From: Acetobacter sacchari | Lineage (GTDB): Bacteria; Pseudomonadota; Alphaproteobacteria; Acetobacterales; Acetobacteraceae | NCBI RefSeq assembly: GCF_017377715.1 | Contig: NZ_JAFVMF010000001.1 | Span: 62,001-126,000 of the forward strand | Direction of reading: 5' to 3' | DNA: 64,000 nucleotides | Part shown: positions 1-64,000 of the stretch, one piece after another | Numbering within the stretch: the stretch's first letter is position 1 | Layout: each line of letters starts with the position of its first letter | Translations under genes and position numbers: made by a program | Notes under the pieces: model-generated | Database searches by the model: none | The model's input: the letters and a program-made list of their open reading frames with translations, nothing else | Told to the model about the DNA's origin: nothing

Positions 1-189
1 AATCGGGTCTGGGCTTGCTGATGGATGGTCGTCCGAGAACGTGGTTGCGATGTCGGAGCGCAGCACCTATAGCCCAGCTGAACCTGCTTTTTGCCTCTCC
101 GACCTCGAGTGGGGGGGGGGGCGTCACATGAACGGCGCGCCATTCGACCGGCGGCGTGACGACCAGAATTCTATTCCGGAGACCCGACC
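1..189. other. Intergenic start of window with a G11 tract
   Basis: No coding region is supported here. The notable element is an uninterrupted run of eleven G at 111-121. GGAG at 178-181 lies 8 bases before the TTG start of the next gene and probably serves as its ribosome binding site. Any gene upstream lies outside the window. Confidence 0.5.
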
Positions 190-423
190 TTGAGCACGAT
201 CTCATCATCCGAAATTGCCCGGCTGCAAGTTTGCCTACGTCGTCTGCTGGATTCGAAGGGGTTGACCGTCAACGCTCCGCCGCGTCCGGGATTGTCCGTC
301 GAGATCGCTGTTAACGGCGAAGTGGTCGGCACCGTTCATCGCGACGAAGACGAGGGCGAAGTGTCTTACGCGATCAATCTGGTCGTGCTGGAAGAAGATC
401 TGCCCGCTACCGCTGGCAAGTAA
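190..423 (+). CDS. DUF3126 family protein
   Basis: This is a 77-residue protein of unknown function. Its pattern (a helical RLQxxLRRLL segment near residues 11-20, a central basic-proline stretch, then beta-rich sequence ending with VVLEEDL) matches what I recall of the alphaproteobacterial DUF3126 family. The start is TTG, chosen because GGAG lies 8 bases upstream and the conserved part begins within ten residues. It has no signal peptide or membrane segment, so it is probably a small cytosolic protein. It stands alone, with a convergent gene downstream. The family call is from memory of its sequence pattern; no molecular role can be given. Confidence 0.7.
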   Translation: MSTISSSEIARLQVCLRRLLDSKGLTVNAPPRPGLSVEIAVNGEVVGTVHRDEDEGEVSYAINLVVLEEDLPATAGK

Positions 424-484
424 GAATCGACCGGAACGTGGGGTCAGGGCGGGTGGGAGCATTCCCTGCCCCGCCTCAGGGCGC

Positions 485-1096
485 TCAGGCGTTATGCGGG
501 GTCGCCGAGGCTTCCATGACGGGATGCTTGGGCGCGGGAAGGTCGATGCGCGTCAGCTTCCAGCGCCAGCCTTCGATCCGCAGTTCGATGGCTAGCGGCG
601 TGTCGTTTTCGTGTCCCGGAAGCGTGACTTGCGCCTGAAACGCGTCGAGACGCGTGAAGTGGCCGGAGGCGTGTCTCAGCGTTCCGAAAATTGTCCCGCC
701 GCCGGTCGCCTTGGGGATGGCGGCCATGGCTTCGTCCACTACGACGCCGAGGTTGTTCTGCGTAACGTGGATATCGACGGCGTTGGACACGACGTTGGTC
801 GCGAAGGATTCGCCAAAAGCCGGCAGGTCGTCAGACGCGTTCGTCGGCTGGAGGTTGAGATCCGCCAGCACCTGCTGTTTCAGCGAAGCGTCGAGCAGGC
901 CCCAGTTAATCGCATGGCCTAGCGTCACCATGTCGTGCTGCCGGACCGACGTCGCGATCGACCACATCGCCATGAAGGGCGACGCCGCGTAGATCGCGAA
1001 CGATGTCAGGAACGCAGCGACGCAAACCTTGCGTGCGCTGCGCCGGCGCGGGCATTCCGTCATGAATGTATAGGGAATGATCTCGGCGGCCTTCAT
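485..1096 (-). CDS. DUF2939 domain membrane-anchored protein
   Basis: This 203-residue protein has a hydrophobic segment near residues 24-42 and a soluble remainder resembling DUF2939 (an aromatic motif near the membrane, then helical segments and a C-terminal beta-rich part ending in an ELRIEGWRWKLTRIDLP-type strand). I chose the ATG at 1096 over an in-frame ATG at 1150 because AGGA lies a normal distance upstream of the former. It is probably an inner-membrane-anchored protein facing the periplasm. It is a single gene, convergent with the small gene at 190-423. Function unknown. Confidence 0.6.
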   Translation of the reverse strand: MKAAEIIPYTFMTECPRRRSARKVCVAAFLTSFAIYAASPFMAMWSIATSVRQHDMVTLGHAINWGLLDASLKQQVLADLNLQPTNASDDLPAFGESFATNVVSNAVDIHVTQNNLGVVVDEAMAAIPKATGGGTIFGTLRHASGHFTRLDAFQAQVTLPGHENDTPLAIELRIEGWRWKLTRIDLPAPKHPVMEASATPHNA

Positions 1097-1359
1097 GGTT
1101 GAATCCTGTTGACTGAGCCCCACCATAACATGCGCAACGCAGCCATGCATTCATGGCCCTGCTTCGGGCATTCAATATCACGAAAACGTGAAGTTGTCTT
1201 GGGGGAATACGTGATCGCGGCGCAGCGTGTGGTTTGCGTCGATACGTCACGGAGCCGTGCTGGAGATTTTACGACGCATACGCTTAAAATCATTGAGTTA
1301 CCGTCGCGTCTCTATCAGGGCGCGAGGTCCCGGCCTGTCTTCCGACGTGCGAGGCGCCT

Positions 1360-2148
1360 GTGTTTGCCGATCTGACCGAGAGCGAGATTCAGCGCTATTC
1401 CCGCCACATTCTTCTGCCCGAGGTCGGCGGAACAGGGCAGATGCGCCTGCGCAGCGCCTCGGTCCTGATCGTTGGCGCCGGAGGGCTTGGGAGCCCGCTC
1501 GCCTGTTATCTTGCGGCGGCGGGCGTCGGACGGATCGGCCTTGTCGACGACGATCGGGTCGAACTGTCCAATCTGCAACGGCAGATCCTGCACACGACCG
1601 ACCGCGTCGGCGTCGCGAAAGTCGAGTCCGCCGCTCGTGCGCTTTCTGCGCTTAATCCCGAGGTTGCGATCGAAACGCATGCGGTGCGCCTGACCGACGG
1701 CAATGCGGCGGCGCTGGTCGGCGGGTATGACCTCGTATGCGACGGCTGCGACAATTTCGACACGCGTTACGTGGTCAACAGGGCCTGCATAACAGCGAAG
1801 CGCACGCTTGTTTCTGCGGCCGTGACACGTTTCGAGGGACAACTGACGACCTTTCGTCCGCATCTCGGCGGCCCTTGTTACAATTGCCTCTATCCGGAGA
1901 CGCAAGCCGCGCCTGACGCGCCGAGTTGCGGCGACGCAGGCGTGTTCGGCGCAGTGACAGGCGTTCTTGGAACGCTTCAGGCGACTGAAGCCCTTAAGGA
2001 ACTGCTTGATCTCGGGGAAAGCATGGATGGGCGGCTTCTTCTCTGGGACGCGCTTGCGACCCGCTTCACCACGATTCGCATCAGCCGTGATCCGCATTGT
2101 CCGGTGTGCGGCGGGGTTTCCGACCAGGTTGCCGCGGTTGCGACGTAA
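1360..2148 (+). CDS. MoeB/ThiF/HesA family adenylyltransferase
   Basis: This E1-like enzyme would adenylate the C-terminal glycine of a ubiquitin-like sulfur carrier (MoaD for molybdopterin, or ThiS for thiamine thiazole). At 262 residues it has the usual MoeB/ThiF length without a rhodanese domain. Visible are the nucleotide-binding loop GAGGLGS at 39-45, the E1-type RQILH segment around 74-78, two zinc-binding pairs CYNC (173-176) and CPVC (247-250), and the conserved cysteine C190 in SCGDAGVFG. It starts with GTG. No MoaD, ThiS, moe or thi gene is adjacent, so the partner cannot be decided here. Confidence 0.85.
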   Translation: MFADLTESEIQRYSRHILLPEVGGTGQMRLRSASVLIVGAGGLGSPLACYLAAAGVGRIGLVDDDRVELSNLQRQILHTTDRVGVAKVESAARALSALNPEVAIETHAVRLTDGNAAALVGGYDLVCDGCDNFDTRYVVNRACITAKRTLVSAAVTRFEGQLTTFRPHLGGPCYNCLYPETQAAPDAPSCGDAGVFGAVTGVLGTLQATEALKELLDLGESMDGRLLLWDALATRFTTIRISRDPHCPVCGGVSDQVAAVAT

Positions 2149-2617
2149 GGTCGGAAGATGCCTGCCCAGCCTCTACCGCTCCGCGTTTTAGAGCACGCAG
2201 CGCTTTCAGCTTCATGCGATTGCCGCCTTCAATAGTGCGATGTGTCTGAGCCTTGCTCCATCAAGAGACAATTCGGCCCGTTTTTCTGGCCGGAGTCTTT
2301 AAGGGCTCTGCTTCATGAGCGCCGCCGTCGGCGATCAGTTGCGACTCGGGACCTTCGTGGCCAGTCTTTAATACTGGCTTGGTATTGTTCGGCCTGTTTC
2401 GGGGGTGCGTCACAGTCGTCCGTCACCATGGTTCCGGCGTTGACGAGAGGGCGCGCGGCACCATTTCTGCAACGTCGGCGCTGCGCCTGCCTTTGCTGAA
2501 GGATCACGCGTGTCCGCTGTGAAAACGGCGTCAGACGCCCTTTCAAACAAGAGAATTCAGCGCGCCGCCTGCAGAACCCACTTGCCGTAAGGCGCTGGGC
2601 TTGGCACGGATGCGCGC
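2149..2617. other. 469-bp intergenic region, nothing recognised
   Basis: Both strands were read. Short open frames occur (for example plus 2242-2499) but their translations are Arg/Cys-rich and resemble no family I know. No tRNA, strong terminator or clear promoter was seen. Confidence 0.4.
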
Positions 2618-3631
2618 ATGACCGCCACTCGCTCCCTGTGCGCCGCCACGCTTCTGGCGACATCCGTCACGTTCGCCGTCGGCGCCCATGCGGCCGATAC
2701 GGCGACCACGCCGCCGCATCATCACCATCATCACTACGCAGAGGCGGCTGCTTCCGCGAAGTCGGTGGCCACCAAGCCGCCCGCCGCCAAGGCGGCGCAT
2801 GGCGCGCACGCACATCACGCGGCGCATGAAGGGCGCCCCAAGGCGAAGCATCCGGCCACGCCAGAGGGCGCGCATAAATCCGCTGCCCACCATCATCCGG
2901 CGAAGCATCCTCTTCCGCACCACCATGCGGCTCCGGCCGCAGGCTCTGTTGCCCCGACGCCCATGCCCATTCCGGACGGAGCGCCGGCTCCGCAGCAACC
3001 AGACGCCAGCGCGCCAGCAGCGGCTCCCGATGCGCAGAAGGGAACGAATACCGGTCTGCCCCTGCCGCGTTATGCGGCCTTCCGAGCCGACGAAGTCAAC
3101 ATGCGGGCCGGACCGGGGCAGCGTTACCCTATCCAGTGGGTGTATCATCGTCGGGGGTTGCCGGTGGTGATTGAGCGCGAATTCGACGTCTGGCGCCTGG
3201 TCGAGGATTCGGACGGCGTAAAAGGGTGGGTGCATCAGGCGACGCTGGTTGGATCGCGAGATTTTGTAGTGCCCGGCGCAAGCCCCGAAACCCCGGCGGC
3301 AACACCCGGCGCCCCACAGCCTCAGACGGGGCCTCAATCGTCAACCGGACATGCGGACCAGCCGCCCGCAGGGCACATGGAACCGCGCGTCATCGGGTCT
3401 GTGGCGACGGAGGCCGACGCCTTGAAGACGTCCGGCGCAGTGATGCTGCGCGCGTCAGGCGACGACACCGCCCCGGTCGTCGCGGTGTTGAAACCTGGCG
3501 TGGTCGGCACGTTACGCACCTGTGCGGCGGGCTCTGCCTGGTGCAAGGTGTCGGTGCGCCAATACGATGGCTGGCTGCGTCGCTCTTCGGTCTGGGGCGT
3601 ATCGGCCGACGAGGCGTATCCGCCTTCCTGA
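2618..3631 (+). CDS. Secreted histidine-rich SH3-domain protein
   Basis: This 337-residue exported protein has a Sec-type signal peptide (about residues 1-26, cleavage after AHA). A His/Ala/Pro-rich linker follows, with six consecutive histidines at 34-39 and more His clusters to about residue 115. A proline-rich spacer leads to a bacterial SH3-like domain at about 150-213 (containing VNMRAGPG and GWVHQATL), and a second SH3-like repeat at about 265-328 (MLRASGDD, WCKVSVRQYDGWLRR). SH3 domains of this kind often bind cell-wall peptides. The His-rich part could bind Zn, Ni or Cu, which is inference. It is followed by pyk on the same strand. Confidence 0.75.
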   Translation: MTATRSLCAATLLATSVTFAVGAHAADTATTPPHHHHHHYAEAAASAKSVATKPPAAKAAHGAHAHHAAHEGRPKAKHPATPEGAHKSAAHHHPAKHPLPHHHAAPAAGSVAPTPMPIPDGAPAPQQPDASAPAAAPDAQKGTNTGLPLPRYAAFRADEVNMRAGPGQRYPIQWVYHRRGLPVVIEREFDVWRLVEDSDGVKGWVHQATLVGSRDFVVPGASPETPAATPGAPQPQTGPQSSTGHADQPPAGHMEPRVIGSVATEADALKTSGAVMLRASGDDTAPVVAVLKPGVVGTLRTCAAGSAWCKVSVRQYDGWLRRSSVWGVSADEAYPPS

Positions 3632-3709
3632 TGCGTTCGCGCCGCCCTGCCTCTGACGAACGGCGCGGCGGACAGCGTCCCGAGGGCATACCAAGGGAGG
3701 TCTAAAAGC

Positions 3710-5149
3710 ATGGCGGCTTTGCAGTGCCGAACGAAGATCGTCGCGACGTTGGGTCCGGCGTCCTCGACGTACGAAGTCATCCGCGATCTTACCCTCGCGG
3801 GAGCTGACGTCTTTCGTTTCAATTTCTCGCACGGTTCGCATGAAGACCACGCGGCCCGTCACAAGATCGTTCGGCAGGTTGAGGCTGAGCTCGGCAGGCC
3901 GATCGGGATTCTGGCCGATGTGCAGGGGCCGAAGCTCCGGGTCGGCGTGTTCGCCGAAGGCCGCGTGGTGCTGGAGCAGGGTGCGCCGTTCCGCCTGGAT
4001 CTCGACCCGACGCCCGGCGATACGACGCGCGTCAACCTGCCGCATCATGAGATCATCGCTGCGGCGCGACCGGGCAGCGCGCTGCTGCTCGACGACGGTA
4101 AGCTCAAACTTACGGTCACGCACGTTGGTCCGGATTTTCTCGACACCGAAGTGACCTTCGGCGGCCCGCTGAGCAATCGCAAGGGCGTCAACGTCCCGGA
4201 CGTGGTGCTGCCGATCCCGGCGCTGACGGAAAAAGACCGAGCCGATCTGGCGTTCGCGCTCGATCTTGGCGTCGATTATGTGGCGCTATCGTTCGTTCAG
4301 CGCGTTGAAGACGTGCTGGAGGCGAAGACCCTTACTGACGGCCGGGCCTGGATTATGACCAAGCTCGAAAAGCCGCAGGCCATGGACAATCTGGAAGCGA
4401 TTCTCGCGGCCTCCGACGCCGTCATGGTCGCTCGTGGCGATCTCGGCGTCGAGTTGCCCCCGGAAGCCGTGCCGCTTGCGCAAAAACGCATCATTCGTCT
4501 GGCCCGCACGCTAGGCAAGCCGGTGGTCGTCGCGACGCAGATGCTGGAGAGCATGATCTCGGCGCCCACGCCGACGCGGGCGGAAGCCTCAGACGTAGCC
4601 ACGGCCGTTTTCGACGGCGCGGACGCGGTGATGCTTTCGGCGGAATCGGCTGCCGGTCAATATCCGCGCGAGGCGGTGACGATCATGAACCGGATCGTGC
4701 AGCGCGTGGAGGCTGACGCAGGCTGGAGGACGTTGATGCAGGCCGGGCGACTGGAGCCCGAGCATTACGTGGCTGACGCGATCGCTGGCGCTGCACAACA
4801 AGTGGCTGCGACCATCGGCGCGAGTGCGATCATCGCCTACACTCATACCGGCCCGACAGCCTTGCGCGTCGCCCGCGAGCGGCCGATGTCGCCTATTTTG
4901 GGTGTCACGCCGACCATCGACACGGCGCGCAGGCTTGCGGTCGTATGGGGCGTGCAGCCTCGGGTCAGCAATCCGGACAAGCCCGTGCGCGACGCGGAGA
5001 CCATGGTTTCCACGGCGCTCGATATCGCAATCGGCGGTGGTTTCACGAAGCCGGAAGAGTCCATCGTCATTGCGGCGGGTATGCCGTTTGGCGTCAGCGG
5101 TTCGACCAATACGCTGCGCGTGGCCAAGGCGCCGAAGGCTGCCGGATAA
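3710..5149 (+). CDS. pyk: Pyruvate kinase
   Basis: This 479-residue enzyme converts phosphoenolpyruvate and ADP to pyruvate and ATP in the last step of glycolysis. Diagnostic features are the N-terminal TKIVATLGPASS, the FNFSHG substrate motif, the pyruvate-kinase signature with catalytic lysine in IMTKLEKPQAMDNL, and the metal- and PEP-binding MVARGDLGVELP followed by KPVVVATQMLESMI. A complete C-terminal alpha/beta regulatory domain is present. The start is preceded by a strong GGGAGG ribosome binding site. It sits upstream of glmM, separated by a hairpin-rich gap, so it is probably its own transcription unit. Confidence 0.97.
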   Translation: MAALQCRTKIVATLGPASSTYEVIRDLTLAGADVFRFNFSHGSHEDHAARHKIVRQVEAELGRPIGILADVQGPKLRVGVFAEGRVVLEQGAPFRLDLDPTPGDTTRVNLPHHEIIAAARPGSALLLDDGKLKLTVTHVGPDFLDTEVTFGGPLSNRKGVNVPDVVLPIPALTEKDRADLAFALDLGVDYVALSFVQRVEDVLEAKTLTDGRAWIMTKLEKPQAMDNLEAILAASDAVMVARGDLGVELPPEAVPLAQKRIIRLARTLGKPVVVATQMLESMISAPTPTRAEASDVATAVFDGADAVMLSAESAAGQYPREAVTIMNRIVQRVEADAGWRTLMQAGRLEPEHYVADAIAGAAQQVAATIGASAIIAYTHTGPTALRVARERPMSPILGVTPTIDTARRLAVVWGVQPRVSNPDKPVRDAETMVSTALDIAIGGGFTKPEESIVIAAGMPFGVSGSTNTLRVAKAPKAAG

Positions 5150-5161
5150 CGTGAAGGCTGC

Positions 5162-5187
5162 CGCGCCGATGGTGGCTCTTCGGCGCG
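5162..5187. terminator. Hairpin downstream of pyk
   Basis: CGCGCCGA at 5162-5169 pairs with TCGGCGCG at 5180-5187 across a 10-base loop. No U-run follows, so this is a possible but weak terminator for pyk. Confidence 0.35.
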
Positions 5188-5214
5188 ACCGGGCCTAAGA
5201 AGGGGTAAATCTGG

Positions 5215-5242
5215 CGCGTGAGGGCGGATCGACCCTCACGCG
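5215..5242. repeat. Perfect 10-bp inverted repeat upstream of glmM
   Basis: CGCGTGAGGG (5215-5224) and CCCTCACGCG (5233-5242) form a perfect stem with an 8-base loop, ending 17 bases before the glmM start codon. It has no T-run, so it may be a regulatory hairpin or operator rather than a terminator. Confidence 0.5.
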
Positions 5243-5259
5243 AGCATTACAGGCGCGGC

Positions 5260-6618
5260 ATGAACACGACACGACGATACTTCGGCACCGACGGAATCCG
5301 GGGCACCGCCAACACTTCTCCCATGACGGTTGAGGTGGCTCAGAAGCTGGGACAGGCGGCGGGGCTGCATTTCAGGCGGGGCTCGCACCGCCATCGAGTC
5401 GTGGTGGGCAAGGACACGCGCTTGTCCGGTTACATGATCGAATGCGCGCTGGTCGCCGGATTCCTTTCGGCCGGTATGGACGTGACGCTGGCGGGGCCGA
5501 TGCCGACGCCTGCCATCGCCATGTTGACGCGCTCGCTGCGCGCAGACCTCGGCGTCATGATCTCTGCGTCGCACAATCCATTCGGCGACAACGGCATCAA
5601 GCTGTTCGGGCCGGACGGTTTCAAATTGTCGGACCGAGAGGAGACGACTATCGAGGCGCTGATGGGCGCTGACCTGTCGTCACGTCTCGCCTCGCCGTCC
5701 GAGATAGGACGCGCGTCCCGCCTTAACGACGCCGCCGGAAGGTATGTCGAGCACGCCAAGGCGTCCTTTCCGCGTGGCCGCCGTCTGGATGGCTTGAAGA
5801 TTGTCATCGACTGCGCTCACGGCGCAGCATATCGCGTTGCGCCGACTGCTCTGTGGGAACTCGGCGCGGACGTCATTCGCATTGGCTGCGCGCCGGACGG
5901 CGTAAACATCAACGAGGGGTGCGGCTCGACGCACCCGGAATCGCTCTGCGAAGCGGTGGTGGCGCACGGTGCGGACCTGGGGATCGCCTTGGACGGCGAC
6001 GCAGACCGGATGCTGCTTGCCGACGAAACGGGACGGCTGATCGACGGCGATCAGATTATCGGACTGATCGCCCGATCGTGGGCTGCGCAGGCCAGGCTGG
6101 CTACGCCTTCAGTTGTGGCGACGGTGATGTCCAATATGGGGCTGGAGCGCTTTCTGTCCTCGTTGGGCCTCGATCTCGTCCGGACTGCGGTCGGCGATCG
6201 CTACGTCGTGGAGCGTATGCGGGAGGGTGGCGCGAATCTGGGCGGGGAACAGTCCGGACATGTGGTGCTTTCGGACTTCGCAACGACCGGCGACGGGCTG
6301 GTCGCGGCGTTGCAGGTTCTCGCTGTGCTGATCGAGGACGGACGTCCGGCCAGCGAAGTTTGCAGCGTGTTCACGCCATTTCCGCAAAAGCTGAAAAATA
6401 TCCGTTTTGCCGGCCCCAGCCCGCTGAAGCTTCCGGATGTGGAAGCGGCGCGGGACGCCATTGTCGCGAGGCTTGGCGATGGCGGACGGCTTGTGTTGCG
6501 CGAAAGTGGCACGGAGCCGCTGGTGCGGGTGATGGTCGAGGCCGAAGACGCCGCCATCGTGGAAGCGGCTGTCGACGATATGTGCGCCGCGATCCAGAAC
6601 GCCCGCGTTCCGGCCTGA
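5260..6618 (+). CDS. glmM: Phosphoglucosamine mutase
   Basis: GlmM converts glucosamine-6-phosphate to glucosamine-1-phosphate, the step leading to UDP-GlcNAc for peptidoglycan and lipopolysaccharide. The 452-residue protein begins [15 protein letters not shown], typical of GlmM, so the ATG at 5260 is preferred over an in-frame GTG at 5218. The phosphoserine loop [14 protein letters not shown] (catalytic Ser104), the metal loop DGDADR and the C-terminal phosphate-binding RESGTEP are all present. thiD starts 3 bases after the stop, so the two are probably co-transcribed. Confidence 0.97.
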
Positions 6619-6621
6619 CCC

Positions 6622-7425
6622 TTGCAAGGCCGGGTTCTCAGTATCGCGGGTAGCGACTCTGGCGGCGGGGCCGGGATTCAGGCCGATCTGAAGACAGTCA
6701 CGGCTTTGGGCGGTTTCGCGATGACGGCGGTAACCGCCCTGACCGCACAAAATACTGTGGGTGTTTTCGGCGTGGTTGAAACGCCTCCAGAGTTTTTGAG
6801 AACGCAGATTCGATGCGTGCTCGACGACATAGGAACGGACGCGTTCAAGAGCGGGATGCTGGGCGGGGCCGATAAAATCGCGGTTGTGGCTGAGGAAATC
6901 GCCGCCTATCGCACGGTTCCGTTCGTTCTCGATCCGGTGATGATCGCCAAGGGTGGCGCCGCGCTTTTGCACGACAACGCCGTTGACGCCCTGATCGGGG
7001 CTCTAATGCCGTTGGCGACGGTGATCACGCCCAATATCCCTGAGGCCGAGCGGCTGATCGGTCGCCGCATCGTCGACGAGCGCGATATGGCGGAAGCCGG
7101 GCGGCAGTTGCGCGCGCTGGGAGCTTCTGCGGTTCTGGTGAAAGGCGGTCATCTGCCGGGGACGATATTGACGGATGTGCTGATCGCCGACGGTGTGGAG
7201 GAGGCGTTTACCGCTCCGAGAATCGAAACCCGGCACACGCACGGGACCGGGTGCACGTTGGCCAGCGCCATAGCCACGCGGCTGGCGCAAGGCCGTTCGT
7301 TGCGAGACGCCGTGGTGGACGCGCGCGCTTATCTGCGCGCGGCGATCGAGAGCGCGCCGGGGTACGGCGCGGGGGCCGGCCCGCTCAACCACGGCGTAGC
7401 GATTACTGAAATCGCGTGTGGTTGA
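6622..7425 (+). CDS. thiD: Hydroxymethylpyrimidine/phosphomethylpyrimidine kinase
   Basis: ThiD phosphorylates 4-amino-5-hydroxymethyl-2-methylpyrimidine and its monophosphate for thiamine synthesis. The 267-residue protein has the family N-terminus LSIAGSDSGGGAGIQADLKT, the LDPVMIAKGG segment and the anion-hole/catalytic GTGCTLASA. The start is TTG, 3 bases after the glmM stop, with no other start fitting the conserved N-terminus. No thi riboswitch was seen upstream, which fits expression from the glmM promoter. It ends 15 bases from the convergent ctrA gene. Confidence 0.95.
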   Translation: MQGRVLSIAGSDSGGGAGIQADLKTVTALGGFAMTAVTALTAQNTVGVFGVVETPPEFLRTQIRCVLDDIGTDAFKSGMLGGADKIAVVAEEIAAYRTVPFVLDPVMIAKGGAALLHDNAVDALIGALMPLATVITPNIPEAERLIGRRIVDERDMAEAGRQLRALGASAVLVKGGHLPGTILTDVLIADGVEEAFTAPRIETRHTHGTGCTLASAIATRLAQGRSLRDAVVDARAYLRAAIESAPGYGAGAGPLNHGVAITEIACG

Positions 7426-7440
7426 CGCCTCGTATTGCGA

Positions 7441-8181
7441 TCAGGCGGCGAACTGGTCGAGGTTCGCCAGTTCGCTGACCTGTTCCGCCGTTTCGACGCC
7501 GGGTCTCTGGTTGGGTTCGCGCAGCATATAGCCGCGCCCCCAGACGGTGGTGATGAGATTGCCCGCTCCGGCCGCCTGCAATTTTTTTCGCAATTTGCAG
7601 ATGAATACGTCGATGATCTTCATCTCTGGTTCATCCATCCCGCCATATAAGTGGTTGAGAAAAGCATCTTTTGTAAGAACCATGCCTTTGCGGAGGACCA
7701 GAAGCTCCAGAATCGCGTATTCCTTGCCCGTCAAATGGACCGGAGCTTCGTCAACCTTGACTTCCCGGCTGTCGAGACTGAGGCACAGAGAGCCGATCCG
7801 CAGCGTGGGCTCGCTGAAGCCCTTGGAGCGACGCAGGATCGCTTGCATGCGAGCGATCAGCTCCTCTGCGTCGAAAGGCTTCGTCAGATAATCGTCCGCG
7901 CCGACAGAGAAGGCTTTAACCTTCGCTTGCGGGCGCGTCAGGCTGGATAGAACGATGATCGGCGTGGTCACTCGGGCGGCGCGGACGCGGCGGACGACTT
8001 CATAGCCCTCCATGTCGCGGAGCATCAGTTCGAGTACCGCGAGATCATAGTCGTAATGCCGCAACATTTCGATCGCCTCTTCGCCCGCGGCGACGTGATC
8101 CACTGTGAAACCAGCGCTTTTCATGATTTGGGCGATCTCCCCGACCGCGCCCATATCGTCCTCAACCAGCAATACACGCAT
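7441..8181 (-). CDS. ctrA: CtrA-family cell-cycle response regulator with Glu at the phosphoacceptor site
   Basis: CtrA is the alphaproteobacterial master regulator of cell-cycle and flagellar genes. This 246-residue copy has an N-terminal receiver (VLLVEDD at 3-9, TKPF with the conserved Lys) and a C-terminal winged-helix domain that is nearly invariant in the family (LTGKEYAILELL, FLNHLYGGMDEPEMKIIDVFICKLRKKL, TVWGRGYMLR). At the position of the phosphorylated Asp51 the codon is GAA, giving YDYDLAVLELML with Glu51. The protein ends in two alanines, as does Caulobacter CtrA, where they are a ClpXP degradation signal. The ATG at 8181 aligns with known CtrA starts; a C9 tract on the plus strand (G9 in the message) occupies the ribosome-binding position. 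It is divergent from fliI. Confidence 0.93.
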   Translation of the reverse strand: MRVLLVEDDMGAVGEIAQIMKSAGFTVDHVAAGEEAIEMLRHYDYDLAVLELMLRDMEGYEVVRRVRAARVTTPIIVLSSLTRPQAKVKAFSVGADDYLTKPFDAEELIARMQAILRRSKGFSEPTLRIGSLCLSLDSREVKVDEAPVHLTGKEYAILELLVLRKGMVLTKDAFLNHLYGGMDEPEMKIIDVFICKLRKKLQAAGAGNLITTVWGRGYMLREPNQRPGVETAEQVSELANLDQFAA

Positions 8182-8187
8182 TTTTCG

Positions 8188-8196
8188 CCCCCCCCC
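8188..8196 (-). promoter_or_regulatory. G9 homopolymer at the ctrA ribosome-binding position
   Basis: On the coding strand nine consecutive G, then CG and AAAA, lead into the ATG at 8181. It is the only purine-rich Shine-Dalgarno-like element there. A homopolymer in this position could change length by slippage. Confidence 0.5.
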
Positions 8197-8218
8197 CGGT
8201 GTGGCGTTGATCAATTGT

Positions 8219-8230
8219 TACCATTTATGG
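8219..8230. repeat. Inverted repeat ACCAT-TT-ATGGT in the ctrA/fliI divergent region
   Basis: ACCAT and ATGGT are separated by two bases in the AT-rich divergent promoter region between ctrA and fliI. It may be an operator. It does not match the paired TTAA consensus of CtrA. Confidence 0.3.
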
Positions 8231-8358
8231 TTGTATGTGTCCAAAGAAATTTCTCGTAAAGCGTGTATAAAGACATCTATGTGATGATAAATATAGAAAC
8301 ATTGTTTTATTTTTGATCAAATTTCCGGACAAATATCGATTTTTTGGGAGATTTGCTC

Positions 8359-9753
8359 GTGTCCATGAGTATTCTTGATCGAATATCGGCAACTTGTGCG
8401 TGTATTCCTGCTGCTGTTGCTACTGCGAAAATCGCATCGATTTCAGGCCTTGCGGTGACGGTGAACGGTCTCGCGGGGTTGGCCAGTATCGGCGATCGCG
8501 TAACGATTGTGCGTAGAGACGGGTCGGAGACGCTGGCGGAGATAGTGGGCTTCTCGGCGACGACCGCACGGGCGATGGCGTTTGGCAGCCTCGATGGCGT
8601 CGGCGCTGGAGCAGAAGTGAGGTTGCCTGTGTTCATCGGCGCCCGGGCGCCAACGCCGGGAGGGAGTCTTCGCGTGTCGGACGGGTGGGTTGGACGCATC
8701 GTCGATCCGCTCGGTCGTCCGCTGGACGGCAAGGGCCCCCTTCCGCCGGGTCCTGAATGGCGAGCCGTGAGGGCTGCGCCGCCCGACGCCACTCTTCGTG
8801 CGCGGTTAGGGCCGCGGATCGATCTTGGCGTCCGCGCCATGAACCTGTTCACCACTTGCCGTCAGGGGCAGCGGCTCGGTCTCTTCGCCGGGTCCGGTGT
8901 CGGCAAGTCGACGCTTCTTTCCATGTTGGCCCGTAACACCGCATGCGACGTATCCGTCATCTCTCTGGTCGGAGAGCGCGGGCGTGAAGTCCGGGAGTTC
9001 GTGGAGGATGATCTCGGCCCCGAAGGGCTGGCGCGTTCTGTCGTAATCGTCGCGACGTCGGACGCGCCTCCGCTGATGCGACGAGAGGCGGCTTACGCGG
9101 CGACGGCCGTGGCGGAGTATTTCCGCGACCGGGGCAAGTCGGCGTTGCTCTTGATGGATAGCGTCACACGTTTCTGTCAGGCGTTGCGCGAGATCGGTCT
9201 TTCCACGGGAGAGCCCCCCGCGACCCGTGGCTATCCTCCCTCGGTGTTCGCCGAACTGCCCCGATTGCTGGAGCGCGCGGGGCCGGGACTGGCTCAGGCG
9301 GACGGAGCGGCAGGGCAGATCACGGCGCTGTTTACGGTTCTGGTGGAGGGAGACGACCACAATGAACCTGTCGCCGACGCCGTAAGAGGCATTCTGGACG
9401 GGCACATCGTGCTCGACCGCAAGATTGGCGAGGCAGGTCGTTATCCCGCTATCGACGTGCTGCGCTCTCTCTCCCGTTCCGTGCCGGGTTGTAATTCCGG
9501 TGCGGAGAATGCACTGACCCGTCGCGCTCGAAGTCTGATGTCAGTGCACGCGGATATGGCCGATATGATTCGGCTCGGCGCCTATCGACCCGGTTCGGAT
9601 CCCAGAGTTGATGAAGCCATCGCTCTGGTTCCCGGGATCGAGACTGTTCTGGCTCAGGATCGCCGCGAGCGCTCCACTTTGTCAGCTTCATTCGACGCTC
9701 TGCGCGACGTCCTGCGCGAAGAGCCTGTTCCTGTCGACGTCACGCCCTCCTGA
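8359..9753 (+). CDS. fliI: Flagellum-specific ATPase FliI
   Basis: FliI is the hexameric ATPase of the flagellar type III export apparatus at the cytoplasmic face of the inner membrane. The 464-residue protein has an N-terminal beta-barrel domain, the Walker A loop GSGVGKST (178-185), LLLMDSVTRF as Walker B, and GEPPATRGYPPSVFAELPRLLERAG, typical of FliI/YscN. I prefer the GTG at 8359, because GGAG lies 8 bases upstream; ATG at 8365 and TTG at 8344 are in frame. fliJ follows after 40 bases. The rest of the flagellar set is outside the window. Confidence 0.95.
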   Translation: MSMSILDRISATCACIPAAVATAKIASISGLAVTVNGLAGLASIGDRVTIVRRDGSETLAEIVGFSATTARAMAFGSLDGVGAGAEVRLPVFIGARAPTPGGSLRVSDGWVGRIVDPLGRPLDGKGPLPPGPEWRAVRAAPPDATLRARLGPRIDLGVRAMNLFTTCRQGQRLGLFAGSGVGKSTLLSMLARNTACDVSVISLVGERGREVREFVEDDLGPEGLARSVVIVATSDAPPLMRREAAYAATAVAEYFRDRGKSALLLMDSVTRFCQALREIGLSTGEPPATRGYPPSVFAELPRLLERAGPGLAQADGAAGQITALFTVLVEGDDHNEPVADAVRGILDGHIVLDRKIGEAGRYPAIDVLRSLSRSVPGCNSGAENALTRRARSLMSVHADMADMIRLGAYRPGSDPRVDEAIALVPGIETVLAQDRRERSTLSASFDALRDVLREEPVPVDVTPS

Positions 9754-9793
9754 TGCGTCGCAGTCTTTTCCACCTTAACTCAGGACAATTGTC

Positions 9794-10234
9794 ATGCCTT
9801 CCTCGGCTCTTCCTTCCTTGCGGCGTCTGAGAAAACAGGAGCTGGAAGAAGCACAAACGATGCTGGCCGCAGCACAGGCGCGCGCGATGATCGCGGCGGA
9901 CGCGGTAAAAATCGCCGAACAGAACCTGCTCAACGAGCGGGAGGCGGCGATGGATTTCTCCGCAGACGATCACGTGGTCGAAGCGTACTCGCGGTGGCTG
10001 CCGGTCGGCCGCGCTGCGCTGGAACGGGCCCGCGGCCTCGAGCAGGATGCGGCGATGGAGGTGGAGGCGAGCCGGACCCGCCTGACGCTCGCACGCGCGG
10101 CGTTCGAGGCGGTTGAAAAGCTGATGGAGATCAGGCGTCAGGAGAAAGAGGCGGCCAGTCGCCGGAAAGAGCAGAACACGCTCGACGATATTGCCGGTCG
10201 CGTGCGGTCCGCGTCGGAGCCGGAACCGGAGTGA
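9794..10234 (+). CDS. fliJ: FliJ-like flagellar export protein
   Basis: This 146-residue protein is almost entirely Ala/Glu/Arg-rich heptad-like sequence predicted to form a long coiled coil, with no signal peptide. Sequence identity among FliJ proteins is low. The assignment rests on size, coiled-coil character and its place directly after fliI, which is the usual order. FliJ acts as a soluble stalk within the FliI hexamer and helps couple export to the proton-motive force. Confidence 0.75.
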   Translation: MPSSALPSLRRLRKQELEEAQTMLAAAQARAMIAADAVKIAEQNLLNEREAAMDFSADDHVVEAYSRWLPVGRAALERARGLEQDAAMEVEASRTRLTLARAAFEAVEKLMEIRRQEKEAASRRKEQNTLDDIAGRVRSASEPEPE

Positions 10235-10353
10235 AGGCTTAGCGGTCCGACTGCCCGGCAGAGCTTTTCTGGTCGCCTGCTTTTCCGGCGCTGCCCCCTG
10301 ACGCATGACGGTCGTGACGGGTAAGAATGGCGCATGCCAGCAGGAGTCGGGAA

Positions 10354-10857
10354 ATGACCGTCGCACAAGTCGAACTGCCTACCCGTGTCGACACGGAGCG
10401 GCTGGCGCGCGTCATCGCGGGTCTTGCGCGTCCTGGCGACGCGATCCTGTTGTCCGGACCGCTAGGGGCGGGGAAAAGCGTTTTCGCGCGTGCCTTTCTG
10501 CGCGCCCTGCATGACGATCCGACGCTGGAGGTTCCCAGTCCGACTTTCACTCTTGTCCAGATGTATGAGAGTCCCGACGTGGTCGCCGCGCATTTCGACC
10601 TGTGGCGCCTTGATGGACCCGATGCTCTGGAGGAGCTCGGGTGGGATGACGCGCGGGCGGGGATCGTGCTCGTTGAATGGCCCGAGAGGCTTGGGGCGCT
10701 AGCACCCTCGGGTGCGCTGCATGTGACGCTGACGCCCTCTCTGGCAGAATCCGTAGAGGATTTCACCGCTGAAGACGCGCAGCGTATCGCACTGCTGGAA
10801 GGGTGGCCGGATCGCGATCCGGCCGGTCGTTGGGTCGACGGCGAGGGCGTGTTGTGA
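10354..10857 (+). CDS. tsaE: tRNA threonylcarbamoyladenosine biosynthesis ATPase TsaE
   Basis: TsaE is the ATPase partner of TsaB and TsaD in making N6-threonylcarbamoyladenosine at A37 of ANN-decoding tRNAs. The 167-residue protein has the Walker A loop GPLGAGKS (35-42), followed by the family block EVPSPTFTLVQMYE and HFDLWRL, and then VLVEWPERLG. The ATG at 10354 is chosen because AGGAG lies 7 bases upstream; an earlier in-frame ATG at 10327 lacks one. The last codons overlap the GTG start of addB, so the genes are translationally coupled. Confidence 0.93.
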   Translation: MTVAQVELPTRVDTERLARVIAGLARPGDAILLSGPLGAGKSVFARAFLRALHDDPTLEVPSPTFTLVQMYESPDVVAAHFDLWRLDGPDALEELGWDDARAGIVLVEWPERLGALAPSGALHVTLTPSLAESVEDFTAEDAQRIALLEGWPDRDPAGRWVDGEGVL

Positions 10858-13800
10858 CCGGCGCTTCAGGCGTTTTCACGATCCCCGCGCATCTGCGTTT
10901 TCTTGACGAAATCGCGGCGCGTTGGGCGGCTGGAGTTGATAACGACGTCGAGCGCATCGGCGACGGCGCTATTCTTTTACCAGGTCGACGTGCGGCCCGC
11001 GCCCTGACCGAGGCGTTCTTGCGTCATGCTGACGGGCGCGCTGTTCTGCTGCCCCGCATCATGCCAATCGGCGGGCTGGACGAGGCGGAGATTGCGCTGG
11101 GGAGTTCCGACAGTCTGCTTCTGCCTCCGGCCGTTCCGACAATGCGACGGTTGGCGGTTCTGACGCGGCTGGTTCTTCAGGCCGGGCAGGCGTTTGGAAC
11201 GCGCCCGACGCTGGATCAGGCTTGGCCTCTTGCGCGGGCGCTGGCCGATCTGATGGACGAGGCTGAATGGGCAGGCGTCGATCTTGCAGAACGGCTCCCG
11301 GACGCAGTCGAGGATGGGTTCGCAGATCACTGGCGGGTGACGCTGGATTTCCTGCGCATCGTCACGGCGGCGTGGCCGCAATGGCTCGAAGAGCAGGGTT
11401 TGATGAACCCGGTCGCGCGGCGGATCGCGCTTCTGAGGGCGCAGGGGCGTTACTGGGAAGGCGCGGGCGCGCTGTCGGGGCAGGACGGGCGCCTTTGGGC
11501 GGTGGGATTCACCGATGCGCTGCCCGCCACCGTGGACGCCCTGCGCGGCGTGCTGGCGCATCCGGCCGGATTGCTGGTCGTGCCCGGTCTCGATCTCACG
11601 ATGGATGACGAGAGTTTCGCTGCCCTTCCTGACGGACACCCACAGAACGGGTTGTCACGGTTACTTGCCGACCTGGACACGACGCGCGGCGACGTGACGC
11701 GTTGGGACTCGATTTTCGGGGGCGAGGAGGAGCGCGCGCGCGCCGGGATCGCCGGTCGGGCGACGACGATCGCCCGCGTGTTGCTGCCTGCCACGGCGCT
11801 GGGGGATTGGACTGCGAATCAGGAACGCGGATCCTGCGCCGGGCTGACGCGCCTGACGCCGGCTGATCAGCAGGAGGAAGCGGCCGCCATTGCGTTGGCG
11901 TTGCGCGCGGCCATCGAGACGCCGGGGCGGCGGGCGGCGCTGGTCACCCCGGACCGCACTTTGGCCGCGCGGGTGGCCGCCGAGTTGCGACGTTGGGACG
12001 TGCTGGCGGACGATAGTGCGGGCGAGCCTTTGCTCTCCACGCCGCCCGCCACGTTGCTGCGCCTTGTCGCGCAGGCGACCGACAGCGCGCTGGCGCCCGT
12101 GGCGCTGCTCGCGCTTTTGAAACATCCTCTGGTTGCATGTGGATTTTCTGTCGGAGACTGTCGCGCTTCGGCGCGCCTTCTGGAGCGCCGTCTCTTGCGC
12201 GGGCCAGCGCCGGCGCCCGGACTCGCCGGGCTGCGCGCGCGGCTGGCGTCGGTGCGCGGAGAGCGGGCCGACCGGGACGACGGCTCCTCGGCCGATCGCC
12301 CCGACAGCCCGGCGTCGCTCGACATTTTTCTCGATACGCTCGACAGATGTCTGGTTCCGGCGCTCACGGCGGCGGCGGAAGGCAGGCCCCTTCCCGAGCA
12401 GGTCAAGGCGTTACTGGAAACCGTCGAGGCGTTGGCGACGACGGCGGAGACGTCGGGCGCCGAGCGGCTGTGGCGTGGAGAAGAAGGCGAGGCTCTGGCG
12501 CAGCGATGTTCGGAGTTGATCGCTGCGACGGATATCCTGCCGCCCCAGCCCTGGGCCGTGCTCGACGGACTGCTCTGCGCCGTGTTGAGCGAAGACCGCG
12601 TCGCGACCCGGCGCGTATTGCGTGGGCGGGATGATGCGATCCTGACTCTGCATCCGCGTGTCTTTATCTGGGGTTTGACGGAAGCGCGTTTGCAGAGCGT
12701 CGAGGTGATGGTGCTCGGCGGCCTGGTGGAGGCGGTGTGGCCGCCTGCGACCGATCCGGGGCCGTGGCTAAGCCGCCCCATGCGCGCCCGTGTCGGGTTG
12801 CCGTCTCCGGAGCGCGCCATAGGGCAGGCCGCGCATGATTTCGCGTCCTGCGTCGCAGCGGCTGACGAGGTGATTTTATCCACGCCCGGACGCAGGGATG
12901 GCGCGCCTGCGGTGCCCGCCCGCTGGCTGGTGCGGCTCGATGCGTTTCTCGCCGGGCGTGGGCAGTCTTTGCCCGAACATCCCGCTCAGGCGTGGCTCAA
13001 GCGGCTTGATCGTCCGGAAGGAGCCGCCGTTGCGGCGGCTCCGCCGCAGCCGCGTCCGCCGCTCGCACGTCGTCCACGCAGGTTGAGCGTCACCGAAATC
13101 GAGACCTGGATTCGTGATCCTTACGCAATCTATGCGCGACATGTGCTGCGCCTGCGGCCTCTTGATCCACTGGAGCAGTCTGTCGACGCCTCGGATTACG
13201 GAACTCTGGTGCACGCGGCGCTTGATCGTTGGTTGCGTGAAATTGGTGTCGGGTGGCCGCACGATGCACAGGCGCGTTTGCGCGGGATTTTCGAAAATTG
13301 CCTTGATGAGGCAGGCTTGCGGCCAGCGCTTGCCGCATGGTGGCGTCCTCGGCTGATGCGGATCGCGGACTGGGTGGCCGAGGCGGAAGGCGTGCGTCGT
13401 GGGACGGGCGCACCGCGCGCCATCCTGACGGAGGCGTCCGGGCTGGCGACGATCACCGACGCGCCGGGCGGCGCGTTTCAGTTGAAGGGCCGCGCCGACA
13501 GGATCGACCTTTTCGACGACGGTTCGGCGGCGCTTCTCGATTACAAGACTGGCTCGGTTCCGAGCGGAAAAGCCGTTCTTGAAGGCTGGAGCCCGCAACT
13601 TCCTCTGGAAGCGGCAATGTTGACGCGCGGCGCTTTTCCGACCGTCACGGAGAAGGCGATCGATGCGGAGCTTGTCCCTTCGGCCCTGCTGTACTGGCGT
13701 CTGACGGGAGGCGCGCCGCCCGGCGAGGAGACCGCCGTTACGTCAAAGGTGGACACTGTGGGAGAGCTCGCCGAGCAGGCTTGGGAAAGTTTGCGTCGTC

Positions 13801-13937
13801 GCGTTATGGACTACGACAATCCGGACCAACCCTATCTCTCGCATCCGCATCCGGGACAGGAGCCTCGGTTCGCGGATTACGCGCAGCTTGCGCGCGTCGC
13901 GGAATGGAGCGCCGCGCGTGAGGAGGGCGGGGAATGA
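10854..13937 (+). CDS. addB: Double-strand break repair protein AddB
   Basis: AddB is the partner of AddA in the helicase-nuclease that resects double-strand breaks for RecA loading, replacing RecBCD in most alphaproteobacteria. The 1027-residue protein has the alphaproteobacterial AddB layout: an inactivated helicase-like N-terminal part (ILLPGRRAARAL) and a C-terminal PD-(D/E)XK nuclease domain introduced by LSVTEIETWIRDPYAIYARH, with GRADRIDLF and catalytic DYKTG near the end. The GTG at 10854 overlaps the tsaE stop by four bases. The stop overlaps the addA start in the same way. Confidence 0.93.
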   Translation: MTGASGVFTIPAHLRFLDEIAARWAAGVDNDVERIGDGAILLPGRRAARALTEAFLRHADGRAVLLPRIMPIGGLDEAEIALGSSDSLLLPPAVPTMRRLAVLTRLVLQAGQAFGTRPTLDQAWPLARALADLMDEAEWAGVDLAERLPDAVEDGFADHWRVTLDFLRIVTAAWPQWLEEQGLMNPVARRIALLRAQGRYWEGAGALSGQDGRLWAVGFTDALPATVDALRGVLAHPAGLLVVPGLDLTMDDESFAALPDGHPQNGLSRLLADLDTTRGDVTRWDSIFGGEEERARAGIAGRATTIARVLLPATALGDWTANQERGSCAGLTRLTPADQQEEAAAIALALRAAIETPGRRAALVTPDRTLAARVAAELRRWDVLADDSAGEPLLSTPPATLLRLVAQATDSALAPVALLALLKHPLVACGFSVGDCRASARLLERRLLRGPAPAPGLAGLRARLASVRGERADRDDGSSADRPDSPASLDIFLDTLDRCLVPALTAAAEGRPLPEQVKALLETVEALATTAETSGAERLWRGEEGEALAQRCSELIAATDILPPQPWAVLDGLLCAVLSEDRVATRRVLRGRDDAILTLHPRVFIWGLTEARLQSVEVMVLGGLVEAVWPPATDPGPWLSRPMRARVGLPSPERAIGQAAHDFASCVAAADEVILSTPGRRDGAPAVPARWLVRLDAFLAGRGQSLPEHPAQAWLKRLDRPEGAAVAAAPPQPRPPLARRPRRLSVTEIETWIRDPYAIYARHVLRLRPLDPLEQSVDASDYGTLVHAALDRWLREIGVGWPHDAQARLRGIFENCLDEAGLRPALAAWWRPRLMRIADWVAEAEGVRRGTGAPRAILTEASGLATITDAPGGAFQLKGRADRIDLFDDGSAALLDYKTGSVPSGKAVLEGWSPQLPLEAAMLTRGAFPTVTEKAIDAELVPSALLYWRLTGGAPPGEETAVTSKVDTVGELAEQAWESLRRRVMDYDNPDQPYLSHPHPGQEPRFADYAQLARVAEWSAAREEGGE

Positions 13938-16900
13938 CGCGGACGGCTATTGAAATCGCCTGCGCGGAGCAGGATGAAGCGTCTGATCCCTGTGCTTCGG
14001 TTTTTGTGTCCGCGTCGGCGGGGAGCGGCAAGACGAAGTTGCTGATCGATCGTCTGCTGCGGCTGATGCTGCCGCGTGTGAACCCTGACGATCCGGGCGG
14101 TCCGTGGTTGCCGGGCGCAGATCCGGGGCGCATCCTGTGCTTGACGTTCACCAAGGCGGCCGCTGCGGAAATGGCGATCCGGCTTCAGCGCACGCTTGGC
14201 GCGTGGGTGACGTTGCCTGATGAGAAACTGGACGCAGCCTTGCGTAGCCTTCGTGCGCCAGTGGCGGCGCGTGCGCAGGCGCGGGCCCTGTTTGCGCGGG
14301 TGCTGGACATGCCTGGCGGCATGAGGATCGGCACGATTCACGCGTTCTGCCAGTCCCTGCTGCGACGTTTCCCGCTTGAGGCGGCGATCAATCCGCATTT
14401 CCAGCTTATGGAGGACACCGACGCGTCGCTTGCGTTGCAAGATGCGACGGAAACCGAACTGGCGCGTTTGCCGCCCGCGATGGTGGGCGCACTCGCATCC
14501 CAGATAGGATTGCGCGATTTTGTCGAACTGGTGACCACGCTGAAGAGCGCGAAGGCTGCTCCCCGCGCGCTGGAGCTGGCGTGTAGAGATCCCGATGGTT
14601 TGCGGCGGGGTCTGTCGCGCGCGCTTGGCGTCGGAGAGGACGCGTGGGGCGATGCAGACGCCGATCCGCTGCTTGCGGCTTGCACGAATCTTCCGGGCGA
14701 GGCGGGATTGCGCAGCGCCATAGCGCTTGTCGCGGCGGAAGGCGCGGAAAGCGCGAAGAAGATGGCTGCGTCCATGCTGGACTGGTTGTCGCAGCATCCG
14801 CCGGAGCGCGTGGCGCGTTGGGCGGACTGGCGGGGTCTGTTTCTGACCGGCAAGGGCGAGCCGAGAAAAAACGCCGGACTCAACAAAAAATTGCTCGATG
14901 CGCACGAAGACGTTCTTGCGCCGTTTGAGGCGGAGGCCGCCCGGATTCTCCGCGTGGAGGAAGTCCGCCGTGCACGCGTGTTGATCGCGTTGACTCTCGC
15001 TCTTCTGGGCGCAGCGGCCCCGGTGATCGAGTCTTACGGCGCGCGCAAATCTCTTCTTGGGCAAGTGGAATATGACGATCTGATCGCCCGCACGCTCGGG
15101 CTGCTGCGCGATCCGGGTTCGGCGTGGGTGCTCTACAAGCTGGACGGAGGCGTCGATCACCTGCTGCTGGACGAGGTGCAGGACACGTCGCGCGTGCAAT
15201 GGGAGATCGCGGGAGGTCTGACCTCCGAGTTTTTTGTGGGAGAGGGCGCCCGCGACCCAGCGGCTGGACCGCGCACGGTTTTCGCTGTGGGCGACTACAA
15301 ACAGTCCATCTATGGATTTCAGGGCGCCGATCCAGACGCTTTTCGTGACTGGCGGAAGATTTTCGAACGACGGGTGCGCGATGCAGGCAGCGAGTGGCGG
15401 GAGCCGGCGCTGAACGTGTCGTTTCGCTCTACGGCGCCGGTTCTGAAACTCGTCGACAATGTCTTTGCGCATCCTCTGGCCGCCCGTGGCGTCAGCGACC
15501 CGGGTCAGCCCGCGCCGCATCACGAAAGCGCGCGGCCGGGACAGGGCGGTCGCGTAGAGCTATGGCCTCTGGCGCCTCGTGTGGAGCAGGGCGGCGAAGA
15601 CGCGACGTCGGATATGGACGCCGCGCTTGATCCGTGGGCTGCGCCGACGCGCAATGCGGGGCTCGTCTCTCCACCACAGCGACTGGCCGATACGTTGGCG
15701 CGCTGGATCGCAGCGGAGTTGCTGAAGCCGCCCGCGCCGGGCGAGCGACAACTGACCCCGGGAGACGTGCTTGTGCTCGTGCCCCGGCGCTCCGCCTTCG
15801 TGCGAGCGTTTGTTCGCGCGTTGAAATCTGCGGACGTGCCGGTCGCGACGCTGGTGCGCACGGGCCTGGCCGATCAGACGGTCGTGCAGGATTTGATGGC
15901 GCTTTGCGACGCGTTGCTGCTGCCGCAGGACGATCTGACGCTGGCCTGCGTGCTGACCTCGCCGCTCGGCGGGCTTGCCGACGAAAGCCTGATGGCGTTG
16001 GCCATGGAGCGGCACGAGGGCGAGCCGCTGTGGACCGTTCTACGCGAGCGTCATGCGCAACGGTCTGACTGGACGGCGGCCTGGCATACTCTGTCGGGTC
16101 TGTTCCGGCGCGTGGATTACCTGTCTCCCTATGGACTTTTGTCGGAAGCCCTGGGCGCGTTCGGTGGACGAGCGCGTCTGCTTGCGCGTCTTGGGCCAGA
16201 GGCAGGGGAGCCGATCGATGAGTTGCTCTCGGCCAGTCTCCGCTACGAAGACTCTCATGCGCCTTCGTTGCAGGGATTCCTGCACTGGCTCCGGCAATCG
16301 AACGAGAGCGTGAAACGGGAGCCCGAGGCGAGCAGCGATGCTGTGCGTGTGATGACGGCGCACGGCTCCAAGGGGTTGCAGGCGCGGCTGGTGATCCTGC
16401 CGGATACGACCGGTTCGCCGCGTGCGGAATCCCGCCTGTTGTGGCTGGACGACCGTCTTGGTCCCCTGCCGGTGCTGACGCCGCGCAGCGATCTGGGGAC
16501 GGAGGCGACGCGGGCGCTCCGCGAAACGATGCGGGTGAAGGCGGCGGAGGAATATAACCGGCTGCTTTACGTCGCCCTGACCCGCGCAAGCGATCGCCTG
16601 GTCGTGTGCGGGTGGGAGCCACGCAAACTGCAGGAAGAGAGCTGGTACGCACGGTGTCTGGCGGGTTTCGAGGCTGCGGGGGCTGCCGCCGAGCCATCCG
16701 GGCTCGGGTGGGGCGGCCAATATCTGGTGATCGAGGAGCGGGCGACGGTCGAGGCGAAATCCGCCGTCGCCGCGCCGTCAACGCCGCCGCCTCCCATGCC
16801 GACGTGGATGGGCGCCGCCCCCGACTGGCGTCCTGCTCCGCCGCCCCGGGAGCCTGCGCTCGCCCGGCCGCTCAGCCCCAGCCGACCGGACGACGTGGGT

Positions 16901-17467
16901 ATGGGCGAACGCCCGGCTTCCCGCTCCCCGCTGGAGGTGGCGTCCATTACGCCCGACGCCGCGCGTGAGGCGGCGTTCAGGCGCGGCGCGCTTGCGCACG
17001 CCCTTTTGCAGTTTCTCCCTGACCGACCGGCAGCCGACCGTACCCAGGTGGCTTATGACTGGTTGCTGAGACCGGGCAACGGTCTGGACGAAGGCGAGGC
17101 GGCGCGGCTGGTGGCCCGTGTGCTGGAAGTGATGGAGCACGCCGAACTGGAGCCGCTCTTCGCGCCGGAAGCCCGAGCGGAGCAGCGCCTTGCTGGTGTG
17201 GTGCGCGGCAATGTGGTGGTGGGACAGGTCGATCGTATGCGCGTCCTCGACGACACGGTTATGATCTGCGACTTCAAGACCAACCGTCGTCCGCCTGTTT
17301 CTGTCGAGCGCACGCCGGTTCTCTATCTGCGCCAGATGGCGGCTTATCGCGACTTGCTGCACGCTCTTTATCCGGGCCGCGCCGTGAAGTGCAGTCTGGT
17401 CTGGACGGAAGCGCCGATGGTCATGGAACTGCCTGACGCACTTCTGAACGAGCATGGGGGCGTGTGA
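13934..17467 (+). CDS. addA: Double-strand break repair helicase-nuclease AddA
   Basis: AddA is the 1177-residue UvrD-type helicase and nuclease subunit of AddAB. Visible are Walker A SAGSGKT (28-34), motif Ia CLTFTKAAAAEM, Walker B DEVQDTS, motif III VGDYKQSIYGFQGADPDAF, motifs V/VI (MTAHGSKGLQ, LLYVALTRASDRL) and the C-terminal nuclease motif GQVDRMRV followed by CDFKTN. It overlaps addB by ATGA. The thioredoxin gene that commonly follows addA in alphaproteobacteria is absent here. Confidence 0.96.
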   Translation: MTRTAIEIACAEQDEASDPCASVFVSASAGSGKTKLLIDRLLRLMLPRVNPDDPGGPWLPGADPGRILCLTFTKAAAAEMAIRLQRTLGAWVTLPDEKLDAALRSLRAPVAARAQARALFARVLDMPGGMRIGTIHAFCQSLLRRFPLEAAINPHFQLMEDTDASLALQDATETELARLPPAMVGALASQIGLRDFVELVTTLKSAKAAPRALELACRDPDGLRRGLSRALGVGEDAWGDADADPLLAACTNLPGEAGLRSAIALVAAEGAESAKKMAASMLDWLSQHPPERVARWADWRGLFLTGKGEPRKNAGLNKKLLDAHEDVLAPFEAEAARILRVEEVRRARVLIALTLALLGAAAPVIESYGARKSLLGQVEYDDLIARTLGLLRDPGSAWVLYKLDGGVDHLLLDEVQDTSRVQWEIAGGLTSEFFVGEGARDPAAGPRTVFAVGDYKQSIYGFQGADPDAFRDWRKIFERRVRDAGSEWREPALNVSFRSTAPVLKLVDNVFAHPLAARGVSDPGQPAPHHESARPGQGGRVELWPLAPRVEQGGEDATSDMDAALDPWAAPTRNAGLVSPPQRLADTLARWIAAELLKPPAPGERQLTPGDVLVLVPRRSAFVRAFVRALKSADVPVATLVRTGLADQTVVQDLMALCDALLLPQDDLTLACVLTSPLGGLADESLMALAMERHEGEPLWTVLRERHAQRSDWTAAWHTLSGLFRRVDYLSPYGLLSEALGAFGGRARLLARLGPEAGEPIDELLSASLRYEDSHAPSLQGFLHWLRQSNESVKREPEASSDAVRVMTAHGSKGLQARLVILPDTTGSPRAESRLLWLDDRLGPLPVLTPRSDLGTEATRALRETMRVKAAEEYNRLLYVALTRASDRLVVCGWEPRKLQEESWYARCLAGFEAAGAAAEPSGLGWGGQYLVIEERATVEAKSAVAAPSTPPPPMPTWMGAAPDWRPAPPPREPALARPLSPSRPDDVGMGERPASRSPLEVASITPDAAREAAFRRGALAHALLQFLPDRPAADRTQVAYDWLLRPGNGLDEGEAARLVARVLEVMEHAELEPLFAPEARAEQRLAGVVRGNVVVGQVDRMRVLDDTVMICDFKTNRRPPVSVERTPVLYLRQMAAYRDLLHALYPGRAVKCSLVWTEAPMVMELPDALLNEHGGV

Positions 17468-17830
17468 CGATGCGGGATTTCGGCCTTCGGTAAATTTTGA
17501 AGGATTTTTTCTGAGACTTTTCGGATTCACGTCGGACGTTTTCGCTGGGGCTGACGTGAAGCGTTACTATCGCACGTTTATGGTGTGCGGAGCATGGGTC
17601 TCGAACCGAACCTGTCATTCGTCTCGCACAAAATGGAGACTTGGTCGTGGGTTCGACGCGAGGCGTTGCCGAAGCCGGAGCAGAACAATAGGCGCGTCGA
17701 GTGTCCTTTTTTTGCGGCTTCACGTTTCGGGGGAGTGGGCAGCCTTCTGGCGGGTGGCGTAGGCTGCTGGACATCGCGTAATCATTTTGTGATCATTATG
17801 TTTTATGCCGCCGGATCAGGAAATTCACTC
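17468..17830. other. 363-bp intergenic region upstream of the alpha-glucosidase
   Basis: No gene is supported. The sequence is less GC-rich than addA, particularly towards 17780-17830 (TCATTTTGTGATCATTATG-like AT-rich stretch), where the promoter of the next gene probably lies. No clear terminator for addA was found. Confidence 0.4.
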
Positions 17831-19567
17831 ATGACGATCACGAGACGCGCGATGATTGCGCTCGCCGCTGGCGCCGCCGCGCCGCCTCGTTTCACAAGCG
17901 CCGCGTCGCCGAAATCCGTCTGGTGGCAGGAGGCGGTGTTTTACGAAATATACCCGCGCTCGTTCCAGGACGGGAATGGCGACGGGATCGGCGACTTCAT
18001 AGGCATGTCTGACCGCGTGGATTATCTCGCCGATCTTGGCGTTGACGCGATCTGGGTCGCAGCGTGTTTCGACAGCCCGAACGCCGACAACGGCTATGAC
18101 GTAAGCGACTATCGTAAAATCATGCCTGATTTCGGCAGGATGCGGGATTTTGACAATTTTCTTGAACGTGCAAAAAAACGTGGAATACGCGTCATTCTGG
18201 ATATGGTTTTCAACCATACCAGCGATAAGCATTCATGGTTTATGAAAAGCAGCTCGTCAAAAGACAGTTTTTATCGCGACTTTTACCACTGGCATGACGG
18301 TAGAGACGGCACTGCGCCCACCAACTGGCGTTCAGCGTTTGGCGGCCCGGCCTGGACGCTGGATTCGCGCACCAATCAATATTATCTGCATACGTTTACG
18401 AACAGACAGCCTGATTTGAATTGGGAAAACCCGCGTGTCAGAAGCGAGCTGTATGCAATTCTGAAGTTCTGGTCGGACAAAGGGGTCGATGGCTTTCGTT
18501 TCGATGCGATCACCAGCATTGCCAAGCCGTTAGAACTTTATGACCTCTCGGCGCAGGATATTGCTGCGGGTCGCTCTTTCGCCGATCGTGGCGAGCGTTT
18601 GCACGCCCATCTGCGTGATATGTCCGCTCATTGCAACGCCGATTCCAGACTTTACTTTGTGGGGGAGACATGGGGCGCGGATCGCAATCTGTTCGTTGAG
18701 CTGACGCAGGCGGATCGTCACGAACTCTCCGCAGGATTTCCTTTCGACTTCCAGATGAAGGATATTGAAGACGGTTGGCGCAAGCTGCCCTGTAAATTGT
18801 CGGATTTGCGCGCCTTCAACGCCGGGAACGCGTTTGACGATAAACTCGGTGTCTGGCCAGTAGTCTGGCTTGAAGATCACGACTTTCCTCGCTCAGTCTC
18901 CCGTTACGGGTCGCAAACGCCCGAGTTCCGATCGCGGTCGGCAAAAATGCTGGCGATGATGCTTCTGTCGTTGCGCGGTACGCCGTTCCTTTATCAGGGG
19001 CAGGAAATAGGCATGGAAAATTACCCCTTCACGTCGATCGACCAATTTAATGACGTCACCGCGCATAATGTCTGGAGCGAACAGGTCGGCGGCCATCACG
19101 TAACGGCGGCTGACATGTTGGTCAATCTTGCGGCTACAACACGGGATAATGCGCGTACGCCCATGCAGTGGGATACGACTCGCAACGCAGGGTTCTCGAC
19201 CGGAACTCCATGGATGCTGGTCAACCCGGATTATCGGACGATTAACGTCGCCGCGCAGATAGACGATCGTAACTCCGTGTTTGGCTTCTATAAGGCAATG
19301 ATAAGGACCAGAAAAACTCAACCGGCGTTGGTCCATGGAAAGTATCGCGACGTCTCTCCAGATAATGGCGCGATTTACGCCTTTCGACGCGAACACCCTG
19401 CGGGCGATACGCTGACGATCATGAATTTTTCGGATTCCCCCGAAATGTTCCGCATTCCCCAGGGCGTGAAACCCGCCAGAGTTCTGATTGCGAACATGCC
19501 GGAGCGCTCGATTGTAGAGCCGTCTCTGACGCTGGAACCGTGGGAAGGCATGATTATCGCGGTTTAA
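17831..19567 (+). CDS. Tat-exported GH13 alpha-glucosidase
   Basis: This 578-residue glycoside hydrolase of family 13 probably cleaves alpha-1,4 or alpha-1,6 glucosides (oligo-1,6-glucosidase/sucrase type) in the periplasm. It begins MTITRRAMIALAAG, a twin-arginine signal, so it would be exported folded. The GH13 regions are complete: VFYEIYPRSFQDGNGDGIGD (37-56), DMVFNH (124-129), GFRFDA with nucleophile Asp225, FVGET with acid/base Glu279, and EDHD with Asp351. The ATG at 17831 fits the signal peptide and has AGGA upstream. Its GC content is clearly below the neighbours (two sampled 60-base lines are 43% GC), suggesting recent acquisition. Substrate cannot be fixed from sequence alone. Confidence 0.9.
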   Translation: MTITRRAMIALAAGAAAPPRFTSAASPKSVWWQEAVFYEIYPRSFQDGNGDGIGDFIGMSDRVDYLADLGVDAIWVAACFDSPNADNGYDVSDYRKIMPDFGRMRDFDNFLERAKKRGIRVILDMVFNHTSDKHSWFMKSSSSKDSFYRDFYHWHDGRDGTAPTNWRSAFGGPAWTLDSRTNQYYLHTFTNRQPDLNWENPRVRSELYAILKFWSDKGVDGFRFDAITSIAKPLELYDLSAQDIAAGRSFADRGERLHAHLRDMSAHCNADSRLYFVGETWGADRNLFVELTQADRHELSAGFPFDFQMKDIEDGWRKLPCKLSDLRAFNAGNAFDDKLGVWPVVWLEDHDFPRSVSRYGSQTPEFRSRSAKMLAMMLLSLRGTPFLYQGQEIGMENYPFTSIDQFNDVTAHNVWSEQVGGHHVTAADMLVNLAATTRDNARTPMQWDTTRNAGFSTGTPWMLVNPDYRTINVAAQIDDRNSVFGFYKAMIRTRKTQPALVHGKYRDVSPDNGAIYAFRREHPAGDTLTIMNFSDSPEMFRIPQGVKPARVLIANMPERSIVEPSLTLEPWEGMIIAV

Positions 19568-19745
19568 GGGGGATTCATTGGAAAGCGCGCCACCGGGCGC
19601 TCGGCCTTACGGGCATTTGGCGCAACAGACGCTATTTGAAGGGACGCCGAAAACGTGAAGTTTTTGTGACGCGGTTGAGTCTAAAGCCTTCCCTGCGCAA
19701 ACGTATCGGCCTTTCAGGCGCTAACGCTCACGACAGGTTAACCCA

Positions 19746-20687
19746 ATGTTGCATCTTGCCAGGCGCTCGTTTCTGTCGCTTTCCGTCGGAACGTCTCTGT
19801 TCGCCGTCAACGGCGCCCGAGGCGCCGCCCCTGCTCGCCCGCCGATGTTAGCTCATGAGCCGTTTACGTTCCTGTTCATAACCGACACGCACCTGCAACC
19901 GGAATTAAACGCCAATGGCGGATGCCATATGGCCTTCAGGAAAGCGAAAACAGTTCCGGCTGACTTTGCGATTCAAGGTGGCGATCATGTGTTCGACGCC
20001 CTTGGCGTCAACGCGGGTCGGGCGACGATGCTGCTCGACCTGTACCGCCGCACGGCGGACGATCTGACCTTGCCGGTGCGCCATACGATCGGCAACCACG
20101 ATTGCTTTGGCGTCTATACCAAAAGCGGCGCGCTGCCGACGGACCCTATGTATGGCAAGAAATATTTCGAAGACAATTTTGGACAACTTTACTACGCGTT
20201 CGATCACAAGGGCGTTCACGTCGTCGTGCTGGATTCAATCGGAATCACTGCTGACCGAGCCTATGAGGGAAGGATCGACGCCGCGCAAATCGCGTGGTTG
20301 TCGCAGGATCTTGCGGCGCAACCTGCGGGAACGCCCATCATTGTCGTCACGCACATCCCGCTTGTCACGGCAATCGAAGATTACGCTGCGCCGCCGTCCA
20401 TTCCTCCGGCCCATCATGGCTTGTCAGTCGTCAACGCCTATGAAGTGCTGCCGCTGTTCGACCATTACAATGTGATCGCTGTATTTCAGGGACATACCCA
20501 TGTTCTCGAGCGTGTGGAATGGCATGGCGTTCCCTACATCACAGGCGGCGCGGTTAGCGGCAACTGGTGGCATGGCACGCGGTATGGCACCCCGGAGGGG
20601 TTCATGGTGGTGGACGTTGCGGGCGGCAAGGTGAGCACCCGTTACGAAACCTATGGATTTCACAGCGTCGATCCACATAACACCTGA
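19746..20687 (+). CDS. Tat-exported calcineurin-like metallophosphoesterase
   Basis: This 313-residue phosphoesterase has a twin-arginine signal, ARRSFLSLS (5-13), and all metal-binding motifs of the calcineurin-like fold: DTH (47-49), GGDHV with Asp80, GNHDC (116-120), THIPL, and GHTH near residue 254. Such periplasmic enzymes hydrolyse phosphomono- or diesters, for example nucleotides or glycerophosphodiesters. It lies 178 bases after the alpha-glucosidase on the same strand and is convergent with the amidohydrolase. The exact substrate is unknown. Confidence 0.88.
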   Translation: MLHLARRSFLSLSVGTSLFAVNGARGAAPARPPMLAHEPFTFLFITDTHLQPELNANGGCHMAFRKAKTVPADFAIQGGDHVFDALGVNAGRATMLLDLYRRTADDLTLPVRHTIGNHDCFGVYTKSGALPTDPMYGKKYFEDNFGQLYYAFDHKGVHVVVLDSIGITADRAYEGRIDAAQIAWLSQDLAAQPAGTPIIVVTHIPLVTAIEDYAAPPSIPPAHHGLSVVNAYEVLPLFDHYNVIAVFQGHTHVLERVEWHGVPYITGGAVSGNWWHGTRYGTPEGFMVVDVAGGKVSTRYETYGFHSVDPHNT

Positions 20688-20902
20688 AGCAGCTGCGCAT
20701 TCCGTACCGGCGCCTGTTTCGGTTCGTCTATTCTGGAAAACTCCAGGACGCCGGAGCTGCGGACTGAATCCGGGGTGGATGGACGCCAGAGAAATTACGC
20801 CGCAGAGGCGTGCCGCCGCCGGGGCATTTCTCGTGCCGCGATGAAGTGGATGCGATCGTCGTTACATTGCGCTCTGTTCTTGCGGTAGTTGAAAAGCGTT
20901 CC
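20688..20902. other. Convergent intergenic gap with a possible transposase relic
   Basis: On the minus strand about 20770-20900 a frame reading FNYRKNRAQ and then, after a stop, FLW recalls the C-terminal end of IS5-type transposases (FNYRKRN ... IFWL). It is short, interrupted and has no inverted ends, so it is at best a degraded relic. Confidence 0.2.
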
Positions 20903-22324
20903 TTACGGTGAAACTTCGCATGGCGGCTCGTTGAGGGGGACCCCCGTGAAGGCCAGCGGATACAACCCGCGACTGGACGCGTAAGCGCTTATCTCATCGG
21001 CCGAGGCGCGACCTGGTTCGGGGCAGAGCTTCAGTGTGGCGCCCGGCACGCCGATCGCTTCACAGGACGGTTGGAGCGCGTCCACGATATCGGAGCGCCC
21101 GACCAGAATCTTTCCTCCGCGCATAACCAGCATTTCGTCCTGAGGCGTCGCCCGCACAACCTTGTGGACGTTCTGATGCTCGGGGTCGGCGAAGAGGACG
21201 AGGTCTGCGCGTTTGCCCACAGCGATATCCCCGATCGCCGCCTCCGCGCCGGCAACATGCGCGGCGTTATGCGCCACCATCCGCCAGAGTTCGCGGTCGC
21301 TCAGTGCGTCGTGCAAGTGCGCGTGATTATAGTGCAGCGCACACGCCAGTTCGCGGTTGAGGTTCATGGAGCCGGACGGGAGCCAGTCAGATCCCAGAGC
21401 GATTGTAATGCCGCGTTTTCTGGCGGCGAGAATATCGAGCGTCCTGCCGTAGAGCGACAGATTGCTCCGTGGAGACCAGACGATGCTCGCGCTTCTGGCG
21501 GCCACGAGATCGAGGTCCTGAGGCGTGAGGGCGACTGCGTGAATGAGAGCCGCCTGTGGCATGAGCCAGTCGTTGCTGACGCCCCCGCCGCCGGGTTGCG
21601 GCGTGACGTCGTAAGACGTCGAACTCTGGCAACGAAATTCGTTGCGCGCCGCCTCGTCGCGACCTTCGGCGACGTGGGCGAGAAAGGCGCTGGTCGCAGC
21701 TACCTGCGCGCGGGTGGCGGGGTGGTGGCCGTAATCGCAATCCCGCGTTCTCATGACGCCGGATGCGTCATCAAGAGGGAAAATATTGTAGGTCGCGGGT
21801 GTGATATCGAGAGATTCCAGGCCTGCTCGGAAGTCGAGATTGCGCAGCAGACCCGGCGCCATGCGTTCGGCGACTGTGGAGGTCGCGCCGCCGACCAGAA
21901 AGCGTAATTCGCTCCAGCTCAGTGAGAGCGGATCGCGATTGGGTTTGAAATCTTCCAGTCGTTGATGGCCGTCCAGCCCTGCGCGCCATTCGTGGCGGTG
22001 GGCGAAGCGCTCTCCCGTATCGGGCTTCGGCGGCGTATCGTTGAAGTCCAGATGATCATGCGTGTTGATAAAGCCCGGTGACAGAACGGCGTCAGTGCAG
22101 ATTATGCGCGTCGCGGTCGGTGGCGTCGGGCAGTGAGCGGCGACGCAATCGATCCGGCCGTCGGGATCGATGCGAACGTCGCCCGGCGTGAGAACGCGGT
22201 CTTGGGCGAGAATGGTCGCCTGTATCAGGGTCTCGCCAATGCCCTTGTGTATCTTGCACGCAGGCTCCGCTTGCACGGCGACGGGAATGAGCAGGATAAG
22301 CCAGATAATTCCACGGGGAATCAT
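20903..22324 (-). CDS. Exported amidohydrolase
   Basis: This 473-residue metal-dependent hydrolase of the amidohydrolase superfamily has the N-terminal metal motif INTHDH (His89, His91), the segment LIHAVALTP, and GSDWLPSGSMN with the conserved Asp, then the terminal GKRADLVLF strand typical of deaminases and related enzymes. A Sec-type signal peptide covers residues 1-19 (cleavage after VQA). The ATG at 22324 overlaps the stop of the upstream nucleoside hydrolase (ATGA), so the two form an operon. A role in deaminating or opening a nucleobase released by the hydrolase is plausible but inferred. Confidence 0.85.
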   Translation of the reverse strand: MIPRGIIWLILLIPVAVQAEPACKIHKGIGETLIQATILAQDRVLTPGDVRIDPDGRIDCVAAHCPTPPTATRIICTDAVLSPGFINTHDHLDFNDTPPKPDTGERFAHRHEWRAGLDGHQRLEDFKPNRDPLSLSWSELRFLVGGATSTVAERMAPGLLRNLDFRAGLESLDITPATYNIFPLDDASGVMRTRDCDYGHHPATRAQVAATSAFLAHVAEGRDEAARNEFRCQSSTSYDVTPQPGGGGVSNDWLMPQAALIHAVALTPQDLDLVAARSASIVWSPRSNLSLYGRTLDILAARKRGITIALGSDWLPSGSMNLNRELACALHYNHAHLHDALSDRELWRMVAHNAAHVAGAEAAIGDIAVGKRADLVLFADPEHQNVHKVVRATPQDEMLVMRGGKILVGRSDIVDALQPSCEAIGVPGATLKLCPEPGRASADEISAYASSRGLYPLAFTGVPLNEPPCEVSP

Positions 22325-23388
22325 GAGCGCAGGGCCTTGAAGACCTGCGTGCGAAATTTCTCGGCAGATCCTCTGGAGCATATGGCGACGTTCGGCGGCA
22401 GGGCGTCGCCGGTGTAGATATGTGTTCCGCCGAACACATATTCGCCGCGCGTTTCTGCGCCGTTCAACTCCACCTTGACGTTGACCGCTTCGAACTCCGA
22501 CGCCACCGATGGGTCGAGCACCATCGCGGCGGCGAAAGGGTCGGCGTAGGTGGCGCCCGGCTTATGGCGCTGCTCGGTTTCAAATTTAAGCCGCTCGGCG
22601 TTGGATTTCAGGAAAATTTCGCTTTTCTGGGTGCCGAAAGTCCTGATGTGGTCGAAGTCCGCCTGCGTCAGCATCTCGGTCGGACCAAGGCCGCCGGTCA
22701 TGGCGATCTGAAGCCCTGAGCGCAGGACGATATCTGCCGCTTCAGGGTCCACCATCGCGTTAAAACTCACCGCAGTGCCAATTCCCTCATAACGACCGCC
22801 GACTATGACGACACCACGCGCCTTGCGGGCAATGGAGGGATCGAGCAGCAGGGCCAGGGCAATGTTTGAGAGGCCTCCGAGAGCCAGCAGAACGACTTCT
22901 CCCGGGTGCGCCGAGACGATTCTGGAGATGGCGACGGACGCATGCTCCGGGGCCGGTCGCAGGGCGACTTCAGGCACAACCATATCGCCGAGACCGTAGC
23001 GACCGTGGATAAAGCCGGCCGCCGGGTAAGGACGGTTCAGCAGCGGGTGGTCAACGCCGCGATGAACCGGAATTTTTCCATTGGTCAAAGTTTGCGAGAG
23101 ATAAAGGGCGTTTCGAACCTCCTGCTCATATCCGATGTTGCCGGGAGCAACGGTGATGGCCTCGGTCGTGATCCGGGTGGAACTGAGCATCATCATGATG
23201 GCGAGAAGATCGTCGGTGCCCGGATCGGTATCGATGACGACGCGGCGCACGTCCTGCAGCCAGAGAAGGCTGGAAAGCGGATGGCCCAGCACCGTCCAGG
23301 CCGTCTGCCCCAGGACACGGCCGGACGACAGCAATCCTCCGGCCATCAGCGCGGCGCCGTTCAGAAAATGCCTGCGATCAAGGAGCAT
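22321..23388 (-). CDS. Tat-exported nucleoside hydrolase
   Basis: This 355-residue enzyme belongs to the inosine-uridine nucleoside N-ribohydrolase family, which splits nucleosides into ribose and free base. The calcium and ribose-binding signature IDTDPGTDD (52-60) is intact, and the NAMVDPEAADIVL and ADPFAAAM blocks follow. The start MLLDRRHFLNGAALMAGG is a twin-arginine signal, unusual because most relatives are cytosolic. The ATG at 23388 has AAGG 8 bases upstream. The downstream amidohydrolase is translationally coupled, which suggests periplasmic nucleoside breakdown. Confidence 0.92.
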   Translation of the reverse strand: MLLDRRHFLNGAALMAGGLLSSGRVLGQTAWTVLGHPLSSLLWLQDVRRVVIDTDPGTDDLLAIMMMLSSTRITTEAITVAPGNIGYEQEVRNALYLSQTLTNGKIPVHRGVDHPLLNRPYPAAGFIHGRYGLGDMVVPEVALRPAPEHASVAISRIVSAHPGEVVLLALGGLSNIALALLLDPSIARKARGVVIVGGRYEGIGTAVSFNAMVDPEAADIVLRSGLQIAMTGGLGPTEMLTQADFDHIRTFGTQKSEIFLKSNAERLKFETEQRHKPGATYADPFAAAMVLDPSVASEFEAVNVKVELNGAETRGEYVFGGTHIYTGDALPPNVAICSRGSAEKFRTQVFKALRS

Positions 23389-23847
23389 GTTTTTATCCTT
23401 GTTGTGCGAGCCATCAGCGCGTGGGTGGTTCGATGTTGCGAACATGAAATATGTTCTCACGATTGGGAAGATCGTCTGGCCGCGCCGACTGTCTGCCGTC
23501 GGCGGCATTTCTCGCGCTGGTTCGTCGAGAACTGGCGCCCGATTGCGCGACGTTGCCGGTGTGTGGGGCCTCGGTTCGATCAACGGATCTGTTCCTGCCC
23601 ACGCATTGCGTGTCAGCCCTCGCCCGGCCGGATCCGGTATGTGAGCGGCGTCTCGCTTCAGTGAATGGCGAGGTTATCGATCGTTCAGGGTGAGTTGTTT
23701 GCGAGGCGCGAGGAGGTCGCCCGAGGCTCGTGAAGGACTGCTGGTCGGACCCGCGAGTGGGGGCCGTTCGGGCGCGCTGTGTGGTCGTGCGTGGAGAAGC
23801 GAAAAAAGCTCTTGCGCTATATCTTAAGATAGTTAATATCGTAAGAC
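23389..23847. other. 459-bp divergent promoter region
   Basis: This gap must hold the promoters of the nucleoside hydrolase operon (minus) and of the PadR-type regulator gene (plus). The last 30 bases are AT-rich and carry the operator-like palindromes described separately. Short open frames on both strands resemble nothing known. Confidence 0.5.
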
Positions 23848-23848
23848 A
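23820..23848. promoter_or_regulatory. Tandem palindromic operator of the PadR-type gene
   Basis: TATCTTAAGATA at 23820-23831 is a perfect 12-base palindrome. A second copy matching at 9 of 12 positions (TATCGTAAGACA, 23837-23848) follows 17 bases later and runs into the start codon of the regulator gene. The arrangement fits autoregulation by the PadR-like protein. Confidence 0.6.
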
Positions 23849-24501
23849 TGTTTAAAGATCATATGCACACACGCTCTCTCCATCCTCTCTTCCAAGGCGG
23901 CGGCCGCCGCGGCGCAGGCCGCGATTTTGGCGACAAGCCCGGCTGGGGCTTCGGCTCAGGCCGCGGTTTCGGTCGCGGAAGAGGGTTCGGCGGAGGGGAC
24001 TTTTCTGCTGGACGCAAGCTGAGTTCGGAGGATCTCCAGCTCATTCTTCTGGCGCTTCTGGCGGAGAAACCGGCCCACGGTTACGAACTCATCAAGTTGC
24101 TTGAGGAGCGGTCCGGAGGCTTCTACGCGCCAAGTCCGGGCATGGTGTACCCGGCCCTGACCTATCTTGAAGAGATCGGTCACGCTTCGGTCACGCAGGA
24201 GGGCAACCGCAAGCTCTACGCATTGACCGAGGACGGCCGCGCGACACTGGAGCAGCGCAAGGCGCAAGCTGATGCGATCCTTGAGGCGCTTGCGCGTATC
24301 GGCAGCCGCATGTCGGAAGTCCGCGACGCGTTTGCGGGCGTCGACGGGGCGGACCCGCAGGCAGGCGAGGAACTCCATCGCGCCCGTCGAACGCTCAAGC
24401 AGGCGCTCATGCAAAAAAGAGGTTGCTCAGCGAGCGAAGCGTCGCGGGTTGCACGCGTCCTTGAGCGGGCGGCCGCAGAAATTCTCGGGAAAGCCGAGTG
24501 A
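23848..24501 (+). CDS. PadR-family metal-responsive regulator, NfeR (YqjI)-like
   Basis: This 217-residue regulator has a winged-helix PadR domain at about 58-130 with HGYELIKLLEERSGG and FYAPSPGMVYPALTYLEE, closely resembling E. coli NfeR/YqjI. Before it lies a Gly/Arg/Phe-rich tail (about 18-52), with a few His near the N-terminus; the E. coli protein has a His/Cys-rich metal-binding tail at this place. The C-terminal half is a dimerising helical region. The next gene encodes a ferric-siderophore reductase, as in the E. coli nfeR/nfeF locus, though here the genes are co-directional. No good ribosome binding site precedes ATG 23848; ATG 23863 is an alternative. Confidence 0.82.
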   Translation: MFKDHMHTRSLHPLFQGGGRRGAGRDFGDKPGWGFGSGRGFGRGRGFGGGDFSAGRKLSSEDLQLILLALLAEKPAHGYELIKLLEERSGGFYAPSPGMVYPALTYLEEIGHASVTQEGNRKLYALTEDGRATLEQRKAQADAILEALARIGSRMSEVRDAFAGVDGADPQAGEELHRARRTLKQALMQKRGCSASEASRVARVLERAAAEILGKAE

Positions 24502-24544
24502 CTGGCAATCTTTTTCTGTTTCGAATCATATTCAGGAGGTCTAT

Positions 24545-25360
24545 ATGAACGCGCCTGTCCGCACGCCGCTGCGCGTGCGCCACGAGACGCGACTGCGCGC
24601 AGCGCAGGTCGTCAGCGTCACCGATATTTCGCCGAAAATGCGCAGCATTGTTTTCCGTGGCGAGGATCTGAAAGATTTCCTCAGCCTTGCGGCGGACGAT
24701 CACGTGAAGCTTTTCTTTCCACCGTCAGGCGCAAATCCTGCGGAGCAGTCCTGGCTTCGCCCCGGCGCGGGCGGACGACCCTCCGGACTTGTGGCGCGCG
24801 ATTATACGCCCCGGCGTTTCGACGCGCGCGAGGGGACGATCGATATCGAGTTCGTCCTGCATGACCACGGACCAGCCTCGAGCTGGGCGTCTCAGGCGAA
24901 AGTTGGGCAGTGGCTGGGCATCGGCGGCCCACGCGGCTCTTTTGTCGTTCCTGACGACTATGGGCTTTTTGTTCTGATCGGCGACGAGACGGCTTTGCCC
25001 GCAATTGCGCGTCGGCTGGAGGAACTTCCTGCAGGAACGAACGCGATCGTATTGATTGAGGTTGCGGACGCACGCGAAGAGCGCGATCTGCCGACAGCGG
25101 CGAACGCACGCGTCACCTGGCTTGTCCGCGATGGCGCGGCGGCCGGGACTACGGACTTGCTGATGCGGGCTGTGGAGGCGTTGCAGCCGCCGGGCGTGGA
25201 TCCGGCGGATATCTATGTGTGGATCGGCGCCGAAATCGAGACTGCGCGCGGACTTCGCGCGTGGTTCGCCGAACATTGGTCCATGCCACGCGCGCAAATT
25301 CGCGCGGGCGGCTACTGGCGCCTCGGGGTCGCCGATGGCGCGGGCCGTATCGACGACTGA
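24545..25360 (+). CDS. Siderophore-interacting FAD/NAD(P)H reductase (NfeF/ViuB-like)
   Basis: This 271-residue cytosolic flavoenzyme would reduce ferric siderophores with NAD(P)H to release iron. The FAD-binding motif RDYTPRRFD (85-93) and the GGPRGSF segment of siderophore-interacting proteins are present, followed by the SIP C-terminal domain ending GYWRLG. The ATG at 24545 has a near-perfect AGGAGGT 5 bases upstream. It lies 43 bases after the PadR-type gene and is probably in the same operon, controlled by the palindromes at 23820-23848. Confidence 0.9.
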   Translation: MNAPVRTPLRVRHETRLRAAQVVSVTDISPKMRSIVFRGEDLKDFLSLAADDHVKLFFPPSGANPAEQSWLRPGAGGRPSGLVARDYTPRRFDAREGTIDIEFVLHDHGPASSWASQAKVGQWLGIGGPRGSFVVPDDYGLFVLIGDETALPAIARRLEELPAGTNAIVLIEVADAREERDLPTAANARVTWLVRDGAAAGTTDLLMRAVEALQPPGVDPADIYVWIGAEIETARGLRAWFAEHWSMPRAQIRAGGYWRLGVADGAGRIDD

Positions 25361-25614
25361 ACTTTCACACCCGGCGGTCAATTTTCATTTCGGTTTTTTC
25401 CGCGTCAAGCGTCGGGTGACGACGTCTGGCGCCTGTGCGCGCCTGAAAGCGTGGATCAGGGCGACAGGCGTCCGGTTGTTTACCGATTTCTCTGGCGGTC
25501 GCCTTGTGTGCGGGGCGTATATCGGCGGATGACAGGGGGCCGCGACGTTGCTAGAAGCCCTTCGCATTGTTCAGGGTTCGTGTCGTCCCGGTCAGCGCAG
25601 GAAAAGCCGCCCCA

Positions 25615-26547
25615 ATGAAAATCGTCGCGTGCAACAGCAATCCCCCTCTGGCCGAGGCGGTCGCCGCCGAGCTTAATATTCCCCTCTGCAACGTTTCCGT
25701 TCGGCGCTTCGCCGACATGGAGATATTCGTCGAGATTTTTGAAAACGTGCGCGGCGAGGACGTGTTTGTGGTGCAGAGCACCTGCACGCCGACGAACGAC
25801 AATCTTATGGAATTGCTGATCATGCTCGACGCCCTGCGTCGCGGATCAGCGCGCCGCATCACGGCGGTGATGCCTTACTTCGGTTATGCCCGACAGGATC
25901 GTAAATCCGGTCCTCGCACGCCGATCAGCGCCAAGCTGGTCGCCAATCTTCTGGTCGAGGCCGGGGCTGACCGCATCCTTACGCTGGATCTTCACGCGAT
26001 GCAGATCCAGGGCTTTTTCGATATTCCGGTCGATAACCTCTACGCAGCGCCGCTGTTCGTGCGCGATATCAAGGAGCGTTACGGCGACCGCGACCTGATG
26101 ATCGTATCGCCCGACGTCGGTGGCGTCGTCCGCGCCCGCGAAATCGCTCAGCGTCTGAACACCGATCTCGCTATCATCGACAAGCGGCGCGAGCGTGCGG
26201 GCGTGTCGGAAGTAATGAACGTGATCGGCGACGTGAAGGGGCGGCATTGTCTGCTGGTTGACGATATCGTCGACAGCGGCGGTTCTCTTTGCAATGCAGC
26301 TCAGGCAATTACCAATCATGGCGCGGCCTCGGTCGGCGCCTATGTCACGCATGGCGTCCTGACGGGACGCGCGGTTGAGCGCATTGCGGAGTCGACCATC
26401 GAGATGCTGACGATCACGGACAGCATTATGGCTACGGACGCAGTGAAGGCCGCGAAAAATATTCGTCAGGTCACGATCGCCGGATTGCTCGCTCGCGCCA
26501 TGCGCGCTGTTGCGGACGAAAGCTCCGTCTCGTCATTGTTTGACTGA
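25615..26547 (+). CDS. prs: Ribose-phosphate pyrophosphokinase
   Basis: Prs makes phosphoribosyl pyrophosphate from ribose-5-phosphate and ATP for nucleotide, histidine and NAD synthesis. The 310-residue protein is of normal length and carries the [12 protein letters not shown] loop, the ATP region [11 protein letters not shown], the metal site [11 protein letters not shown] and the PRPP-binding [12 protein letters not shown]. The ATG at 25615 fits the family N-terminus ([13 protein letters not shown]), and an earlier in-frame start at 25567 is not needed. Confidence 0.97.
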
Positions 26548-26596
26548 TCGGGGGCAGGGCTGCGATCAAGGGATTTGTAACGACTGGGAGATGTCG

Positions 26597-27190
26597 ATGT
26601 CCGTGATCGATCCAACGCCATTCTGGTACCTCAGGCATGGCGAGACCGACTGGAATCGCAGAGGACTCTCGCAGGGTCGTACCGACATTCCGCTAAACGC
26701 CACGGGCCTGGAGCAGGCCGAGCAGGCCGGGCGCACCTTGATCGAGGCGGTGCAGGGCGGCCCAAAAATAGATCGCGTCATATCGTCGCCGCTCGTGCGG
26801 GCCGCGCGCACGGCGGAGATCGCGGTGGAGGCTCTGGCGGCGTCGGGCGTCCGCCCGAGTCTGGGCTTCGATGCCGATCTTCAGGAAGTGTGCTTTGGCG
26901 AACAGGAAGGTCAGCCCATGGGGGAGTGGTACGACGACTGGATCGCCGGGCACTATACCCCTCCTGGAGCAGAACCTTTCGCGCTGCTGCGCGACCGGGC
27001 TGTCGCAGGCGTCAACCGGGCGCTGACCGGACAGGGGACGGTGCTGATCGTGGCGCATGGCGCCCTGTTCCGCGCGCTGCGATCCGCCATGAGTCTGGAG
27101 CCGAACGTGCGTCTGCCCAACGCCGTGCCGCTGAAGCTCGATCCTCCCAGTGTTGGCGGGACGCCCTGGAGCCTCAATCAACTCGGCTGA
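26597..27190 (+). CDS. Histidine phosphatase family protein
   Basis: This 197-residue protein has the histidine-phosphatase signature YLRHGETDWN (catalytic His14), the second conserved His in VAHGALFRAL, and the EVCFGEQEG acid motif. Members include phosphoglycerate mutases and small-molecule phosphatases such as alpha-ribazole phosphatase. Nothing nearby decides the substrate. The ATG at 26597 is preferred since GGGAG sits 6 bases upstream, while ATG 26591 abuts it. It lies 49 bases after prs and may share its transcript. Confidence 0.87.
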   Translation: MSVIDPTPFWYLRHGETDWNRRGLSQGRTDIPLNATGLEQAEQAGRTLIEAVQGGPKIDRVISSPLVRAARTAEIAVEALAASGVRPSLGFDADLQEVCFGEQEGQPMGEWYDDWIAGHYTPPGAEPFALLRDRAVAGVNRALTGQGTVLIVAHGALFRALRSAMSLEPNVRLPNAVPLKLDPPSVGGTPWSLNQLG

Positions 27191-27215
27191 CAAGGCGCCT
27201 CTTCTGGATCAGCCG
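27184..27215. terminator. Weak inverted repeat over convergent stop codons
   Basis: CGGCTGA (27184-27190) and TCAGCCG (27209-27215) flank an 18-base loop and contain the stop codons of the two convergent genes. A bidirectional terminator is possible but there is no T-run. Confidence 0.25.
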
Positions 27216-27448
27216 AACAGACGGGCGGACGCGGAGTCGTTCTGCGCGCCCGGACTGTTGCCGCTGTCGCCGGTCGTGATGCGCCCGGCGGCGTCCAGCG
27301 CCATTGCGAAAGTCCCACCGCCATGATGGCGTGTCGAGACGGAAACACCGGTCGCGGCGAGTGAGGCCGGGGCCGCCGGACTTCGCCCTGTGTGGTGTGA
27401 CGCGAGCAGATCGTATCCTGCGCCACTGATGGCTGCGGTCGTGGTCAT
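27209..27448 (-). CDS. Small hypothetical protein, 79 residues
   Basis: A short frame starting MTTTAAISGAGYDLLASHH with a good GGGGAG ribosome binding site 6 bases upstream of its ATG. It is rich in Ala, Gly, Ser and Thr, has no membrane segment or signal peptide and matches no family I recognise. It is convergent with the histidine phosphatase gene. The ribosome binding site makes translation plausible. Confidence 0.45.
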   Translation of the reverse strand: MTTTAAISGAGYDLLASHHTGRSPAAPASLAATGVSVSTRHHGGGTFAMALDAAGRITTGDSGNSPGAQNDSASARLFG

Positions 27449-27676
27449 TGGACGCTCCCCTTTCCTCGCCAGCTTAGTGTGTTCGCCCTAAGCGCTGGTT
27501 AATGCGAGAAAGACCGGGTCGTCGTCGGGTCGCCCGGTGAAGGCGCCCGAGTAATCATTATACCCGGACCGTAGTTCTTGAACGATCGGGACCAGAACCG
27601 TTGGACTGACGAGGCTGCGGCGAAATCGCGAGAAGGTGTGGAGGCCGACGCCGCCACTCTGTTCAAAGAGCGCCCG

Positions 27677-28624
27677 TCAGGATCGAGACATCAGGTCCTC
27701 GACTTCTCCCCACGTTGGCGCAGCGTCCGCAGCGCCGGAGCGTGTGGTCGCCAGCGCGCCGCATGCGGCGGCCACCCGCACGGCGTCCGCCAGAGCCCGA
27801 CCTTGTGCGAGGCTGACGGCCAACCCGGCGTTAAAGCAGTCGCCAGCAGCGACAGAATCGATTGCGACGACAGGAAAGGCCGGGATGAAGCCGCCAGCGT
27901 TCCCGTCCTGCCACCACACGCCGCGCGCGCCCATTTTCACGATGGCGGCGCGGGCCCCACGCTCAAGCAGCGTCCGGGCGGCCTGTTGCGCGCTTTCCGG
28001 GGAATCTGGGGTTACGCCCGTCAGGACCTGCGTTTCGGTCTCGTTGGGCGTCACGACGTCGATCAGCGTCCACAGGCGCTCGGGTAATTCATGCGCGGGC
28101 GCCGGAGCCGGGTCGAGGACGACCAGCCCCCCGGTGCGCCGCACACGTTCCGCGGCAGCGACGACGGCGTCCATCGGAATTTCCAGTTGCAGCAGCAGGA
28201 CAGCGGCGGCGTCGAACAGGGCGGCTGCAAGGTCGATATCGCTCGCGTCGATCCGCATGTTCGCGCCGCCCGCGACACTGATCGCGTTCTCCCCGTTATG
28301 GTCGACGCCAATCAATGCAACGCCGGTTGGAGCGCCCTCGTCCTCGCGCAGCGCGGAAAGGTCGACCCCGAATCGTTCGAGTTCTCGTCGCGCCTGTTGA
28401 CCGAAGGCGTCGTTCCCGATCCGCCCGGCCAGCGCCGCCCGAAGACCGAGAGCCCCAGCCAGCCGTCCGGCCGCAGCCGCCTGATTGCCGCCCTTCCCGC
28501 CAAGCCCGATGGCGTAACCATCCGCCAGAACCGTTTCGCCGGGCCGGGGGAGGCGCGCCATTTTCGCCGTGACGTCGATATTGACGCTTCCGAAGGAGAG
28601 GACGAGGGGCTTGGTGGCTGTCAT
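27677..28624 (-). CDS. rbsK: Ribokinase
   Basis: Ribokinase phosphorylates D-ribose to ribose-5-phosphate. The 315-residue PfkB-family protein has the N-terminal GSVNIDVTA, the substrate loop GGKGGNQAAAAGRL (42-55), the central VLDPAPAP with TPNETETQVLTG, and the C-terminal catalytic AAGDCFNAGLAV. ATG 28624 is chosen because the conserved domain begins there. Ribose from the exported nucleoside hydrolase at 22.3-23.4 kb and PRPP synthesis by prs make a coherent salvage route, although no ribose transporter is seen. Confidence 0.92.
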   Translation of the reverse strand: MTATKPLVLSFGSVNIDVTAKMARLPRPGETVLADGYAIGLGGKGGNQAAAAGRLAGALGLRAALAGRIGNDAFGQQARRELERFGVDLSALREDEGAPTGVALIGVDHNGENAISVAGGANMRIDASDIDLAAALFDAAAVLLLQLEIPMDAVVAAAERVRRTGGLVVLDPAPAPAHELPERLWTLIDVVTPNETETQVLTGVTPDSPESAQQAARTLLERGARAAIVKMGARGVWWQDGNAGGFIPAFPVVAIDSVAAGDCFNAGLAVSLAQGRALADAVRVAAACGALATTRSGAADAAPTWGEVEDLMSRS

Positions 28625-28902
28625 GACGGGCGTGATCCGGATTGTGGGCTTCCAGAAAGGGAAGCGGCCAGTTCTGTCGCTCAAAGCACGGCGTCGTTCA
28701 AGATCGACGTTTAGGTTTGAACGAAGCGGGCGCCTGAGGAGTTATAGCCGACGTCAGGAAGATCGCGGCAATGAACGCGGACGGCCTCTGGCGCTTTTCC
28801 GCGATTGGCCACATTGTAAGAATTGTTTGCAACTGGAGCGGCGCGGGAGACGGAGTGTTACGTCAGCGGAAGACGCGCGGCTTCACGATCAGGGAGAGCA
28901 CC

Positions 28903-29331
28903 ATGAACACGATCAGCAGAATATTTACCGTCGCCGGTTTGACGCTCGTTTCGGCCGCAGCGCTGACGGCGACGGCGCGCGCTGAAGAGATCATGTATAT
29001 GGGCGAATTCAAGGCCGAGCATGGCGCGACGAACGCGCCGACGGGCGACGTCATGGCGACGCTCGACACCACGACCAACGTCCTCAAATACACGATCAAA
29101 TGGAAAGGCCTGACCGGCCCCGTGACCGTGGCGCATTTCCACGGACCGGCAAAGGATGGGGTGGATGCGGGCGTCGTGGCCCCGATCGACGGACCTTATG
29201 AGAATCCGCTGTCCGGACAGGTCACGCTGACCAGCGCGCAGGAAGATGAACTGGCCAAGGGGCTGGTTTATGTGAACCTGCACACCAAGGCTTTCCCGAA
29301 AGGCGAAGCCCGCGCCCAGCTTTCGAAATAA
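28903..29331 (+). CDS. Secreted CHRD-domain protein
   Basis: This 142-residue protein has a Sec signal peptide (residues 1-27, cleavage after ARA) followed by one CHRD domain: YMGEFKAEHGATNAPTGDV, VAHFHGPA and the terminal VNLHTKAFPKGEARAQL. CHRD domains occur in chordin and in many small bacterial secreted proteins of uncertain role. The ATG at 28903 has AGGGAGA upstream. It is a single gene with a strong hairpin after it. Confidence 0.85.
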   Translation: MNTISRIFTVAGLTLVSAAALTATARAEEIMYMGEFKAEHGATNAPTGDVMATLDTTTNVLKYTIKWKGLTGPVTVAHFHGPAKDGVDAGVVAPIDGPYENPLSGQVTLTSAQEDELAKGLVYVNLHTKAFPKGEARAQLSK

Positions 29332-29338
29332 CGGCGAA

Positions 29339-29376
29339 GTCTGGAGAGCGGCGCTTCAGTGCTCAGCTCTCCAGAC
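29339..29376 (+). terminator. Hairpin downstream of the CHRD gene
   Basis: GTCTGGAGAGC (29339-29349) and GCTCTCCAGAC (29366-29376) form a perfect 11-bp stem with a 16-base loop just after the CHRD stop codon; only a short T-run (TTT) follows. Confidence 0.55.
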
Positions 29377-29450
29377 AGGTTTGTCGTCAGAGAAAACCTG
29401 CATCGGTCGACGCTGAAAACCGCTTGGCTGCGGGACGTCGTGCCCGGCAA

Positions 29451-30074
29451 TCAGTCGAGCGCGATAATCGTGCGCCAAGGTTCGTCCTTGGCGCGTTTCG
29501 CTTCAAACGCGGCGATGGACTGCTCCTGCTGCAACGTCTGACCGATATCGTCCAGACCTTCCAGCAGCAGGTGCTTGCGCAGCCGATCGACCTCGAACGG
29601 AACTTCCGTCCCGTCGGGGCGGATCACCACCTGACGCGCCAGATCGACGGTCAGGCGGCTGTTCGCGCCTTGTGCGGCGTCTTCCATCAGCGTGTCGCAC
29701 ACTTCGCGCGGCAGGCGGATCGGCAGGATGCCGTTCTTGAAGCTGTTGTTGAAGAAAATATCGGCAAAAGACGGTGCGATCACGCAGCGAAGGCCGAAAT
29801 CGAGCAGCGCCCATGGCGCATGTTCGCGTGAAGAGCCGCAGCCGAAATTCTCATGCGAGATCAGGATCTGCGCATTGCGATACGGTTCGCGGTTGAGAAC
29901 AAAATCCGGATTTTCTGAACCGTCCTCGCGATAGCGCATGCTGTCGAAGGCATGCACGCCCAGACCTGTGCGCTTGGTGGTCTTGAGAAACCGCGCAGGG
30001 ATGATCTTGTCGGTGTCGATATTGGCTTCGGGGAGCGGAGCCGCGATTGCCGTCAGGGTGGTGAACTTGTCCAT
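29451..30074 (-). CDS. leuD: 3-isopropylmalate dehydratase small subunit
   Basis: LeuD is the small subunit of isopropylmalate isomerase in leucine synthesis. The 207-residue protein shows [15 protein letters not shown] and the active-site [14 protein letters not shown], then the terminal [12 protein letters not shown]. It lies 13 bases downstream of leuC on the minus strand and forms the LeuCD heterodimer with it. Confidence 0.96.
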
Positions 30075-30087
30075 CGGTGCGGGCTCC

Positions 30088-31503
30088 TCAAACGGGCAGG
30101 GCGCTGAGTTCGCGAACGTCCGTCAGGACGCCGGTCACGGCTGCTGCTGCGGCCATGGCCGGAGAGAGCAGGTGCGTGCGGCCTCCCGGCCCCTGCCGTC
30201 CTTCGAAATTGCGGTTGGAGGTCGAGGCGCAGCGCTGTCCCGGCGTCAGCTTGTCCGGGTTCATGCCGAGGCACATGGAGCATCCGGCCTCCCGCCATTC
30301 AAACCCGGCGTCAAGGAACACGCGGTCCAGACCTTCCTGTTCGGCCTGCGCCTTCACCAGCCCCGAGCCGGGGACGATCATGGCGCGCACGCCGCTGGCG
30401 ACCTTGCGCCCGGCGGCGACGGCGGCGGCGGCGCGAAGGTCTTCGATGCGGCTGTTGGTGCAGGAGCCGATGAACACCACGTCAACCGGCGTCCCGGCGA
30501 TCTTCTGCCCGGCCTTCAGGTCCATGTAGCTCAGCATGCGCTCAAGCTGCGCGCGCTTCGCCTCGTCGGCCTCGTTCGCCGGGTCAGGAACCGCGCCGCC
30601 GATGGGGAGGACATTTTCCGGGCTGGTGCCCCAGGTCAGGGACGGCTCGATCTCTTCAGCGCGCATTGTGACGGTCGTGTCATACGCTGCGCCCTCGTCG
30701 GAGGGGAGCGTGCGCCAGTAGGCCACGGCGGCGTCGAAATCGTCGCCCTTTGGCGCGAAGCGGCGACCCCGGACATACTCGAACGTCGTGTCGTCCGGCG
30801 CGACCAGACCGGCGCGCGCGCCAGCTTCGATCGCCATGTTGCACACGGTCATGCGCCCGGCCATGTCGAGGCCGCGAATGGCGGAGCCACAGAATTCGAT
30901 GACGTGACCGGTGCCGCCCGCCGTGCCGATCTTGCCGATAATCGCCAGCACGACGTCTTTGGCCGTTACTCCCGGGGCAAGCGCGCCTTCAACCTCGACC
31001 TTCATGTTTTTGGCGGGCTTCTGCAGGATCGTCTGCGTCGCCATGACGTGCTCGACCTCGGACGTGCCGATGCCGAACGCGAGGGAGCCCATCGCGCCGT
31101 GGGTCGAGGTATGGGAGTCGCCGCAGACGATGGTCATGCCGGGCAGGGAGATGCCCTGCTCCGGGCCGACCACATGGACGATGCCCTGATTGGCCGAAAG
31201 CAGCGGGAAATAGGGAACGCCGAATTCCTTGACGTTGCGCTCGAGCGTCTCGATCTGGTTCCGGCTTTCCGGCTCCTCGATCGGTTGCGTGCGGTCGGAC
31301 GTCGGGACGTTGTGATCCACGACGGCGATCGTCGCTTCGGGGTGGCGCAGTTTGCGCCCCGCCATGCGGAGGCCTTCAAAAGCCTGCGGGCTGGTCACTT
31401 CGTGAACGAGGTGCCGGTCGATGTATAGGATCGCCGTGCCATCGGACAGGGTTTCGACGACATGGCTGTCCCAGATCTTGTCGAACAATGTACGCGGCGA
31501 CAT
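30088..31503 (-). CDS. leuC: 3-isopropylmalate dehydratase large subunit
   Basis: LeuC is the 471-residue aconitase-type subunit that isomerises 2- to 3-isopropylmalate using a [4Fe-4S] cluster. The cluster ligands lie in [15 protein letters not shown] and in [12 protein letters not shown], and the N-terminal block [17 protein letters not shown] is typical. AGGA lies 7 bases upstream of the ATG at 31503. It follows rplS on the same strand after a 272-base gap. Confidence 0.97.
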
Positions 31504-31616
31504 GGCGGTGCGGTTCCTGACTGGCTTGGCGGACGACGCTTCCGGGGCGGTCAGGCCTCCCGTCGGGGTTGTCCGGAACGAAAAGACACGTGAATGCGTC
31601 CGGGCTGGTAGCCGAA

Positions 31617-31642
31617 ATCGGGCCGCCCAAAGGCGGCCCGAT
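31617..31642 (-). terminator. Hairpin between rplS and leuC
   Basis: ATCGGGCCGCC and GGCGGCCCGAT make a perfect 11-bp stem with a CAAA loop on the plus strand. Read on the minus strand it is followed by TTCGG, a short U-run, which fits a terminator of the ffh-rplS operon or an attenuator ahead of leuC. A smaller GC hairpin lies at about 31734-31757. Confidence 0.55.
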
Positions 31643-31775
31643 CTGCGACGACATCACCACTATGTGGAAGTCCGCGCGGCGCGCTCAAGAGAGAGCCGCC
31701 CGGAAACGCCGGTTCGCCCTGCGCCGGATCCGCCCGCCATAACGCAAGGCGGGTCCGGTCGCCGGGCGGAGGCGA

Positions 31776-32165
31776 TTACTTGCCGGCGGTCGCCGTCGGA
31801 GCGACTTCGCGAGCGCGCTCGGCAATACGCGCCGACTTGCCGCTGCGGCCACGCAGATAATACAGCTTCGCGCGACGGACCTTGCCGCGACGGACGACGG
31901 TGATGTCGGCCAGCGTGGGTCCGTAGAGCGGGAAGACGCGCTCGACGCCCTCGCCGTTCGAGATCTTGCGAACGGTGAAGTTGCTGTTCAGGCCCTTGTT
32001 GGAGCGGGCGATCACAACGCCTTCGTAAGCCTGAACGCGCTCGCGCTCACCTTCCTTGACGCGGACCGACACGCGGACCGTGTCGCCAGCCTGGAACTCG
32101 GGGACCGCACGGAGGGCGCTCAGGCGAGCGATTTCGTCGGCCTCGTACTGCTGGATGATGTTCAT
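31776..32165 (-). CDS. rplS: 50S ribosomal protein L19
   Basis: L19 sits at the subunit interface of the large ribosomal subunit. The 129-residue protein begins [15 protein letters not shown] and carries [32 protein letters not shown] and the terminal [20 protein letters not shown]. The ATG at 32165 overlaps the trmD stop (ATGA). It ends with an Ala/Thr-rich tail of about ten residues, a common variation. Confidence 0.97.
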
Positions 32166-32992
32166 ATCGGGAATCCTTCCTGAACCGATGATGTCGATAC
32201 ATGTGACGGAGCGCCGGTATGCGGCCCGCCGTGGTGTCTGGTGCCGCAATCGGCGCCGGTGCGCGGCGTCGCTGCGGGTGTTTCTCTGCCGGTCGCGGAT
32301 GAATCCGCGGATCGGGCCGCCCACAGATCGGGTCGCCGCTCGCGCGTGACCCTCTCGGATTGCTCCCGCCGCCATTTTGCGATGGCGGCATGGTTGCCGG
32401 ACAGCAGGACATCCGGCGCCGCGCGACCGTTCCACTCGGCCGGGCGGGTGTAATGCGGGTATTCGAGTAGGCCGTCGGAGAAGCTTTCCTCCACGCCGCT
32501 GTCAGCCGACCCCATGACGCCCGGCAGCAACCGGACGCAGGCGTCGAGCAGGACGATCGCAGCAGTTTCGCCACCCGAAAGGACGTAGTCGCCGATCGAA
32601 ACTTCTTCGATCTCGTGCGCTTCGAGCACGCGCTCGTCGACGCCTTCATAGCGACCGCACAGGACGGTGACGCCCGGCCCGGCGGCGTAGCGGCGAACGT
32701 CCGCCTGCGACAGCGGCCGACCACGCGGCGTCATGTAGACGCAGGGCGCGCCATCGGCCCGCTTCGCGTCGTTGAGCGCTGCGTCGATGACGTCAGGACG
32801 CATCACCATGCCTGCACCGCCGCCGAACGGCGTGTCGTCCACGGCGTTGTGACGGCCCAGCCCGTAAGGGCGCAGGTCGCGCGTCTCGCACCGCCACAGT
32901 CCCTGCTCCAGCCCGCGACCGGCCAGAGACTGACCAAGCGGACCCGGAAACATTTCCGGGAACAGGGTGACGACGGTTGCGGTCCAGCTCAC
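32162..32992 (-). CDS. trmD: tRNA (guanine-N1)-methyltransferase
   Basis: TrmD methylates G37 of tRNAs to prevent frameshifting. The 276-residue protein has the SPOUT knot motifs [12 protein letters not shown] and [13 protein letters not shown] and the N-terminal [18 protein letters not shown]. The conserved part ends at about residue 236; a further 40 residues rich in Thr, Gly, Arg and His form an unusual tail running into the rplS start. It overlaps rimM and rplS by four bases each, so it is translationally coupled. Confidence 0.96.
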
Positions 32993-33540
32993 GCTGCGCC
33001 TCCCGCCGCCCTGGCGGCTTCACGGTCACGCTTCGACGCGTGTTCCTCTTCCCCCACGACCTCGTTCGGGCGGGAGACGGTCACGCGCCGCGACGCGAGA
33101 TCGACTTCCGGCACGCAGGCCAGGGTGAAGGGGATGACCGAGCCGGAATCGAGTTCCAGGCTCGCGCCCGCGCCATAGTCATGCACCGTGACGATGCGGC
33201 CGATGACGGCGCCGTTTTCGACGGCCTCCATTCCGATCAGATCGGAATGGTAGAACTCGTCCGGTTCCGGCTCCGGCAGGGTGTCGCGCGTCACGAAGAG
33301 CTTGCGGTTCACAAGCGCCTGCGCGGCTTCACGGCTGTCGACCGGCTTGCCGTCGGCGTCGCGCAGCAGCGCGATTCCGTCGGCCCGCCATGTCAGCGTC
33401 CAGGCGCCGCCACGATCGTCGGTCAGCGTTCCGTACGAAGCGAGGGAGTCCGCGTCGGCGGCGAAGCTGTGCACATGCACAAGCCCCCGCACGCCGTGCG
33501 GACGTCCAATCACTCCGATCTGGATGCGATCCTGCGTCAT
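32989..33540 (-). CDS. rimM: 16S rRNA processing protein RimM
   Basis: RimM helps mature the 30S head domain by binding S19. The 183-residue protein has the N-terminal [19 protein letters not shown] and the PRC-barrel part with [13 protein letters not shown]. It ends in a charged Glu/Lys/Arg and Ala-rich tail. Its stop overlaps the trmD start by four bases, and rpsP is 32 bases upstream. Confidence 0.94.
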
Positions 33541-33572
33541 GGAAAGGCGGCGCCCTGCGTTCCGTCAGAAGT

Positions 33573-33917
33573 TCAGGCTGCTGCCGCTTTGGCGGCGGCG
33601 GCGGCGCGCTCCTGCGCCTTCTTCTTCGGCGCGGACTGCTTCGGCTGCTCGTTCCACACGGGCTTCGCCATCAGGCCGGCGTTGCCGAGGAAGCGCGCGA
33701 CGCGGTCCGTCGGCTGGGCGCCCTGCGACAGCCAGTGCGTGATGCGCTCGCTGGTCAGACGGATACGCTCGGCGTGGTCGCTCGGCAGCATCGGGTTGTA
33801 GGCGCCGACCTTCTCGATGAAGCGGCCGTCACGGGGGGAGCGGCTGTCGGCCACAACGATGTGGTAGTAGGGACGCTTCTTCGCGCCAGCGCGGGAAAGG
33901 CGGATCTTGAGGCTCAT
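33573..33917 (-). CDS. rpsP: 30S ribosomal protein S16
   Basis: S16 is a small-subunit assembly protein. The 114-residue sequence begins [20 protein letters not shown] and includes [13 protein letters not shown] and [16 protein letters not shown]. It ends in an Ala/Lys-rich extension, frequent in alphaproteobacteria. It follows ffh at 49 bases in the usual order. Confidence 0.97.
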
Positions 33918-33966
33918 TCAGACAACTCCAGAGAATGAAAAACCGTGAAACGAACGGGGGCGGGGC

Positions 33967-35361
33967 TTAGCCGAACGGCCTGCCGCCGGGGCCGCCGGGG
34001 CGGCCCGCTCCCCCGGGCATGAGTGCGGACAGGCCCTGACGCATGAGACCTTTCATGCCGAGCTTGTTGATCCGCTTCATCATTGTGGACATGTCGTCGA
34101 ACTGCTTGAGCAGCTTGTTGACGTCCTGAACCGTCGTCCCTGACCCGGCGGCGATGCGCTTCTTGCGCGACGCCTTGATGATGTCCGGCGTCTTGCGCTC
34201 GGCCTTGGTCATGGACGAGATGATGGCTTCGTGGCGCTTGAAGATCGTCGTATCGAGATCCTTGTCGCCGATGGCGTCCTTCAGCTTGCCCATGCCGGGC
34301 AGCATGCCGAGGATGCCGGAGATCGACCCCATCTTCTTGATCTGCTTGATCTGCGACACGTAGTCGTCGAGATCGAACTTGCCGGCCATCATCTTCTTGG
34401 CCAGCCGCTCTCCCTCTTCGTGGTCGAGCGTGTCGGCGGCCTTTTCGACGAGGCCGGCGATGTCGCCGAGGCCGAGGATACGGCCTGCGACGCGTTCCGG
34501 ATGGAATTCTTCAAGCGCGTCGAGCTTTTCGCCCGAGCCGGTCAGCTTGATTGGCGCGCCGGTGATGGCGCGCATCGACAGGGCCGCGCCGCCTCGGGCG
34601 TCGCCATCCATACGGGTCATCACGACGCCGGTGACGCCAACGGCCTCGTTGAAGATCTTCGCGGTGTTGACGGCGTCCTGACCGGTCATCGCGTCGACGA
34701 CCAGCAGCGTCTCCACCGGGCTGGTGGCGGCGCGGATCTGCCGCACCTCCTCCATCAGGGCCTCGTCGATCGACAGACGGCCTGCGGTGTCGAGGATGAC
34801 GACGTCAAAACCTTCGCGACGCCCCGTGTCCATCGCGCGTGCGGCGATCTCGAGCGGCGCCTGCCCGGCGACGATCGGCAGGGACATTACACCCGCGCGC
34901 TCAGCCAGCTGCTGGAGCTGGAGCTGGGCGGCGGGACGCTGCGTATCGAGGGAGGCGAGCAGCACCTTCTTCTTCTCGCGGGTCGCGAGGCGAAGGGCGA
35001 TCTTGCCGGAAGTGGTGGTCTTGCCGGAGCCCTGCAGGCCGACCATCAGGATCGGCGCGGGCGGCACGGCGTTGAGGTTCAGCGGAACCGCGCCTGCGCC
35101 GCCGAGCGCGTCGATCAGCGCGTCGTTGACGATCTTGGCGACGGCCTGACCGGGGGAAATGCTGTCCAGCACCTCATGCCCGACCGCGCCTTCGCGGACC
35201 TTGTTGACGAAGTCCTTGACGACAGGCAGCGCGACGTCGGCGTCCAGCATGGCCAGACGGACTTCGCGCATCGCCTCGGCGACGTCGGCCTCCGACAGCG
35301 CGCCGCGCTTGCCGAGTCCGTCGATAACGCCTGAAAGCCTGCCTGAGAGTGACTCGAACAA
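33967..35361 (-). CDS. ffh: Signal recognition particle protein Ffh
   Basis: Ffh is the SRP54 GTPase that binds signal sequences and targets ribosomes to the membrane receptor FtsY. The 464-residue protein has the helical N domain, the G domain with GLQGSGKTTTSGKIA, DTQRPAAQLQ, DTAGRL and TRMDGDARGGAAL, and a C-terminal methionine-rich M domain (SGILGMLPGMGKL and later Met-rich helices) ending in a Gly/Pro-rich tail. It heads the ribosomal cluster. Confidence 0.97.
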   Translation of the reverse strand: MFESLSGRLSGVIDGLGKRGALSEADVAEAMREVRLAMLDADVALPVVKDFVNKVREGAVGHEVLDSISPGQAVAKIVNDALIDALGGAGAVPLNLNAVPPAPILMVGLQGSGKTTTSGKIALRLATREKKKVLLASLDTQRPAAQLQLQQLAERAGVMSLPIVAGQAPLEIAARAMDTGRREGFDVVILDTAGRLSIDEALMEEVRQIRAATSPVETLLVVDAMTGQDAVNTAKIFNEAVGVTGVVMTRMDGDARGGAALSMRAITGAPIKLTGSGEKLDALEEFHPERVAGRILGLGDIAGLVEKAADTLDHEEGERLAKKMMAGKFDLDDYVSQIKQIKKMGSISGILGMLPGMGKLKDAIGDKDLDTTIFKRHEAIISSMTKAERKTPDIIKASRKKRIAAGSGTTVQDVNKLLKQFDDMSTMMKRINKLGMKGLMRQGLSALMPGGAGRPGGPGGRPFG

Positions 35362-35386
35362 GAACCGGTTACCCCAAAAGAATACG

Positions 35387-35416
35387 CGCCACTGCGCGAG
35401 GACTCGCGAGGTGGCG
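35387..35416 (-). terminator. Extended hairpin between the amine dehydrogenase operon and ffh
   Basis: CGCCAC-TG-CGCGAG at 35387-35400 pairs with CTCGCG-AG-GTGGCG at 35403-35416, a stem of two 6-bp arms with one small internal mismatch. On the minus strand it is followed by CGTATTCTTTT, so it resembles an intrinsic terminator for the upstream operon, 26 bases before ffh. Confidence 0.55.
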
Positions 35417-35527
35417 GGACTGATGTTGCGGGGGCTTTACGCGCTGCGGAGGCGCATTGTCAAACCCGTTCTGTCGAAGGGCGTCGAAATGGCGGAGTCC
35501 AGCGTTTTTTGGCTGAGATTCGGGCGA

Positions 35528-36028
35528 TCAACCCGCCGGTGGGCATTTCGGCAGGGCGCGCCCGAGAATCTGTCCCCGAAGGGTCAGCAGGTCGGTCGAT
35601 TCGACAGGGTGTTCCCGCAGGGCATGAACTTCCCCGGGGGTGTAGGGGGCGACGCCCGAAGGCGTGCTTTTGCCGCCCAGACGAAAGACGACGAAGTTCA
35701 TCACGTCGGCCAGCAACGCATCGTCGCGAATCAGCGACATCGACACGCCGGGCACACGCACCAGATAGGCCCGTCCTTCCGGTGTGCACGTGAACACACC
35801 CACAGTATCACGCAACGACGGCACGAAACTCGGGCGCGACTTGCCCTCGATTCCATGGCAGCCGCCGCAGTGGGTGAGATAGGCGGTTTGCGTGCGGTCG
35901 AGCGCGCACGCGTCGCGAAGTGCAGGTCCGCCCGCGAGCGTGATCGCAATGGCGAGACCCGACAGCGCTTTACGGAGCCGCCGACACGGCTTTGTAAGGC
36001 GCTGTGCGTTATTCTTTGATGGTCTCAT
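35528..36028 (-). CDS. Monohaem cytochrome c of the amine dehydrogenase operon
   Basis: This 166-residue periplasmic cytochrome has a long basic N-terminus and hydrophobic signal segment (about 19-42) and a single haem c site CGGCH (Cys54, Cys57, His58). A downstream methionine-bearing segment could give the sixth ligand. It is last in the operon, 60 bases after the other cytochrome gene. In the aau cluster of Alcaligenes faecalis a small monohaem cytochrome also follows aauA. A role in accepting electrons from the amine dehydrogenase is inferred. With one haem it is not MauG, which is dihaem. Confidence 0.82.
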   Translation of the reverse strand: MRPSKNNAQRLTKPCRRLRKALSGLAIAITLAGGPALRDACALDRTQTAYLTHCGGCHGIEGKSRPSFVPSLRDTVGVFTCTPEGRAYLVRVPGVSMSLIRDDALLADVMNFVVFRLGGKSTPSGVAPYTPGEVHALREHPVESTDLLTLRGQILGRALPKCPPAG

Positions 36029-36088
36029 GGCGTCTGTTAGCGCACTCGGCGGAACGTTGCCGGGCGCGCCACTTCTGGCGCGCGAGTC

Positions 36089-36559
36089 TCAGGGGAGAGG
36101 ATGCTTGGCGTCCAGAGCCTTGCGCTCGTCGACCAGAGCCGGAGCGGCGACTGGCGTGGCGCGTGCGGCCTTGATTTCAGCAGCCGTAAAGGTCGGAGTC
36201 GCGCCAGTGCCGCCGAGGGAGGCCACATAGGTCAGAATGGCGGCGAGGTCGTCGTCAGACTGGCTGGAGAAGGTGGGCATGTAACCGGCGTAGCTCGCGC
36301 CGCCGGCGGTGATGGAGCCGGTCAGCCCGTTGAGGACGACGTGCTCAACGTAAGTTTTGCCTTCGGGTGAGCCGGCGATCTTGCCAATACGGCCCTTCAG
36401 TGTGGGGAACTGCCCCGGAACGCCCATTCCGTCGGCCTGATGGCAGATGCCGCAGTTCGCGCCGTACAGAGCCGCGCCGTCAGCGGCGCGAGCCGCGTGC
36501 GCCTGAAAGGTCGCGGCGGCGGTAAGAGCGGAGCAGAGAACGAGAGTCTTGAACTTCAT
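36089..36559 (-). CDS. Monohaem cytochrome c, probable electron acceptor
   Basis: This 156-residue class I cytochrome c has a Sec signal peptide (1-26), a haem site CGICH (Cys36, Cys39, His40) and a methionine ligand candidate in YMPTF. The fold resembles other small periplasmic cytochromes. Its ATG overlaps the stop of the amine dehydrogenase small-subunit gene by four bases, strongly suggesting it carries electrons from that enzyme to an oxidase. Confidence 0.9.
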   Translation of the reverse strand: MKFKTLVLCSALTAAATFQAHAARAADGAALYGANCGICHQADGMGVPGQFPTLKGRIGKIAGSPEGKTYVEHVVLNGLTGSITAGGASYAGYMPTFSSQSDDDLAAILTYVASLGGTGATPTFTAAEIKAARATPVAAPALVDERKALDAKHPLP

Positions 36560-37149
36560 GAAGCGCTTCCAACAATTGCGGCAGTAGAACAGTTATAGAC
36601 GAGTGACGTCGTTCCGAAACACCAGATGATGTCGTTATTCGCCTGCGGCCTGTAACTCGGCTGATCGCCGTCGGTGTTGAGGCAGCTGACCTGATTGCAG
36701 GCGTCCTGACCGCAGCAATCGCGGTAGGCGACGATGTAGGAACGGCGATCATGGGGGTTGAAACACGTCCCGATCCACGACGTAGGCGAAGGGGCCGTGC
36801 CGGGCGGGCAGGTATGCACGCCGCCGCCGCAGGTCGAGCACAGGTTCCCGTCGATCGCGCAATAGCGCCAGTAGTCGCACTTCGTGTCGTCGGAGACCTG
36901 CGCCTGTGCTGCGAATGGCGTCCTGGCGCCCTCGTTCGTCGTTTTCCTGACGGTTGCCGGCTGGGCCGACGGACCGTGCGCGCGCGCGGCGGGTAACAGC
37001 GGCAGAGCGGGCGCCGCGACGATTCCGGCGCCGATCCGGGCGATGACGCCGCGACGGGACGCGCGACCGGCGAGTGCGCGCAGCGCCCTTTCCACCAACC
37101 GGTCCATGAGCGGCGCGTCGGCGGCGGCTGGGCGTCGATCAGACCGCAT
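36556..37149 (-). CDS. TTQ amine dehydrogenase small (light) subunit
   Basis: This is the catalytic subunit of a quinoprotein amine dehydrogenase, which oxidises primary amines to aldehydes and ammonia in the periplasm using tryptophan tryptophylquinone. The 197-residue precursor has a twin-arginine signal (SRRGVI, 31-36) and a Cys-rich mature domain. Residues expected to form TTQ are Trp125 (SWIGTC) and Trp176 (DIIWCFG), with catalytic Asp144 in YRDCCG. The segment TAPSPTSWIGTCFNPHD resembles aromatic amine dehydrogenase, while NDIIWCFGT and the C-terminus IVGSAS resemble methylamine dehydrogenase. Its start overlaps mauD/aauD by 11 bases. Substrate cannot be decided. Confidence 0.93.
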   Translation of the reverse strand: MRSDRRPAAADAPLMDRLVERALRALAGRASRRGVIARIGAGIVAAPALPLLPAARAHGPSAQPATVRKTTNEGARTPFAAQAQVSDDTKCDYWRYCAIDGNLCSTCGGGVHTCPPGTAPSPTSWIGTCFNPHDRRSYIVAYRDCCGQDACNQVSCLNTDGDQPSYRPQANNDIIWCFGTTSLVYNCSTAAIVGSAS

Positions 37150-37747
37150 TCAGAAGTTCCTTCTCGCTCCCGTTGACGGCGGCGCTGCTTTCTCCGCCGC
37201 GCACGGCGGCGATCATCGCTTCGATCTGCCCCCGCGTATTGACGATTTCGCGCGCGCGCAGCACGCCGCGCTCGTCCAGCAAAACGAGCGTCGGAAGGCG
37301 CGCGACCTGCAGCACCAGAGCGAGTTCAGGCCCGGTGACGAATGGCACGCCGCCCAGATCAAGCCGCTCGCGCATGGACTGCAACTCCGGTAGCGCGCCG
37401 TCGCCCACCAGCACGAGTTCGAGGCCGGGTGACGACGCCGCGACGTCATTCGCGGCCGGGATCACGCGTTTGCAGATCGGGCAGTCCGGGGCGACGAACA
37501 GGACCATGCGTACGGCGTCCGCGTTCAGGGACTCGCCGATCGGAAAGGCGGTTCCCGCCAGAGTGGTCATGCTGATCCGGGGGATGGCCTGCCCCACGGA
37601 GAGCGCCGGTGCGGCGGTCTGCGCGCCGATGGGGGCGAGCCGTTCGTGCAGCACCCCGATCTGGCGCGCCATCGCGAAAACGATGACCGCGAGGACGACC
37701 ACCGCGACCATGAGCAGCGCCTCAGAAATCACGAGTGTTGTCATCAT
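37139..37747 (-). CDS. Amine dehydrogenase maturation protein MauD/AauD
   Basis: MauD is a membrane-anchored thioredoxin-like protein needed to form the six disulfides of the small subunit. The 202-residue protein has one N-terminal membrane segment (6-27), the family motif ARQIGVLHERLAP (27-39), and a thioredoxin-like active site CPIC (89-92). The ATG at 37747 overlaps the stop of the mauE-type gene, and the gene runs into the small-subunit gene. It is required in known clusters for a stable small subunit. Confidence 0.92.
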   Translation of the reverse strand: MMTTLVISEALLMVAVVVLAVIVFAMARQIGVLHERLAPIGAQTAAPALSVGQAIPRISMTTLAGTAFPIGESLNADAVRMVLFVAPDCPICKRVIPAANDVAASSPGLELVLVGDGALPELQSMRERLDLGGVPFVTGPELALVLQVARLPTLVLLDERGVLRAREIVNTRGQIEAMIAAVRGGESSAAVNGSEKELLNAV

Positions 37748-38301
37748 GGCGTCTGTTCCTGACGTGGCGCGGGAAGGAGCGTCAGGCGGCTGGCCGCGAT
37801 GGCCAGAGCCAGCAGGCAGGCGCCGGTTATGGCGCCCTGTACGCGCAGGGCGAGCGAGTCGGGCGCGCCCGCTGCGGCGACAAAGAGGGCGGCGACGGCC
37901 AGCGCCACGCTGCGTGCGACGCTGCGCCATGACAGCGTTTCGCCGCCGGAGCCGGGCAGGCAGCCGCAGGAAATGGAAGTCCGTCCACGGATGACGTTGA
38001 TCGCCATTGCTGCCGAGAAGACCAGCAACAGCGCCGCGCTCGCCAGACCGCACGCTGTCGGCGCGACGCCGGACAGCAGCCCCGCTCCGAGCAGCGTTTC
38101 AGCTCCGATGAGAAGCCATAGGACGGGCGTCAGCAGCGCATCTGGTAGCAGGCGGTAAGCTGCGAGTTGCCCGAGAAAGCCGTCGCGGTCGCGCATTTTG
38201 GAGACGCTGGCGGCGAGAAACAGCGCCCCGACAGCGCCGCCTGCTACGCCGCCAGCGACGTTGAGGGCGACAGAGGCGACGTCGGAAGCAGCGCCGTTCA
38301 T
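37744..38301 (-). CDS. Amine dehydrogenase maturation membrane protein MauE/AauE
   Basis: This 185-residue polytopic protein has about four to five hydrophobic segments and the conserved CGC motif (SCGCLP, Cys112 and Cys114) of MauE, a DoxX/MauE-type membrane partner that probably passes reducing equivalents to MauD. It is translationally coupled to genes on both sides through four-base overlaps with the large-subunit gene and mauD. Confidence 0.9.
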   Translation of the reverse strand: MNGAASDVASVALNVAGGVAGGAVGALFLAASVSKMRDRDGFLGQLAAYRLLPDALLTPVLWLLIGAETLLGAGLLSGVAPTACGLASAALLLVFSAAMAINVIRGRTSISCGCLPGSGGETLSWRSVARSVALAVAALFVAAAGAPDSLALRVQGAITGACLLALAIAASRLTLLPAPRQEQTP

Positions 38302-39539
38302 TGGCCTGGCGCCAAGGTGAAGACCAGCGATGTGCCCAGTCGGTCCATCTTGCGGCGCAACTTGCCCGTCGCGGCGTCGAGGATGAAGAAGTCGCCGGTG
38401 TCGTTCGTGGTGAACAGCAGCGGCGAGGCGTCCTGCGTGACGCCGATCATCGCGCTTGGGGCGGGCAGAGAAATACGGCGAACGAGCTTGCGAGCGGCGA
38501 CGTCGATCTCCCAGACCTCGGTTCCCGGTTCCTTATGCGTCCAGAATGTTCCCTTGTGCATCAGCACATAGAGATGGCCCGTCGCCTTGTGATACGCGGC
38601 GAGTTGCCAGCCTCCCGGCCGCCACGTCGTCTCGAACGGCGCCGAAGCGTCGGAGGCGCGCTTCATTCCAGCGGCCTCCTGAATCGAAAACGGCGTCCCG
38701 ATGGTGGAGTTCGCGCCGAGTTTGGCCGGGTAGACAAGGCCGGAATAGGCGATGAACAGCGCGCTGCCGTCCGTGGCGACGCTCGGGCTGTTTTCGAATA
38801 CCGGGTCCCGGTCGGGAGCGAAGAAGGATGGCGTGTGCGTGACCTTTGGCGCGCCGCCTGCCGAGAGGCTGACATTCGACAGGCCGCCATCTGCGCACAG
38901 GGAGGAGAAGCCCGCCGGGCCCCAGGGGTAGATCAGCGCGCAACCTGGTATGTCGACATTGGTCTCGACCATGTGCGTGGCCGTGGAGACGACATGGACG
39001 GCGTTGCTGGGGATCATGTCATAGACGTAGATGCGCCCGCCGTCGGCGCTGATCGCCAGATCGTTCGCCTTCGGCGTCACGAGCGCACGGCCGGGAAGGA
39101 CTTCGTCGTTGGATATGGTCAGCGTCGAGGGATCATAGGTGGCGAGCAGATCGGCGCGGTCGCCGCGATTGCCGCGCGACCAGACGGTCTCGGCCACGGA
39201 GAAAAAGCGGCCGTCCGGCGCCTGCACCATGTTGCCGTTATAAGCGGCCTGCACCATGCCAAGCAGCTTGCCCGCATCTGCGTCGACGACATAGACGCGC
39301 CCGTCCTTCGCGTGCGGGTAATCCGCGTCCATAACGAGGATACGGTGCGGCCCGGCTGGGGGGAGTTTGGCGATATCGCTCTGTTCTGTCTGAAGAACCG
39401 GCTCTTCGGCGCGCGCGTGCGTTGTGGAGGACAACAATGCGGCGCCGAGGCAGGTTGCGAAAACGAGCCGCGGCGCAAGCAGGCGGAAGAATAGAGCGGA
39501 CGCCGCTTTCCGGGGGACGTCCCTTCGCCTGTCACGCAT
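38298..39539 (-). CDS. TTQ amine dehydrogenase large (heavy) subunit
   Basis: This 413-residue periplasmic subunit has a signal peptide (basic n-region, hydrophobic core, cleavage near THARA) and a seven-bladed propeller typical of MauB/AauB, with repeated strands such as GRIYVYDMIPSNAVHVVST and FFILDAATGKLRRKMDRLG. It forms the scaffold of an alpha2beta2 enzyme with the TTQ subunit. The start is uncertain: ATG 39539 has AGGAGG 12 bases upstream, while ATG 39566 has AAGGG 4 bases upstream. It heads the operon B-E-D-A-cyt-cyt. Confidence 0.9.
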   Translation of the reverse strand: MRDRRRDVPRKAASALFFRLLAPRLVFATCLGAALLSSTTHARAEEPVLQTEQSDIAKLPPAGPHRILVMDADYPHAKDGRVYVVDADAGKLLGMVQAAYNGNMVQAPDGRFFSVAETVWSRGNRGDRADLLATYDPSTLTISNDEVLPGRALVTPKANDLAISADGGRIYVYDMIPSNAVHVVSTATHMVETNVDIPGCALIYPWGPAGFSSLCADGGLSNVSLSAGGAPKVTHTPSFFAPDRDPVFENSPSVATDGSALFIAYSGLVYPAKLGANSTIGTPFSIQEAAGMKRASDASAPFETTWRPGGWQLAAYHKATGHLYVLMHKGTFWTHKEPGTEVWEIDVAARKLVRRISLPAPSAMIGVTQDASPLLFTTNDTGDFFILDAATGKLRRKMDRLGTSLVFTLAPGQ

Positions 39540-39643
39540 TGTTCGGCTGTTCCTCCTGTGAAACATTTTTCCCTTCTGCCGTAAATCATGACGTCCAACA
39601 AGTGAGATCGGCGCGTCCTTCGAATTCCGCGCGGAGATCATTG

Positions 39644-39695
39644 TAAACTCCAATACGGAATGGAATTAGTTTCTGGCCGTGTGTTCCGGAGTTTA
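39644..39695. promoter_or_regulatory. Inverted repeat flanking the putA ribosome binding site
   Basis: TAAACTCC (39644-39651) is repeated inverted as GGAGTTTA (39688-39695); the right arm contains the GGAG expected to act as putA ribosome binding site. It could be an operator or a weak translation-controlling hairpin with a 36-base loop. Confidence 0.35.
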
Positions 39696-39702
39696 AACAA
39701 CA

Positions 39703-42700
39703 ATGCCGCCCGACGCGCCGTTTTCTGCGTTTCTCGACAGCGTTCCCCCGTCGTCGCCCCTTCGCGAGGCGATTACGCACCATTATCTTGCGTCGGAACC
39801 GGATTGCGTCGGCCGCCTGTTGCCACAGGCGACGCTCCCCCCTTCTGTGGTCGAGGAGGCGCGGGGGCTCGCCGCTCGGCTGATTGGCGCATTGCGGGAA
39901 AAGGGCGGACGCGGCGCGGTTCAGGCTCTTGTTCGTGAATACGATCTTTCGAGTCAGGAAGGCGTGGCGTTGATGTGTCTGGCGGAGGCGTTGCTGCGCA
40001 TCCCGGATTCACCGACGCGCGACGCGCTGATCCGCGACAAGGTCGCCGGGGGCGACTGGCGCGCGCATGTCGGGCGAGGGCGTTCGGTTTTCGTCAATGC
40101 GGCGACATGGGGCCTGGTCGTTACAGGCAAGCTCACGACCACTGTTGACGAAGCAGGGCTTGGGGCGGCGTTGACGCGCCTGATCGCGCGTGGCGGCGAG
40201 CCGCTGATCCGGCGTGGCGTGGACTTCGCGATGCGGATGATGGGCGAGCAGTTCGTGACAGGCCGCACCATCGAGGAGGCGCTGGAGCGCAGCGTCCGGA
40301 TGGAGGAGAAGGGCTTTCGCTACTCCTACGACATGCTTGGCGAAGCGGCGATGACGGCTCAGGACGCGACGCGTTATTACCGCGAGTATGAGACGGCGAT
40401 TCACGCGATCGGGCGAGCGGCGAAAGGTGCGGGCCCATACGAGCGACCGGGAATTTCGATCAAGCTCTCCGCGTTGCACCCGCGTTACTCCCGGTCGCAA
40501 CGCGCGCGGGTCATGGCGGAACTGGCGCCGCGCGTCACGGCGCTGGCGCTTCTCGCTCGGCGGTACGACATCGGGCTCAACATCGACGCGGAGGAAGCCG
40601 ACCGGCTGGAGCTGTCCCTCGATATCCTCGAAACCCTTTGCCTCGAAGAAGGTCTTGCAGGGTGGGGAGGCGTCGGCTTCGTCGTGCAGGCCTATCAGAA
40701 GCGCGCGCCGTTCGTGCTGGACTGGGTCATAGATCTGGCGCGTCGCACCGGTCGTCGCCTGATGGTCAGGCTGGTCAAGGGCGCATACTGGGACAGCGAG
40801 ATCAAGCGCGCCCAGGTTGATGGCGTGGAGGGCTTTCCGGTCTTCACCAGAAAGGTCCATACGGATCTGTCTTACATCGCGTGCGCGCGGAAACTTCTCG
40901 CTGCGCGGGACGCCGTGTTTCCTCAGTTCGCCACCCACAACGCCTACACGGCGGCGCTTGTCATGCGTATGGCGGGTCAAGGGTTCAAGCCGGGCGATTA
41001 CGAATTCCAGTGCCTGCACGGCATGGGCGAACCGTTGTACGAGGAGATCGTCGGCGCCGATAAGCTGCGTCGTCCGTGTCGGATTTATGCGCCGGTAGGC
41101 TCTCATGAGACGCTGTTGGCTTACCTAGTCCGGCGTTTGCTGGAAAACGGCGCGAACTCATCCTTCGTGAACCGTTTGCAGGACCCGGCGGTCTCGATCG
41201 CGGAACTGACTGCCGATCCGGCGACCGTCGTCGCGGCGGCGGACCCTGTCGGGGCGCCGCACGAGCGTATCGCGAAGCCTTCCGATCTTTTTCGTCCCGG
41301 AAGGGAAAATTCCCGCGGCGTCAACAGCGCGGACGAGGGCGTGCTCGCCCGATTGGCTGATACGTTCGCGGGCGCTGTGGAGCTTTCGTGGAGCGCTACG
41401 CCTCTGGGGGCTGAAGTCGGAACGCCGATGCGGGAGACATTAAATCCGGCAGATCTCTCCGACGTGGTCGGCCATTATGTTGAATCGACGCCGGAAGCTG
41501 TCAACGTCGCGTTAATCGCGGCAGCGCAGGCGCAACCCGGATGGGCCAGCCGATCGCCGGAAGAGCGGGCGGTGGTTCTTGATCGCGCCAGCGTTTTTTT
41601 GGAGGAACGCACGCCGGTTCTGCTCGGCCTGATTATGCGGGAGGCGGGCAAGACGCTGGCCAACGCAGTCGCCGAGATTCGGGAGGCTGTCGATTTCCTG
41701 CGCTATTATGCGGAACAGGTCAGAACCGGATTCTCCAACGACGCGCATCGTCCTCTGGGTGTCGTCGCTTGCGTCAGTCCGTGGAATTTTCCCCTCGCGA
41801 TCTTCATGGGACAGGTTTCCGCCGCGCTGGCGGCGGGTAACGTTGTCATCGCGAAACCCGCGGAGGAGACGCCCCTGATCGCCGCGCAGGCGGTGGCGAT
41901 TCTTGTCGAGGCAGGGGCGCCGGAGGATGCGGTGCGTCTGCTGCCGGGCAGTGGCGATGTCGGAGCGAGGATTGTTGCGGATCATCGTGTCAACGGCGTC
42001 ATGTTTACGGGATCGACCGAAGTGGCGCGTCTGATCCAAAGAACGCTCGCTGATCGGGTTAACCCCGATGGGTCCCCTGTGACGCTGATCGCGGAAACTG
42101 GCGGACAGAATGCGATGATTGTCGATTCATCCTCGCTCCCGGAGCAGGTGGTGCAGGACGTTCTGACTTCTGCGTTCGACAGTGCGGGGCAGAGATGCAG
42201 CGCCTTGCGCATTTTGTGCGTGCAGGAAGACGTGGCGGATCGCGTCGTCGAAATGTTGAAAGGCGCGATGGAGGAGTTGTCGGTCGGGCGACCAGACAGA
42301 TTCGCCACCGATATAGGGCCCGTCATTTCGGTTGAGGCGCGCGACGGGATTAACGCGCATATTGAACGAATGCGGGCCAAGGGGTGCGAGGTGTTTCAGG
42401 TCGCTCTGCCTGCTTCCTGCGCAGATGGTTTTTTCGTGCCGCCGACGCTGATAGAAATCGGACGCGTGGGCGATCTGAAGCGGGAAGTGTTCGGGCCGGT
42501 CCTGCATATTCGGCGCTACGTGCGCGAAGAGCTGGATGCAGTTCTGGCGGCGATCCGTGAGACAGGTTATGGTCTGACCTTCGGGTTGCATACGCGGATA
42601 GACGGGACGATCCGTCACGTTACGGCGCGTACGGACGCCGGAAACATCTACGTCAATCGAAACACCGTGGGCGCCGTCGTGGGCAGTCAGCCTTTCGGCG

Positions 42701-43218
42701 GGCATGGCCTCTCAGGCACCGGGCCCAAGGCGGGCGGGCCGCTGTATCTGGTGCGGTTGCTGGCGCAGGCTCCGTCAGACTTCACGGCGACGGAGGGGGA
42801 TTTGTTAATGCCCGGCCCTGTGGGCGAAGAAAATCGCTACCGGACGCGGGGGCGCGGGGTGGCTCTGTGCGTCGCAGCGACGGCGGAAGATCTCGCCGCG
42901 CAAATCGAACGCTGCGCCCGCACCGGCAATCGCGCGCTGATGGCTGATAACGCTCTGTTGCCCGAGGGCGCGCGCGACGGAGTCATCGTCAGTGCAAACC
43001 CCGAGAGCGAACCGTTCGATCTTGTTCTTTTCTCTGGCGAAGACGACGATTTGCGGACTCTGACGCAGCGCGTGGCCATGCGCGATGGGTCGATAACGCC
43101 GGTGTTCCGCTGTTCGGCGGAACGGTTGACGCCCTCCGCGTGGCTTTTGCAGGAGCGTACGATCAGCACGAATACGACGGCGGCGGGCGGCAACGCGCAG
43201 TTGATGATGATCGGGTGA
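39703..43218 (+). CDS. putA: Bifunctional proline dehydrogenase / glutamate-semialdehyde dehydrogenase PutA
   Basis: PutA oxidises proline to glutamate in two steps at the inner membrane, passing electrons through FAD to quinone and then to NAD. The 1171-residue protein has the PRODH barrel (about 170-480, with KLSALHPRYSRSQR, LVKGAYWDSEIKRAQ, FATHNAYTAA) and the aldehyde dehydrogenase domain (about 560-1020) with Glu798 in AETGGQN and catalytic Cys832 in GQRCS. The C-terminal tail ends in TNTTAAGGNAQLMMIG, found in longer PutA types. The N-terminal ribbon-helix-helix DNA-binding domain of E. coli PutA is missing, so this copy is probably not its own repressor. Confidence 0.96.
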   Translation: MPPDAPFSAFLDSVPPSSPLREAITHHYLASEPDCVGRLLPQATLPPSVVEEARGLAARLIGALREKGGRGAVQALVREYDLSSQEGVALMCLAEALLRIPDSPTRDALIRDKVAGGDWRAHVGRGRSVFVNAATWGLVVTGKLTTTVDEAGLGAALTRLIARGGEPLIRRGVDFAMRMMGEQFVTGRTIEEALERSVRMEEKGFRYSYDMLGEAAMTAQDATRYYREYETAIHAIGRAAKGAGPYERPGISIKLSALHPRYSRSQRARVMAELAPRVTALALLARRYDIGLNIDAEEADRLELSLDILETLCLEEGLAGWGGVGFVVQAYQKRAPFVLDWVIDLARRTGRRLMVRLVKGAYWDSEIKRAQVDGVEGFPVFTRKVHTDLSYIACARKLLAARDAVFPQFATHNAYTAALVMRMAGQGFKPGDYEFQCLHGMGEPLYEEIVGADKLRRPCRIYAPVGSHETLLAYLVRRLLENGANSSFVNRLQDPAVSIAELTADPATVVAAADPVGAPHERIAKPSDLFRPGRENSRGVNSADEGVLARLADTFAGAVELSWSATPLGAEVGTPMRETLNPADLSDVVGHYVESTPEAVNVALIAAAQAQPGWASRSPEERAVVLDRASVFLEERTPVLLGLIMREAGKTLANAVAEIREAVDFLRYYAEQVRTGFSNDAHRPLGVVACVSPWNFPLAIFMGQVSAALAAGNVVIAKPAEETPLIAAQAVAILVEAGAPEDAVRLLPGSGDVGARIVADHRVNGVMFTGSTEVARLIQRTLADRVNPDGSPVTLIAETGGQNAMIVDSSSLPEQVVQDVLTSAFDSAGQRCSALRILCVQEDVADRVVEMLKGAMEELSVGRPDRFATDIGPVISVEARDGINAHIERMRAKGCEVFQVALPASCADGFFVPPTLIEIGRVGDLKREVFGPVLHIRRYVREELDAVLAAIRETGYGLTFGLHTRIDGTIRHVTARTDAGNIYVNRNTVGAVVGSQPFGGHGLSGTGPKAGGPLYLVRLLAQAPSDFTATEGDLLMPGPVGEENRYRTRGRGVALCVAATAEDLAAQIERCARTGNRALMADNALLPEGARDGVIVSANPESEPFDLVLFSGEDDDLRTLTQRVAMRDGSITPVFRCSAERLTPSAWLLQERTISTNTTAAGGNAQLMMIG

Positions 43219-43323
43219 TTCAGCGCGTGTGCTTGTTGCGGTGGCATGGCGGCCAGAATCTGCCGTGCGCGTCGAACGGATTATCGTGGAATGAATCTGG
43301 ATGCCCGCGTGCGGGAAAGGTGA

Positions 43324-45012
43324 ATGACGAGCGTGCGTAGAAAACAGTCTTTATATGGCGTAGGATTATTCGCTGCGCTGTCGCTGGCCTGGCCTGCTTC
43401 TGGCGCGGGAGCCGGCGATTCTCACCGGGGCGGGACCTTGCGGCTTGTCGCGGCGAGTTCTGGCGGGACGCTCGATCCGCAGATCGGATATTCGGCGCAA
43501 TATATAGACCTTTTCGCAGGGGTTTACGATGGGCTGACAGGATTTCGCAAAGTGCGGGGCGGCGGTGGGGACGGGGTCGTCGCGGACCTTGCCGAAGCTC
43601 TGCCTGCGCCGCAGGATGGCGGGCGAACCTGGGTTTTCACACTGCGGCGCGGGGTAAAGTTTTCCGATGGGCGGGAGGTGACGGTCGATGACGTCGTTGC
43701 GTCGATGCGACGTATTTTCCTTGTCGGGTCTCCCACCGCAGGATCGTTCTATTCGAGTATCGTCGGCGCCGACACGTGCCTGCGAGACACCGCACGCTGC
43801 ACGCTGGACGGGGGCGTCGTGGGCGATGCGGCCGCACGCACCATCACCTTTCACCTGAAGGAGCCCGACGGGGAGTTTCTTCAGAAACTGGCCTTTACGC
43901 ACGCGAGCATTCTTCCTGCCGATACGCCGCCGCATGACCTCGGCAACACGCCTGCGCCGGGGACCGGGCCTTATCGGGTCGTTTCCTACGACCCAAACAG
44001 GTTTCTAAAGCTTGAGCGCAATTCATTTTTCAAGCTGTGGGACGAGGAAGCGCAGCCGGACGGATATGCGAACGCGATTCTCTATACGTTCGGCGTGCCA
44101 GACGAAGCGGCGGTGACGGCAGTCGAGAACGGTCAGTACGACTGGATGTACGACCCGATTCCGCTGGATCGTCTCGGGGAACTGGGCGCGCGGCATACCG
44201 CGCAGACGCATGTCGATCCACACCCGATGGCGTTTTTCGCCCCGATGAACGTCAATATTCCTCCATTTGACAACGACAAGGCGCGACAGGCGGTCAACTA
44301 CGCCATGGGACGCAAGGCGATGGTCATTTTCTATGGCGGTCCGGCGCTCGCGCGTCCGCTGTGCGATATGATCCCCTCGTCGATCGATGGGCACACGGAC
44401 GCCTGCCCTTATTCGGCAGGCGCGGACTTCGATCACCCCGCGCCACGTTGGGCTGCGCCCGATATCGCCAAAGCGCGCGCACTGGTGCGTGAAAGCGGCA
44501 CGGCAGGGCAGAAAGTGATTGTTGTGGTCGGGAACGGAACTGTCGATCTCGCGATGGGGAATTACCTGCGCAATACATTGCAGGATATCGGCTATCAGGC
44601 TTCCGTGCGGGCGCTCAGTCCAGGCGTCATGTTCTCATATATCCAGAATAGTTCAAATCATGTGCAAATTTCGATCAAATCCTGGGCGGCGGATTATCCG
44701 TCACCTTCGAACTTCCTCGACGATTTGCTCGGGTGTGAAAATTTTCACCCTGGGTCGGACAGTTCGATCAACATGCCGGGATTTTGCGACAAATCCATTC
44801 AGGAGATCATGGATCAGGCGAGATCTGACGCTACGTTGACACCTGAGCGCACGCTGGCGCTCTGGAGGCAGGCTGACGCCCGTTTGATGCGGGCCTCTCC
44901 CATCGCGCCTATTATCGAGATCAACGCCGTGTCGCTGACTTCTCCGCGCTTGGGTAACTATTTCTATACGAATGTCTATCAGTTACTGTTTTCGAAAGTA
45001 TGGGTGCAATGA
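43324..45012 (+). CDS. ABC transporter solute-binding protein, family 5
   Basis: This 562-residue periplasmic protein has a signal peptide (1-27) and the SBP family 5 fold found in peptide, nickel and opine transporters: GGTLRLVAASSGGTLDPQ, WVFTLRRGVKFSDGREVTVDDVV, PGTGPYRVVSYDP and the C-terminal HVQISIKSWAADYPSP. No permease or ATPase gene is adjacent, so the partner must be elsewhere. It is 105 bases after putA, and oligopeptide uptake would supply proline, which is inference. Confidence 0.88.
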   Translation: MTSVRRKQSLYGVGLFAALSLAWPASGAGAGDSHRGGTLRLVAASSGGTLDPQIGYSAQYIDLFAGVYDGLTGFRKVRGGGGDGVVADLAEALPAPQDGGRTWVFTLRRGVKFSDGREVTVDDVVASMRRIFLVGSPTAGSFYSSIVGADTCLRDTARCTLDGGVVGDAAARTITFHLKEPDGEFLQKLAFTHASILPADTPPHDLGNTPAPGTGPYRVVSYDPNRFLKLERNSFFKLWDEEAQPDGYANAILYTFGVPDEAAVTAVENGQYDWMYDPIPLDRLGELGARHTAQTHVDPHPMAFFAPMNVNIPPFDNDKARQAVNYAMGRKAMVIFYGGPALARPLCDMIPSSIDGHTDACPYSAGADFDHPAPRWAAPDIAKARALVRESGTAGQKVIVVVGNGTVDLAMGNYLRNTLQDIGYQASVRALSPGVMFSYIQNSSNHVQISIKSWAADYPSPSNFLDDLLGCENFHPGSDSSINMPGFCDKSIQEIMDQARSDATLTPERTLALWRQADARLMRASPIAPIIEINAVSLTSPRLGNYFYTNVYQLLFSKVWVQ

Positions 45013-45213
45013 GGGGCGAAAGAATATCTGACGGCGGCGATTTTCGCCTGAAGGAGTCGGGTATTTTCTTTCGTGGGGCAGGGTGTTGGTTGTTTCGCCG
45101 TCCTGTCTTTTAGGGCGGTCGTTCAGATGGATCAGAGAACTCTCTGTTTTGAACGCAAAGTCCCGATCGACTATTGTCTGCGGCAGTGCGCGTAACGTAG
45201 TCCGCTCAAAAAG

Positions 45214-45240
45214 AAAAAAGCCGGACGAGCCGGCTTTTTT
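45214..45240. terminator. Bidirectional intrinsic terminator
   Basis: AAAAAAGCCGG and CCGGCTTTTTT form a perfect 11-bp stem with an ACGAG loop, with a T-run on both strands. It serves the solute-binding protein gene (plus) and the small secreted protein gene (minus). Confidence 0.92.
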
Positions 45241-45279
45241 CCCACATGGCCCGGTTGACCGGGTCGATCTCGACGGAGA

Positions 45280-45564
45280 TCAGTTGCTCTGAGTTGTCGA
45301 GGAAGCAGCCTTCTTCTTGTGGTGATGGTGCTTCTTGCTGTGGTGCTTCTTGGTCGTTGGCGCGGCGGCGTCGGTTGCCGTCGGAGCCGTCGTCGCTTCG
45401 GCCGGCGCAGCGGGGGTTGTGGCCGCAGGCGCAGTCTCAGCGGGAGCGCTGGCCGCAGGCGCCGTCGCAGCAGCGGTCGGATCCGTGGCGGTCTGAGCGA
45501 AAGCCGGAGCGACGCCGGTCATGGCGATCAGGGAGAGCGCGGCGAAAAGACGAGTTGACTTCAT
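45280..45564 (-). CDS. Small secreted Ala/Pro/Thr-rich protein with His/Lys tail, acid-shock-like
   Basis: This 94-residue protein has a clear signal peptide (1-23, cleavage after AFA), then about 45 residues made almost wholly of Ala, Thr and Pro, and a tail KKHHSKKHHHHKKK. E. coli acid shock protein Asr has the same layout of signal, Ala/Thr/Pro-rich region and His/Lys-rich repeats, and buffers the periplasm; homology is not proven because the composition is so simple. The ATG at 45564 has GGAG 6 bases upstream. It ends at a strong bidirectional terminator. Confidence 0.75.
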   Translation of the reverse strand: MKSTRLFAALSLIAMTGVAPAFAQTATDPTAAATAPAASAPAETAPAATTPAAPAEATTAPTATDAAAPTTKKHHSKKHHHHKKKAASSTTQSN

Positions 45565-46091
45565 GATAGTCTCCAAAATACAGCGCCTGCTCGGGAGTCG
45601 AAAGCCCACGATCGCGAGTGTCGACCGGTAGAGAGCGGCTGCGGCACCCGTAACACGAGGCGCGTTATTTCGTCTCGAATTAAGTTTTGATAATGATGGA
45701 CGCTTCTGGCAAGGATTGCCTTAATTTTATCATATTCGTTCATGCGAATACTTATCGTGGCGTCATGAAAATGTCATTCAGTGGCGTGCAAAGACGATTG
45801 CCTACTGAATTTGTATCACGTCATTTCGTACGTCTATCCTTGTGTTGTATAGAAATTTTCGATTTTTTGGTCCGCACAAAAGTCCAGATTAATTGTATAT
45901 CTCAGCCGGGATGGAAGGGCTTGTGCGTGTTTGTTGCGTGAGCCCGTCGCGGCGACGAAAAATGCGCTGTGCTATCTAAAAGCGTCGGCCGGTTTGGGGC
46001 GCCCATACGGCTCTGTTTCGCTTTGCATTCATTGTCCGCGTTCGATGCCGGATGGCGTCGCTGGCATTGGGCCGCGCCGTTCACTCCGATA
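45565..46091. other. 527-bp gap with an AT-rich core
   Basis: Positions about 45690-45905 are roughly 31% GC in two sampled 60-base lines, far below the surroundings. Short frames such as plus 45687-45941 lack ribosome binding sites. The AT-rich core may hold the promoter of the small secreted protein gene or be foreign DNA. No RNA gene was recognised. Confidence 0.45.
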
Positions 46092-46988
46092 TCAGTCCAG
46101 AACGAAATCGGAAACTGCGTAGCCCTGTGCGAATAAGGCCGTCCGCAAAGACGTGTAGTCGATGCGGTTGCCGATTTCCTGACGCACGACGGGCTTTGCG
46201 TGGAAAGCCAGACCAAGTCCCGCCGCCCGCAACATTGGCAGGTCGTTCGCCCCGTCGCCGATGGCGAGGGCGGCGCTGTCAGACCGCCCGTCGAGAGCCA
46301 GAAGGCGTCGCAATTGCGCCAGCTTGGCATCCGGGCCGAGGATGGGGTCCTCCACGGTTCCGTCCAGTTGGTCTCCGGTTACGACCAGCCGGTTGGCGTG
46401 ATGTTCCGAAAAGCCGCACAGCTTCGCGACCCGTGCGGTGAAAAACGTGAAGCCGCCGGAGACGAGGGCCGTGCGCGCGCCGTGCGCGTTCATGGTGGCG
46501 ACCAGCGTGCGGGCGTCTTCATTAAGGCGCAGGCTCTTCCAAGCCTCTTCCAGCAGGGAGGACGGCAGTCCTGCCAGCACCGCGACCCGGTCACGCAAGG
46601 CGGTCGCAAAGTCGATTTCGCCGTTCATGGACCGGCGGGTGACGGCGGCGACGTCTTCTCCCACGCCGGGGCGCAACGCCTCTGCGTGGGCTGCGATGTC
46701 GTCCAGCGTTTCGTTCGCCACCATGGTGCTGTCCATGTCAGCAACGAGAAGCTGCTTGCGCCGCCCGTCGGCGGGCGTCATCAGAACGTCGATCCGACGG
46801 GAGGCCAGCGCGGCGCGAATCGTTTCGAAACGGTCGTGTGGCAGGCGGGGGCAGGCGATGTCCTCCGCCTCTTCGGCTGACAGCGTGCGATCCCTGCGTC
46901 CTTCGCTGAGAGCAAGGGCAGTGTCGATGTCGGCGGTGGAGAGAGCGGTCGTTCGCCGGTCGGCGACCAGAGTCAAAATGCAGTCCAT
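46092..46988 (-). CDS. serB: Phosphoserine phosphatase
   Basis: SerB removes phosphate from phosphoserine in the last step of serine synthesis. The 298-residue protein has an N-terminal ACT-like part and the HAD phosphatase core: LLVADMDSTMVANE (nucleophile Asp84, Asp86), ALVSGGFTFF, and IGDGANDLPMLRAAGLGLAF. I use the ATG at 46988, where the family N-terminus begins; the frame is open much further upstream but that would run antisense to miaA. Divergent from miaA with a 30-base gap. Confidence 0.95.
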   Translation of the reverse strand: MDCILTLVADRRTTALSTADIDTALALSEGRRDRTLSAEEAEDIACPRLPHDRFETIRAALASRRIDVLMTPADGRRKQLLVADMDSTMVANETLDDIAAHAEALRPGVGEDVAAVTRRSMNGEIDFATALRDRVAVLAGLPSSLLEEAWKSLRLNEDARTLVATMNAHGARTALVSGGFTFFTARVAKLCGFSEHHANRLVVTGDQLDGTVEDPILGPDAKLAQLRRLLALDGRSDSAALAIGDGANDLPMLRAAGLGLAFHAKPVVRQEIGNRIDYTSLRTALFAQGYAVSDFVLD

Positions 46989-47018
46989 GGTAAAAATGCG
47001 TGTGGCAGGGATGGCGGT

Positions 47019-48044
47019 GTGAGGCAAGGCGACAAACCCGAGAACGTTTCGCGGTCGGATAGCTCTGGATCGCGTGCGCGCGTCGCGCTGATCGTCGCCG
47101 GGCCGACCTGTTCGGGCAAATCCGCTCTGGCGCTCGGCGTTGCGGAGCGATTGCCCGGCGTCGTGATCAACGCGGACTCGATGCAGGTTTACCGCGAACT
47201 TCGCATTCTGACTGCGCGTCCGACGCCAGAGGAAGAGGCGCGGGTTCCGCATCGGCTGTACGGAGTGCTGCCTGCAAGGGATGTCGGTAGCGTCGCGTGG
47301 TGGCGGACCGAAGCCCTCGCCGCCATGGAAGCTGCCTGGGCCGAAGGCCGGACGCCCGTGCTGTGCGGCGGCACGGGAATGTATCTGCGTGCGCTGATCG
47401 AGGGGCTCGCCGAAGTGCCCGCGCCGACGGCGGAGGCGCGCGAGGAGGCGCGCCTCCTCGCGCTTGAACCGGCGGCGCTGCATGCGCGCCTTCTTGAGGT
47501 CGATCCGGAGACTGGTGGGGAACTGCGTCCGAGCGATGCGCAGCGTCTGGCGCGCGCCTGGGAGGTCTGGCGTTCTACAGGGCGTGGCCTCGCCTGGTGG
47601 CGAGGTCAACCCGGCCTGCCCCCTGCGGAGTGCCGTTTTCTTGCGGTGCGGCTGCACCCGGATCGCAGTGAGCTTCGCGCCGCCATCGCCCGGCGGTTCG
47701 ATGTGATGATCGCGGCGGGAGCGGTGGAGGAAGTGCAGCGTCTGCTCTCTTTCGGACTCGACCCGGCCTGCCCGGTCATGCGGGCGCATGGCGTGCCGGA
47801 ACTGACGGCGATGTTGCGGGGCGAGTTCGACGTGACCGAAGCGCGCGACCGCGCAGTGCTGGCTACTGGGCGTTACACGAGGCGTCAGGCCACGTGGTTT
47901 AACCATCACGCTCTGGCGAGCGAGGGTGATGTGATTACAATCGAAAAGAGAATTGGCGATGACGCGCAATTTATGGAAAGAAAAATAACGTCGATTGTAT
48001 CTTTTGCGAAAGAGGCGATTGACGCGGCCGGGGAGCAGGGTTAA
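47019..48044 (+). CDS. miaA: tRNA dimethylallyltransferase
   Basis: MiaA adds an isopentenyl group to A37 of tRNAs reading UNN codons. The 341-residue protein has the P-loop GPTCSGKS (28-35), NADSMQVYRELRILTARPT and the RYTRRQATWFNHH motif. The start is GTG at 47019, preceded by AGGG at a usual distance. It overlaps no gene but lies only 30 bases from divergent serB, so the two promoters must interleave with coding sequence. Confidence 0.95.
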   Translation: MRQGDKPENVSRSDSSGSRARVALIVAGPTCSGKSALALGVAERLPGVVINADSMQVYRELRILTARPTPEEEARVPHRLYGVLPARDVGSVAWWRTEALAAMEAAWAEGRTPVLCGGTGMYLRALIEGLAEVPAPTAEAREEARLLALEPAALHARLLEVDPETGGELRPSDAQRLARAWEVWRSTGRGLAWWRGQPGLPPAECRFLAVRLHPDRSELRAAIARRFDVMIAAGAVEEVQRLLSFGLDPACPVMRAHGVPELTAMLRGEFDVTEARDRAVLATGRYTRRQATWFNHHALASEGDVITIEKRIGDDAQFMERKITSIVSFAKEAIDAAGEQG

Positions 48045-48067
48045 ACCCGCGCTCCCTGTCGGGTTTT
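48043..48067 (+). terminator. Possible terminator after miaA
   Basis: AAACCCG and CGGGTTT (48043-48066) form a 7-bp stem with a 10-base loop at the miaA stop codon, followed by only one further T. Confidence 0.4.
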
Positions 48068-48181
48068 CCGGCAGGTCAAATCGCCATGGCGCCGCCGGAT
48101 GGAGAGGCGCGCCGGGCCAGATACCGAATGAACGTCAGCGCAATCAGACGCGCCGTCGAACGTCGGGGGAGCCAGAGGACA

Positions 48182-49999
48182 ATGAACGCCGCCACTCAGA
48201 CGACCGCCGCCCAGCCCAACGCAAGCACGACGCTCTCCGGCGCCGAAGTGCTTCTGCGCGCGCTTGAGGAGCAGGGCGTCGAGGTCGTCTTTGGATATCC
48301 TGGCGGCGCAGTCCTTCCGATTTACGACGCCCTGTTCCAGCAGGACCGAATTCGTCACATTCTGGTCCGCCACGAGCAGGCCGCCGTGCATGCGGCGGAA
48401 GGCTACGCCCGTTCGACAGGCCGCGTGGGCGTCGTGCTGGTGACCAGCGGTCCCGGCGCGACCAACGCCGTGACGGGGTTGCTCGACGCGCTGATGGATT
48501 CCGTGCCGCTGGTGTGCCTTTCGGGGCAGGTGCCGGTGCAGTTGATCGGTAACGACGCGTTTCAGGAAGCCGACACCACCGGCATCACGCGACCCGCGAC
48601 GAAATACAATTACCTTGTGAAGAAGCCGGAAGATCTGGCCCGCACGGTGCATGAGGCGTTCGAGATCGCCCGTTCCGGTCGGCCGGGTCCGGTTCTGATC
48701 GATCTGCCGAAGAACATCACCGTTGGTCCGGCCCCTTATGCGCCGCCTTCGACGCAGGGTCGCCGGTCCTACCAGCCGCGGGTCGAGCCTGACCGTGAGG
48801 TAGTGCGCGAAGCGGTCGCGGCGATGCGTAAAAGCAAGCGTCCGCTCTTCTATGTGGGCGGCGGTGTGATCAACGCGGGACCGGAGGCGTGCGAGGCGCT
48901 GGGGCGCCTTGTGCACATGACCGGCTTCCCCTGCACGTCCACGCTGATGGGCCTTGGCGCGTTTCCTTCCAGCGACCCGCAGTTCGTCGGCATGCTCGGC
49001 ATGCACGGAACTTACGAGGCGAATCTCGCCACGCATGATTGCGACGTGCTGATCGCTCTGGGGTCGCGTTTCGATGATCGCGTGACGGGCCGCGTCGATG
49101 CGTTCTCGCCGCGTTCCTTCAAGATTCACGCCGATATCGACCCGTCGCAGATCAACAAGATCATCACCGTCGACATCCCGATCATCGGCGACGCCGGTCG
49201 GACGATCGCAGCGATGATCGAGGAATGGGAGCGAGCCGAAGGCCCGGCGCCCGATGCCGCTGCCCTGAAGAACTGGTGGGAGCATATCGAGGGATGGCGC
49301 GCGCTGGACTGCCTGCGGTTCACGCAGGACCCGGCGCCAGACGCGATCATCAAGCCGCAGAAGGCGATTCAGCGCATCTACGAACTGGCTCTGGAGACGG
49401 GGCGCGACACCTATGTGTCTACCGAAGTCGGTCAGCATCAGATGTGGGCGGCGCAGTTCTTCAAGTTTGAGCAGCCAAACCGCTGGCTGACCTCCGGCGG
49501 CCTCGGCACGATGGGCTACGGCCTGCCCGCGGCGGTCGGCGCGCAGCTCGCACATCCGGATGCGCTGATCATCGACGTCGCGGGCGAGGCCTCCACCCTG
49601 ATGAACATTCAGGAACTGGGCACGATCGCGCAGTACCGCCTGCCGGTGAAGCTGTTCATCATCAACAACCAGTATATGGGTATGGTGCGGCAGTGGCAGG
49701 AATTGCTGCACGGTTCGCGGTATTCGGAAAGCTACAGCTCTGCGCTCCCTGATTTCGTGAAGCTGGCCGAAAGCTTCCATGCGAAAGGCTTCCGCGCACG
49801 CACGATGGCGGAACTCGACGACACCATCCGCGCGGCTCTGGCGCATGACGGCGCTGTGGTGGTCGATCTGTGCGTGGCCGAGGGCGAGAACTGCTTCCCG
49901 ATGATCCCGTCGGGCGCCGCTCACAACGAAATGATCCTTGGGCCGGAGCAGGAGGCGCAGGGCGCTGTCGTGACGAACGAGGGCAAGATGCTCGTCTGA
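48182..49999 (+). CDS. ilvB: Acetolactate synthase large subunit
   Basis: IlvB is the TPP- and FAD-dependent catalytic subunit that makes acetolactate or acetohydroxybutyrate for valine, leucine and isoleucine. The 605-residue protein has the catalytic-Glu block HEQAAVHAAEGYARSTG and the TPP region, with an aspartate-to-glycine-like variation as GEASTLMNIQEL and then NNQYMGMVRQWQELL. The start at 48182 fits the family; an in-frame ATG at 48128 is possible. ilvN and ilvC follow on the same strand. Confidence 0.96.
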   Translation: MNAATQTTAAQPNASTTLSGAEVLLRALEEQGVEVVFGYPGGAVLPIYDALFQQDRIRHILVRHEQAAVHAAEGYARSTGRVGVVLVTSGPGATNAVTGLLDALMDSVPLVCLSGQVPVQLIGNDAFQEADTTGITRPATKYNYLVKKPEDLARTVHEAFEIARSGRPGPVLIDLPKNITVGPAPYAPPSTQGRRSYQPRVEPDREVVREAVAAMRKSKRPLFYVGGGVINAGPEACEALGRLVHMTGFPCTSTLMGLGAFPSSDPQFVGMLGMHGTYEANLATHDCDVLIALGSRFDDRVTGRVDAFSPRSFKIHADIDPSQINKIITVDIPIIGDAGRTIAAMIEEWERAEGPAPDAAALKNWWEHIEGWRALDCLRFTQDPAPDAIIKPQKAIQRIYELALETGRDTYVSTEVGQHQMWAAQFFKFEQPNRWLTSGGLGTMGYGLPAAVGAQLAHPDALIIDVAGEASTLMNIQELGTIAQYRLPVKLFIINNQYMGMVRQWQELLHGSRYSESYSSALPDFVKLAESFHAKGFRARTMAELDDTIRAALAHDGAVVVDLCVAEGENCFPMIPSGAAHNEMILGPEQEAQGAVVTNEGKMLV

Positions 50000-50161
50000 C
50001 ATAGTCGCAGGCATCGCCTTGCGGCGTCGGTGTTGGACCGTCGCCGTCGGGCTTCCCTCCCGCGCGCGGCAGGTTTCCGCGCCGGGACGCCCTTTTCTTT
50101 TGCCGCCGTGGCGAGTACAGGCCATCAATTCTCGTCGCGGGGCGGATCGCGGATCAAAACG

Positions 50162-50722
50162 ATGAAACACGCAGCAGGGGCGTCGTCAGCGACGACCTCC
50201 ACCTCTCCTTCGGGACGTGACAACGACGAATACCGCGCGGTGATTTCCGTGCTGGTCGACAACGAAAGCGGTGTTCTCGCCCGCGTGGTCGGTCTTTTCT
50301 CCGGCCGCGGCTACAATATCGAGAGCCTGACCGTGGCTCCGGTCGAAGATGACGGCGCCCGCTCGCGCATCAACATCGTCACCTCCGGCACGCCCGCGAT
50401 CATCGAGCAGATTCGCGCGCAGCTCGATCGCCTTGTGCCTGTCTGCCGCGTCGCCAATCTGACGACGCTTGGCCCGCACATCGCCCGCGAAATGGTTCTG
50501 GTGAAGGTTGTCTCCACCGGAGAGGCGCGCACGGAAGCCCTGCGCATCGCCGAGGCGTTTCGCGCCCGCGCCGTCGACACCACCGCAAGTTCGTTCGTGT
50601 TCGAGCTGACAGGCGCATCGGAAAAGCTGGACAGTTTTGTCGAGCTGATGCGCCCGCTCGGGCTGGCCGAGGTTTCCCGCACCGGCGTCGCAGCCCTGAC
50701 CAGAGGGCCGCGCTCGCTCTGA
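50162..50722 (+). CDS. ilvN: Acetolactate synthase small (regulatory) subunit
   Basis: IlvN is the ACT-domain regulatory subunit that mediates valine feedback inhibition of IlvB. The 186-residue protein begins with a low-complexity Ser/Thr stretch, then RAVISVLVDNESGVLARVVGLFSGRGYNIESLTV, the ACT domain, and a C-terminal ALS domain (HIAREMVLVKVV, FVFELTGASEKLD). The start at 50162 has only a weak ribosome binding site; it is 162 bases after ilvB, and in-frame codons extend upstream. Confidence 0.94.
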   Translation: MKHAAGASSATTSTSPSGRDNDEYRAVISVLVDNESGVLARVVGLFSGRGYNIESLTVAPVEDDGARSRINIVTSGTPAIIEQIRAQLDRLVPVCRVANLTTLGPHIAREMVLVKVVSTGEARTEALRIAEAFRARAVDTTASSFVFELTGASEKLDSFVELMRPLGLAEVSRTGVAALTRGPRSL

Positions 50723-50776
50723 GGATACACCCATACGACTGACGGCGCGGGACGCGTTCCCTGCGCCGCCTCGTGA

Positions 50777-51823
<1,047 letters not shown>

Positions 51824-51868
51824 GACACATCCGGCGGGGGAGGGCGGCGCTCTTCTCCGTGGTTGTCG

Positions 51869-51903
51869 GGCCTGCGACGCTTTGCTGCGTCGTGGGCTTT
51901 TTT
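51869..51903 (+). terminator. Intrinsic terminator after ilvC
   Basis: A GC-rich stem (GGCCTGCGACGC with GCGTCGTGGGC, one mismatched pair step) encloses a short loop and is followed by six T, so it should end the ilv transcript. Confidence 0.85.
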
Positions 51904-51962
51904 ATGGGGTGATGGTGTGTTTGAATACGCCTGCTTTGTCCTCGAAGCTGACATCTCGGGTG

Positions 51963-52952
51963 TCAGACGATGACGACGATCTTTCCAATCTGTTCGTTTG
52001 ACTCAAGAAAGCGGGTGGCATTTTGAATCTCATCGAAAGGAAAAGTTTTCGAGATCAACGGGTTCAGGGAGCCGTTTCCAAGGCCAGAAAGAATGAATGT
52101 CTTTGCGCGCGCAAGCATATCGTCATCATCGACTATTTCATTGTAGAGATAGCCCTTTAAAGTAAGGCTTTTGCCGAGAACTGTGAATTGCGGGAATATC
52201 CCCGTATCCGGACTAAGGGCGCCATATTCGAGCAGAATGCCTCGGTGAGCCATTGCTTCTGTCAAAATGGCGATTTCCGGCCCGCCGATAGGATCGAATA
52301 CGACGCGCGCGCCCTTACCCTTCGTGAGTGCCATGACAGTTGTGACCAGATCTTCTTCTGCCGTGGCGATGACGTGATCAGCACCAGCATCGAGCAATGC
52401 CTGACGTTTTACGCTACTTCGCGTCGTTGCAATGATCTTGGCTCCCACGGCATGAGCAATCTGAAATGACGCTATGCCGACACTGCTTGACGCTGCTGAG
52501 ACGATCACGAAATCCTCGCTTGTCAGCTTCGCCTGCTCAATCAACGCGCCCCAGGCTGTGACATACATCATCCATGAAGCGGCCGCCTGCGTGAAGGACA
52601 GATTGGCGGGATGCTTCACGACATGGCGGGCTGGAATGTTGATGAGTTCCCCATACGTACCCCAGCGGGCCATGTCTTCGGTCGGAATGACGCTGACCGC
52701 ATCACCGATGGAAAACCCGGTAACGTTGTCTCCAACTGCCTCGACTGTGCCCGCAGCTTCATAGCCGAGTCGGCTCGGAAATGCCGCTTTCTGGACATAG
52801 GCGTTCCGCCGGAACATCACTTCGGCGCGGTTTAATCCGATCGCCTTGACGGCGATCCGGATTTCATAGGCAGCTGGCGGCGCAACGTCGATGTCCTCGA
52901 TATGCAAAACATCTGCATCACCAAATTCGCGGAAACGGACAACACGTGACAT
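51963..52952 (-). CDS. Quinone-oxidoreductase-type zinc-independent alcohol dehydrogenase homologue
   Basis: This 329-residue NAD(P)-dependent medium-chain reductase has the N-terminal GroES-like fold (GYEAAGTVEAVGDNVTGF) and the nucleotide-binding segment SAASSSVGIASFQIAHAVGA, typical of quinone reductases lacking the catalytic zinc. The ATG at 52952 has AGGAG upstream. It is divergent from a LysR regulator, which probably controls it. Base composition is below that of the ilv genes. Substrate unknown, probably a quinone or an enal. Confidence 0.88.
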   Translation of the reverse strand: MSRVVRFREFGDADVLHIEDIDVAPPAAYEIRIAVKAIGLNRAEVMFRRNAYVQKAAFPSRLGYEAAGTVEAVGDNVTGFSIGDAVSVIPTEDMARWGTYGELINIPARHVVKHPANLSFTQAAASWMMYVTAWGALIEQAKLTSEDFVIVSAASSSVGIASFQIAHAVGAKIIATTRSSVKRQALLDAGADHVIATAEEDLVTTVMALTKGKGARVVFDPIGGPEIAILTEAMAHRGILLEYGALSPDTGIFPQFTVLGKSLTLKGYLYNEIVDDDDMLARAKTFILSGLGNGSLNPLISKTFPFDEIQNATRFLESNEQIGKIVVIV

Positions 52953-53066
52953 GGCGCGTTCTCTCCTCTCAGGACGTAGAGTCAGAAAATGTGGCGGCGG
53001 AGGCCGCCATCTCACACATATCTAGGCGCGTCATCCCTGGATCAGAACCGCCGATATCCTGATTTC

Positions 53067-53090
53067 ATTGTTATGAGTATCGATAACAAT
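53067..53090. promoter_or_regulatory. Palindromic operator between the reductase gene and the LysR gene
   Basis: ATTGTTAT (53067-53074) and ATAACAAT (53083-53090) are perfect 8-base inverted arms with an 8-base spacer, centred between the two divergent genes and ending 13 bases before the LysR start codon. It fits a LysR-type binding site. Confidence 0.65.
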
Positions 53091-53103
53091 TAAGGTGTCG
53101 AGC

Positions 53104-54021
53104 ATGGATTTTATTCAACAGCTTCGGATCTTCGTCGGTGTTGCAGAGCAACGCAGCTTTGCCCGGACTGCGGAAGCTTTGCGGCTGACTCGTCCCGGTG
53201 TGACAAGCGCGATTAACGCCCTGGAAGACAGTGTCGGAGTGCGCCTTCTGCACCGGACCACCAGACGCGTTTTGCTCACAGGTGAAGGAGAGCAGCTTTA
53301 TGAGCGGGCTATACAGTTGCTTGCTGACGTCGATGATGCACAAGGTCTATTCGGTGGCTCAGGCGAGCGCCCGCGCGGCAGGTTGCGAGTCGATATACCT
53401 GTCGCGATTGCTAAGCCTTTTATTATTCCTGCGCTCCCGGACTTCATTCGATCTTATCCAGATATAGAAGTTATTTTGGGAGTTAGCGATCAGCCAGTCG
53501 ATTTACTGGTCGACGGAGTGGATTGTGTAATTCGTCTCGGAAAATTACCTGAATCTAGTATGGTAGGCCGAGTTATCGCGCAGATGACAATAGCGATTTG
53601 TGGATCTCCAGAGTATCTCGCAAGGTATGGTTTTCCTAAAACCTTTTCTGATCTCGTTAATCATCGTGCAGTTAATTATTTTTCTGGCCGTGGTCATCGA
53701 CCGATGCCTTGGCAGATACCTGATCGCGATGGGGTTCGCGAAATCACGCTCAAAAGCGGCGTGCTGGTGAACGACACAGAAGCGTTCATTGCTTCCGCGC
53801 TGGCCGGAATGGGGCTTGCACAAGGTCCCGGCGCCTGCATGGCGGATCACCTCGAAACGGGAAAACTTGTCGAAGTCTTGCCCGAAGAGCGGAAGTTGCG
53901 TCGACCGCTTTCGATCATGTATCCGGCCCGTCGACATCTTGCGCCACGTGTTCGAGCATTCATTGAGTGGTCGGAGCATATTATGACGTGTCAGAAAAGC
54001 GAATGGATTTCCCCAAGGTAG
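53104..54021 (+). CDS. LysR-family transcriptional regulator
   Basis: This 305-residue regulator has the N-terminal LysR winged helix (MDFIQQLRIFVGVAEQRSF through LRLTRPGVTSAINALEDSVGVRLLHRTTR) and a C-terminal effector-binding domain. ATG 53104 is preferred since AAGG lies 8 bases upstream. One sampled 60-base line (53641-53700) is 40% GC, below the chromosome average. Divergent from the oxidoreductase gene, which it presumably controls. Confidence 0.92.
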   Translation: MDFIQQLRIFVGVAEQRSFARTAEALRLTRPGVTSAINALEDSVGVRLLHRTTRRVLLTGEGEQLYERAIQLLADVDDAQGLFGGSGERPRGRLRVDIPVAIAKPFIIPALPDFIRSYPDIEVILGVSDQPVDLLVDGVDCVIRLGKLPESSMVGRVIAQMTIAICGSPEYLARYGFPKTFSDLVNHRAVNYFSGRGHRPMPWQIPDRDGVREITLKSGVLVNDTEAFIASALAGMGLAQGPGACMADHLETGKLVEVLPEERKLRRPLSIMYPARRHLAPRVRAFIEWSEHIMTCQKSEWISPR

Positions 54022-54133
54022 GCGGGACCGGTGATCTTTTCATGATTTTTACACAATAGCCGGCGTTCTGCTTCCACCCAATGCCTGTCATGCCCTTCGC
54101 CACGGTGTGGCGCTGACGCATCGAAGCCCCATA

Positions 54134-54748
54134 TCACCTGCGAACTCCAAGCGCCTCCAGCATACGCACGAGATCGGCCAGCGATCTGGCCTCCATCTTG
54201 CGCATTACCTTTCCCCGGTGAACCTTGACTGTGATGGTCTCGATGCCGAGTTCAGCCGCGATCTGCTTGTTCATCAGGCCGGAAACCGCCAGCGTCGCCA
54301 CGTCTTTTTCGCGGGGGGTCAGCGTCGCGTAGAGCGCGTCGAGGGCGCTGCGGCTGCTCTGGGCGCGCAGTCTCTCCCGGTCGGCGGAAAGCGCCTTGTC
54401 CAAAGCTGCGAGGAGAGCGTCGTCGGAAAACGGCTTGCTGAGAAAATCCACAGCCCCCTGCTTCATACTGCGCACGGCGGAAGGAACGTCGCCATGTCCG
54501 GTCATGATGACGACCGGCAGAAGGATATCCTCCGCAAGAAGCCTCTCCTGCACCTCCAGACCGTCTTCTTTTTCCAGCCTGATATCCAGCAGCAGGCAGG
54601 CGGGGGTAAGCGGGTCGTAGGCGTCGAGAAAAGCAGAAGAGTTTTCGTGAATAAAAATCTCGAAATTTTCCGAACGAAGCAGGCTGTCGAGGGAGCCGCG
54701 AACATCCGCGTCGTCGTCGACGACATGCACCCGGCCACGCATTGTCAT
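54134..54748 (-). CDS. FixJ-type response regulator
   Basis: This 204-residue regulator has an N-terminal receiver with the acidic pocket DDD (11-13), phosphoacceptor Asp55 in LLLDIRL, MTGHGDVPSAVRSMKQGAVDFLSKPF, and a C-terminal LuxR-type helix-turn-helix (LTPREKDVATLAVSGLMNKQIAAELGIETITVKVHRG). The ATG at 54748 overlaps the stop of the kinase gene (ATGA) and has GGAGG 7 bases upstream. It pairs with the PAS histidine kinase. Confidence 0.93.
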   Translation of the reverse strand: MTMRGRVHVVDDDADVRGSLDSLLRSENFEIFIHENSSAFLDAYDPLTPACLLLDIRLEKEDGLEVQERLLAEDILLPVVIMTGHGDVPSAVRSMKQGAVDFLSKPFSDDALLAALDKALSADRERLRAQSSRSALDALYATLTPREKDVATLAVSGLMNKQIAAELGIETITVKVHRGKVMRKMEARSLADLVRMLEALGVRR

Positions 54749-56523
54749 CGTGATTCCTCCAGAACAGGCCATTGGAGTTCGACGGAAGCTCCGCCCTCGG
54801 GACGATTGTTCACGTTAAGGCGTCCTTCATGCGTTTCCATGATTGTTCTCGACACAGACAGGCCCAACCCCACGCCGCCTTCCTTGCTGCTTATGAACGG
54901 AGCGACGCCGTCCTCCAGAAGTTCTGGCGGAAAACCCGTTCCGCTGTCTTCAACGGTCAGCGTCAGGCTCATTCGAGATACATCCTTCGCCGCACTCAGT
55001 ATAAGGTTTCGTGGACGGTCGGAGACCGTGCTCATGGCCTGGGCGGCGTTCAGCATGACGTTCACCAGCACCTGATGAATCTGCACCCTGTCGCCGACGA
55101 AATACAGATCCGGCGCAGTGACGTGGTTCTCGACGCGGACGCCATAGCGCTGAAATTCGGACGAAAGGATTTCGACAGTCTCCGTAATGACGTTCGCAAG
55201 AGAGAGCTTTTCATGTTCCGGCGTCTGACGGCGACTCATGGCGCGGATACGCTGGACCACGCGCGCCGCGCGTTCACCTGTGCTGACGATGCCGTCCAGA
55301 CACCGCCCGACCTCATCCAGATCAGGCGCGTCGCGGCGAAGCCAGCGTCGTCCGGAGCGGGCGAAAGTCACTGTCGCCATAAGAGGTTGATTGATTTCAT
55401 GCGCCACGACCGCCGTCATCTGTCCAAGCGCGGAGATGCGCGATGCGTGCGCGAGGTCCGTTTGCATCTGTTCCACCCTCATGCGCGCCTGATTGCGTTC
55501 TGTCATATCCACTGCGGTGACGAGGATCGTGTGGCTTTCTCCGTATTGCGCGCCATGGCTGACGGTGAACGCAACGTCTCTCTGGCAGGATTCCCTTGGC
55601 ATGACCCTGCATGACAGTTCCTGCCGGACGCCTTCGGCGAGCGCGCGAATAATCGCGTCGCGGAACAGTCGGCGGCCTTCGTCATCAAGGATCTTCGTAA
55701 GATCGGCGGCGTAGGCTTCTTTCGGGCCGACAAGACGGTCGGCGGCTTCGTTCTGCGCCATAACGATGGCGTCTGCTCCACGGGAGTCGGTCGACAATTC
55801 AAAAATCGGTACGCCTGCGCCGTTGAAAATCGCCTTGTAACGACTTTCCGATTCCATGCGCCCGGCCTGCGCGAGACGTTCCTGCGTGAGATCGGCGCTA
55901 AGCTCGATCACGCCGCCTTCGCCGCCATATTCGCCCACTCTTCCCATCCATGTGCTGGTGAGGATCATGGGGCGGCCGTCCCTGTCCAGCCGCGTAATTT
56001 CTCCGGACCACAGCGCGCCCGGCGCAAGGCGGGGGGCGCTTGTCGCGGGGAAAGACGTCTTGAGCAGCGACTGGACTTTCTTGCCCAGAGCTTCGTCTCT
56101 CGACCAGCCATAAAGACGGGTCGCGCCTTCGTTCCAGTCGATGATCCTGTCGTCGTTGTCCCGGATGATGACCGTATCGTGCGTGAGAGCCAGCCACAGG
56201 CTCTGTTCCGAGAGCCGGGAACGTCCCGCCTGTGCGCGACGTGACAGGAAGGTGGCGACCGCAATCGCGATCAGGCTGATGCCGAGCCGGATATAGGCGC
56301 TGTTGAAAGACTCCCCGTAATGTTTGATCAGAAAGGAGAGCACCGCCAGCGCTGAATAGGTTGCTCCGGCGGCGACGATAGTGCGGGCGCTGCCAGCTTC
56401 GGCGATGAACAGGATGCACAGGACATACAGAACCGCCAGCGCGTCATGCGTCGATACGACCGTGCTGAAAAGAAAGACGCCGATGCTCAGGATCAGAACG
56501 ATCAACCATCGTGTCAGGGTCAT
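54745..56523 (-). CDS. PAS-domain membrane sensor histidine kinase (FixL-type)
   Basis: This 592-residue kinase has three or four membrane segments in residues 8-95, two PAS-like regions (about 112-350, with DNDDRIIDWNEGATRLYGW), then a HisKA domain with phosphorylated His375 (AHEINQPL) and an HATPase domain (VNVMLNAAQAMS, EDSGTGFPPELL, GGVGLGLSVSRTIMETH). The layout recalls FixL/DctB-like sensors; I saw no evidence for a haem-binding PAS. Start at 56523 is chosen at the first membrane segment, with a weak ribosome binding site; 56634 is an alternative. Confidence 0.9.
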   Translation of the reverse strand: MTLTRWLIVLILSIGVFLFSTVVSTHDALAVLYVLCILFIAEAGSARTIVAAGATYSALAVLSFLIKHYGESFNSAYIRLGISLIAIAVATFLSRRAQAGRSRLSEQSLWLALTHDTVIIRDNDDRIIDWNEGATRLYGWSRDEALGKKVQSLLKTSFPATSAPRLAPGALWSGEITRLDRDGRPMILTSTWMGRVGEYGGEGGVIELSADLTQERLAQAGRMESESRYKAIFNGAGVPIFELSTDSRGADAIVMAQNEAADRLVGPKEAYAADLTKILDDEGRRLFRDAIIRALAEGVRQELSCRVMPRESCQRDVAFTVSHGAQYGESHTILVTAVDMTERNQARMRVEQMQTDLAHASRISALGQMTAVVAHEINQPLMATVTFARSGRRWLRRDAPDLDEVGRCLDGIVSTGERAARVVQRIRAMSRRQTPEHEKLSLANVITETVEILSSEFQRYGVRVENHVTAPDLYFVGDRVQIHQVLVNVMLNAAQAMSTVSDRPRNLILSAAKDVSRMSLTLTVEDSGTGFPPELLEDGVAPFISSKEGGVGLGLSVSRTIMETHEGRLNVNNRPEGGASVELQWPVLEESR

Positions 56524-57078
56524 GGCGATGCGCTTTTCCTGTTTCCGGCCTGTCTTCTTCCACGATGTCAGTTCAGACGTCTGAACGGAGGCGCGAAACC
56601 TCAGGAGCCTATGCCATGGAGAGACCGCCGTCATCCTGAACCGTGGCGCAATATCGGAGAACGGGTCGAGCATCCGCTTTAGTACGCTTTGGCGTTTTAC
56701 TTCGTCTATTCAAGGAAGCGGGAGCATGAATGAACACGTCCCTGTTTCAGGCGTGTTTCCGCTGTCCGTTTTTTCTTTGGATAGTCGTTCAAACCGGTGA
56801 CGACGCAGAGGCGGGCTGTGAGGGAACTACGGCCCGTAGCAGGTGGGTGCGCCACTGTGTGAGAATGTGGCGACGTTTCGGAATGGAACTGACGCGGTTC
56901 GAAAAGCGCGTCAGGCGCCTATTCTACGCGACTGCGCCTCTCCGGCGCATCAGGGAGATAACGGAAAGTGGCGCATCGGTCGTCGCCGGGTATTGGAAAA
57001 CCGTAGCGGACAATAAAAAATCCCCGCAAAAGCGGGGATTTTCATCAAACGCGATCTGCAAATGGCCGTCTGTGGCGC
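56524..57078. other. 555-bp gap between the kinase gene and etfA
   Basis: No gene is supported. A frame on the plus strand (56730-57176) runs into the antisense of etfA and resembles nothing. The end of the gap carries the terminator of the etf operon. Confidence 0.45.
57017..57042 (-). terminator. Intrinsic terminator of the etfBA transcript
   Basis: AAAATCCCCGC and GCGGGGATTTT form a perfect 11-bp stem with an AAAA loop. On the minus strand it is followed by a T-run (GATTTTTTATTG), 37 bases after etfA. Confidence 0.92.
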
Positions 57079-58014
57079 TTACAGAGCGGCGGCCAGCTTG
57101 GGAACGACGTCGAACAGGTCTCCGACAAGGCCGTAATCCGCGACCTGGAAAATCGGCGCGTCTTCATCCTTGTTGATGGCGACGATGACCTTGCTGTCCT
57201 TCATGCCCGCCAGATGCTGGATCGCGCCGGAAATGCCGACGGCGATGTACAGCTCCGGCGCGACGATCTTGCCGGTCTGGCCGACCTGATAATCGTTCGG
57301 CACGTAGCCTGAGTCCACCGCGACGCGGGATGCGCCGATGGCGGCGCCCAGCTTGTCGGCCAGAGGCTCAAGCACGGTCTTGAAGTTCTCGCCGTTCTGC
57401 AGCCCGCGGCCGCCCGAGACGATCACGCGAGCGGACTCCAGTTCCGGCCGGTCGCTGGTCGGCGTTTCGGCGGAAACGAAACGCGACGTGTCGCCCGCAG
57501 CAGGAGCGGCGGCGTCTTCGATGGCGGCGGAACCGCCTTCCGCCGGGGCAGGGTCGAAGCTGGTCGCGCGGATGGTGAGCACTTTTTTGGCGTCGGCCGA
57601 TTTGACCGTGGCGAGTGCGTTGCCCGCGTAGATCGGACGAACGAACGTGTCGGCGTCGACGATGTCCAGCACGTCGGGGATCGGCTGCACGTCGAGCAGG
57701 GCGGCTGCGCGCGGCAGCACGTTCTTGCCCACGGACGATGCGGCGGCGACGATGTGCGAGTAATCGCCAGCAAGCGACACGAGAAGATCGGCCAGAGGTT
57801 CGGCCAGCGTGTGCGCCAGAGCGTCGTTCCCGGCCTTCAGGACCTTCGTCACGCCGGGGATCTTCGCGGCTGCGTCAGCGCTGGCGCCGACGGATGCGGC
57901 GTCGCCGACCACGAGGGCATGGACCTCGCCCAGTTTGGACGCGGCGGCGATGGCGCTGCGGGAGGCCTGACGAGCGTGACCGGCTTCGGTCTCGACAAAA
58001 ACAAGAACGGTCAT
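57079..58014 (-). CDS. etfA: Electron transfer flavoprotein alpha subunit
   Basis: EtfA is the FAD-binding subunit of the heterodimeric electron carrier that takes electrons from acyl-CoA and other dehydrogenases. The 311-residue protein has the N-terminal alpha-domain and the FAD segment [40 protein letters not shown] and [21 protein letters not shown]. It lies 2 bases from etfB and downstream of ETF-QO. Confidence 0.96.
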
Positions 58015-58016
58015 GA

Positions 58017-58766
58017 TCAGATCACCTTGGCTTCGTTACGCAGCTTCTCGACAAGCTCCTCGACGGAGCCGACCTTGACGCCGGCCTTGCGGGCGGGCGG
58101 TTCGGCGACGGAGACGACGGTCAGGCGCCGCGTCGTATCGACGCCGAGGTCGCTGGCCTGCAGCGTCTCAAGCGGCTTCTTCTTCGCCTTCATGATGTTG
58201 GGCAGGGAGGCATAGCGCGGCTCGTTCAGGCGCAGGTCGGCCGTCACGATGGCGGGCAGCGCGATGGAGACGACTTCCGTACCGCCGTCGACTTCACGCG
58301 CGACTTCGGCGCGGCCGTCGGCCAGTTCCACCTTGCTGGCGAACGTGCCTTGCGGCCAGCCGAGCAGGCCGGCCAGCATCTGGCCGGTGGCGTTCATGTC
58401 GTCGTCGATGGCCTGCTTGCCGAGGATCAAGAGATCGGGCGTCTCGCGCTCGACGATCGCCTTTAGGATCTTCGCGACCGCAAGCGGCTCCGGGCTTTCT
58501 TCCGTCAGCACCAGAATGGCGCGGTCCGCGCCCATCGCCATCGCCGTGCGCAGCGTATCCTGCGCCTGCTGCACGCCGATCGACACGGCGACGACTTCTG
58601 TCGCAGCGCCCTTCTCGCGCAGCCGCAGAGCCTCTTCGACGGCGATTTCGTCGAACGGGTTCATCGACATCTTGAGACCCGCGGTCTCGACGCCTGTCCC
58701 GTCTGCTTTCGGGCGGACCTTGATGTTGTAATCGACGACACGTTTTACCGGGACGAGAATTTTCAT
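58017..58766 (-). CDS. etfB: Electron transfer flavoprotein beta subunit
   Basis: EtfB binds AMP and forms the ETF heterodimer with EtfA. The 249-residue protein begins [19 protein letters not shown] and carries [50 protein letters not shown] and the C-terminal [10 protein letters not shown] recognition-loop motif. The ATG at 58766 fits the family N-terminus. Confidence 0.96.
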
Positions 58767-58892
58767 GGTCTTCTTGCCTGATACCCGTTGGCGGCGGTGC
58801 GAAGCGGGGTCCTGAGGACGCCCCTGCATCGCGCCGCCTGAGAAAATGACTGCCCTAAGCGACAGAAGGTCTAGCGTACGGCGGCCGGGAAA

Positions 58893-60524
58893 TCACATCC
58901 CGCCCGGATAGTTCGGACCGCCGCCGCCCTCGGGCGTGCACCAGTCGATGTTCTGCGCCGGATCCTTGATGTCGCAGGTTTTGCAATGCACGCAGTTCTG
59001 GGCGTTGATCACCAGACGCGGATCGCTGGCCTCGTCTCCGACTTCGTAAACGCCCGCTGGGCAATACCGGCTCTCCGGCGCGCGGAAGACGTCCCAGTTC
59101 ACCGTCTTCCACAACGCGGCGTTGCGAAGCTTCAGGTGAACCGGCTGGTTTTCCTCATGGTTGGTGTTGGAAAGGAAAACGGACGAGGGTTTATCGAACG
59201 TGATCTTTCCATCCGGCTTCGGATAGGAGATCGGCTGCGACGTGCTCGCTGGCGTCAGGGTCTCGTTGTCGGCGTGCCTGAAGCGCAGCGTCCACGGAGC
59301 CTTGCCACGCATCACCATGGCGTCGAAGCCAGAGTAGAGTGCGCCGAGTTTCGTGCCCCAGCGGGAGAACGCGGGCCGCACGTTGCGGGCTGTCTTCAGC
59401 TCGTCATACAGCCACGATCCGCGCACGCGGCTGGTGAAGGACGCGGGCTCGACCTGCTCCGTCTTCAGCGCATCGGCCACGGCCTCGGCGGCCAGCATGC
59501 CGGACTTCATCGCCGTGTGCGTGCCCTTGATCTTGGGCGTGTTGAGGAACCCCGCACTGTCGCCGATCAGCGCGCCGCCGGGGAACGTCAGGCGAGGAAT
59601 CGACTGAAAGCCGCCTTCCGACAGGGCGCGCGCGCCGTAGATCAGGCGACGTCCACCCTCGAAATGCGGCTTGAAAACAGGGTGCAGCTTCGTGCGCTGC
59701 ATTTCGTCATACGGCGAGATCCAGGTGTTCTGGTAGTCCAGCCCGGTGACGAAGCCGTAGGAGACGAGGTTTTCGCCGAAATGGTAGAGCCACGCGCCGC
59801 CATAGGTATGGTCGTCGAGCGGCCAGCCGAAGCTGTGCAGCACGAGGCCGGGACGGTGGTTCGCGGCGGGAATCTCCCACACTTCCTTGATCCCCAGCCC
59901 GTAGGTCTGCGGATCGACGCCCTTGCGCAGGTCGTAATGCGCCATGACCTGCTTGGTCAGTGAGCCACGGCAGCCTTCGGCGAACAGGGTGTATTTGCCG
60001 CGAAGCTCCATGCCCTCTGCATAGTTGGGGCCGTGCTCACCTTCACGCGTCACGCCCATGTCGCCAGTCGCGACGCCGACGACACGGTTCTGTTCGATCA
60101 GCACTTCGGAGGCGGCGAAGCCGGGATAGATCTCGACACCGAGCGCCTCTGCCTGCTCCGCCAGCCAGCGGCACACCTCGCCCAGGCTGACCACGTAATT
60201 TCCGTGGTTGGCGATGTGCGGCATCACCTTCTCAAGCGCCGGAACCTTGAAGCCGCGCGATTCGGTGAGGAAATACATCTCCTCTCCCGTCACCTCGGTC
60301 TTGAGCGGCGACCCGAGATCACGCCAGTCGGGGAGAAGTTCCTCCAGCGCCCGAGGCTCGATCACCGCGCCGGAGACAATATGTGCGCCGATCTCGCTGC
60401 CTTTTTCGATCAGACAGACAGTCGCGTCCGGCGCGACCTGCCGCAGGCGGATCGCAGCCGCCAGCCCCGCAGGCCCTCCACCCACGACGACGACATCGAA
60501 ATCCATCGCCTCGCGTGTGCTCAT
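58893..60524 (-). CDS. Electron transfer flavoprotein-ubiquinone oxidoreductase
   Basis: ETF-QO is a membrane-associated flavoprotein passing electrons from ETF to ubiquinone. The 543-residue protein has the FAD-binding GGGPAG (15-20), the quinone-binding and FAD regions, and a C-terminal [4Fe-4S] domain with ligands in NCVHCKTCDIKDP and WCTPEGGGGPNYPGGM. ATG 60524 has AAGGAAG upstream. It precedes etfB by 126 bases on the same strand, giving a full ETF route in one cluster. Confidence 0.96.
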   Translation of the reverse strand: MSTREAMDFDVVVVGGGPAGLAAAIRLRQVAPDATVCLIEKGSEIGAHIVSGAVIEPRALEELLPDWRDLGSPLKTEVTGEEMYFLTESRGFKVPALEKVMPHIANHGNYVVSLGEVCRWLAEQAEALGVEIYPGFAASEVLIEQNRVVGVATGDMGVTREGEHGPNYAEGMELRGKYTLFAEGCRGSLTKQVMAHYDLRKGVDPQTYGLGIKEVWEIPAANHRPGLVLHSFGWPLDDHTYGGAWLYHFGENLVSYGFVTGLDYQNTWISPYDEMQRTKLHPVFKPHFEGGRRLIYGARALSEGGFQSIPRLTFPGGALIGDSAGFLNTPKIKGTHTAMKSGMLAAEAVADALKTEQVEPASFTSRVRGSWLYDELKTARNVRPAFSRWGTKLGALYSGFDAMVMRGKAPWTLRFRHADNETLTPASTSQPISYPKPDGKITFDKPSSVFLSNTNHEENQPVHLKLRNAALWKTVNWDVFRAPESRYCPAGVYEVGDEASDPRLVINAQNCVHCKTCDIKDPAQNIDWCTPEGGGGPNYPGGM

Positions 60525-60910
60525 AGCTTCCTTACTCCGTCTCCGTTGCCCGGCGGGCGCCTCCGCAGTGCAAGGCGGTCCCACCGCGCGGTTCGTCGGC
60601 TCCCACGCTCCTGGGAGCCCGTTTTCGCCGCAAAAGTCTTCTGTCGCGGTTCCTCTGACACAGGGCAACCGCTTCGTCGATACGTCGAAGACCAAGACGC
60701 CTCCAGACACAAGACTGATTCGCGTTAGAAAACGGACAGGTCAACCGTCAGGTTGCAACCTGACGAATGCGGAAACAGGGGGCAGTAGGGGAAGTTATGA
60801 GAAACCGGCATACGCCGACGTCAGGCGTCGGCACGACGCATGCCCGCCGCTACGTCACCTCGTGACGCGCAGTTCGGGCGTTGTCGGATAATTTTCGGCC
60901 GTGCGTGCGA
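60525..60910. other. 386-bp gap upstream of ETF-QO
   Basis: No gene is supported. It probably holds the ETF-QO promoter, with the palindrome at 60746-60765 and TTGACC next to it on the minus strand; a matching -10 box is not obvious. Confidence 0.4.
60746..60765. promoter_or_regulatory. Perfect 20-bp palindrome upstream of ETF-QO
   Basis: CGTCAGGTTGCAACCTGACG is its own reverse complement over all 20 bases. On the minus strand it sits directly before TTGACC, a -35-like hexamer for the ETF-QO transcript. A dimeric repressor or activator is expected to bind; its identity is unknown. Confidence 0.6.
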
Positions 60911-61579
60911 TCAGGAGGCCGGACCGAAGGCGAGTTCGTGAGTCGCCCGCCACGTCGAATCGACATAATTGACGATCAATCCGCGCCGCAGACCTGTGAT
61001 CGGCCGCGCCGCGAAACCGTGCCAGGTGTCGTCACCCGGTACGAACAGTGTGCCGGTGTTGAAGCGTCCCGAACTGCGTTTGGCGGGAGCGCCATCGGGC
61101 GTCATCAGGTCTGTGCCCCACTGCTCCGCGTCTGCGTGGGTGGACAGGGACACAAGAAGGGTGAGCTTCTTGGCGCCGATATCGGTGTGCGGTTCCAGCC
61201 AGAAACCGTCGGTGTCCAGACTCAGTTCGAGCCTGAGCGCCGTGTGGTCGAGGTCCGCGCCGCACATTGCAGAGATCGCACGCCGGGCCTCTGCGCTGTC
61301 CAGCACCTCGGCCATTTCGTTCAGGCGCTGATCGCGAGCCCGCGCGCCGGGTTCGACGAACACGCGCGCGCCGTTGCGAGTTTCCCGTCGCCCGCCGGTG
61401 TCGCCCGCCGTCTCGCCTGCGGCGGCCTCCCAGGCAACCAGAGCGTCACAGGCGGGCTTCGGCAGAACGTTATCGATCGTCCAGTGGCGGAACGGGTGGG
61501 TCGAGACCGTCGCAGCCGCGAGCGCATCCTTGAAACTTGTCAGAAGCGCCGCGTCGGACGTTGTGTCTGTGTTCGTCAT
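60911..61579 (-). CDS. 2-oxoglutarate/Fe(II)-dependent oxygenase family protein
   Basis: This 222-residue protein has the HxD...H iron triad in EPHTDIG (His131, Asp133) and DDTWHGF (His187), with an arginine pair (198-199, GLRRG) as candidate for 2-oxoglutarate binding, typical of prolyl-hydroxylase-like oxygenases. The ATG at 61579 has AGGAAG upstream. No substrate can be inferred from neighbours. Confidence 0.82.
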   Translation of the reverse strand: MTNTDTTSDAALLTSFKDALAAATVSTHPFRHWTIDNVLPKPACDALVAWEAAAGETAGDTGGRRETRNGARVFVEPGARARDQRLNEMAEVLDSAEARRAISAMCGADLDHTALRLELSLDTDGFWLEPHTDIGAKKLTLLVSLSTHADAEQWGTDLMTPDGAPAKRSSGRFNTGTLFVPGDDTWHGFAARPITGLRRGLIVNYVDSTWRATHELAFGPAS

Positions 61580-62066
61580 GTCGTCTTCCTTACTCGCTCG
61601 CCACGCGCCGTGCAGCCCCAGCGACCGGAATGTGGGCGCCGGCGTGTAGCCAAGGGGGCGGCGTGGCAGAGCGGCGTGGCGCCTCACGACAACGCGAAGC
61701 GCGACCACGCCGCGATCCTGCTCCCGTGGCGCGCGACAGGCAAGCAGCGTTCAGGCGGTTGGGTCGGCACGTCCACGCATGTCGCTGTTCACCCCACATA
61801 AAACGCAAACCTGTGCATGCGTCATCATGCCTGGCCCGTCAGGCAGGCCGAGCTCCGCAGCATCATGAGACTGGGGCCTCGGAGGGAAATTAGGTCCGAA
61901 GGCGTATGCTTGCAGCGCGTGACCAAAGCCGCCGGGCGTCGACGGCTTCGGGGTGATTGATAAGGTGTTACAAAATCAGCTGACCGGACGGATGGACGCA
62001 GCACAAGCTCTCGCGTGTGGCTCGGACAGCGGGATGTATAGCTCTCGCGAAGAGTGGTTGTCGCCG
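61580..62066. other. 487-bp intergenic region, nothing recognised
   Basis: Short frames here have no good ribosome binding site and no recognisable family. No hairpin with T-run was found. Confidence 0.4.
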
Positions 62067-62267
62067 TTACTCGCCAAGCACTGCGCGGGCGCGGTGGACC
62101 ACTGTTTCGTATTCCTCGTCGCTCAGTTCGCCCCGGCGATGGAACTCGCTCGCGCGCGCCAAAGCGTCACGGGCATGACTTGCGTCCGGTATGGGGTAGC
62201 GTCTTCCCGGCAGCGCAAATGCGTCATCGGGCAATGCGTCCCGCTCGGCCTTGCTCAATTTCGACAT
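62067..62267 (-). CDS. Small DUF6582-like protein
   Basis: A 66-residue charged protein starting MSKLSKAERDALPDDAFALP followed by RRYPIPDASHARDALARA. The FALPxxRRYPIPDxxHARxAL pattern recalls short domains found in phage-associated and stand-alone proteins grouped as DUF6582. A GAGGAG element lies about 10 bases before the ATG. It is downstream of the MATE gene on the same strand. Confidence 0.6.
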   Translation of the reverse strand: MSKLSKAERDALPDDAFALPGRRYPIPDASHARDALARASEFHRRGELSDEEYETVVHRARAVLGE

Positions 62268-62305
62268 GGCAAGCTTGCTCCTCAGGACCGGAGGTTTGAG
62301 CCGTC

Positions 62306-63763
62306 CTATTTCGATTCGGACAGTGCGGCCTCTTCGATGGCGTCGAGTTCCGCCATCGCAGCTTCAGGGCTCAGCGTCGGCACGTCCGACGCCGACGGGA
62401 AGGCGTTGGCCTCAGGCGTAGCCTGCCCGACGTTCAGATTTGCGACCACGCGAAAGGCCACGACCACGGCCAGAGAGCCAAACAGGACGCATCCCAGCGA
62501 TTGCCCGATCTGCACGCCCGGCGCGCCGTAACGCGCGCCGACTGTGACGAACGGAATGGTTCCGAGCGTCGCGCGTCCCCAGTTGAACAGCGTCGAATAG
62601 ATCGGGTGGCCGAGATTGTTGAACGCGGAGTTGGCCACGAACAACATGCCGACAAACAGGTAGGAAGAAACCGTCCAGGAACAGAACAGGTGGATCAGCG
62701 TCGCGCCGTTGCCCGTGGCGTGGAAGCCCGCCACCAGCAGGTTCTGGATGAGCGCGAGCACGATCCAGGTTGTCGCGACGCACAGAGCGACCAGCGTCAG
62801 CGACGCCCGTAGCACTTCACGCACGCGGTCGAGTTTCTTCGCTCCGAGATTTTGCGCCATGATCGGCCCGACCGCGCCGGTCAAGGCGAAAACGAACGCG
62901 AACGCCACGACGACGATACGCTCGACGGACGCCTGTCCGCCGACTGCATCGAGCCCGAACCGCGCCATGTTTCCCGTCACGTAAGCAGAGCCGACCGGCG
63001 TGGCGAGGTTAGTGAGAATCGCGGGGCCGGCGATGGAGGCGACGCGTTTCGTGTCTCCCGGGATCGCATGCAGCTGCGGCCTCCGCAGCAATCCGTGCGC
63101 CCCCGCACCGCGCATGCCGAGCATGAGCACCGCCAAGCGGGAAAGGACGGAGCTTATGGCCGCTCCGGTCAGTCCCTCATGCATGCCAAGGATCAGCGCC
63201 GGGTCGAGGATCGCTGCGACGATGGCGCCGCCCAGCGTCACGTTCATGGAGCGTCTGGCGTCGCCGACGGACCGCATAAGCGCGGAGCTGGACATGCCGA
63301 GCGCTACGAACGGCAAGAATGGCGAAACGATGTAGAGGAAGCGCTCCGCCTGCGTCAGCGCTTCTCCTGATGCGCCGAGAAGCCGCAGGATCGGGTCTGC
63401 GAAAAGCGCCGTCGCAACGCCCAGCAGCAGCGTCAGGACGAACGTGGTGGTCATGAAGGAGGAGGCCACGCGTTGCGCAACGTCGAACCGGCCTGACCCG
63501 ATCTCTCGCCCCACGCAGGCGCCGAGACCAATCGTCAGTCCGATGGACACCGCGATCTGCACGCCGCCGATCGCGCTTGCGAAACCGATCGCGGCGGTCA
63601 GCGCCGGATCGCCGAGATGGGCGATATAGATCATGTTCAGCAGATCGACGGCGAAGACGGCCATAAGGCCGATGGCGCCCGTTCCCGCCATGACCATTAC
63701 GTGCCGCATGATGCTTCCGGTGACGAAGCATGCGCCGCGTCCCGGCGCTGTCTTTCCGCTCAT
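62306..63763 (-). CDS. MATE family efflux transporter
   Basis: This 485-residue inner-membrane protein has about twelve hydrophobic segments and MATE features: the early INNER-type DLLNMIYIAHLGDPALTAAIGFA, GRE motif in IGLGACVGREIGSG and the mid-protein GPIMAQNLGAKKLDRV repeat. MATE pumps export cationic drugs, dyes or small metabolites using Na+ or H+. Start at 63763 is chosen at the end of the basic N-terminal tail; earlier in-frame ATGs up to 63862 exist. Confidence 0.92.
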   Translation of the reverse strand: MSGKTAPGRGACFVTGSIMRHVMVMAGTGAIGLMAVFAVDLLNMIYIAHLGDPALTAAIGFASAIGGVQIAVSIGLTIGLGACVGREIGSGRFDVAQRVASSFMTTTFVLTLLLGVATALFADPILRLLGASGEALTQAERFLYIVSPFLPFVALGMSSSALMRSVGDARRSMNVTLGGAIVAAILDPALILGMHEGLTGAAISSVLSRLAVLMLGMRGAGAHGLLRRPQLHAIPGDTKRVASIAGPAILTNLATPVGSAYVTGNMARFGLDAVGGQASVERIVVVAFAFVFALTGAVGPIMAQNLGAKKLDRVREVLRASLTLVALCVATTWIVLALIQNLLVAGFHATGNGATLIHLFCSWTVSSYLFVGMLFVANSAFNNLGHPIYSTLFNWGRATLGTIPFVTVGARYGAPGVQIGQSLGCVLFGSLAVVVAFRVVANLNVGQATPEANAFPSASDVPTLSPEAAMAELDAIEEAALSESK

Positions 63764-63863
63764 TGAAACCCCGTCCGCCTGCGAGCGTCCCGCAGCGGCT
63801 CCGACTGTCGTTGTCACAAGTATGGCACGTTCGCGCTTCAGCGCGAATGCTCGATTGCGCATT

Positions 63864-64000
63864 GCGGACAGTAAATTGAGGCTCCACGATGACGGGGGAG
63901 CGCCATAAGGGCTGCTGCGCGGGGCGGAGCCTGAATTTCATGACGTCGAATATTATATTGATATAGAAACGATATGCCGCGCTCCATGCCGCCTCGCGTT
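63864..64000. other. Window end with AT-rich promoter-like patch
   Basis: Positions 63950-63970 (TATTATATTGATATAG) are AT-rich. A plus-strand ATG at 63974 opens a frame that runs off the end after nine codons; it may begin a divergent gene, but this cannot be tested here. Confidence 0.25.

Follow-up and report, generated by a model that had tools for sequence, protein, structure and literature searches.

A CtrA with glutamate in place of the phosphorylated aspartate in Acetobacter sacchari and related Acetobacteraceae

We analyzed a stretch of 64,000 nucleotides from Acetobacter sacchari (contig NZ_JAFVMF010000001.1, positions 62,001 to 126,000), here called the window, which carries a ctrA gene on its minus strand. 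The locus has the following features:

7441..8181, minus strand: ctrA, an ORF of 246 aa starting with MRVLLVEDD and scoring above the cut-off of the NCBIfam CtrA model NF045991
8155..8163, minus strand: codons 7–9, the Glu-Asp-Asp of the acidic pocket, intact in the window's genome (placed by ORF coordinates)
8029..8031, minus strand: codon 51, GAA, glutamate replacing the phosphorylated aspartate (codon read)
7879..7881, minus strand: codon 101, the lysine of TKPF, intact (placed by ORF coordinates)
7444..7449, minus strand: the C-terminal Ala-Ala codons of ctrA (codon read)
8206..8221, minus strand: GTAAC-N6-TCAAC, a candidate autoregulatory CtrA site 35–40 bp upstream of the ctrA start (motif scan)
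8344..9753, plus strand: an ORF divergent from ctrA, across its promoter, in a cluster of 7 ORF members

We take the ctrA product to consist of a receiver domain (residues ~1–115) and an OmpR-type winged-helix DNA-binding domain (residues ~125–223), and the divergent ORF presumably encodes the flagellar ATPase FliI. The CtrA model was passed narrowly, with 353.4 bits and a cut-off of 350. A preliminary description of this DNA had noted glutamate at CtrA position 51, and the codon is indeed GAA, read from 8031 to 8029 on the minus strand; the interval given for it, 8021–8060, includes this codon and spans residues 41–54, not the whole gene. The other pocket residues had been described as intact, and E7-D8-D9, Ser79 and Lys101 in TKPF are all kept. 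The window's genome (4.55 Mb, a draft assembly of 166 contigs, 99.68% complete) was searched for a second CtrA with Asp51, and none was found; the runner-up protein is only 35–38% identical and presumably belongs to the wider OmpR family. Judged by sequence, the window gene is the CtrA orthologue and the sole close match in its genome, and the original claim stands.

A sequencing error at codon 51 is unlikely, because glutamate is found at this position in all 11 named Acetobacter loci (codons GAA or GAG), two of which encode a protein ~99% identical to that of the window. These two closest named loci (L051 and L052; Acetobacter nitrogenifigens DSM 23921 and Acetobacter sp. DsW_063) both have GAA at codon 51, so that the residue and the codon type recur in other genomes. 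Among the best 80 named loci, 12 have Glu51 (the 11 from Acetobacter and L103) and 68 have Asp51. We surveyed 150 genomes of the Acetobacteraceae, 124 of which had a CtrA match at 1e-60. Leaving out G062, G086 and G109, in which CtrA was incomplete, gave a table of 121 genomes with Glu51 in 26, Asp51 in 93 and Ala51 in 2; second CtrA copies in G015, G016, G059, G067, G111 and G125 were excluded from the counts, and second matches in G007, G020 and G051 are outside the table. A relaxed search of the remaining 26 genomes identified Glu51 in two more (G040 and G122), Arg or Ser at position 51 in G068, G140, G096 and G023, and a CtrA fragment without residue 51 in G032; several others had distant matches or none. 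Class-wide, we read 89 of 115 CtrA matches (29 among the best and 60 chosen from the rest, including the weakest; the window's own gene excluded), of which 85 had Asp51 and 4 had Glu51 (G040, G122, G237 and G238), with altered pockets in all four. G238 (L390) and G237 (L401) lie outside the Acetobacteraceae and combine genomes of 1.1–1.2 Mb with a Glu51 CtrA and a broken pocket, which suggests that the same change may have taken place elsewhere in the class.

In a quick CtrA tree of 132 rows (the 121 genomes plus 11 named loci; columns 8, 9, 51 and 101 masked), one clade of 43 rows, which includes Acetobacter and Asaia, takes 33 of the 37 Glu51 rows (SH-aLRT 96). Aligning the CtrA proteins of the family at position 51, as had been proposed as a check, thus showed that glutamate marks a clade and not one genome. 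The Glu51 rows that fall outside the main clade belong to G133, to G148 and to G081/G146, which pair together; the placement of G148 is unsure because of 5% contamination and a long branch. Site 51 within the clade is Glu in 33 rows, Asp in 8 (mostly with a broken pocket) and Ala in 2, so glutamate at this position is not indispensable. The broken-pocket Asp rows G046/G126 and G060 adjoin Glu rows, and Ala is present in G066 and G001. The tree needs a minimum of 9 changes at site 51, and because this count is independent of the root we infer the directions of change. In the same genus as the window, G030 (L202/L303) has Asp51, an EDK pocket and a long branch, with no flagellin and no ChpT, and the best CtrA-like match of G117 is at most 34% identical.

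The phosphorelay that acts on CtrA had been predicted to be lost or rewired. The Pfam model of ChpT (PF10090) had no match in the window's genome, and the Caulobacter control was positive. We also built a profile from 7 ChpTs of the family and ran it on 54 genomes, 11 of which scored at least 95 bits and all others at most 36 bits, mostly in long frames of kinase length. The best score in the window's genome was 28 bits, in a frame of 758 aa, and hence no orthologue. The clean separation by the family profile counters the idea that ChpT was overlooked by an insensitive Pfam model. ChpT was called by the profile for these 54 genomes and by Pfam E < 1e-5 elsewhere; by these rules G001, G009, G017 and G099, with weak Pfam matches in long frames, are scored as lacking ChpT, whereas G075 (4.6e-5) is undecided. 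For CckA, we used as a query a 528-aa hybrid kinase of G095, for which the top two NCBIfam models are CckA, with scores below their cut-offs. The solved structures most closely related to it are 5idj ('Histidine kinase') and 5idm ('Cell cycle histidine kinase CckA'), which we take to be of Caulobacter origin. This query found no match at 1e-55 in the window's genome, in a search that scored the best 9 of 60 candidates. A CckA profile of 10 sequences, run on 61 genomes with the best 25 of 56 candidates scored, had a match of at least 460 bits in 10 genomes; the Glu51 genomes all scored at most 385 bits except G148, which is ambiguous with 420 bits, and this gap speaks against an overlooked CckA. 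The best match in the window's genome (8.3e-89) is in the range of paralogues, and no orthologue was found among the scored candidates. HisKA matches number 19 in the window's genome, with hybrid kinases among them, and we assigned the remaining hybrid kinases to paralogues by score. As far as the draft assembly shows, the window's genome is without CckA and ChpT, in line with the prediction. The cell cycle regulator gene gcrA is retained in 29 of 31 searched genomes over the cut-off, including that of the window (G000:C122:92127-92885), so relay loss does not extend to every part of the circuit. The genes ctrA and chpT are ~6 kb apart in G003, G024, G050 and G107 and on separate contigs in G095. 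In G107 chpT adjoins a cheA-like ORF, and by eye G009 has chemotaxis-type genes at the corresponding place; coarse ORF clustering discerned no clean deletion of chpT by synteny.

Relay loss in this order has been described before. Brilli et al. (2010) reported relay members to be missing to varying degrees in their Rhodospirillales cluster, and their bidirectional best hits identified cckA and no chpT in the CtrA-bearing organisms of that part of the tree (PMC2877005). The presence of cckA in that study counts against the absence of CckA here. Tomasch et al. (2021) reported ctrA, gcrA and ccrM in 72–82% and chpT, cckA and divL in 27–36% of Rhodospirillales genomes (PMC8116508). Our results agree with these surveys in that ctrA is commoner than cckA and chpT in Rhodospirillales and share with them the loss of the relay; here this loss is tied to a replacement of the phosphoacceptor. 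D51 is not mentioned in the main text of either paper (PMC2877005, PMC8116508), and the word 'aspartate' is absent from the main text of PMC2877005. Our searches of open-licence papers in PubMed Central brought up no title, abstract opening or inspected passage that describes Glu51 in a natural CtrA. The loss of CckA and ChpT in Rhodospirillales is thus already published, and the natural, clade-wide replacement by Glu51 was not met with in these searches.

Within the 121-genome table, ChpT is present in 1 and absent from 25 of the Glu51 genomes, present in 76, absent from 16 and undecided in 1 of the Asp51 genomes, and absent from both Ala51 genomes. Fisher's test of Glu against Asp, which ignores kinship, gave p = 9e-14, and a phylogenetic independent-pairs test had only 2 supported pairs, too few for significance. 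The pocket is intact in 75/76 Asp51 genomes with ChpT, in 5/16 Asp51 genomes without ChpT and in 2/25 Glu51 genomes without ChpT. Hence, pocket integrity tracks the presence of the relay. The two intact-pocket Glu51 genomes without ChpT are that of the window and G009, and the window's genome may stand near the start of the process because its pocket is still intact. The intact-pocket Asp51 genomes without ChpT are G013, G039, G041, G087 and G099; among these, G087 encodes CckA in an assembly that is 84% complete. Since 16 Asp51 genomes lack ChpT, five of them with an intact pocket, relay loss does not force Glu51. G133 (L138/L103) has Glu51, an intact pocket and ChpT, with CckA not found in an assembly that is 88% complete, and is possibly an intermediate stage.

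We compared the two halves of the protein. Mean identity among the 33 Glu51 rows of the clade is 60% in the receiver and 76% in the DNA-binding domain, and among the 74 intact Asp51 rows it is 70% and 77%; between Glu51 and Asp51 rows the DNA-binding domain has a mean identity of 72%, as compared with 76–77% inside each group. The relaxation is mainly in the receiver, because the identity of the DNA-binding domain is close to that of the Asp51 rows and that of the receiver is lower. In sister lineages the pocket is eroded at residues besides Asp51; residue 8, for example, is Asp in 15, Ser in 12, Asn in 6, Gly in 4, Pro in 4, Tyr in 1 and Thr in 1 of the 43 clade rows. For 8 Acetobacter ctrA genes dN/dS was 0.057 overall, 0.068 in the receiver and 0.047 in the DNA-binding domain, values that are rough because synonymous changes approach saturation (mean dS ~1.2; up to 2/28 pairs unusable). 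These ratios indicate that Acetobacter ctrA is under strong purifying selection. The DNA-binding half, described earlier as intact, is as conserved as in Asp51 genomes, and both results support the earlier reading of a functional, phosphorylation-independent CtrA.

The candidate site GTAAC-N6-TCAAC is present 35–40 bp upstream of ctrA in 12/12 Acetobacter Glu51 loci, counting that of the window, and also in G025. The other Glu51 loci with flanks (G009, G022, G054, G131, G123 and L103) do not have it, and 0/123 Asp51 rows do; some rows repeat a genome. The ctrA promoter of Rhodobacter capsulatus has its own CtrA site, GTAAC-N6-TTAAC (PMC6363796). The scanned stretches of the window's genome (the window and L305–L308) contained no strict motif other than that upstream of ctrA; the relaxed motif had 6 matches there, with 1.7 expected from shuffles. 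We claim only the candidate site at ctrA and no flagellar CtrA regulon, the strict motif being confined to ctrA in these stretches. Motility as the only role of CtrA was not supported, as G008, G070, G073 and G101 have a Glu51 CtrA and no flagellin match. The C-terminal Ala-Ala is conserved in 12/12 Acetobacter CtrA proteins, the rest of the tail being variable; it is also present in 80 Asp51 rows and lost in G022, G025, G054, G131 and G123. CpdR and RcdA are needed for CtrA proteolysis in Caulobacter. Both are reported missing from the Rhodospirillales cluster of Brilli et al. (PMC2877005), which weighs against a role of proteolysis here. Altering the C-terminal alanines of Caulobacter CtrA stabilises the protein (PMC4433202). 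Where the ribosome-binding site of ctrA is expected, the window has a run of 10 G in the sense of ctrA (8188–8197), whose counterparts in L052 and L051 have 7 G and 6 G. The run might be prone to slippage and thereby tune the translation of ctrA, or the lengths might differ only through assembly.

In textbooks CtrA is the master regulator that governs the cell cycle and motility of Alphaproteobacteria, and its phosphorylation is regarded as central. The aspartyl phosphate by which CtrA is switched cannot form on a glutamate at position 51. Because of this chemistry, with which the gene content agrees, residue 51 should take up no phosphate: the phosphoacceptor Asp51 of a phosphorelay is a glutamate here, and the protein lacks a residue needed for phosphotransfer, as pseudo-receivers do. 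We propose, with good confidence, that Acetobacter CtrA is a phosphorylation-independent pseudo-receiver regulator, which would be always on and have its output set by its abundance. Glu51 would hold the receiver in an active-like state, and CtrA would act as a constitutive DNA-binding regulator with an output that depends on the amount of protein instead of phosphorylation. This amount might be governed by transcription, via the conserved candidate autoregulatory site, and also by proteolysis, via the retained C-terminal Ala-Ala. With the relay gone, the rest of the phosphorylation pocket would be free to erode, as in other members of the clade.

The proposed regulator can be set beside known systems. 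With the canonical CckA-ChpT-CtrA pathway it shares the receiver and OmpR-type DNA-binding domain, the conserved DNA-binding half, the C-terminal Ala-Ala and the pass of the NCBIfam CtrA model; the window's genome differs by Glu51 and by the lack of a CckA or ChpT among the matches found. Caulobacter and R. capsulatus, the organisms of the engineered D51E alleles, have the relay. Laboratory D51E, termed phosphomimetic (PMC4241560, PMC6363796), is the identical substitution at the identical position, but it is engineered, whereas Glu51 of Acetobacter is natural, clade-wide and accompanied by a missing relay. Pseudo-receiver regulators such as Agrobacterium Rem likewise have a receiver without phosphotransfer residues (reviewed in PMC12632262). 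The Acetobacter protein differs from the reviewed cases in being a CtrA, for which the ancestral relay is known and whose own family still has living members with Asp51, and the main text of that review never mentions CtrA.

A different explanation, unlikely in our view though not far-fetched, is that Glu51 does not mimic a phosphate at all: the unphosphorylated form of CtrA does the work, and glutamate is a tolerated conservative swap, one base away from Asp, that followed relay loss. In R. capsulatus the unphosphorylated form of CtrA is the one proposed to switch on gafA, which in turn activates the gene-transfer-agent genes; overexpression of the D51A form raised gene transfer 2-fold, while that of wild type or D51E lowered it slightly (PMC6363796). 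Broken-pocket Asp51 and Ala51 are also found in relay-less relatives, and for some pseudo-receivers activity via the residue at the Asp position has been disproved, according to the 2025 review (PMC12632262). However, site 51 in the clade is Glu in 33 rows, Asp in 8 and Ala in 2, whereas Asp8 of the same pocket has been replaced by any of Ser, Asn, Gly, Pro, Tyr and Thr, which suggests that the charge at position 51 may still be selected, with shared ancestry explaining part of the pattern.

A stronger version of the always-on, abundance-set CtrA makes the substitution the cause of events, and we regard it as rather doubtful. The phosphomimetic mutation would have arisen naturally, made CckA and ChpT dispensable and so caused the loss of the relay, leaving Acetobacter with an always-on CtrA whose level is tuned, perhaps by the G-run of the leader, autoregulation and proteolysis. 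Such an exit from phospho-control would have recurred, namely in the Acetobacter/Asaia clade, in G081/G146, in G133 and in the two small-genome members outside the family.

It is very improbable that Glu51 is a step of degeneration without dedicated function in a CtrA that acetic acid bacteria are losing. G029 and G116 have no CtrA match at 1e-28, G117 has only a match of 34%, and the CtrA receivers of G030 and G066 are very divergent; against decay stand the dN/dS of 0.057 in Acetobacter, a DNA-binding domain no less conserved than that of Asp51 genomes, and, again in Acetobacter, the conservation of the promoter element and of the C-terminus. Equally slim are the chances of a rewired relay, in which another kinase or phosphotransferase signals to CtrA by a different contact with residue 51 unphosphorylated: the 19 HisKA matches and the retained acidic pocket and Lys101 of the window's CtrA would fit it, but the acceptor position has no aspartate and the pocket erodes in sister lineages.

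A clade that has culturable and industrially used members thus carries as its wild type the substitution known from the engineered allele D51E, and the kinase and the phosphotransferase appear to be lost in it. Two questions thereby become accessible to experiment: the function of CtrA once phospho-control is gone, and whether the phosphomimetic substitution came before or after relay loss. The CtrA-like proteins in which Arg or Ser occupies position 51 (L405, L406, L409 and L410, in G068, G140, G023 and G096) have a destroyed acidic pocket (unreadable in L409) and a conserved DNA-binding core of the CtrA type, and possibly represent a second, separate route by which phospho-control was lost in the family.
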